Shown in pieces: positions 1 to 21,832 of a stretch of 21,832 nt of DNA. The notes beneath the pieces were generated by a model that was given only the letters and a program-made list of their open reading frames with translations, had not been told where the DNA came from and did not search any database. The position numbers and the translations under genes are program-made. The stretch spans positions 1 through 21,832 of IMG/VR virus record IMGVR_UViG_3300048918_000297; one strand, written 5' to 3'. Within the stretch, counting starts at the first letter, position 1, and each line of letters starts with the position of its first letter. Origin of the DNA: a virus.

Positions 1-17
1 GACAGGTGGTATCCGCG

Positions 18-359
18 ATGACGTGGGTCGTGATCTGGATCGAGACGGACGGCACGTTCTGCATCCGGAACAGTCGTACCCTGGACCTCGCGCTGACCGT
101 GGAGCAGAACACCAGCGAGAGCGGGCTGCCCACGATGATGTTCTCGAGCGACGAGTTCATCCGGCGGGTGTCCCAGCCCGACGACCGGCTGGTCGAGGAA
201 GCCTGCGAGGTGATGCACGACGCCTACGAGAAGGCCGCGCTCGGGGCCGGGTGGGAGACGAACCCCGCCAGTCGGAAGCCGTGGGCCGACGTGCCCGAGG
301 CGAACAAGGCGACCATGCGCGCAGCCGTGATCGCCCTCCTGGGGTGGTTGGACGATTGA
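18..359 (+). CDS. Hypothetical phage protein (113 aa)
   Basis: The ATG at 18 is preceded by an AGGTGG Shine-Dalgarno at 4-9. An in-frame GTG at 6 lies inside that site and is less likely. The N-terminal third is hydrophobic/beta-like (WVVIWIETDG). The rest is helical and contains a segment with GWETNPASRKPWADVPE followed by a hydrophobic helix ending LLGWLDD. I do not recognise a named family. It overlaps the next gene by TGATG, so it is translationally coupled to it. Only 17 bases precede it, so its operon position is unknown. Confidence 0.8.
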   Translation: MTWVVIWIETDGTFCIRNSRTLDLALTVEQNTSESGLPTMMFSSDEFIRRVSQPDDRLVEEACEVMHDAYEKAALGAGWETNPASRKPWADVPEANKATMRAAVIALLGWLDD

Positions 360-523
360 TGGCGATCGACTACGAAGGGTTGGCGAACTCCGTGGAGGAG
401 ATGCGGGAGATCTTCCGGGCGATGGTCGCCGGTCTGGTGGCCGACGGCTTCACCGAGGAGCAGGCACGGGCGCTGGTCGTAGAGATCACTACCCGGCAGA
501 TCAAGGAGGACGAAGATGAGTGA
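359..523 (+). CDS. Small hypothetical protein (54 aa)
   Basis: It starts at the ATG that shares its A with the previous TGA stop. The product is acidic and helical, with MREIFRAMVAGLVADGFTEEQARALV resembling a single helix-turn-helix-like helical pair and a charged KEDEDE tail. The FTEEQA segment is common in small phage helical proteins but is not diagnostic. The next gene starts 8 bases before this one ends. Function unknown. Confidence 0.75.
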   Translation: MAIDYEGLANSVEEMREIFRAMVAGLVADGFTEEQARALVVEITTRQIKEDEDE

Positions 524-722
524 CGCTGAGATCATCCCGCATGACGAGGCCGAGGCGGTCATCCGTCACACGTCCGACGTCGGGCTGTTGCGGGCCTTCG
601 CTGCCCTGACCCACCGTCTCCACGTTGCCGACCGGGAGCGGACCGCAGCCGCTCCGATCATCCGCGGTCAGCGGGACAGGGTGGAAGCCGAGATCCTAGG
701 AAGGATGCGCCGCCATGAGTGA
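516..722 (+). CDS. Small hypothetical helical protein (68 aa)
   Basis: ATG at 516 has a strong AAGGAGG site at 504-510 inside the preceding gene, and the two reading frames overlap by 8 bases. The product is charged and helical, with HRLHVADRERTAA and a basic C-terminus EAEILGRMRRHE. No Cys, membrane segment or known motif is seen. The next gene starts at 715 in an 8-base overlap, continuing the tightly packed early operon. Function unknown. Confidence 0.75.
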   Translation: MSDAEIIPHDEAEAVIRHTSDVGLLRAFAALTHRLHVADRERTAAAPIIRGQRDRVEAEILGRMRRHE

Positions 723-1005
723 CGAACTACACCCCTCGCATCGCTGGGGCGAGCGAGCCTTCTGGGGAGAGATGCAGCCCGCCTGCCTGGACTGCCACGT
801 CTTCGGTTTCGAGGACGAGCCGGGTGCGTTCACCGAGTGCCCTGGACCGCCGGAGACTCCCACCCCGAAGGGAAAGAAGGAGAAGGGAGCTCCGTGCTGG
901 GCGACCTTCGAGTCCGTCTACATGCCGGGGCACACTCACCTCTGCGAGATCGACGAGCACACCGGACATCACGTCTGCGCCGACTGCGGCAGGTTCTTCG
1001 GATGA
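715..1005 (+). CDS. Cys/His-rich probable zinc-binding protein (96 aa)
   Basis: ATG at 715 follows AGGAAGG at about 699-705. Putative metal ligands occur in two groups: C24, C27 and C42 near the N-terminus, and C77 plus C88-x2-C91 in a CADCG knuckle at the C-terminus, with several nearby His. A Pro/Lys-rich stretch (about residues 47-58) separates them. The pattern suggests one or two structural zinc sites, but the family is not recognised. The TGA stop overlaps the start of the nuclease gene as ATGA, so the two are probably co-translated. Confidence 0.75.
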   Translation: MSDELHPSHRWGERAFWGEMQPACLDCHVFGFEDEPGAFTECPGPPETPTPKGKKEKGAPCWATFESVYMPGHTHLCEIDEHTGHHVCADCGRFFG

Positions 1006-1274
1006 GGGAGAACCGGGTGGAGGCGACTCTCCGTACATCCGTCCGAGATCGCGGAGGCTGGGCGATCAAGCTTCTTCCCTCGGTGTCCGGCCTACCCGAC
1101 CGCATCGTGCTCATGCCCGGTGGGCGACTCTACTTCGTGGAGCTGAAGTCTCCCACCGGAACGGTGAAGCCCCACCAGACGGTGATCCACAACCGACTGC
1201 GGAGTCTCGGATTTACCGTGGAGGTCCTCACCCATCCCGACGCCGTCAAGTCTTGGGTCGCCGCCCTGCCCTGA
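1002..1274 (+). CDS. VRR-NUC domain nuclease
   Basis: This 90-residue protein is a minimal VRR-NUC (PD-(D/E)xK superfamily) nuclease. The expected order of active-site residues is present: E7 in the first helix (RENRVEATL), D33 in GLPDR, E47 and K49 in FVELK, and Q59 in HQTV. VRR-NUC proteins in phages are usually encoded with SNF2-type helicases and replication genes, which fits the helicase at 6804. Substrate is inferred to be branched or structured DNA. The ATG at 1002 overlaps the preceding TGA (ATGA) and has no strong site of its own. A longer upstream extension in this frame has no sensible start and lies on another gene. Confidence 0.92.
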   Translation: MRENRVEATLRTSVRDRGGWAIKLLPSVSGLPDRIVLMPGGRLYFVELKSPTGTVKPHQTVIHNRLRSLGFTVEVLTHPDAVKSWVAALP

Positions 1275-1290
1275 GCCCTGTACGCCTCAC

Positions 1291-1344
1291 TGCGGCTCGC
1301 AGGAGGCAGGGGTGGGCCAACACACCCACCCCACCCCCCGCGAG
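1291..1344 (+). terminator. GC-rich hairpin after the first operon, possible terminator
   Basis: A perfect 8-bp inverted repeat GGGGTGGG (1309-1316) / CCCACCCC (1325-1332) has an 8-base loop. CTCGC (1296-1300) can pair with GCGAG (1340-1344) outside it. It lies 34 bases after the VRR-NUC stop and before the next promoter-like cassette. There is no T-run, so it is not a classical intrinsic terminator, although GC-rich actinobacterial terminators often lack one. Bases 1345-1428 hold nothing else that I recognise. Confidence 0.4.
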
Positions 1345-1428
1345 TCTGACAGGCCCCTCTCCGACACGCCTGCGCCTCGTCCTACGCTCCCCGTGCCAGC
1401 GCGCACGCCACACGCGGGTAGACTCCCC

Positions 1429-1509
1429 CGGCTAGCAGGAGCCTAACTCCACGTGCTAGGCTAGCCGCACTAGGCAACGCGGGGGGACGTCCCTCGTTAC
1501 AGAGAAAGG
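1429..1509 (+). promoter_or_regulatory. Repeated promoter/leader cassette, copy A
   Basis: Core GCTAGGCTAG (1455-1464) contains the actinobacterial -10-like TAGGCT (1457-1462). Then come AGGCAAC, a hairpin (AACG 1476-1479 with CGTT 1495-1498; GGGG 1481-1484 with CCCT 1491-1494) and GAGAAAGG (1502-1509), 7 bases before the GTG at 1517. An upstream CGGCTAGC (1429-1436) is the inverted complement of GCTAGCCG (1460-1467). No TTGACA-like -35 is seen. The same layout recurs at 2888, 8439 and 12890, and in shortened form at 18894. Confidence 0.7.
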
Positions 1510-1516
1510 TGTCATA

Positions 1517-1816
1517 GTGTCTACCTCTACGAACCCGTGGATCCAGAGCAAGCACGGCCCGCTCCTCGAGAAGATGGTGACGGAGCATGGCGACGCGCTG
1601 AAGGAGCGCTACCACACCGAGGACGTGTTCTTCGCCCTCTGGCTGCACGCGCTGAACCGGGCAGTCCAGCGGCGGGTGCTGGTCTCCTTCGACGACCTGG
1701 AGGACTGGGACTACTGGTCGGCGTACGACGCGGGCCAGTCGCCCCAGGAAGCGGCCCTCGAGATGCTGGCCGACAACGGCTGGGACGACGCGTACGACGT
1801 GGACGTAATCGGATGA
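1517..1816 (+). CDS. Hypothetical acidic protein (99 aa)
   Basis: First gene after cassette A. The GTG at 1517 is fixed by GAGAAAGG at 1502-1509. The product is acidic and rich in aromatic residues (YHTEDVFFALWLHALNRAV, then FDDLEDWDYWSAYDAG), mostly helical, with no Cys and no membrane segment. I do not recognise the family. The strongly acidic, compact composition would fit a small DNA-mimic or host-interaction protein, but this is only a guess from composition. It ends in an ATGA overlap with the next gene. Confidence 0.8.
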   Translation: MSTSTNPWIQSKHGPLLEKMVTEHGDALKERYHTEDVFFALWLHALNRAVQRRVLVSFDDLEDWDYWSAYDAGQSPQEAALEMLADNGWDDAYDVDVIG

Positions 1817-2145
1817 CCACGAAGCCTTACAACCTCATGCTCCACTACGACCCGACCGCCGTATGCACCGTCATGGTCGGCACCGGGGCGCTGATGCACC
1901 CGGTCTGCGGCCAGTCCGAGGAGATCGGCGTGACCCAGCACCCGAACCTCGTCGAATGCACGAAGTGCAAGCGCATCCTCGCGACCACTGCTCCCGAGAA
2001 GATGTTCCTGGTGTGCATCGGCTGCGGCGAGGCCTTCGACAGCATGACCGCCGCGCACGAGCACGGCGTCTTCATCCCCGGCCCGGACCCGTCGTGGTGC
2101 GGCGAAGAGGGATTCAACATCATGCCCGAGAGCGAGGCGCTGTGA
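1813..2145 (+). CDS. Zinc-finger-like hypothetical protein (110 aa)
   Basis: ATG at 1813 overlaps the previous TGA. The centre carries CTKCK and then CIGCGEAF followed about ten residues later by HEH, which resembles a zinc ribbon or degenerate C2H2 finger. The N-terminus has another Cys and His pair (MHPVCGQ). Metal binding is inferred from these CxxC pairs and the family is not recognised. It belongs to a run of small CxxC proteins in this part of the window. The next gene begins in a GTGA overlap. Confidence 0.75.
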   Translation: MTTKPYNLMLHYDPTAVCTVMVGTGALMHPVCGQSEEIGVTQHPNLVECTKCKRILATTAPEKMFLVCIGCGEAFDSMTAAHEHGVFIPGPDPSWCGEEGFNIMPESEAL

Positions 2146-2291
2146 GCAACATCGCGAACGAACTGGAGTACTACATTGCACGGAAGCCGACCAGCGATGA
2201 GATCGCCCAGGCTGACGAGTGGCTGTTGGACAACCCCGGCGGAGACCTGAGCGAGTACGTCTCCGCCATGATCGAGATCGGAGCGCTGTGA
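2142..2291 (+). CDS. Small hypothetical protein (49 aa)
   Basis: GTG at 2142 overlaps the previous TGA (GTGA). The product is acidic and helical (ELEYYIARKPTSDEIAQADEWLL), without Cys. Both ends are fixed by four-base overlaps with neighbours, which supports it as a real gene despite its size. Function unknown. Confidence 0.65.
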   Translation: MSNIANELEYYIARKPTSDEIAQADEWLLDNPGGDLSEYVSAMIEIGAL

Positions 2292-2431
2292 AGAAGCGAG
2301 TCATCTGCGAAGAATGCGGGCACCACTTCGTCATCGGCACCGTCGACCACGACGGCGTGCTGATCGGTGACCCGTGCCCGAAGTGCGGGTACTACGTGAC
2401 GAGATACATGCCGGGGCAGGAGCCGAAGTGA
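2288..2431 (+). CDS. Zinc-ribbon mini-protein (47 aa)
   Basis: GTG at 2288 sits in a GTGA overlap. The whole protein is essentially one zinc ribbon: CEECG near the N-terminus, a beta-like DHDGVLIGD turn, then CPKCGYYV. The four Cys are correctly spaced for a structural Zn site. Such minimal ribbons could bind nucleic acid or a host protein, but nothing in the sequence says which. It ends in another GTGA overlap with the HNH gene. Confidence 0.75.
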   Translation: MKKRVICEECGHHFVIGTVDHDGVLIGDPCPKCGYYVTRYMPGQEPK

Positions 2432-2919
2432 CCGACCTGAAGTACGGTCTTCCTGCCCACTTGATCGGCACCCCTGATGAGAACGGTTGCGAGATCTGGC
2501 TCGGCTACATCAGTCACGGGGGGTATGGAGCCTATGGGAAGCATGTGAAGCCCGCGCACAGACTCGTATTCACGTTTGTCTACGGTGAGATTCCGGCTGG
2601 CATCCAACTTGATCACATATGTCACGTCAAAGCCTGCGTGGCTCCAGAGCATCTCCAGATGGTAACTCCTAAGCAGAACATGGAGAACCGAAAGGGACCG
2701 CAACGGAACAGTACGTCGGGTATCCGTGGCGTCCACTGGAACACACGTGAAAAGAAGTGGCGCGTTCAGGTGAAACACAACGGGAAGATCTATTGGGGAG
2801 GTCGGTTCACCGATCTTACTGAAGCCGAGAAGGCTGCGATCGCCTTACGAAATCGGCTCTTCACAAACAACCTGGGGGATCGCGAGAGGCTAGCCGCGAT
2901 GGCCCACCTGCTAGGCTAG
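2428..2919 (+). CDS. HNH endonuclease with AP2-like DNA-binding domain
   Basis: The central HNH nuclease module (about residues 40-90) shows LDHICH (D62, H63), C65, C70, the APEHL histidine (H75) and a QNMENR asparagine segment, as in free-standing phage homing-type HNH enzymes. The C-terminal part (about 94-145) reads SGIRGVHWNTREKKW... GGRFTDLTEAEKAA, an AP2/ERF-like DNA-binding domain commonly found behind HNH. Base composition is visibly less GC-rich than neighbours and codon use differs (AAT, ATA, TTT, TTA), consistent with recent acquisition. GTG at 2428 is in a GTGA overlap. Its TAG stop (2917-2919) lies inside promoter-like cassette B. Confidence 0.92.
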   Translation: MTDLKYGLPAHLIGTPDENGCEIWLGYISHGGYGAYGKHVKPAHRLVFTFVYGEIPAGIQLDHICHVKACVAPEHLQMVTPKQNMENRKGPQRNSTSGIRGVHWNTREKKWRVQVKHNGKIYWGGRFTDLTEAEKAAIALRNRLFTNNLGDRERLAAMAHLLG

Positions 2920-2967
2920 CCGGTACAGGCAACGCGCCGGGGATCAGCCTCGGCGGTGAGAGAAAGG
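2888..2967 (+). promoter_or_regulatory. Repeated promoter/leader cassette, copy B
   Basis: GCTAGGCTAGCC (2910-2921) carries TAGGCT (2912-2917). AGGCAAC follows, then a clean hairpin CGCCGGGG (2935-2942) / CCTCGGCG (2948-2955) with a 5-base loop and one G-U pair, then GAGAAAGG (2960-2967) 6 bases before the GTG at 2974. An upstream palindrome GGCTAGCC (2888-2895), still inside the HNH coding region, repeats the core motif. The layout matches copies A, C and D. Confidence 0.75.
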
Positions 2968-2973
2968 CACGAA

Positions 2974-3285
2974 GTGAGTGAGTTCAACGACCTCAGCGAC
3001 GAGGGCAAGATGGCCCTCCAGCAGGAGTTCGAGGACAGGGCCACCACGCGGGAGCGGCGGATCGAACTGCTCACGCTCGTACGGGAGGGGGCTGACGAGG
3101 CCAAGATGGGCCGTCCCTGCCCGATGTGCAAGCACTACCCGTTCTTCGCACCCCACGACGAGGCGCTCATCGAGGGCCACGTCTACAGCCACGACGGCGT
3201 GGCCGAGATCCGGATCACCGGGTACTGCGAGTTCTGCTTCGACAAGATCACGGCAGAGCCGGAGGAGGAAGAGCCGGATGAGTGA
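2974..3285 (+). CDS. CxxC zinc-ribbon-like protein (103 aa)
   Basis: First gene after cassette B. The GTG at 2974 is fixed by the GAGAAAGG site. An in-frame upstream ATG at 2956 lies within the leader hairpin and is unlikely. Residues 1-45 form a charged helix. Two knuckles, CPMCK and CEFCF, flank a beta-rich HVYSHDGVAEIRITGY segment, giving a four-Cys ribbon. The C-terminus is acidic (EPEEEEPDE). Family not recognised. It overlaps the next gene by 8 bases. Confidence 0.8.
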   Translation: MSEFNDLSDEGKMALQQEFEDRATTRERRIELLTLVREGADEAKMGRPCPMCKHYPFFAPHDEALIEGHVYSHDGVAEIRITGYCEFCFDKITAEPEEEEPDE

Positions 3286-3574
3286 CAACCCGGTGTACCG
3301 CGACGGGGTGATCCACGTCTGCGCTCACAAGTGCAAGACGTGCATCTATCGCCCCGGCAACCTCATGTACTTGGAGGAGGGGAGGAAGGACCGCATGGAA
3401 GCGGAGGCCGTAGCCGCCGAGTCCGTCATCCCCTGCCACCGGACGCTCGGGCCGGGGGCTGCGATCTGCCGCGGATACTGGGACACTCAGTGGCGCAACG
3501 TCTTTCCGCTGCGTCTAGCCGTGGCGACAGGGATAGTCGAAGAGTTGGATCCAGACAGTAAGGAAGTGATGTGA
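3278..3574 (+). CDS. Conserved-looking Cys-rich phage protein (98 aa)
   Basis: ATG at 3278 follows GGAGGAGG at about 3261-3268. The N-terminus has HVCAHKCKTCIYRPGN (C15, C19, C22), a basic helix follows, then PCHRTLG and a final CRGYWD. The Cys/His order C-x3-C-x2-C ... CH ... C could bind zinc or an Fe-S cluster. I recall similar CKxC...PCH...CRG(Y/F) proteins in actinophage early regions, but no function is known to me. It overlaps the next gene by four bases (GTGA). Confidence 0.8.
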   Translation: MSDNPVYRDGVIHVCAHKCKTCIYRPGNLMYLEEGRKDRMEAEAVAAESVIPCHRTLGPGAAICRGYWDTQWRNVFPLRLAVATGIVEELDPDSKEVM

Positions 3575-4755
3575 GTACCGATCAGGCTCAGGCCGTCTAC
3601 GCGGCCGAGGACCTCTGGTCCGCCAAGGAGCCACAGGCCCGAATCCGCTTCGCGGACTGGCGCAACGTCCAGCCGTTCTACGTCAAGCTCGCAGCACGGT
3701 TCCGTGAGGCCGACGTCTACGTCTTACCACCCACCGTACGACCGCGGAAGGGTGCGCTCCAGGCGCACTACGACACGGGGCTCAAGTCGGTGTTCATGCC
3801 GCCGTACGACAGCGGTGGAGTCTGGGCGCTGAACACGGGCACCGCGATCCACGAGTTCGCACACCACCTGTCGCCGGGCGCGGGGCACGGACCGGCCTTC
3901 CGACAGGCGATGATCGACTGCCTGGAGATGCTCGGGTGGGACGCCGAACTGCTGGCCGATTGCTACGAGCAGGCGGGCCTCGCCATGAGCGACAAGGCCG
4001 AGGGAATCACCGACAAGGTGAGCAAGTTGATCGAGCACGCGGACGGGCAGGGTCGTACCCCGGAGGAGAAGAAGACCTTCCTCGAGAAGGCGGAGCGGCT
4101 GGCCGCCGAACACTCACTCAACCTCGCGCTCCTGCGGAAGAAGCAGGCGGACGCAGCAGGTCACCGTATCGAGGAGCGACCCATCACCGGAGAGTTGTTC
4201 CCGCTGACATCCCTGCCGAACGTGACGTACCGCAACCTCGCCGTGGAGTTGGGTAGCGCGATCGCACGGGCGCACGGCGCGCAGTGTACGATCCGAGGGA
4301 AGTCAACGTTCATGACGTTCTACGGCTTCTCCGAGGACGTCAACCTCACGGAGCTCATGCTCGCCCGTATCACGCCCATGATGTTCGAGGAGAGCGACGA
4401 CTACCTCAAGTCACCAGAGCACAAGCACTCCGGGGCAGCGGCGACCAGCGCACGGATCACGTTCTGCAAGAACTTCGCGTGGGAGGTAGGCCGCAGGCTG
4501 ACCGAGGCCGTGAAGCAGACCGAGCGAGCGGTGCAGGAGACACTGGCGATCACCGACGGCACCGTCAGCACGGAACTCGTGATGCGCGAGAAGGCCCTCG
4601 AGGTTGCGGACTACGTCGCCTACGAGTTCAAGCGTCAAGGCGTGAAGGGATCCTGGAAGGGGAGCAACTCCTCAGCCTGGAGCGGAAACGCAGCCGATGC
4701 GGGCAGGGTGTCCGCGAAGAACGTCAACCTGTTCGGACGAAAGGAACTGTCATGA
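3571..4755 (+). CDS. Zincin-type metallopeptidase-like protein with DUF2786-like region
   Basis: This 394-residue protein starts at GTG 3571 in a GTGA overlap. Residues 94-106 read HEFAHHLSPGAGH, a gluzincin-like HExxH (H94, E95, H98) with a plausible third ligand at H106, followed by GPAFRQAM as in SprT/Wss1-like domains. Residues about 150-190 (VSKLIEHADGQGRT... LEKAERLAAEHSLN) look like the helical DUF2786 domain, and the C-terminal half resembles the region that usually follows it in phage proteins. DUF2786 proteins have no established activity. SprT-like enzymes cleave DNA-bound proteins, so a role in clearing protein from phage DNA is possible but inferred. Confidence 0.75.
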   Translation: MSTDQAQAVYAAEDLWSAKEPQARIRFADWRNVQPFYVKLAARFREADVYVLPPTVRPRKGALQAHYDTGLKSVFMPPYDSGGVWALNTGTAIHEFAHHLSPGAGHGPAFRQAMIDCLEMLGWDAELLADCYEQAGLAMSDKAEGITDKVSKLIEHADGQGRTPEEKKTFLEKAERLAAEHSLNLALLRKKQADAAGHRIEERPITGELFPLTSLPNVTYRNLAVELGSAIARAHGAQCTIRGKSTFMTFYGFSEDVNLTELMLARITPMMFEESDDYLKSPEHKHSGAAATSARITFCKNFAWEVGRRLTEAVKQTERAVQETLAITDGTVSTELVMREKALEVADYVAYEFKRQGVKGSWKGSNSSAWSGNAADAGRVSAKNVNLFGRKELS

Positions 4756-4973
4756 CCACCGAGCATCTCAGTGACCAGCAGATCGCACGAGTGGAGGCGC
4801 TCCACGCGGCGCGGGAGATCGGCCGCAAGAGCGCCGGTCCCTTCGGGGCACAGACCCCTCCCGACACCACGGACCTCGTGGACCTCGCCGAGTACATCCT
4901 CAACGGGACACACCCGATGGACCGGTACAACACCGAGGAGGTGAAGACCAATGGAGACCAGGACGATGCCTGA
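4752..4973 (+). CDS. Hypothetical protein (73 aa)
   Basis: ATG at 4752 overlaps the preceding TGA and has AAGGA at about 4740-4744. The product is hydrophilic: a helical N-terminus (LSDQQIARVEALHAAREIG), a Pro/Thr-rich middle, then LVDLAEYILNGTHPMDRY and an acidic tail. No motif is recognised. The LVDLAEYILNG segment resembles short helices seen in many small phage proteins of unknown role. The next gene starts inside it at 4951. Confidence 0.7.
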   Translation: MTTEHLSDQQIARVEALHAAREIGRKSAGPFGAQTPPDTTDLVDLAEYILNGTHPMDRYNTEEVKTNGDQDDA

Positions 4974-5208
4974 GAACCTGCGCGGGCGACAGCCCGGAGG
5001 TGAGGAGGCACGGTTCCGGTGGGCGTTCTACGAGTGCCTTCGCCGCGACCCGAACACGGCTCCCAGCCCCACGGCGATCAACCTGCTGCTGGAGAAGCCG
5101 CCGCCCCTGAACATGCTGACGGGACGTAAGTCGGTGATCCGCCGCCAACTCCTCGAGGAGGAGGGGTTCGTGCAGGATGGGAAGTGGTCACGTTGGCACC
5201 GACCTTGA
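4951..5208 (+). CDS. Hypothetical basic protein, possibly winged-helix-like (85 aa)
   Basis: ATG at 4951 is favoured over the one at 4966 because AGGAGGTG lies at 4936-4943. The product is basic and helical: FRWAFYECLRRDPN, a TAINLLLEKPPP turn, then GRKSVIRRQLLEEEGF and a beta-like VQDGKWSRW. A helix-turn-helix followed by a short hairpin would fit a small winged-helix DNA-binding protein, but that is inferred from pattern only. It overlaps the previous gene by 23 bases. Confidence 0.7.
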   Translation: METRTMPENLRGRQPGGEEARFRWAFYECLRRDPNTAPSPTAINLLLEKPPPLNMLTGRKSVIRRQLLEEEGFVQDGKWSRWHRP

Positions 5209-5462
5209 GGAACTGTACGTGCGAGACGCCGGAACCCTCGGGCACTCTGAACGGTGGCGTCGAGATCTGCATGAACTGTGGTTGGGAGATCACGCGGACC
5301 AAGAACGTCTACCGACTCCAGGGGCCGGACGGCCAGACGTACAACCTGACGACCCGGGAGGCGATCAACGCACGGATCGAGAGAGGATGGGCAGAGTGGG
5401 TCGGCACTGACTACGACGAGAAGACGGACACCTACGTCCACTACGCAGATAGGATTACCTGA
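5184..5462 (+). CDS. Zinc-ribbon-like hypothetical protein (92 aa)
   Basis: Reading frame from GTG 5184. TTG 5205, which overlaps the previous TGA as TTGA, is an equally plausible start and would remove seven residues. The N-terminus has CTCETP and then CMNCGWEI, a Cys4-type ribbon. The rest is YRLQGPDGQTYNLTTREAINARIERGWAEW, a short beta/helix segment that may recognise a repeated structural theme. Family not recognised. The TGA stop overlaps the next ATG. Confidence 0.7.
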   Translation: MVTLAPTLRNCTCETPEPSGTLNGGVEICMNCGWEITRTKNVYRLQGPDGQTYNLTTREAINARIERGWAEWVGTDYDEKTDTYVHYADRIT

Positions 5463-5761
5463 TGGCACGGAAGAGAAAGCCGCGCTTCACACAGAAGGGA
5501 CACCCGTGGCAACCGACAGACGATCAACTCCTGTGCCGGGACCTCCAGCACTCGTGGGCTCCGCACACCGCACGGAGCACCGTGGAGGGGTACGTCCGTA
5601 CGCTGAAGTGTACGAGATGCGTTGCCGAGAAGGTGCAGCACCTAGACCGAGAGGGCTACATCGTCTCTACCCGGATGGTCTATCCGCTGGGCTACCTTCG
5701 CCCCGGCGAGGGTCGTCTCACCCGCGACGAGCGGGCCACCCTGAGAGTGAGAAACCTGTGA
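5462..5761 (+). CDS. Hypothetical basic CxxC protein (99 aa)
   Basis: ATG at 5462 is in a TGATG overlap. The N-terminus is strongly basic (ARKRKPRFTQKG). A central segment CRDLQHSW ... LKCTRCVAEK supplies three to four possible metal ligands. The C-terminus resembles a Tyr/Arg-rich tail (YPLGYLRPGEGRLTRDE). The order C-x-HxW...C-x2-C resembles a small Zn ribbon seen in actinophage proteins where LxC and HxW occur together. Function unknown. Confidence 0.75.
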   Translation: MARKRKPRFTQKGHPWQPTDDQLLCRDLQHSWAPHTARSTVEGYVRTLKCTRCVAEKVQHLDREGYIVSTRMVYPLGYLRPGEGRLTRDERATLRVRNL

Positions 5762-5919
5762 TGAGATGCCCACACTGCGGCGAGGACGAGGTGATCACGG
5801 TCGACACGAACTGCCCCAACCCGGAAGAGCCCGGCGAGACGCTGGCGTTCGCCGTCTGCCGGAACTGCGACTACGGGATCAACGAGCACACGGAGGGTTA
5901 CTGCTCATGCGCCGAGTAA
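5761..5919 (+). CDS. Zinc-ribbon mini-protein (52 aa)
   Basis: ATG at 5761 overlaps the previous TGA. The product begins MRCPHCGEDEV, continues TNCPNPEEPG, then VCRNCDYGI and ends YCSCAE, giving eight Cys in 52 residues. CPHCG...CRNC is a classic four-Cys zinc ribbon and the remaining Cys could complete a second site. The next gene starts at 5907 inside its last codons, so the two are coupled. Function unknown. Confidence 0.75.
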   Translation: MRCPHCGEDEVITVDTNCPNPEEPGETLAFAVCRNCDYGINEHTEGYCSCAE

Positions 5920-6200
5920 GCATCGTGGTCACCTGCGACGCCTGCAACGAAGAGGTCGAGGAGGAGAACGAGGGGGACAGCGTCCTTCGGTTCAGCGTGC
6001 GCGGCGAGGAGCGGGAGATGGACATCTGCGGCGAGTGCCTCGGCGGGACGTTCTTGCAGGAGGCCCGCCCCGTGAACAACCGCAAGAAGCGGAAGGCCAC
6101 ACCCAAGGGCCTCATGATCCCTTGCGACGACTGCGACAAGTCGTTCGGCACGATGCGCGGGCTCAACCACCATAAGACGAGGATGCACGGTGAAGCCTGA
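5907..6200 (+). CDS. Protein with N-terminal Cys4 motif and C-terminal C2H2 zinc finger (97 aa)
   Basis: ATG at 5907 has GGAGGG at about 5892-5897. The N-terminal half has CDACNEE ... DICGECLGG, a Cys4 site on an acidic scaffold. A basic linker (NNRKKRKATPKG) leads to a textbook C2H2 finger near the C-terminus: C73-x2-C76-x12-H89-x4-H94, with the expected F (KSF) and L (GL) core residues. The finger plus basic linker suggests nucleic-acid binding. It overlaps the previous gene by 13 bases and the next by 11. Confidence 0.8.
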   Translation: MRRVSIVVTCDACNEEVEEENEGDSVLRFSVRGEEREMDICGECLGGTFLQEARPVNNRKKRKATPKGLMIPCDDCDKSFGTMRGLNHHKTRMHGEA

Positions 6201-6807
6201 AGACCTGACCGAAGCCGCGATCATCGAAGCGGTGTGCGACAAGGAGCCGTCGCACTACCAGGACTTCGACGACTTCCGGCACGACTGTCACTCGGTGTCG
6301 CTGGCGCTGGTCCGCTCGGGCCTGCTGGGTGAGGGTGGCCCGAGCCTTCGCGTCGCCCGTGGCGCGTGCCACGGTGTCGGGGGTCAGCACTCGTGGGTGG
6401 TGATGGGCCACCCGTACGACGACCAGGCCATCATCGTGGACCTGACACTCTGGTCGTACAGTCCGCACCAGCCCCGCATCTGGCTCGGCTCGATGCAGTC
6501 CAGGCTTCACACTCCGCAGGGCTACGGAATGATCTATGACAGCCCGAGACCCCAGGACTACGGCGGCGAGATCCTCGAGGTGGACTCGTCAGGCATGAGC
6601 CCGGAAGCGCAGCACTTCCTCAAGATAATCGGGCCGTTGGACTATCGCGGATGGGGTTTGCTCTGGTCCCGGTGTGGGATGCTGGGATGGCCCGCGCAGG
6701 AGATCCTCGAGGGAGCCCTCGATCAGCACCCCGGGATGGCCGCGCTGGTCCCCATCGACATCATCGGCATGGTCACCGACCGAAACCCACAGGAGCTCTA
6801 CTGGTGA
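6190..6807 (+). CDS. Hypothetical protein with possible papain/transglutaminase-like Cys-His-Asp triad (205 aa)
   Basis: GTG at 6190 follows GAGG at about 6178. The middle of the protein shows DCHSVSLAL (C33 at the head of a hydrophobic helix), GGQHSWVVMG (H67) and AIIVDLTLW (D84). This Cys, then His on a strand, then Asp on the next strand is the order found in papain-like, NlpC/P60 and transglutaminase-like folds. The C-terminal half is helical and unassigned. I infer a possible cysteine peptidase, amidase or transglutaminase-like enzyme. No named family is recognised. It ends in a GTGA overlap with the helicase. Confidence 0.7.
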   Translation: MKPEDLTEAAIIEAVCDKEPSHYQDFDDFRHDCHSVSLALVRSGLLGEGGPSLRVARGACHGVGGQHSWVVMGHPYDDQAIIVDLTLWSYSPHQPRIWLGSMQSRLHTPQGYGMIYDSPRPQDYGGEILEVDSSGMSPEAQHFLKIIGPLDYRGWGLLWSRCGMLGWPAQEILEGALDQHPGMAALVPIDIIGMVTDRNPQELYW

Positions 6808-8255
6808 TAGAACACACGAGCGCGGTACGGGAAGCCCTGATCGATCCCATCGACGCGCTGCAACTCGCGCTGGATGTTGCGGCTGTTCCGCACCACCCGC
6901 TGGATCCGCGGCTACACCCGTACCAGAGGGACGGCGTGGCACACCTTCACGCCCACCCGCGCAGCGGACTCTTCCTCGTGCCCGGTCTGGGGAAGACGGC
7001 GATCTCCTTGTCGGCTCTCACCGAAATCCATCTACCTGCGCTGGTGATCGCGCCGAAGCGGGTCATCGAGGAGGTCTGGCCTGAGGAGATCGCGAAGTGG
7101 CGACCCGACCTCACGTACAGCCTGATCCGCGGTGGCCCCGAGCAGCGGAAGAAGCGGCTCCTCGAGGACACCGACCTGCACCTGATCACGCGGGACACCT
7201 TCGGCGGTGACCTGAACCTCGGGCGGAAGAAGCATCGGTACAACACGATCATCATCGACGAGTTGTCCGGCTTCAAGAACCGCGGATCGAACCGCTGGAA
7301 GCACATGAACAAACTCGTGAAAGACGTGCCGTACGTCTGGGGCTTGACCGGCACCCCGACGCCGAACAGCCTGATCGATCTCTGGCCGCAGATGTTCCTC
7401 CTGGACAGGGGCGCACGACTGAACCGCACCCTCACCGCATACCGGACCGAGTACTTCAGGCCAGGTGGTCGGCTGCCGAACGGGATCATCACGAACTGGA
7501 CGCTGCGCCCCGGCGCGGAGAAGCGCATCCACACTCTGGTCGACGACATCTGTATGTCCATCAATCAGAGTCACGTGAAGATGCCGGTGAAGAACGACGT
7601 CTACCACCGCTTCGACCTGCCGACGAAGGTTCGCAAGGCATACGACGACATGAACGAGCACTTTGTCGCCGAGATCGGGGAGACCCAGGTCAGCGTGGAG
7701 CACGCCGCCGCGAAGACGAACAAGTTGAGCCAGATCGCGTCGGGCTTCATGTATCACAGCGGACTGGTAGGTGCGGAGGAGTCAGACGAAGCCGACATCA
7801 CGCACCATCACATGCTCCGCATGGAGATCGTGCAGGAGATCCTTGAGGACGCTCAGGGTGCGCCTGCTCTGATCTTCTACCGCTTCCATGAGGATCGGCG
7901 CAGGCTGCTCCAGTTGGACGGAGCGGTAGACCTCAGGACGCCGCACTCCATCGAGCGATGGAACCGGGGTAACATCCCCATCCTGCTCGCGCACCCCGCA
8001 TCCGCGGGTCACGGACTGAACCTCCAGCGTGGGGGTAGCCTTATGGTCTGGTACGGCATGACGTGGTCCAGCGAGGAGTATGTCCAGGGCACCGGGAGAC
8101 TGGTGCGTCAGGGGCAGCCGAGTCCAGCGGTGGCTGTCCACCATATCCTCGCGAACGACACGATTGACGAGGTCGTACTGGACGTGGTGCAGGGCAGGAT
8201 CACCCGGCAGGACGCCTTGCTCAAGGTGCTCGAGAGAGGGAAGCGTGGGCGATGA
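6804..8255 (+). CDS. SNF2-type DEAD/DEAH-box helicase
   Basis: GTG at 6804 (GTGA overlap, AGGAG at about 6791) gives 483 residues. Superfamily 2 motifs run in order: LHPYQRDGV Q-like motif, Walker A variant PGLGKTAIS (about 59-67), APKRVIEEVW motif Ia, IIIDELSG DExx box (about 149-156), GLTGTPTPN motif III (about 179-187), FYRFHEDRRRL motif IV, HGLNLQRGG motif V and GTGRLVRQGQ motif VI (about 429-438). This is the compact phage SNF2-like helicase/translocase that usually travels with a VRR-NUC gene (here 1002-1274). It probably remodels forks or recombination intermediates. Confidence 0.95.
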   Translation: MIEHTSAVREALIDPIDALQLALDVAAVPHHPLDPRLHPYQRDGVAHLHAHPRSGLFLVPGLGKTAISLSALTEIHLPALVIAPKRVIEEVWPEEIAKWRPDLTYSLIRGGPEQRKKRLLEDTDLHLITRDTFGGDLNLGRKKHRYNTIIIDELSGFKNRGSNRWKHMNKLVKDVPYVWGLTGTPTPNSLIDLWPQMFLLDRGARLNRTLTAYRTEYFRPGGRLPNGIITNWTLRPGAEKRIHTLVDDICMSINQSHVKMPVKNDVYHRFDLPTKVRKAYDDMNEHFVAEIGETQVSVEHAAAKTNKLSQIASGFMYHSGLVGAEESDEADITHHHMLRMEIVQEILEDAQGAPALIFYRFHEDRRRLLQLDGAVDLRTPHSIERWNRGNIPILLAHPASAGHGLNLQRGGSLMVWYGMTWSSEEYVQGTGRLVRQGQPSPAVAVHHILANDTIDEVVLDVVQGRITRQDALLKVLERGKRGR

Positions 8256-8472
8256 CAGGGAACTCGCACTTCTTCTGGACAATGGCGCACTCGTTCGAGA
8301 CTCGGGGTGGCGATGCGTCGCCGACGTACATGGCTCCTTCCACGGATTCGTTGAACGGGGAGGTCGGACGTACGGCGTGATCGTGGACGCGGAGACACTC
8401 GTGCAAGTTTATCCGCCGATGCAAGTAGGAGGCACGCGGGCTAGCCGGAAGACTAGCAACGCGCTAGGTTAG
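8245..8472 (+). CDS. Hypothetical protein ending in cassette C (75 aa)
   Basis: GTG at 8245 has GAGAGAGGGAAG immediately upstream and overlaps the helicase by 11 bases. The beta-rich core WRCVADVHGSFHGFVERGGRTYGVIVDAETLVQVYP looks like a compact small domain of unknown family. The last approximately 15 residues (GGTRASRKTSNALG) are encoded by the CTAG-rich upstream part of promoter-like cassette C, and the stop TAG at 8470-8472 is in its core. The natural end may once have been earlier. Confidence 0.65.
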   Translation: MGDDRELALLLDNGALVRDSGWRCVADVHGSFHGFVERGGRTYGVIVDAETLVQVYPPMQVGGTRASRKTSNALG

Positions 8473-8518
8473 CCGGTAGGCAACGCGCCGGGGAAGTCCC
8501 TCGGCGGTTAGAGAAAGG
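8439..8518 (+). promoter_or_regulatory. Repeated promoter/leader cassette, copy C
   Basis: Upstream GGCTAGCC (8439-8446) and ACTAGC (8452-8457). The core GCTAGGTTAGCC has TAGGTT (8465-8470) as -10-like, then AGGCAAC. The hairpin is CGCCGGGG (8486-8493) / CCTCGGCG (8499-8506) with loop AAGTC, and GAGAAAGG (8511-8518) stands 7 bases before GTG 8526. Stem bases are identical to copy B while the loop differs. Confidence 0.75.
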
Positions 8519-8525
8519 TTCAGAT

Positions 8526-8822
8526 GTGAGTATCGCATTCATCGTGACGCTGGTGTGTCTCGCCCTTGTGGCAGGATACGCCGCTCGGCAGATGCAAGAC
8601 ATTCGCGAGAAGGACGACAAGATCGAGGAGCAGCGGGCCGAGATCGAGCGTATGCGCGGGAAGCCCAGCGTCATCGAGGAGCAGGCCCGCGTGATCGACA
8701 CCTTGTCCGAAGAGAACGATGACCTGCGGATCGAGAACCGGGACCTGCGCCAGTCCTCGGCGAACCACGAAGCCAACCTGGAGATGGTGCTGGACGGGAT
8801 GGAGAGCGACCAGTCCTCATGA
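8526..8822 (+). CDS. Membrane-anchored coiled-coil protein (98 aa)
   Basis: GTG at 8526 is fixed by GAGAAAGG. The overlapping ATG at 8524 runs straight into TGA. Residues 2-18 (SIAFIVTLVCLALVAGY) form one transmembrane helix or uncleaved anchor. Residues about 22-88 are a long charged coiled coil with repeated E/D-rich heptads and no Cys. Topology is probably N-terminus anchored, coiled coil in the cytoplasm or periphery. A spanin is unlikely in this replication context. A membrane scaffold for replication is conceivable but unproven. It overlaps the next gene as ATGA. Confidence 0.8.
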   Translation: MSIAFIVTLVCLALVAGYAARQMQDIREKDDKIEEQRAEIERMRGKPSVIEEQARVIDTLSEENDDLRIENRDLRQSSANHEANLEMVLDGMESDQSS

Positions 8823-9211
8823 CACCGATGACGGACGAGGAGTGGCAGCGCGTGACGGAGGCGTTGGTCCGGGGTGGGCTGAGGGATGTCATCGACAGCC
8901 TTCTCACCACACGCCCGTTCCTGAGCGAGGAGAACCGGAAGATCATCGACCGGGCCTACGACGCCGGCGACGGCATCGGCATCACCCTCGTGCCGACCGA
9001 CGATCCCCCGTGGTTCGCCGGGATGTACGAGGACAGTGAGGTGATGTTGGGCATGGAACACCGGGGCATCCTGTACTCCATTGTCCACGGCAGCGGCGGG
9101 GGTATCTCTTCCGTCATCGTAGGTGAGGGTCTGGTGGAGAACGAGATCGGCGTGGCGTTCTACAGTGTCAACGCGGCGAAGGCACACGTCAAGGACATCA
9201 CGGCCAAGTGA
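8819..9211 (+). CDS. Hypothetical protein (130 aa)
   Basis: ATG at 8819 overlaps the previous TGA. The N-terminal 50 residues are helical (MTDEEWQRVTEALVRGG ... ENRKIIDRAY). The C-terminal part is beta-rich and glycine-rich (HGSGGGISSVIVGEG). No Cys, no membrane segment and no recognised domain. It is sandwiched between the membrane coiled-coil gene and the primase-helicase in one operon with overlapping stop/start, so a supporting role in replication is possible. Confidence 0.75.
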   Translation: MTPMTDEEWQRVTEALVRGGLRDVIDSLLTTRPFLSEENRKIIDRAYDAGDGIGITLVPTDDPPWFAGMYEDSEVMLGMEHRGILYSIVHGSGGGISSVIVGEGLVENEIGVAFYSVNAAKAHVKDITAK

Positions 9212-11469
9212 TGCCCCGACCCGCCCCCGATGCCCCGACCCTTTCGTGGTCGACAGGGCGCTCTAGGACGACCGCGACTTGGACACCGATCCATGACAAG
9301 TCGTGGTCGTCCTTCGTTGAGTGGCTCTGCCTTGAGGAGCCAGCGGCGAGCAAGGAGGTCCGTCCATACGTGGGCGGCACCCTCAAGCACGGACGGCGTA
9401 CCATCCGCACGGTGGAACAGCGGTTCTTCCTCACGCTAGACGCGGACTACGCCGACGTGGACTTCCCCTTCGACGTGGCAGACCTCCTGCACGACACACC
9501 CTACCTGATCCACACGACGTGGAGACATACCGTCGAGGCGCATCGCTACCGGCTGGTCGTCCCGCTGTCCCGTGGAGTAGAGCCCAACGACTACAAGCAA
9601 CTCGCCTGGACACTGATGCACCGGCTGGACGGGAAGCGGTTCGACGTGACCACCGCGCAGGCGGAGCGTTTCATGTGGAGTCCGTCCACCGCGGACAGGG
9701 CGACGTACTTTCAGACCTCGGTCAACGCTGGCAGCCCGTACCTGCCGGTAGACGAGTGGCTAGACGGGCACCACGGCCCCTCAGAGACGCCGGAAGAGGG
9801 TGGGCGGGGTAAGGGCACCACGGGCACCCCTGCGAGCCGCAGCGAGGCGTACACGCCTCCGGTTGCCACGGAAGAGGACAAGGAACGGGCGATCGAGATC
9901 TTGCTCAAAGCCTGCGATCAGGTGGAGCACGTCTACGAGCGGGAGGACTTCGCCGGTAGGAACGAGGCGGTCTTCCACTGGATGCCCCTGCTCTTCCGGT
10001 TCGCGGGTGCCGGAGCACTAGACGAAGAAACCGTGACGGAGGCGTTGTGGGACGCCGCCCAGAGAGTGTCCGCCGACGAGCCGTACGAACAGGCGGAGTT
10101 CGACGCCAGCATCCGGTCAGCCCGACAGTACGTCGAGGAGTCCGGCCCCGCGCTGCCTGACACGACACCCACGAGGATGGCGCAGGCGGACTTCGAGGAC
10201 GTTGACCTGGAGGTAGACCTCTGGGGCAAGACCCCTCAACTTCAGCACATCGCGCAGGCCGCGGACTCGGACAATCAGAGTCGCATGGCGCTGCTGATGT
10301 CGGTGGTCGTTCGCATTCTTGCGGAAGTACCTGCCGGGGTCTACCTCCCCGGTAACGAAGATGGGTACATCCGCACTCGGTCTGCGCTCAACCTCGGGGT
10401 GACGTTGGTCGGGCAAAGCGGGCAGGGTAAGTCGGAGTTGATCACGGCCAGTGAGAAACTCCTGGGTCTCGATCAGAGCAAGATCACAGGTAACCCATCC
10501 ACAGGACAAGGACTGATCCAGTCGTTCATGCATTGGGATACGGAGGCCAGCAAGAACGTACTGATCGACGATCCGCGTCGTATCTTTATCTCGGACGAGA
10601 TCGACACACTAGGGGCGCTGTCGAAGGACACCGGCAGCACCTTGTTCGGCGAGATGAGGACCTTGCTGACAGGCGGATCGACGGGGACCAGCAACGCCAC
10701 GAGAGACCGACAGCGATCGCTACCTGCTGGATCGTACAACGCTCAGTTCCTGGTCGGCGTCCAGCCTGCGCGGGCAGGCGTCTTGCTCGAGGGGCGGGAC
10801 GCGGGTACACCGCAGCGGTTCGTCTGGGTGCAAGTTACCGACCCGAACCACGCGCTGCACTGGAGGGACTGTCCCCCGTGGCCGGGCGAACTCGGTTGGA
10901 ACGATGCCTTCCTGCTTCACTTCGAGTTGAACGATCCAATCGTCCACTACCCGAAGTGGCTCTTGGAAGAACTTCGAGAGCACAGATACAAGGTCAGCAA
11001 GGAGAGCATGCACGGTGGAGAGATGAGTCGGCACGGCCACTTACACTTGCTCCGTCTCAAGGTGGCGACTGGCATCGCGTTCCTCCACCAATCGGTTGTC
11101 ATTGAAGACCTGCACGTCGAGATCACCGACACAATCCTGACTGCATCCCGGCGCGTTCAGTTGGAGTGCGAGAGGGTTGTCTCCGACATCGCGTATCTCA
11201 AGAGAAAGGCCGCTAAGAAGAGCGAGGAGCGGGTGGCCGAAGAGATAGGCGAAGAGCGGCTGGCGAAACTCGTGAAGAACGCTCGTGGCACGCTGATTCG
11301 GGCGAAAGGCGCATGGGTGAGAGGCCAAGAACTTCGTCCGAACCCCCGTGATCGGGAAGCGTACACAGAGCCCATCTGGGAAGCCCTCGCCGCGATGGAA
11401 GATGTAGAGTGCGAAGAAGAGCAGCGGGGATCACGGGTCACCAGAAAGGCACGGATCAAGGATGAGTGA
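9211..11469 (+). CDS. Primase-helicase: AEP-like primase fused to P-loop ATPase
   Basis: ATG at 9211 overlaps the previous stop (TGATG). A GTG at 9208 is the alternative. The 752-residue protein has an N-terminal archaeo-eukaryotic primase-like domain: FFLTLDAD (D77, D79, metal ligands), EAHRYRLVVPLSR and AERFMWSPS follow in the usual order. A linker of about 50 residues rich in Gly/Thr/Pro leads to helices, then a P-loop ATPase with Walker A GQSGQGKSE (about 403-411), Walker B RIFISDEID (about 460-468) and a sensor-like NAQFLVGVQP, of DUF3987/D5-like type. It should prime and unwind at the phage origin. The C-terminus is a basic helical/winged-helix-like region. Confidence 0.85.
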   Translation: MPRPAPDAPTLSWSTGRSRTTATWTPIHDKSWSSFVEWLCLEEPAASKEVRPYVGGTLKHGRRTIRTVEQRFFLTLDADYADVDFPFDVADLLHDTPYLIHTTWRHTVEAHRYRLVVPLSRGVEPNDYKQLAWTLMHRLDGKRFDVTTAQAERFMWSPSTADRATYFQTSVNAGSPYLPVDEWLDGHHGPSETPEEGGRGKGTTGTPASRSEAYTPPVATEEDKERAIEILLKACDQVEHVYEREDFAGRNEAVFHWMPLLFRFAGAGALDEETVTEALWDAAQRVSADEPYEQAEFDASIRSARQYVEESGPALPDTTPTRMAQADFEDVDLEVDLWGKTPQLQHIAQAADSDNQSRMALLMSVVVRILAEVPAGVYLPGNEDGYIRTRSALNLGVTLVGQSGQGKSELITASEKLLGLDQSKITGNPSTGQGLIQSFMHWDTEASKNVLIDDPRRIFISDEIDTLGALSKDTGSTLFGEMRTLLTGGSTGTSNATRDRQRSLPAGSYNAQFLVGVQPARAGVLLEGRDAGTPQRFVWVQVTDPNHALHWRDCPPWPGELGWNDAFLLHFELNDPIVHYPKWLLEELREHRYKVSKESMHGGEMSRHGHLHLLRLKVATGIAFLHQSVVIEDLHVEITDTILTASRRVQLECERVVSDIAYLKRKAAKKSEERVAEEIGEERLAKLVKNARGTLIRAKGAWVRGQELRPNPRDREAYTEPIWEALAAMEDVECEEEQRGSRVTRKARIKDE

Positions 11470-11950
11470 CGACAGGCTGGAGTTCGTAGCCGAGTTGACC
11501 CTGCTGGGGTTCAGCCCGCAGAAAATCGCGGAGCGTCTGGGCGTCAGCGAGCGGCTGGTCAAGAGCGACCTCGAGAAGATCCGCATCCGGTGGCGGGAGA
11601 ACCGGCAGAAGTCCTACTCGGAGTTCATCGAAGAGGAGTTGGCGACCCAGAGGTTGCTGATGCAATCACTCGAGATCGGCATCAAGTCCGGGTCGTGGAA
11701 GCACGTCGAGACGGCTCTCAAGATCACCGAGCGCCGCGCCCGCGTGATGGGCCTGGACCACACCGATCGCATGGAACAGGCGCGGGTGGAGATCGAGGCG
11801 CGGCAACTCGACATGATCAGCCACGCGCTGGAGCGTGTGATGGATGTGCTGGGGCTGAACGACGAGCAGCGGGAGCTCGCCACGAGCACCCTGATTCTGG
11901 AACTGGAAGAGGGCGATATCACCATCGAGGAAGACGAGGATACTGCATGA
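11462..11950 (+). CDS. Helix-turn-helix DNA-binding protein (162 aa)
   Basis: ATG at 11462 overlaps the primase-helicase by 8 bases, with AAGGATG next to it. Residues about 10-40 (LTLLGFSPQKIAERLGVSERLVKSDLEKI) form a clear sigma-region-4/LuxR-like HTH. The remainder is a long amphipathic helix, then a very acidic tail (EEGDITIEEDEDTA). The size and HTH-plus-coil layout resemble small terminase subunits as well as transcription regulators. The location far from packaging genes favours a regulator or primase partner. ATGA overlap with the next gene. Confidence 0.75.
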   Translation: MSDDRLEFVAELTLLGFSPQKIAERLGVSERLVKSDLEKIRIRWRENRQKSYSEFIEEELATQRLLMQSLEIGIKSGSWKHVETALKITERRARVMGLDHTDRMEQARVEIEARQLDMISHALERVMDVLGLNDEQRELATSTLILELEEGDITIEEDEDTA

Positions 11951-12879
11951 GCGTACTGACCATCATCTCCACCACGTCGCAGCGCAAGAATCACGCTGCG
12001 CTGGCGTGTGCGAGATACAATCGGGACCACGAGTCGGTGGTCGTGATGGACCAGGGAGGAGGCACGGTCCTCGACGGCTATCGGGAAGGGATCACGTGGG
12101 TCCGTACTCAGAACGACAACCTACTCGCGCAGTTGAGAAACGGCTGCGACCTTGCTCTGGTCAACGGTGACGACTACGTGGTCCTCCTGGACGACGACGT
12201 CACGTACCTGACACCGATCGAGCCGAGCGGGAACTCCTACCGCATCCGGTCCAAGAAGAACGTACCGGGCGATGAGGACTGGCGCGGGGCGCTCACCGAG
12301 GAGAGCCTGACCTTCATCGACGACAACGTGGAGACGTGGTTCGAGGGCGACCGGTCCATGCTGGTGGTGTCGTCCCGCCTGTTCTTCCCGAAGCCGGACG
12401 AGGTGATCGAGCACGTGTCCCCGCTCACACTGACCCGCTTCCCCTCCGTGTTCAACGATCACGTCGTGTGGCGGACCGAGGCGCTCGACGAAGTGCTGAA
12501 GGCGTTTGACAACCTCGGCATCCTGAACTACTCCGCGGGTGTGGACAAGGCCGGGGCGCTGATCAACAACATTCTGGGATACTCCGTAGGGCGGCTCCAG
12601 TGGATCCGTGCCACGAAGTGGGACATCACCGGCAACGACGAGTCCACGATCTACGACTTCGGGGACATCCCCACCGACCAGAGAAACGTGTACCGGAACC
12701 AGGAGGACGCGAAGTCCCTGCGGAAGTTGGCTCCGCTGGTGGAGGAGAGCGGCCTGTCGTTCAAGGCGTCGATCACGAAGAACGGCAGCCTCAACTCGTT
12801 CACCAGGACGACGGGCGTCACCCTGGACCAGATGATCGACGACTACATCCGCAACTCCGAACTCAAGGCGCTGCTCTGA
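11947..12879 (+). CDS. Candidate GT-A glycosyltransferase-like protein (310 aa)
   Basis: ATG at 11947 (ATGA overlap). A longer reading in this frame extends over the HTH gene and is a shadow. The N-terminus begins with a beta strand and polar loop (SVLTIISTTSQRKNHAALAC), then GDDYVVLLDDDVTYL, where D82-D84 match the metal-binding DxD of GT-A nucleotide-sugar transferases. The rest is mixed, with FFPKPDEVIEHVSPL, a GILNYSAGVDKAG loop and a helical C-terminus. The known activity of such folds is sugar transfer from UDP/GDP-sugars, and in phages the target is often modified DNA bases. The assignment rests on one motif and the fold order. Confidence 0.5.
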   Translation: MSVLTIISTTSQRKNHAALACARYNRDHESVVVMDQGGGTVLDGYREGITWVRTQNDNLLAQLRNGCDLALVNGDDYVVLLDDDVTYLTPIEPSGNSYRIRSKKNVPGDEDWRGALTEESLTFIDDNVETWFEGDRSMLVVSSRLFFPKPDEVIEHVSPLTLTRFPSVFNDHVVWRTEALDEVLKAFDNLGILNYSAGVDKAGALINNILGYSVGRLQWIRATKWDITGNDESTIYDFGDIPTDQRNVYRNQEDAKSLRKLAPLVEESGLSFKASITKNGSLNSFTRTTGVTLDQMIDDYIRNSELKALL

Positions 12880-12889
12880 CAGACCCAGC

Positions 12890-12972
12890 CCCTAGGCACG
12901 GATAACACCACCCGCTAGGCTAGGCAGTAGGCAACGCGCCGGGGGAGATCTCCTGGTGGAACCCGAGAAAGG
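12890..12972 (+). promoter_or_regulatory. Repeated promoter/leader cassette, copy D
   Basis: Upstream CCCTAGG (12890-12896), core GCTAGGCTAGG with TAGGCT (12916-12921), then AGGCAAC. The hairpin is CGCCGGGGG (12937-12945) / CTCCTGGTG (12950-12958) with a 4-base loop and three G-U pairs, and GAGAAAGG (12965-12972) lies 9 bases before ATG 12982. Compared with B and C the 3' arm differs at several bases yet still pairs, which argues for selection on RNA structure. Confidence 0.75.
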
Positions 12973-12981
12973 CGAAGCCAG

Positions 12982-13308
12982 ATGGCAACCATCAAAGCCG
13001 TGATCGTAGACACCGACGGCACCGTCCGACACACCGATATCGAGAGCAGCCTCGGCGCATTCCAGGCTGTCGTGGGCGGGTACATCGAGGGTGTCATCAA
13101 CAGCGTGGCGACGATGTACGTGAACGAGGAGGGCATCCTCAGACGCCTCCCGTTCAACTACGTTGCGTCCATGTTCGCGAACAACCTCCTGGGGCGTCAG
13201 GGGATGCAACTCTTCGGCCCGGCCCTGATCCTGGGACCGCCCGACGATGAGGGCAACGACACAGATGTTCGGCCAGCCGTGGTCGAATACTTCACGAAGG
13301 AGAACTGA
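12982..13308 (+). CDS. DUF3846-like protein (108 aa)
   Basis: ATG at 12982 is fixed by cassette D. The pattern VDTDGTVRHTDIE ... LGAFQAVVGGYIEGV ... MYVNEEGILRRLPFNYVAS ... GPALILG is that of DUF3846: an opening strand, a VGGYIE helix-start and a conserved NEEG turn. The family is widespread in phage and plasmid early regions. Its function is not established, although the VGGYIE/NEEG pattern is near-diagnostic. It is coupled to the next gene by TGATG. Confidence 0.85.
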   Translation: MATIKAVIVDTDGTVRHTDIESSLGAFQAVVGGYIEGVINSVATMYVNEEGILRRLPFNYVASMFANNLLGRQGMQLFGPALILGPPDDEGNDTDVRPAVVEYFTKEN

Positions 13309-13757
13309 TGCACATCTCGATCAACACCGCCGAAGAGATCAGCGACCTGGACCGTCAAGTTCTCGGCCTGCTGGCCGGTGGCTCGTTCCAGCTCGGTGTC
13401 GTGGCGGAGACCTTCGACGAGGAGCCGGTTGACTCCGAGCCGGAGACCGTGGAGGAGCCCGAGCCGGTGCGGCCCGCCGCGAAGAAGGCAGCGGCCAAGA
13501 AGACCGCGGCGAAGAAGGCTGAGCCCGAGCCGGAGCCGATGGCCGAGGAGCCTGTCGAGGAGGACGCCGACGAGGACCTCATCGGGGAAGAGGTCTCGGA
13601 CGAGGACCTGCTGGAGCTCGCGGTCAAGAAGGCGACCGAGATGGTGGCCGACGGTGACGCCGCGAAGGTGCGCGAGGCGCTCGACGCTGCCGGTGCGAGC
13701 CGGGTGCGCGAGCTGAACGCCGACAACGTTCGGGCGTTCTTCGAGGCGCTGCCGTGA
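13308..13757 (+). CDS. Acidic protein with Lys/Ala/Pro-rich histone-tail-like linker (149 aa)
   Basis: ATG at 13308. Residues 1-35 form a short N-terminal domain, 36-56 are acidic (Glu/Pro), 57-72 carry three AAKK-type repeats (PAAKKAAAKKTAAKKA) like histone H1 or actinobacterial HupB/Lsr2-type tails, and 73-95 are acidic again. The last approximately 50 residues form a helical domain (LLELAVKKATEMVADGD ... VRELNADNVRAFFEALP). The tail suggests DNA or nucleoprotein binding, and the acidic flanks could modulate it. No known family is assigned. The GTGA overlap couples it to the next gene. Confidence 0.75.
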   Translation: MHISINTAEEISDLDRQVLGLLAGGSFQLGVVAETFDEEPVDSEPETVEEPEPVRPAAKKAAAKKTAAKKAEPEPEPMAEEPVEEDADEDLIGEEVSDEDLLELAVKKATEMVADGDAAKVREALDAAGASRVRELNADNVRAFFEALP

Positions 13758-13960
13758 AGGTAGCCGTCTACCTCCGCGACGAGTTCACCGACTCGGATCG
13801 GGAGCAACTCGCGGTCGTGCTCGACGAGGCACGCCTGGATCGACTCGCTACCCGCGAGGAGATCAAGGAGTTCTTCGAGCAGCACGGGTTCGACTGGAAG
13901 GCCGTGCTCGAGACACGGTACTCCGTGTACGTCCAGCAGGACTTGGAGGACTTGATATGA
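13754..13960 (+). CDS. Small hypothetical protein (68 aa)
   Basis: GTG at 13754 (GTGA overlap). The product MKVAVYLRDEFTDSDREQLAVVLDEARLDRLATREEIKEFF is charged and alpha/beta-like, with an ALDEA-like helix and a C-terminal strand RYSVYVQQDL. No recognised motif. It lies in the operon driven by cassette D and overlaps the next gene by ATGA. Confidence 0.7.
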   Translation: MKVAVYLRDEFTDSDREQLAVVLDEARLDRLATREEIKEFFEQHGFDWKAVLETRYSVYVQQDLEDLI

Positions 13961-14121
13961 AGGCGCTCGTCGTCATCAGCGTGGACTTGCCCAACCCGGA
14001 GGAGTCGGTGGTCGTGCTCCAGCACCTGGACCCGCCCACCATCCCGTACTTCGACGGGGAGGTGCGTCTCGTGGTGGGCGACGACGTGAAGGACACCATC
14101 AAGTTCCTGGACGAGGGGTAG
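13957..14121 (+). CDS. Small hypothetical protein (54 aa)
   Basis: ATG at 13957 overlaps the previous TGA (ATGA), with TTGGAGG at about 13943-13949 as the ribosome site. The 54-residue product starts with a hydrophobic strand (MKALVVISVDLPNPEESVVVL), continues with a DPPTIPYFDGEVRLVVGDD hairpin and ends KDTIKFLDEG. Its stop TAG at 14119-14121 is two bases before the exonuclease GTG. Small size and good coding composition support it. Function unknown. Confidence 0.7.
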   Translation: MKALVVISVDLPNPEESVVVLQHLDPPTIPYFDGEVRLVVGDDVKDTIKFLDEG

Positions 14122-14123
14122 TC

Positions 14124-15299
14124 GTGAGCGGGGACGAACACGCACACGCGATCCTCGGCCCGAGCGCCAGCGGGCGATGGCTCCAGTGTCCGGCGTCGGT
14201 ACGGATGACCCGTAATCTTCCCGAATCGCCGGACAGCGTGTACGCCCGCGAGGGCACGGACTTCCACACGCTATGCGAGATCGAGGCGTCACGGCGCATC
14301 CTGGGCAAGGAGCCGGGTGACTACGCCCTGGATCGTCTGGAGTGGGCGCTCGGGACAGAGGACGAGTGGCGCGACGACCAACTCAAGTACGTGGAGCAGT
14401 GGATCACGTTGCTGGATGAGTACCTCGCCGAGGAAGAGGGCGCGCAACTCTTCCTGGAGGTCGTCGTGCAGACCGGCGTTCCGGGGTGCTGGGGGACCGC
14501 GGACGCGATCATCCTGTACAGCGATCGCATCCGTGTGATCGACATCAAGTACGGCGCGGGCATCAAGGTCTCGGCGATCGGGAACAGTCAGGCTCGCCTC
14601 TACGGGGTGGGCGCGCTCGAGACGCTGGTCGAGGACCCCCTGACCATCGAGACGGTGACGAACACCATCTGGCAGCCCCGGATGAAGAACCTCTCGGAGG
14701 AGACCCTCACGCGGGCCGAACTGGTGAAGTGGCGGAACGACATCATCCCCGTCGCAGAACTCGCGCTGGGCGAGGACGCACCGTTCGGCCCCAGCGAGAC
14801 CGCCTGCCGGTTCTGCTCCATCGCCGGTGAGTGCGGCCCGCGTGCGAAGTTCATGCTGGCGCAGGACTTCGGTGATCCAGACCTCATGGACGGCGAGGAG
14901 ATGGCCGACGCGTTTAGACGCACGTCCGCGCTGAAGAAGTGGATCACCGATATTGAGGACGCCGCGCTCAAGCGGGCCTACGAGGAGGCAGGCAGCGTCC
15001 CGGGATTCAAGGTCGTGCTGAGCGGTGGGCGTCGCCAGATCAAGGACGAGAAGAAGGCCATTGGCGTTCTCATCGATGCAGGATACGGGGTGGACGAGGT
15101 ATCCAGCATGAAGATCGCCACCCTCGGCCAGTTGGACAAACTGGTCGGGGCCGATGAACTCCAGCAGGTCCTGGGTGACTTGCTGGGCAAGAGTGAGGGA
15201 CGCCTGTCCCTTGCCAAGGATAGCGATCCTCGGCCAGACGCCGACGCTATCCACTCCGCGGAGATGGACTTCGCGGGGATCGAGAATGGAGAAGCCTGA
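14124..15299 (+). CDS. DUF2800-type PD-(D/E)xK exonuclease with Cys cluster (Cas4/RecB-like)
   Basis: GTG at 14124 gives 391 residues. The Cas4/AddB-like nuclease core shows REGTDFHTLCE (His motif), GTADAI (D127) and VIDIKYG (D140, K142), the RecB-type motif order. Four Cys frame the fold: C22 in RWLQCPAS, then C228-x2-C231-x5-C237 in ETACRFCSIAGEC, as in Fe-S-cluster nucleases. DUF2800 proteins are encoded next to DUF2815 and a family A polymerase in many siphophages, as here. It probably resects DNA 5' to 3' for recombination-dependent replication. TGATG overlap with the DUF2815 gene. Confidence 0.92.
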   Translation: MSGDEHAHAILGPSASGRWLQCPASVRMTRNLPESPDSVYAREGTDFHTLCEIEASRRILGKEPGDYALDRLEWALGTEDEWRDDQLKYVEQWITLLDEYLAEEEGAQLFLEVVVQTGVPGCWGTADAIILYSDRIRVIDIKYGAGIKVSAIGNSQARLYGVGALETLVEDPLTIETVTNTIWQPRMKNLSEETLTRAELVKWRNDIIPVAELALGEDAPFGPSETACRFCSIAGECGPRAKFMLAQDFGDPDLMDGEEMADAFRRTSALKKWITDIEDAALKRAYEEAGSVPGFKVVLSGGRRQIKDEKKAIGVLIDAGYGVDEVSSMKIATLGQLDKLVGADELQQVLGDLLGKSEGRLSLAKDSDPRPDADAIHSAEMDFAGIENGEA

Positions 15300-15820
15300 T
15301 GGCGAAGGTAGTGACGAAGAAGCCGGTACGTCTGACGTTCTGCTTCCTGCCGGACGACGACGGGGTGTACCGCACCAGCGTCCTGGTCCCGAAGAAGGAC
15401 ACGGCGCTGATCGCCCAGATCGAGGAGGCGATCGAGGAGGCCAAGGAGTACGGCAAGACGGCGAAGTGGGGTGGCAAGATCCCGCGCAACCTGAAGATCT
15501 CGTTCCAGGACGGCGACGACACCGACCTGGAGAAGTACCCGGAGAACGAGGGACACATGCTCCTCAACACCCGGTCCAAGAAGAAGGTGGGTCTGGTCGA
15601 CACTGACCGTCAGCCCATCCTCGACGCCAGCGAGATCTACTCGGGGTGCTGGGCGTACATCAGCGCAACGTCGTTCGCCTACGACAACGAGAGCAAGGGT
15701 GTCTCGTTCTTCCTGAACAACATCATGAAGGCCCGGGACGACGAGTCCTTCGGCGGTGGCGCATCCAGCCCCGACGAGGACTTCGCCGATGTCGAGGTCG
15801 ATGACGAAGACCTGATCTGA
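15299..15820 (+). CDS. DUF2815-type single-stranded DNA-binding protein
   Basis: ATG at 15299 shares its A with the exonuclease stop. The 173 residues match DUF2815: a FLPDDDGVYRTSVLVPKKDTALIAQIEEA N-terminal part, the KYPENEGHMLLNTRSKKK segment, and a central GCWAYISATSFAYDNESKGVSFFLNNIM region. The sequence ends with a strongly acidic tail (EDFADVEVDDEDLI), which in SSBs recruits partner proteins. DUF2815 proteins are OB-fold ssDNA-binding proteins of the T7 gp2.5 type. Here it should coat single strands for the exonuclease and polymerase. Confidence 0.9.
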   Translation: MAKVVTKKPVRLTFCFLPDDDGVYRTSVLVPKKDTALIAQIEEAIEEAKEYGKTAKWGGKIPRNLKISFQDGDDTDLEKYPENEGHMLLNTRSKKKVGLVDTDRQPILDASEIYSGCWAYISATSFAYDNESKGVSFFLNNIMKARDDESFGGGASSPDEDFADVEVDDEDLI

Positions 15821-15844
15821 CGCTGGTCAGGCGTACCATAGACC

Positions 15845-15936
15845 GCAGCCGGGGCGGGGTCGTTCCGTCGAGTGGGGAGTTGCCCCCCACCGACAGCCCC
15901 GTCACAGGGTGAGCCTTTCTCCCCCGCCCCGGCTGC
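15845..15936 (+). other. Large folded intergenic element between SSB and DNA polymerase genes
   Basis: A perfect 15-bp stem (15845-15859 with 15922-15936; GCAGCC-GGGG-C-GGGG and its complement) encloses about 62 bases that contain a second hairpin: GTCG (15867-15870) and GTGGGG (15872-15877) with CCCCAC (15885-15890) and CGAC (15891-15894), one bulged A. A TACCAT at 15834-15839 could be a -10, placing a start at the stem base. There is no T-run, only TCTTCC follows. It may be a GC-type terminator, a leader that controls the polymerase gene, or a small RNA. I cannot tell which. It is not protein coding. Confidence 0.6.
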
Positions 15937-15958
15937 TCTTCCGTTAGACAGGAGAGCA

Positions 15959-17992
15959 GTGGACCCGGTAGCGGTCAACCGAGTGAAGTTCTCGGACGCG
16001 GCGAAGTCCATCATCCGGACTGCCGCCCTCGCTGCTCTGGGTGAGCCCCTGAGAGTCAAGTACACCGACGGCGATGCCGATCTAGCGTTCGACCTGCGTG
16101 ACCAGAACGCCGCCGTACGTACTCTCGGTCCGAAGCAGTTCTTTGACACGGTGTGGATCCCTACCCCGGACGGCGGGGGCTTCCGCAAGGGCATCGGCTA
16201 CCCGAACGCTCAGTATTACGTCCAATTCGCGTTGAAGCAGGCGCTCGGGCTAGACCTCCATATGTTCGACGACGACGTGCTCATCATTGACACCGAGACA
16301 CACGGATCTGAGCACCGCTGGAACATGCACCCCCGCGATTTCTTCCGGCTGGGACAGTACGCCTGGGGCGAGGGGCCGGTCACGCTGACCCAGAACTACG
16401 ACGAGATAGTCGACGCCCTGCGGTCTGCCCGGCTGATCATCGGCCACCAGATCCACTCGTACGACCTGTCCTACCTCATGGGTGACGACGCTCTCCACCT
16501 GCCTGTCTTCGACACCTTTGTCCACGCAACGTGTGTCGCGCCCGCGCCCGACCGCTTTCTCAACGCGAAGGGTGTGACCCAACTCTCCAACTCGCCAGGG
16601 TCGGCGTTGGCCTTCCACTCCCTCGAGAACTCCTGCTTCACGTTCGGCATCGAAGGGAAGCACGGCAACCTGAAGGAGATGGCAAGGCGGCACAAGTGTG
16701 AGATCGGTGAGATCCCCATCGACGAGGAGTATGAGGAGTATGCGCGGCAGGACGTGGTGGCGAATCGGGAGTTGGCGAGAGCCATGTTCAGCGTTGCCGA
16801 ACCTACCGACTACGAATGGCGGGAGCAAGAGGTAGCGGCGATCAACGCCCAGATCAGCCGCAACGGGTTCCGCGTGGACCGTGCGGTGGCCGAGGCACGG
16901 GTGGCAGAACTCCAGCGCCGGAAGGACGCGCTGCTCGTTGACCTGGTGATGGACTACGGCTTCCCAACGCAGGGGAAGCAGCCGTGGCGGAGCAACGCGG
17001 GGAAGGCGGCGATCCTGGAGATCCTGGGGCCGGACGCCAAGAAACTCCCCAAGACGAAGAAGGGCGCACCGTCCCTGTCCGGGGATGCGATCAAGGGTGT
17101 GACCGAGGGCACCACGAACGAGGCGTTGGGTGAGGCGCTGGGCGAACTGCTAGGTCAACGGTCACTGGCACGACTCGCTCTCGATAACGTCCATGACGAC
17201 GGATACGTCCACCCGGACATCACATCGCTCCAGCGGTCACGGCGGTTCTCGGTGTCCAACCCCGGCCTGTCGGTCTGGACGGCACGCGGACCCGGAGCGG
17301 TAGAGAAGGCGTACTTCGTGGCAGACGATGAAGACCATGACCTGTACGAGATGGACTTCTCCGCAGCCGACGCCCGCGTGGTCGCGGCGTACAGTGGAGA
17401 TCGGCACTACCTGAGCGACATGACCAACCCGAAGTTCGACGCTCACATCCAAACAGCGCGATGGTGCTTCGGGGCAACGTTCGACACGGACCCGAAGAAG
17501 TACCGTCAGATCGCGAAGGACTGCACCCACGCCATCCCGTACGGAGCCGGAGGCAAGCGGGTGAGCATGACGGCAGGTATCCCGTTGTCTGACGGCTACG
17601 ACGTGATCAAGAAGTTCGGCAAGACCTACCCATCGGTCGCCAAGTGGATGGAGAAGGCTCGGGAGGAGGGGAAGTCCGGTATTCTGGTCAACGCCTGGGG
17701 CGGCGTGCTCTACCTCGAGCCGGGACGTGAGTACACACAGTCGCCCGCGCTGTACGGACAGAACGGCACCCGCGAACTCCTCGTCGACGGGATGATCCGG
17801 TGCCGGGACGCGGGGCTGCTCCAGTATCTCAAGATAACCGTTCACGACGCCGTGGTGTTCTCGTTCCCCAAGGACAACGGAGAGGCGATGAAGGCTGAGG
17901 CCGAGGCGTGCTTCACCACGAAGTTCCGAGGAGTTCCATTCCCACTAGCGAGCGGAAAGCCCGCTCCCGACTGGTATCAGGCAGGACATTAG
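15959..17992 (+). CDS. Family A DNA polymerase with 3'-5' exonuclease domain
   Basis: GTG at 15959 after AGGAG (15950-15954) gives 677 residues. An earlier in-frame GTG at 15872 lies inside the folded element and is rejected. 3'-5' exonuclease motifs: Exo I IDTETHG (about 110), Exo II IIGHQIHSYDL, Exo III YARQDV (about 260-265). Polymerase motifs: A YEMDFSAADAR (about 463-473), B KYRQIAKDCTHAIPYG (about 516-530), C TVHDAVVFS with D630. The usual HDE is HDA here (A631). The 5' nuclease domain of host PolI is absent, as in T7-type phage enzymes. It works with the SSB and primase-helicase. Confidence 0.95.
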   Translation: MDPVAVNRVKFSDAAKSIIRTAALAALGEPLRVKYTDGDADLAFDLRDQNAAVRTLGPKQFFDTVWIPTPDGGGFRKGIGYPNAQYYVQFALKQALGLDLHMFDDDVLIIDTETHGSEHRWNMHPRDFFRLGQYAWGEGPVTLTQNYDEIVDALRSARLIIGHQIHSYDLSYLMGDDALHLPVFDTFVHATCVAPAPDRFLNAKGVTQLSNSPGSALAFHSLENSCFTFGIEGKHGNLKEMARRHKCEIGEIPIDEEYEEYARQDVVANRELARAMFSVAEPTDYEWREQEVAAINAQISRNGFRVDRAVAEARVAELQRRKDALLVDLVMDYGFPTQGKQPWRSNAGKAAILEILGPDAKKLPKTKKGAPSLSGDAIKGVTEGTTNEALGEALGELLGQRSLARLALDNVHDDGYVHPDITSLQRSRRFSVSNPGLSVWTARGPGAVEKAYFVADDEDHDLYEMDFSAADARVVAAYSGDRHYLSDMTNPKFDAHIQTARWCFGATFDTDPKKYRQIAKDCTHAIPYGAGGKRVSMTAGIPLSDGYDVIKKFGKTYPSVAKWMEKAREEGKSGILVNAWGGVLYLEPGREYTQSPALYGQNGTRELLVDGMIRCRDAGLLQYLKITVHDAVVFSFPKDNGEAMKAEAEACFTTKFRGVPFPLASGKPAPDWYQAGH

Positions 17993-17994
17993 AG

Positions 17995-18861
17995 ATGAAC
18001 GAAGAGATGATGAGTCTGTACCGGGTCATGGTGGTAGAGAGGCACAAGATCTGGCTCGCCCGCCAGGAGAACCAGCCTCAGCCGTGGACCGCGGACCCGG
18101 TGTTGATGAATCGCAAGTTCACGAATATGTTCCGCGTCCTTGACCCCGGCTCGCAGTTCGTCTTCGACCTTGACGACAACGATCCGGTGACTGTGATTAC
18201 CCGGCTGGTCTTCTACCGGATCACGAACAAGCCGTCGACGTGGTACGCATTGAGGTCGTCGCTCGGACGTTACCCGATAGTGAACGATTTCATCCAGAAC
18301 CCGGAGCGGATCACCGCCTTCCTGGACCTGTACCGAAACTTGGGAAACCGGATCTTCAGTGGAGCGTACATCATTGTCCCAGAGCCGGGGACGGCGAACG
18401 ACAAGATGGAGGGCGCGGTGCGCGTGACCCAGCGATTCATCCGTGAACGGGCCGAGGACTTCTTGGGATCGACCACCCAGGATGAGCGGTTCGCCGTGCT
18501 GCGGTCCACCCCCGGCCTCGGCCCGTTCCTGTCGATGCAGATCCTCACCGACTGGAACTACCTCGAGGAAGAGGAGCCGGACCTATCGTTCATCAAGGCT
18601 GGCCCCGGTGCGATCCGCGGTGCTGCCCTGCTCGACTCGTCCAAGAAACCGGAGGACGTGATCTACGATCTCGCCTTCGACTGGATGGACCATCCAACCG
18701 TCAACCTGAGAGGCCGCTCCCTCACGCTGATGGATGTCCAGAACACTCTCTGCGAGTTCGGCAAGTACGTGAAGGAGACCAAGAACCCGCGGAAGAAGAC
18801 CACGTATCGGCCTTCGCACCCCGGCGTCCAGCCGGTTCCCATCGTCCCGGCGTGGTGGTAG
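17995..18861 (+). CDS. Thymine hypermodification protein: aGPT-Pplase / 5-hmdU DNA kinase helical domain-like
   Basis: ATG at 17995 (AGGA at 17983) gives 288 residues. It matches the helical domain found in alpha-glutamyl/putrescinyl-thymine pyrophosphorylases and next to 5-hmdU DNA kinases: N-terminal VVERHKIWLAR, then PWTADPVLMNRKFTNMFRVLD (W31, D34, F42, R47, D50), and a helix-hairpin-helix STPGLGPFLSMQILTD (G174-G176) as in HhH DNA glycosylases, ending with LTLMDVQNTLCEFGKY. Known relatives activate 5-hydroxymethyluracil in DNA for hypermodification, pyrophosphorylase-type. No kinase domain is fused here. It is adjacent to polymerase and ThyA genes, so it acts on thymine-type bases. Confidence 0.8.
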   Translation: MNEEMMSLYRVMVVERHKIWLARQENQPQPWTADPVLMNRKFTNMFRVLDPGSQFVFDLDDNDPVTVITRLVFYRITNKPSTWYALRSSLGRYPIVNDFIQNPERITAFLDLYRNLGNRIFSGAYIIVPEPGTANDKMEGAVRVTQRFIRERAEDFLGSTTQDERFAVLRSTPGLGPFLSMQILTDWNYLEEEEPDLSFIKAGPGAIRGAALLDSSKKPEDVIYDLAFDWMDHPTVNLRGRSLTLMDVQNTLCEFGKYVKETKNPRKKTTYRPSHPGVQPVPIVPAWW

Positions 18862-18893
18862 ATTCCACGACGGCACTGGACCTGCCCCGCCTG

Positions 18894-18935
18894 CTAGGCT
18901 AGGGGTACAGGCAACAACTAGAGAATAGAGAAAGG
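18894..18935 (+). promoter_or_regulatory. Repeated promoter/leader cassette, shortened copy E
   Basis: GCTAGGCTAGG with TAGGCT (18895-18900), then ACAGGCAACAACTAGAGAAT and GAGAAAGG (18928-18935), 6 bases before ATG 18942. The core, AGGCAAC and ribosome site match copies A-D, but the GC hairpin between them is missing (the leader is about 15 bases shorter) and no CTAG copy lies 21-24 bases upstream. It could be a deletion derivative or a differently regulated version. Confidence 0.65.
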
Positions 18936-18941
18936 CAGAAC

Positions 18942-19490
18942 ATGAGTCTGGCAAAGATCAACCGGATTGGCAAGGTCCGGAAGGCGACCACGTGCGAGAA
19001 GTGCGGGGACCCGATCGGCGTGGGCAGCCCTGCCGTCAAGTTCGCAGTGGGCTTCCGCGCTCGTACGAGGGTCCGCTGCACCAAGTCCGAGTGCTTCCCG
19101 AAGCCCAGCGAGCGCGAGTCGTCGCTGGTGTCCAGCGTGTATGCCGCGCAGGAGGAGGCCGACGCCTCCACCGCCGACAGCCTGGAGGATCTCGAGCAGA
19201 TCCGCGACGACATCGCCAACGCCACCCGCGAGGTCGCGCAGGAGTACGAGGACAGTGAGATGTTCGAGAGGAACTACGACCTCCAGGAGCGGGCGGAGAC
19301 GCTGAACGGTGCAGCCGACGAACTGGAGAATTGGCAGCCGGAGGGGGAGGACGAGCCGGACGAGGACGACAAGGGGACTTGGTCGTACAACGGCCATGAC
19401 TTCGACACCTACGAGGATGCTCACAACGAGTGGCTCCTGCACGCCCGCCAGTCTCTTCAGGCCGCGATCGACGAGATGGAGCTCCCGTGA
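18942..19490 (+). CDS. Zinc-finger protein with acidic coiled-coil tail (182 aa)
   Basis: ATG at 18942 is set by GAGAAAGG at 18928-18935. Residues 18-51 hold a Cys4 site: TCEKCGDPIGVGSPAVKF, a basic FRARTRVRC and CFPKPSERESS. This resembles PARP-type zinc fingers seen in actinophage proteins with the C-x2-C-G-D/P-I-x-x-G pattern. Residues about 65-135 form an acidic, coiled-coil-like helix (LEDLEQIRDDIANATREVAQEYED), and the C-terminus (YNGHDFDTYEDAHNEWLL) is aromatic. It probably binds nucleic acid or a partner of the downstream ThyA-like enzyme, with which it overlaps by GTGA. Confidence 0.75.
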   Translation: MSLAKINRIGKVRKATTCEKCGDPIGVGSPAVKFAVGFRARTRVRCTKSECFPKPSERESSLVSSVYAAQEEADASTADSLEDLEQIRDDIANATREVAQEYEDSEMFERNYDLQERAETLNGAADELENWQPEGEDEPDEDDKGTWSYNGHDFDTYEDAHNEWLLHARQSLQAAIDEMELP

Positions 19491-21073
19491 GTGAGCAATA
19501 CACGTTCCCCACGGCGAGCGAGGCGCTCCCGTTCATCTGCTCGCGGATTCTGGACATAGGGGACGAGGTGGGCAGCAGGAACGGGCGGGTGAAGGAACTG
19601 CTGAACACCAAGATCGTCCTGACTGACCCGCAGCACCGCGAGGTCCTCAGCATCAACCGCAAGGCCAACGTCTTTGCCCAGATCGCTGAGACGATGTGGG
19701 TGCTGGCCGGGCGCAACGACATCGAGTGGCTGAGCCCCTACCTGCCGCGAGCCAAGGAGTACAGCGACGACGGAAAGACGTGGAGGGGTGGCTACGGCCC
19801 GCGCCTCCGCTACTGGACCCTGTTCAACGGGGAAAGGCTAGATCAACTCGATCACGTCGTAAAGACGCTTCAGGCGGACCCACTGTCCCGGCGTGCGGTG
19901 ATCGCGATCTACGACCCGGCGCGTGACACGGAGCCGGGTAAGGACATCCCCTGCAACGACTTCCTCCAGTTCCAGAGCCGCCTCGGTGCCCTGCACATGA
20001 CCGTGACCGTGCGGTCGAACGACGTGATGTGGGGCTGGTCGGGGATCAACGCCTTCGAGTGGAGTACCGTCCAGGAGATTGTGGCGCACCTGCTCGGTAT
20101 CGCCGTGGGCACGCTCACGTTCAACATCGGGAGCCTGCATCTCTACGAGCCGCATTGGGACAAGGCCGGTCGCCTGGAGCACGAGGACAACACGTACGCG
20201 ATCAGCCCGTTCCAGATGCCCGACCGATTCACCCGGTCTATGGTGTGGGTGGACCTCCTCATCGACCAGTGGTTCCATTGGGAGGGGTTGTGTCGAGAGG
20301 GCAAGGCCACGATGGAGGCCCTGGACAAGATCGAGGAGCCGCTGTTCCAGTCCTGGGCCGTGGCGATTGCGTACTTCTGGCAGCGCGATGAGTTCTGGCT
20401 CAAGGCGCTCAACGGCACGGCGCTGGCAGCGGCCATAGCCAGGACCCCCGCCACGACGCTCTCAGAGGCCCCTCAGACGTCGCACGACACCGGGGCGGGG
20501 GTAACCCACAACCTAGCCGCGCACGACCGTACAGGAGCGTTCTACGCCTTCGTCACGGACCTGCACGCCAAGAAGCACGCGTCGTACGGTGACTCATGGA
20601 TGAAGCGGGGTGAGAAGATGTCCATACTGGCGAACATGGCTCGCAAGGTGGACCGGCTGGGAGTCGGTGATGAGTACGACAGTTCGGCGGACACCCTGAT
20701 CGACCTGCTGGTCTACGCGAGCAAGTACCACTGCTGGCTCCTCGGCTGCGAGGCGAACCCGGAGAACGTGAATCAGGGGCTGGCCGTGGCTCTGGCAGAA
20801 GAAGAGGAGACGGTGGGGCAGGCGGCGGACATCGCCATCGTCGACATCGTGGATGACTTCAACCTCTACTGCGACAGCATCGACACGTACAGCACAGACC
20901 AGAAGTTGGACTTCGTCAGCGAGCTGATCCTCCGGGTGACACCCATCGCCCGCGATGTTTGGTACGCGGAGACCCACGGCCAGCCGTTGGACGAGGATGA
21001 CGGCGACCACCGCGATCGCCGGCTGGCCGAAGAGATCGAGCAGGACGACTACAAGGGAGCCGATGCAGATTGA
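19487..21073 (+). CDS. ThyA-like dUMP (hydroxy)methylase fused to Nmad1/DUF1599-like domain
   Basis: GTG at 19487 (GTGA overlap) gives 528 residues. Residues about 1-310 are ThyA-type: ETMWVLAGRNDIEWL, WRGGYGPRLR, SRRAVIAIYDP, catalytic PCN (C156), VTVRSNDVMWGWSG, then N188, the position of the uracil-specific Asn, and LHLYEPHW. It is thus dUMP- rather than dCMP-type. Residues about 349-421 (TGAFYAFVTDLHAKKH, YGDSWMKRGE, ARKVDRLG, LIDLLVYASKYH) match nucleotide modification associated domain 1 (DUF1599; MazG-like all-alpha). The rest is acidic helix. It is inferred to make 5-hydroxymethyl-dUMP (or dTMP) while the fused domain cleaves a competing nucleotide. Confidence 0.88.
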   Translation: MSEQYTFPTASEALPFICSRILDIGDEVGSRNGRVKELLNTKIVLTDPQHREVLSINRKANVFAQIAETMWVLAGRNDIEWLSPYLPRAKEYSDDGKTWRGGYGPRLRYWTLFNGERLDQLDHVVKTLQADPLSRRAVIAIYDPARDTEPGKDIPCNDFLQFQSRLGALHMTVTVRSNDVMWGWSGINAFEWSTVQEIVAHLLGIAVGTLTFNIGSLHLYEPHWDKAGRLEHEDNTYAISPFQMPDRFTRSMVWVDLLIDQWFHWEGLCREGKATMEALDKIEEPLFQSWAVAIAYFWQRDEFWLKALNGTALAAAIARTPATTLSEAPQTSHDTGAGVTHNLAAHDRTGAFYAFVTDLHAKKHASYGDSWMKRGEKMSILANMARKVDRLGVGDEYDSSADTLIDLLVYASKYHCWLLGCEANPENVNQGLAVALAEEEETVGQAADIAIVDIVDDFNLYCDSIDTYSTDQKLDFVSELILRVTPIARDVWYAETHGQPLDEDDGDHRDRRLAEEIEQDDYKGADAD

Positions 21074-21390
21074 AGACCTACACCGCACTTCTCGCCCTAC
21101 CGGACGGACGCATGGCGAACGAAGCCGCCACCCGCATCCCCGGTGCTCAGGTCATCGACAACACGCAGGCCGGTGTCTGGCTCGTCTGGACGGGGGACGC
21201 GGAGAACGACAAGGCAGGGGTGGACCTCCTCCAGGAGATGCGCCTCCGCGCCGAGATGTTTCCCGAGTTCGCGGAGGGCGGTGTCACCACCCCATCGGGT
21301 GCTGACCCCACCCTGTTCCAGACCACTCCGTTCCTCGTTCTCCAAGGAGCCTGCACCGTGATCCACACCGAGGAGGTCCTATGCCTATGA
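21070..21390 (+). CDS. Hypothetical protein (106 aa)
   Basis: Reading frame from TTG 21070, which overlaps the previous stop (TTGA) and has AAGGGAG at about 21053-21059. The first ATG is at 21112. The product KTYTALLALPDGRMANEAATRI starts with a strand and a basic loop, then GVWLVWTGDAENDKAG, a helix LLQEMRLRAEMFPEFAEGG and a C-terminal TPFLVLQGACTVIH. The family is not recognised. It probably shares the operon with the ThyA-like gene. The alternative start changes the protein only at its N-terminus. Confidence 0.7.
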   Translation: MKTYTALLALPDGRMANEAATRIPGAQVIDNTQAGVWLVWTGDAENDKAGVDLLQEMRLRAEMFPEFAEGGVTTPSGADPTLFQTTPFLVLQGACTVIHTEEVLCL

Positions 21391-21632
21391 TCAACCACGG
21401 GACGAGGAGCGGATACTACGCTCACCGTCGGCTGGGTCAGACGCCGTGCGACGACTGTCGTGCGGCGATCAACGAGTACGTCCGGGAGTACCGAGAGAAG
21501 AACGGGCTGGCCCGGAACCGCGCTGGTGAGAAGGTCCGGCGCAAGGCGATGGCCGCGCTGCGGGACCGCTATCGCGAGGAGTACGAAGAACTCGTAGAGG
21601 AGTTCCGGGCAGAGGAGAGCAACTTGATATGA
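21381..21632 (+). CDS. Basic CxxC helical protein (83 aa)
   Basis: ATG at 21381 with GAGGAGG at about 21369-21375. Residues 6-30 HGTRSGYYAHRRLGQTPCDDCR carry His and a CDDC knuckle, a common actinophage pattern of unknown role, followed by a long basic then acidic helix (AAINEYVREYREKNGLARNRAGEKVRRKAMAAL ... EELVEEFRAEE). It could be a small DNA-binding or protein-binding helical hairpin. It overlaps the preceding gene by 10 bases and the next by four. Confidence 0.75.
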   Translation: MPMINHGTRSGYYAHRRLGQTPCDDCRAAINEYVREYREKNGLARNRAGEKVRRKAMAALRDRYREEYEELVEEFRAEESNLI

Positions 21633-21745
21633 CCTGGTGGCTCTGGGTGATCATCGGGGCCATCATCTATCTAATCATTCTGCTGTTTATCTGGGCGCTA
21701 CTCAAGGCAGCCGGGGACGAAGACGAGAGAAGAGGTTACAAGTGA
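21629..21745 (+). CDS. Single-pass membrane peptide (38 aa)
   Basis: ATG at 21629 overlaps the previous TGA (ATGA). The product is one transmembrane helix (TWWLWVIIGAIIYLIILLFIW) with a short charged C-terminus (KAAGDEDERRGYK), so it is probably inserted with the tail in the cytoplasm. Such tiny membrane proteins occur in many phages and could alter the host membrane. Its bounds rest on overlaps on both sides. Confidence 0.7.
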   Translation: MTWWLWVIIGAIIYLIILLFIWALLKAAGDEDERRGYK

Positions 21746-21832
21746 TGGACCACCCCACGTTCGTGCGTGTGGAGTACTGGAACGGGATGACCGCGTCCTG
21801 GGGGACCGGGCACGCCGGGATCAACCTGATGA
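21745..21832 (+). CDS. Partial hypothetical protein, runs off the window end
   Basis: ATG at 21745 overlaps the previous stop (TGATG). 29 codons are visible before the window ends: MDHPTFVRVEYWNGMTASW and then GTGHAGINLM. It is aromatic and beta-like. I cannot assign a family from the fragment. Confidence 0.6.
   Translation, partial: MDHPTFVRVEYWNGMTASWGTGHAGINLM

Follow-up and report, generated by a model that had tools for sequence, protein, structure and literature searches.

A conserved structured element in the SSB-Pol gap of a phage, a candidate gene for a trans-acting antisense RNA against early leaders

The DNA analyzed here (the window; 21,832 nucleotides of the virus record IMGVR_UViG_3300048918_000297) encompasses a replication operon in which the gene for a single-stranded DNA-binding protein (SSB; stop codon at 15820) is separated from the DNA polymerase gene (Pol; GTG start at 15959) by a 138-base gap. 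The gap contains a perfect 15-bp inverted repeat, with arms at 15845-15859 and 15922-15936 and 62 nt between them. Of all inverted repeats in the window with 14 bp or more within 200 nt, it alone is 100% complementary. The locus consists of the following features:

15299-15820, plus strand: gene for a Gp2.5-like/DUF2815 ssDNA-binding protein
15834-15839, plus strand: -10-like box, TACCAT, assigned to the proposed gene for a small RNA; TANNNT in the same place in all 4 family sequences
15845-15936, plus strand: core of the proposed antisense RNA, in which the 15-bp P1 stem (15845-15859/15922-15936) closes a P2 + P3 junction; delineated by folding, relatives, and covariance search
15867-15894, plus strand: P2 hairpin, with a stem that varies among relatives and a constant loop
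15878-15884, plus strand: invariant loop AGUUGCC, complement of the leader motif GGCAAC; identical in 4 sequences
15913-15921, plus strand: invariant GCCUUUCUC, 9-nt complement of the leader site GAGAAAGGY; single early-strand copy, duplex energies
15935-15958, plus strand: alternative hairpin over the Pol ribosome-binding site, present in some form in all four sequences
15937-15948, plus strand: U-rich tail, a possible RNA 3' end judged from sequence alone; no score in the terminator scan
15959-17992, plus strand: DNA polymerase I family gene, GTG start

The interior of the element is predicted to form a junction that includes P2 with its seven-base loop, the small P3, and a mini-hairpin, GAG-CCUUU-CUC, located 5' of the 3' arm. 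On the plus strand, the fold of 15810-15965 has a z-score of -4.6 against dinucleotide shuffles, and that of 15842-15948 a z-score of -4.9, with none of 200 dinucleotide shuffles as good. Thus, the perfect stem, the 62-base interior, and the inner hairpin noticed in a preliminary description of this DNA are confirmed both by the inverted-repeat scan and by folding. The minus strand of the element folds even better than the plus strand, so folding alone does not assign a strand.

Close relatives of SSB and/or Pol, with 84-92% protein identity, were detected on four viral contigs, and the element is retained on all four. Two of these, L004 and L005, resemble each other throughout the stretch compared, and the four-sequence comparisons accordingly include the window and three distinct relatives. 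An equally long gap devoid of pairing was specifically looked for among the relatives, and all family members found keep the pairing. Across the family, P1 and P2 each show one G-U pair and a single compensatory change, from G-C to A-U; P3 is absent from L004. The P2 stem varies, but the motifs AGUUGCC, UCGUUC, and AGCCUUUCUCC are identical throughout the family. All 4 family sequences contain a TANNNT box (TACCAT, TACCCT, TAGCAT, TACACT) at an equal distance upstream of the stem; the consensus scan of the window element detected no sigma-70-type promoter and no consensus -35/-10 pair. The structure is real and conserved, and conservation and covariation support the earlier proposal of a structured RNA with its own -10 box and a predicted start at the foot of the stem. 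A covariance model of the element, run against 212 kb, recovered its 4 training genomes and, beyond the training places, only weak opposite-strand matches at those same places. An alignment-based Pol search for distant relatives returned just the same four contigs, and no named phage showed direct DNA similarity to the element.

The location in the replication operon and the large inverted repeat could also suggest a replication-origin structure or a landing site for replication proteins, as the preliminary description had offered among its options. This explanation appears extremely improbable: the GC skew does not switch at the element, no iterons were noticed there, and the covariation is of the RNA type, with a conserved loop and a promoter box. 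Nor was any support found for an RNA that binds replication proteins.

In 3 of the 4 family sequences, the element lies directly before Pol, and the alternative hairpin, in which TGCTCT/AGAGCA pairing (-11.1 kcal/mol) joins the end of the 3' arm to the Pol ribosome-binding site, carries one T-A to C-G change in L004. The long stem and this hairpin are mutually exclusive over a few bases and could form a cis-acting leader or attenuator that switches Pol translation or read-through. The polymerase-gene leader proposed at the outset is strengthened by the hairpin but weakened by L006, where a 37-codon, Cys/His-containing ORF (4663-4776) is inserted between the element and Pol, so that the element is not bound to Pol or always directly upstream of the same gene. 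A cis-acting role also leaves unexplained the match to distant cassettes described below, and we consider it unlikely.

The window contains five repeated promoter/leader cassettes, each at the head of an early operon, with the order GCTAGG[C/T]TAG, GGCAAC, usually a hairpin, the ribosome-binding site GAGAAAGG[C/T], and the start codon:

1455-1510, plus strand: target cassette 1, with the GCTAGGCTAG promoter box, GGCAAC (1473), and GAGAAAGGT (1502)
2910-2968, plus strand: target cassette 2, with the promoter box, GGCAAC (2928), and GAGAAAGGC (2960)
8463-8519, plus strand: target cassette 3, with the promoter box, GGCAAC (8479), and GAGAAAGGT (8511)
12914-12973, plus strand: target cassette 4, with the promoter box, GGCAAC (12930), and GAGAAAGGC (12965); the closest cassette upstream of the element
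18893-18936, plus strand: target cassette 5, with the promoter box, GGCAAC (18910), and GAGAAAGGC (18928)

The palindromic GCTAGGCTAG box at the cassette promoters (1455, 2910, 8463, 12914, 18893), often preceded by CTAGCC, is perhaps a site for a phage regulator. About two dozen cassette copies are present across six related contigs and have in common GGCAAC and [G/C]AGAAAGGY; GGCAGC replaces GGCAAC in two copies, and C replaces the first G at two sites. The variant GGCAGCC is found in one cassette each in G001 contig 983 (minus-strand count, loci L180-L182) and L190 9696.

The cassettes had been listed in the preliminary description without a connection to the element; we found that the cassette leaders have two invariant motifs of their own, to which the two invariant exposed motifs of the element are complementary. 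GGCAAC has its complement within the AGUUGCC loop, and GCCUUUCUC is complementary to GAGAAAGGC; with GAGAAAGGU, the match to GCCUUUCUC includes a G-U pair. Of 200000 shuffled versions of the element, 4 contain both complement words, and GCCUUUCUC / GCCTTTCTC has one early-strand copy each in the window, G001, and G004, inside the element. In predicted ensembles, the AGUUGCC loop is largely unpaired in the window and G004 and partly so in G001. The element is thus complementary to mRNAs encoded elsewhere, at bases that are predicted to be accessible. In the window family, the motifs are invariant on both sides, so that the pairing there amounts to complementarity, with no covariation.

The CCUUUCU of the element also resembles the 3' end of 16S rRNA, the anti-Shine-Dalgarno of which is CCUCCUUUCU, and CCUUUCU is common to both. 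Unlike the 16S tail, the element matches GAGAAAGGY including bases that 16S leaves unpaired. A pyrimidine follows AAGG at 21 of 21 cassette sites versus 108 of 237 other sites in the same genomes, counts that are given without a p-value as the related cassette copies are not independent; this pyrimidine pairs with the G of GCCUUUCUC and does not improve pairing with 16S. The seed duplex with the five cassette sites has a predicted energy of -14.4 to -18.2 kcal/mol. The 16S tail reaches a weaker -8.0 to -10.3 kcal/mol, and the seed has a median of -8.7 kcal/mol with all leaders bearing a Shine-Dalgarno sequence (SD); some non-cassette leaders of the window match or surpass the cassettes, the best one at -22.9. 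The whole-genome leader test yielded 11.5% in the window, with 0 of 200 shuffles as good, and results not above shuffles in G001 and G004 (45/200 and 59/200), where five or six cassettes are probably diluted among some 160 called leaders.

The complement of the element carries GAGAAAGGC and GGCAAC, as the leaders do, and an RNA from the other strand could therefore serve as a decoy that titrates a leader-binding protein or ribosomes. Such a decoy would benefit from the better folding of the minus strand and would likewise track each phage's own leader sequence. Against it, the TANNNT box and the U-rich tails are on the plus strand, and no TANNNT was seen, by eye, at the start of the minus-strand form. 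The decoy is, in our assessment, very unlikely; the TANNNT boxes together with the T-runs of the plus strand favor short plus-strand RNAs.

We then read the SSB-Pol gaps of Glutamicibacter phage Montesquieu, Brevibacterium phage LuckyBarnes, and uncultured actinophage-like contigs from an SSB scan. Six phages (Montesquieu, LuckyBarnes, L217, L218, L219, and L220; the GGAACC group) have in this gap a TANNNT box and a hairpin with GGUUCC in its apical part. The bases flanking GGUUCC pair with the GGAACC ribosome-binding sites of the same phage and rarely with those of another (flanks AC, GA, AG, AG, GA, and GT). The loops, the leaders, and the frequency of the phage's own flank after GGAACC at ribosome-binding sites, with target sets outside annotated genomes built on simple ORF calls, are as follows:

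Montesquieu: loop GUGGUUCCU, leaders AAGGAACCAC; AC at 10 of 13 sites
LuckyBarnes: loop AAAUUCGGUUCC, leaders AAAGGAACCGAA; GA at 11 of 14 sites
L217 and L218: loop CUGGUUCC, leaders GGAACCAG; AG at 3 of 7 (L217) and 4 of 7 (L218) sites
L219: loop CUCGGUUCC, leaders GGAACCGAG; GA at 2 of 2 sites
L220: loop ACGGUUCCU, leaders AGGAACCGT; GT at 4 of 6 sites

Loops with other flanks score zero at these sites, except for GA at 2 of the 6 L220 sites. With non-ribosomal GGAACC sites as the reference, Montesquieu, LuckyBarnes, and L220 each show a significant flank preference, whereas L217, L218, and L219, with their small counts, do not. When the elements were permuted against the leader sets of seven phages, including L231 with its weaker match, 2 of 5040 arrangements were as good, a descriptive rather than a prospective test, like the others here, given that the GGAACC phages and motifs were found by seeking such matches and none was held out. 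At the sequence level, loop and ribosome-binding site covary across these lineages, that is, seed-target covariation is detectable in the GGAACC group. This group shows no resemblance to 16S, and it may have arisen separately from the window family.

The anti-leader word has one early-strand copy in L219 and L220 and, at nine bases, also in LuckyBarnes; the other copies of GTGGTTCCT in Montesquieu are complements of plus-strand leaders, and there are further copies in L217 (one) and L218 (two). By duplex energy alone, a phage's own loop does not always rank first within the group, and the anti-leader bases of Montesquieu are mostly paired in the predicted fold, which makes for poor accessibility. 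Pairing of the anti-leader motif covers the SD in the window, and in LuckyBarnes and Montesquieu the anti-leader word extends from the SD towards the start codon. In 10 of the 11 anti-leader elements, a TANNNT box precedes the stem by 8-15 nt, the exception being L231, where another hairpin intervenes; of the gap hairpins that lack an anti-leader loop, those of L226 and L227 have no such box and that of L229 has one. As for a cis-acting Pol leader, GGAACC does occur in Pol's own leader in LuckyBarnes and L218 and partly in L219 and L220, but the Pol leaders of the window, Montesquieu, and L217 lack the motif matched by the loop.

Two leader observations lie outside these comparisons. In L219, the leader GGAACCGAGAAAGGAGG (~1796-1824) and the loop match over a stretch of 11 bases; part of this leader site lies upstream of the SD, which sets it apart from the other sites. 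Montesquieu (L211) has a repeated leader cassette of its own, GTAGGGTAGACTGTATTTTGTTGGGCAGGGAGCTCGACCTACCGAAAGGAACCAC, on the minus strand (e.g., 42365, 34458, 31390, 26973, and 25923), which differs from that of the window.

The gap hairpins of LuckyBarnes and Montesquieu end in clear T-runs, on the same strand as TANNNT, and in many non-actinobacterial relatives the gap is occupied by plain terminators. An ordinary intergenic terminator, factor-independent or Rho-assisted, with a loop sequence of no consequence, would share with the element the GC-rich stem and the U-rich tail. Such a terminator differs from the element in having no large, 62-nt structured interior, no invariant exposed motifs on a changing stem, and no -10 box just upstream, and it does not predict that the loop flanks change together with the ribosome-binding sites of each phage. 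In the window, the consensus scan found no classical terminator (a short-loop GC hairpin followed by a T-run), in agreement with the original observation that a normal T-run is lacking, and the tail is only moderately U-rich (UCUUCCGUUA in the window, CUUUCCUUUU in one relative). A mere terminator is hence quite unlikely, and of the strong GC terminator first proposed, what may survive is a secondary role of the closing stem.

Several candidates were set aside. The two anti-leader words, used as a pattern, occur in at least 120 stretches of viral contigs and, among the matches listed, the closing stem is present in the family only; the AGCCTTTCTCCYCCGCC pattern matches in L024, L025, and L029 look unrelated on inspection. 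The cassette pattern in bacterial genomes gave 10 scattered matches in unrelated phyla, taken as chance, and no Pol relative was found with the cassette-like matches L049, L053, and L059. The distant Pol relatives LeeroyJenkins, WaterT, and prophiGD24-3 have no sizeable gap before Pol in the annotation. Corynebacterium phage SamW has a gap hairpin without a leader match (by inspection), the gap hairpins of L226, L227, and L229 show no convincing one, and L226 was not counted, as its leaders have GGAACCA and its gap hairpin has UGGUUC in a paired arm only. Firmicute and proteobacterial loci showed terminators or no gap, with no convincing match. A blind 8-mer screen was too noisy for use by itself.

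We conclude that 15834-15948 is likely the gene of a free-standing, trans-acting antisense RNA that would repress translation of the early leaders. An RNA of about 100 nt would be transcribed from its own -10 box, starting near 15843-15846, and closed by the long GC stem, which may help to end it. AGUUGCC would be displayed in a loop and GCCUUUCUC in the mini-hairpin; in the five cassettes, AGUUGCC would pair with GGCAAC at the leader's 5' end and GCCUUUCUC with GAGAAAGGY in the ribosome-binding site. Ribosomes could not start on paired leaders, and early protein synthesis would fall. With its gene inside the replication operon, the RNA would become more abundant as the operon is expressed and the genome is copied, and early translation would be shut off after a delay. 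From 5' to 3', the two motifs come in the same order in the element and in the leader RNAs, so that one continuous duplex is impossible and simultaneous pairing requires a pseudoknot-like complex; in the window family, they might be used in turn or in a kissing complex. We infer transcription, the RNA ends, pairing in trans, and the timing, as well as repression rather than activation, the latter because the pairing sits at the ribosome-binding region.

The nearest known system, as far as the likeness can be drawn from its description and from the Rfam scan, seems to be the c4 RNA of P1/P7, which blocks the ant ribosome-binding site with bases that are likely in loops (PMC12197685). Both would be phage-encoded structured antisense RNAs with complementary bases probably in loops, directed at the ribosome-binding site of a phage mRNA (PMC12197685). 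In contrast to c4, which acts on the ant mRNA and controls immunity, the element would address some five to ten leaders per genome with a common target word. This 2025 review of phage sRNAs (PMC12197685) does not contain the terms 'actino', 'mycobacteriophage', and 'early genes'. The Rfam scan of the element found no family at the gathering score and none relevant at E<=5, the 6C RNA model included. In SD-targeting sRNAs of Gram-positive bacteria (6C RNA of Actinobacteria; RsaE/FsrA type), hairpin loops pair with several ribosome-binding sites, C-rich loops being directed against G-rich sites of host genes. The element resembles them in this use of loops, but its proposed targets are phage leaders, and it has no Rfam match. 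Searches of open-access literature turned up no report of such an RNA, an absence that is weak evidence because subscription journals are largely missing there.

Its Pol, its SSB, and its gene order put the window phage among the actinophages. More tentatively, the SSB-Pol gap of actinophages might harbor an RNA class conserved in position, with a private loop/leader code in each phage, one RNA silencing the whole early regulon and acting only on close kin, for example, a co-infecting relative. With LuckyBarnes reported to be lytic (PMC6588365) and Montesquieu to be virulent (PMC9331655), prophage immunity is no obvious role. One RNA matched to the whole set of early operons would, if real, represent a phage-wide RNA switch found in several actinophage lineages at the same place with differing sequence pairs. 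To our knowledge, the phage antisense RNAs described so far act on one or two messages. Actinobacterial hosts are not known to have Hfq. The predictions are specific and can be tested in the cultured phages LuckyBarnes and Montesquieu, and a rare anti-leader word in an SSB-Pol gap hairpin provides a search rule for further cases.

Downstream of Pol, the window encodes an aGPT-Pplase-like protein (17986-18861) and, as indicated by synteny with Montesquieu, a thymidylate synthase/pyrimidine hydroxymethylase-like protein (19490-21073); given these two genes, the window phage probably carries a modified thymine.

Follow-up and report, generated by a model that had tools for sequence, protein, structure and literature searches.

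More probably than not, the gene module beside the DNA polymerase of this phage makes a hypermodified thymine, with a sugar as its most likely side group. In this scheme dUMP would be hydroxymethylated, the base would be presented by the protein aGPT1, and a GT-A glycosyltransferase (GT) would transfer the sugar. The DNA analysed (the window; 21,832 bp, G000) is a phage fragment, and its right end lies 759 bases past the module. All window features given here with start and end positions are on the plus strand. The PF18723 membership of aGPT1 and a hydroxymethylase-like ThyA protein with Asn188 and Cys156 make modification of thymine likely. With synteny to known cassettes, they support well the initial annotation's inference of thymine modification, of a type based on 5-hydroxymethyl-dU (5-hmdU).

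aGPT1 and the hydroxymethylase

The 288-residue protein encoded at 17,995-18,861 is a strong member of PF18723 (HMUDK_hel / aGPT-Pplase1; here aGPT1), bearing out its first description as an aGPT-Pplase/HMUDK-helical-like protein. It is all-helical with an HhH-DNA-glycosylase-like fold. The profile check proposed at that time gave a match with E=5.5e-48 and 164.2 bits (cut-off 25) covering model positions 3-276 of 281, and phrog_2396 was matched with E=5e-42. All invariant PF18723 residues are present (R16, R47, D50, F178, D186, GPG203-205, G209, C253, E254, and K257), and homologues linked to a kinase and those linked to a GT share every one of them (100% conservation). The table of these residues and the Asn/Asp table used earlier, iterated-profile partner labels; the invariant residues are kept in every class, so the result is independent of relabelling. 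The best Foldseek match in the PDB to an AlphaFold2 model of the protein (pLDDT 92.6) is the 5-PmdU glycinyltransferase PUGT (8z2m; probability 0.87, TM 0.43, E 0.33), followed by NTHL1, OGG1-type, and AlkA-type glycosylases, all of them weak by E-value. The modelled fold resembles those of base-flipping enzymes. PUGT and an amino acid:DNA transferase (PDB 25qc) are both sequence relatives of the aGPT2 family, but hhalign of the aGPT1 profile against that of aGPT2 detected no sequence homology (probability 0.2%). We propose that aGPT1 is the DNA-docking, base-presenting partner of a base-decorating enzyme.

aGPT1 starts 2 bases past the stop codon of a family A DNA polymerase (PolA, 15,896-17,992; PF00476 E=5e-22, phrog_17 E=6e-68). 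A weak resemblance of this polymerase to DpoZ, at 35 bits against a cut-off of 500 bits, was dropped.

The protein encoded at 19,487-21,073 (528 aa) belongs to the ThyA family of pyrimidine-nucleotide hydroxymethylases and is predicted to be of the dUMP type. PF00303 matches residues 17-228 (E=7e-26), and thymidylate synthase PHROGs also match, the best being phrog_3676 (E=5e-72). At 78 versus 327 bits, the protein is far from reaching the NCBIfam equivalog cut-offs that define true thymidylate synthases. Its best solved relatives are structures of the CMP hydroxymethylase MilA (E=1.3e-39), while thymidylate synthases score 7e-25 or weaker. The uracil-type Asn188 reported initially is present, as is the catalytic cysteine of the PCN motif (C156), and both are invariant in a fused family of 18 members. 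At the Asn188 site, MilA and the group of phage Nucci have Asp. This position is an established determinant of uracil or cytosine specificity, as in E. coli ThyA (N177) and T4 gp42 (D179). Prediction as a dUMP hydroxymethylase, adding a hydroxymethyl group to dUMP, is well supported by these sequence features. The protein was initially described as fused to an Nmad1-like domain. A conserved C-terminal extension does exist, with a domain at about residues 346-430 and the motif YGDSWxxRGExxxILxNxxRKxDRL, but the Nmad1 label was not sustained, as the isolated domain has no Pfam match at E<=10. Against PHROGs it has weak matches to unnamed families and to one labelled "replication protein".

As first reported, a single gene (18,942-19,490) separates aGPT1 from the ThyA-like gene. 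Its product, of 182 aa with an N-terminal cysteine cluster, is conserved in the clade and has no convincing match among Pfam, PHROG, and NCBIfam profiles. Kinase-type relatives (L013, L017, and L021) also encode homologues, at other places in their loci, and the protein is therefore not bound to one chemistry. The 106-aa protein following the hydroxymethylase (21,070-21,390) has no family match in profile searches, and among the loci compared its homologues are solely in L007 and L011. An intergenic repeat, GCTAGGCTAGG followed by GGCAAC (18,893-18,914), is possibly a promoter for the 18,942-21,073 operon. The window has two exact copies of the repeat and two with one mismatch, compared to 0.17 expected, and in the related genome G006 an exact copy also closely precedes the ThyA gene.

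Glycosyltransferases of the window and its relatives

A candidate GT-A-like glycosyltransferase of 310 aa is encoded at 11,947-12,879, surrounded by replication genes. Neither this gene nor the fragment status of the contig was mentioned in the initial annotation. The protein has a DxD-type motif (DDD82-84, within VVLLDDDVTYL) and a weak, collinear match to the glycosyltransferase family phrog_2456 (E=0.0019). No Pfam family matches it at E<=1, including PF20691, the family of TET-associated glycosyltransferases (TAGTs); alignment to TAGT with hhalign is limited to the DDD motif region (probability 13%), and hhalign gave no match to the downstream GT-A family of the relatives. AlphaFold2 with distant TAGTs as the alignment gave no usable model (pLDDT 32). 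The sole homologue, 83% identical, is in L011/G006; no relatives were found by tblastn in annotated phages or by a pattern scan of bacterial genomes. The gene lies after an HTH gene at 11,462 and before a DUF3846 gene at 12,982, and the same slot is occupied by a TAGT in the sister phage L008. We propose that this candidate enzyme decorates 5-hmdU in DNA.

The closest relatives of the window (L006 to L011) have glycosyltransferases and lack the genes for amino acid decoration. TAGT or window-type GTs are present in every record except L007, a fragment that has the downstream GT-A and GT-B. TAGTs such as the T6 beta-glucosyl-HMC-alpha-glucosyltransferase are GT-A-type DNA glycosyltransferases, and PF20691 matches nine of the eleven GTs aligned, including those of sister phages, although not the window GT itself. 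In L006, L008, and L010 a TAGT occupies the slot right after the hydroxymethylase, where the window has its 106-aa protein. G006 (55.7 kb) is probably complete, as judged from a unique 30-bp direct repeat at its ends. Besides the window-type GT it encodes, downstream of ThyA, a GT-A and a GT-B, both close to a putative lysis gene. Searches of whole records, including G006 and the 48-kb G003, found no 5-hmdU kinase, aGPT2/amino acid:DNA transferase, or PLP enzyme in this clade, nor any P-loop kinase fused to or near aGPT1. These results leave the alpha-glutamyl or alpha-putrescinyl chemistry implied at first without support. It had also been stated that neither a kinase nor a transferase was evident. 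The absence of a transferase is doubtful because the protein at 11,947-12,879 is a plausible one.

Partners of aGPT1 in other phages

Among 85 distinct contigs with aGPT1, glycosyltransferases and kinases were never found together. A GT is present in 22 contigs and a kinase in 21 with a strict profile or 36 with an iterated profile (Fisher 1e-3 and 5e-7, respectively, for the lack of co-occurrence). aGPT2 and the PLP enzyme also never occur with a GT, and 36 of the 85 have neither partner within the stretch searched. Labels in the survey are from strict profiles; the iterated aGPT2 profile matched aGPT1 itself in some loci. Exclusivity of kinase and GT was kept with both, while "aGPT2-only" loci became "no partner called". 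On the aGPT1 tree the partner type changes about seven times, and at least five changes are forced by well-supported branches. A tree-corrected test with phylogenetically independent pairs went in the same direction, with none positive and too few pairs for significance (median p 0.25 with strict labels and 0.06 with looser ones). A limited literature search found no nucleoside data for GT-type phages. From the lack of co-occurrence, the repeated partner changes, and the identical invariant residues, we infer that phages can reuse aGPT1 as a base-presenting partner and that the window phage makes glycosylated 5-hmdU.

Known systems show both kinds of partner. The M6-like Pseudomonas phages (M6, SN1, and MP1412) have an Asn-type ThyA-family hydroxymethylase and aGPT-Pplase1 near PolA (PMC9476957), but their cassettes have in addition a P-loop kinase, a radical SAM enzyme, a PLP enzyme, and aGPT-Pplase2. 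In the close relatives of the window the kinase, PLP enzyme, and aGPT2 were not found, and GTs are present instead. Full amino acid cassettes are found in distant relatives, including many metagenomic phages and Glutamicibacter phage Montesquieu (OV696619). Montesquieu has SSB, PolA, aGPT1, and fused ThyA in the same order as the window, with 42% identity over 78% of the ThyA protein, but its locus goes on to aGPT2, a PLP enzyme, and two P-loop kinases. Brevibacterium phage LuckyBarnes (NC_047851) has a fused Asn-type ThyA, aGPT1, two TAGT-like glycosyltransferases, and no kinase that could be found; it differs in gene order and in that its GTs are recognizable TAGTs adjoining ThyA. In another phage lineage, HTVC023P-type pelagiphages have the same association of three genes (TS, aG/PT-PPlase1, and a beta-glucosyl-HMC-alpha-glucosyltransferase), and a 2022 paper remarked that this might broaden the M6 scheme (PMC9599517). 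The available part of that paper contains no description of exclusivity with the kinase route or of repeated partner swaps.

Proposed pathway and alternatives

The proposed pathway would begin with hydroxymethylation of dUMP by the ThyA-like enzyme. The product would be phosphorylated and put into DNA in place of thymidine by the neighbouring PolA, which would need to accept 5-hmdUTP. The HhH-fold aGPT1 may then bind DNA, present or flip selected 5-hmdU residues, and pass them to a GT-A glycosyltransferase (in this phage the candidate at 11,947-12,879). In M6-like phages the recipients would instead be a kinase and an amino acid:DNA transferase. Two further GTs would be expected just past the right end of the contig. 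The product would be a glycosylated 5-hmdU chemically akin to base J, and the expected benefit would be resistance to host nucleases that recognize T-containing sites. The sugar step in the window phage is conjectured from these comparisons.

Two other fates of 5-hmdU appear unlikely, each to about the same degree. One is amino-acid-type hypermodification as in M6, ViI, and phiW-14, with the 5-hmdU DNA kinase, aGPT2, and tailoring enzymes past the contig end and the GT-like gene unrelated. aGPT1 is known from exactly such a cassette (PMC9476957). Montesquieu and many contigs that share the core also encode the kinase, aGPT2, and PLP enzyme, sometimes at a distance of several kb. The window continues for only 759 bp past the ThyA-like gene, and since it is a fragment this phage may have a kinase beyond its end. 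However, the close relatives, with G006 and G003 among them, lack all three genes throughout their records and have GTs. The other fate is plain 5-hmdU replacing thymine, as in SPO1, with the GTs acting on virion or host-surface targets and aGPT1 protecting or reading 5-hmdU. It would fit with the hydroxymethylase being the best-supported part of the module, the downstream GT-A and GT-B of G006 lying near an apparent lysis gene, and the weak characterization of the window GT. Against it, contigs that are distantly related (L059, L078, L098, and L100) repeatedly have aGPT1 adjoining or overlapping a TAGT gene, the T6 TAGT acts on DNA (PMC13216743), and the window GT gene is located among replication genes.

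A different base, or no modified base, is less probable still. LuckyBarnes was announced as the dCMP type (PMC6588365), and the ThyA-like enzyme could likewise be a dCMP hydroxymethylase with the sugar on 5-hmdC. Among solved structures the nearest is that of a CMP hydroxymethylase, and some phages with aGPT1 and TAGT, such as Nucci, have an Asp-type enzyme; but Asn188 is invariant in the window family, in contrast to the Asp of MilA and the Nucci group, making this quite improbable. Least probable is that DNA is not modified, the ThyA-like enzyme just supplying thymidylate and aGPT1 having another role. Several phage records do carry a thymidylate synthase annotation, but the enzyme scores far below the cut-offs for that activity, is closest to hydroxymethylases, and is constantly partnered with a modification-family protein. 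Overall the analysis suggests that the decoration is a sugar and not the amino acid groups of the textbook cases.

PF18723 was named after the 5-hmdU kinase, but in the survey it accompanies DNA glycosyltransferases about as frequently as the kinase, and in no contig does it accompany both. Our broader proposal is tentative and somewhat less probable than the sugar reading itself. aGPT1/HMUDK_hel may be not a part of the kinase but a chemistry-neutral, base-flipping docking protein, working with interchangeable decorators (kinase plus amino acid:DNA transferase, or GT-A) and with uracil- or cytosine-type hydroxymethylases. The window phage would then belong to a large group that makes base-J-like glycosylated 5-hmdU. 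Many phages have solitary TAGTs with no assigned role (288 of 753 genomes; PMC13216743), and the docking-protein proposal, if true, would also provide many of these enzymes with the substrate they lack. Because PF18723 in the survey pairs with a GT or a kinase and never both, the role of the helper protein and the target of solitary TAGTs become testable predictions: hexosyl-5-hmdU in Asn-type phages and hexosyl-5-hmdC in Asp-type phages. The three predicted chemistries are represented by three isolated phages, LuckyBarnes, Nucci, and Montesquieu. A sugar on thymine, if true, would also affect the range of modification-dependent restriction enzymes and antiviral DNA glycosylases to which these phages are susceptible.

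The module beside the DNA polymerase

The window is a phage fragment of 21,832 bp with a GC content of about 63%, and no megablast relative was found among 50,697 annotated phage records. Immediately upstream of the module are the genes for SSB (15299) and for a DNA polymerase of family A (15896). Two bases separate the polymerase stop codon from the start of aGPT1 (17995-18861), the aGPT-Pplase/HMUDK-helical-like protein of the initial annotation, which proved genuine in a PF18723 profile search (164 bits, cut-off 25). As that annotation also stated, a single small gene (18942) separates it from a ThyA-family enzyme with a conserved C-terminal extension (19487-21073), identified by family profile matches.

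The ThyA-like enzyme is best read as a dUMP hydroxymethylase. It scores far under the NCBI cut-offs for true thymidylate synthases. For a profile of 18 relatives the best solved structures are those of MilA, a CMP 5-hydroxymethylase (E=1.3e-39), with thymidylate synthase structures well behind (E=7e-25 and weaker). At the position equivalent to Asn188, Asn accompanies uracil and Asp accompanies cytosine, a rule established with E. coli ThyA N177 and T4 gp42. The previously noted Asn188 is indeed present, is invariant across the fused family, and aligns to Asp in MilA. The predicted activity follows from MilA being the closest solved relative and from this uracil-type Asn. The C-terminal domain is strongly conserved (YGDSWxxRGE...RKxDRLG), and since no Pfam family matches it, the earlier "Nmad1-like" label is unproven. 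In another aGPT1 locus a short stand-alone protein (L083:2469-2798) has the YGDSWxxRG...ARKxDR motif of this domain and is encoded directly after the ThyA gene. This split arrangement versus the fusion in the window is sequence evidence for a functional link between the domain and ThyA.

An intergenic repeat, GCTAGGCTAGG followed by GGCAAC, is found at 12914-12935 and 18893-18914. Its core has two exact and two one-mismatch copies in the window, where 0.17 are expected, and two exact copies at matching genome places (16829 and 22893) in the related contig G006. It is possibly a phage promoter, since it contains an actinobacterial -10-like TAGGCT. Elsewhere in the window, 2374-2919 encodes an HNH endonuclease with an AP2 domain (PF13392, E=2e-14), probably a homing endonuclease, and 3571-4755 encodes a HEXXH-type metallohydrolase region joined to DUF2786/DUF7168 domains, with a weak match to TIGR04338 below its cut-off.

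Glycosyltransferases in the window's clade

The window's close relatives have glycosyltransferases in place of the amino-acid branch. Glutamicibacter phage Montesquieu shares the order SSB-PolA-aGPT1-fused ThyA, but unlike the window's clade its locus goes on to aGPT2, whose family is that of the amino acid:DNA transferases (PDB 25qc, E=7e-59; 8z2m, E=7e-18), a PLP enzyme and a pair of P-loop kinases. The M6-like cassette consists of the Montesquieu gene set plus a radical SAM enzyme (PMC9476957), and in the accepted scheme 5-hmdU is phosphorylated and then further modified by transferases (PMC6449724). The clade loci L006-L011 (68-83% identity in the ThyA protein) were searched over their whole records, and none was found to contain a kinase, an aGPT2 or a PLP enzyme. 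A TET-associated glycosyltransferase (TAGT)-like gene directly follows ThyA in L006, L008 and L010, and L008 has a second between an HTH gene and a DUF3846 gene. In the window and L011 this upstream slot is occupied by a different gene, in the window the candidate glycosyltransferase at 11947-12879 (VVLLDDDVTYL; weak glycosyltransferase profile match). The TAGT family PF20691 matches nine of the 11 glycosyltransferases examined, the exceptions being those of the window and L011.

The L011 contig, G006 (55,699 bp), is probably complete, since both its ends carry a unique 30-bp direct repeat. It holds a homologue of 11947-12879, a GT-A (phrog_14945, E=2.5e-33) and a GT-B (PF13692, E=2.7e-8). The GT-A/GT-B pair (G006 25901-27546; L107:5901-7546) follows the ThyA gene at a distance of about 1.4 kb, close to an apparent lysis gene, and is conserved in L006, L007 and L008. 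The window ends short of the matching position. The pair may add second-layer DNA sugars or glycosylate another target.

Partner genes and conserved residues of aGPT1

Glycosyltransferase partners and the kinase branch never occurred together in the aGPT1 contigs surveyed. Scanning with the aGPT1 alignment yielded 80 loci; with duplicates removed and reference phages added, 85 contigs were left, most of them searched over about 10 kb on either side of aGPT1. Of the 85, 22 have a TAGT- or window-type glycosyltransferase, 23 have aGPT2 and 19 have a PLP enzyme; a kinase was called in 21 with the strict profile and in 36 with the iterated one. No kinase, aGPT2 or PLP enzyme occurred in any of the 22 glycosyltransferase contigs (Fisher p, ignoring kinship: 1e-3 and 5e-7, 5e-4, and 2e-3, respectively). 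The maximum-likelihood tree of aGPT1 has seven changes of partner type, at least five of them forced by well-supported branches. A kinship-corrected pair test never pointed in the opposite direction and was underpowered, with a median p of 0.25 for strict labels and 0.06 for looser ones.

Neither partner was recognised in 36 contigs. A closer look at two of these showed that aGPT1 is immediately preceded by a radical SAM gene in one (L081:3448-5545) and that the other (L088:12030-15258) has, near aGPT1, a weakly TAGT-like gene accompanied by genes for a sugar-nucleotide epimerase and GT4-like proteins. The count of glycosyltransferase-type loci is thus probably too low, and there are hints of further side chemistries at both loci.

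The AlphaFold2 model of aGPT1 is all-helical and confident (pLDDT 92.6). Its best PDB match by Foldseek is 8z2m, the 5-PmdU glycinyltransferase of phage PaMx11 (probability 0.87, TM 0.43), with HhH DNA glycosylases next in rank, among them NTHL1 and OGG1/AlkA types. The E-values are weak, yet the matches are uniformly base-flipping enzymes. In the HhH stretch PGLGPFLSMQILTD, an invariant Phe (F178) appears to replace the EndoIII-type catalytic Lys, and Gly-Pro-Gly appears to stand where glycosylases keep the Asp motif; as judged from sequence, these replacements argue against base excision. R16, R47, D50, F178, D186, G203-P204-G205, G209, C253, E254 and K257 show 100% conservation, whether aGPT1 is kinase-linked or glycosyltransferase-linked. 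A helper of the kinase only should drift where the kinase is lost, but these residues are kept, which is most simply explained by a single aGPT1 activity that both pathways need. Its fold suggests DNA binding and base presentation.

Proposed pathway and target base

The window has a genuine PF18723 protein and a hydroxymethylase-type ThyA with the uracil-type Asn, and its close relatives have glycosyltransferases and lack the amino-acid branch. The decorating enzyme of this phage would be the 11947-12879 product, which would place a sugar on 5-hmdU while aGPT1 presents the base. We slightly favor this combined reading. An association of TS, aGPT1 and a glucosyltransferase had already been noted in pelagiphages (PMC9599517). 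No precedent for the mutual exclusion with the kinase branch, the repeated swaps or the uracil/cytosine split was found in the literature covered.

The glycosyltransferase version seems to serve uracil as well as cytosine, since both Asn-type and Asp-type hydroxymethylases occur in glycosyltransferase-linked contigs. The hydroxymethylase beside aGPT1 is Asn-type in most contigs and Asp-type in five glycosyltransferase-linked ones, including Microbacterium phage Nucci. Kinase-linked contigs are almost wholly uracil-type; the one Asp-type exception, L103, has its kinase match at the very edge of its locus. In L004, L043, L044, L048, L055, L057 and L059, aGPT1 and an Asp-type (predicted dCMP) hydroxymethylase share one locus, mostly with a TAGT. 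The announcement of LuckyBarnes (PMC6588365) describes a dCMP-hydroxymethylase phage, but from its Asn-type enzyme 5-hmdU is predicted. For Nucci and similar Microbacterium phages, the pairing of aGPT1 with an Asp-type enzyme predicts glycosylated 5-hmdC. If this is true, a 5-hmdC route would be served by a helper named after the 5-hmdU kinase.
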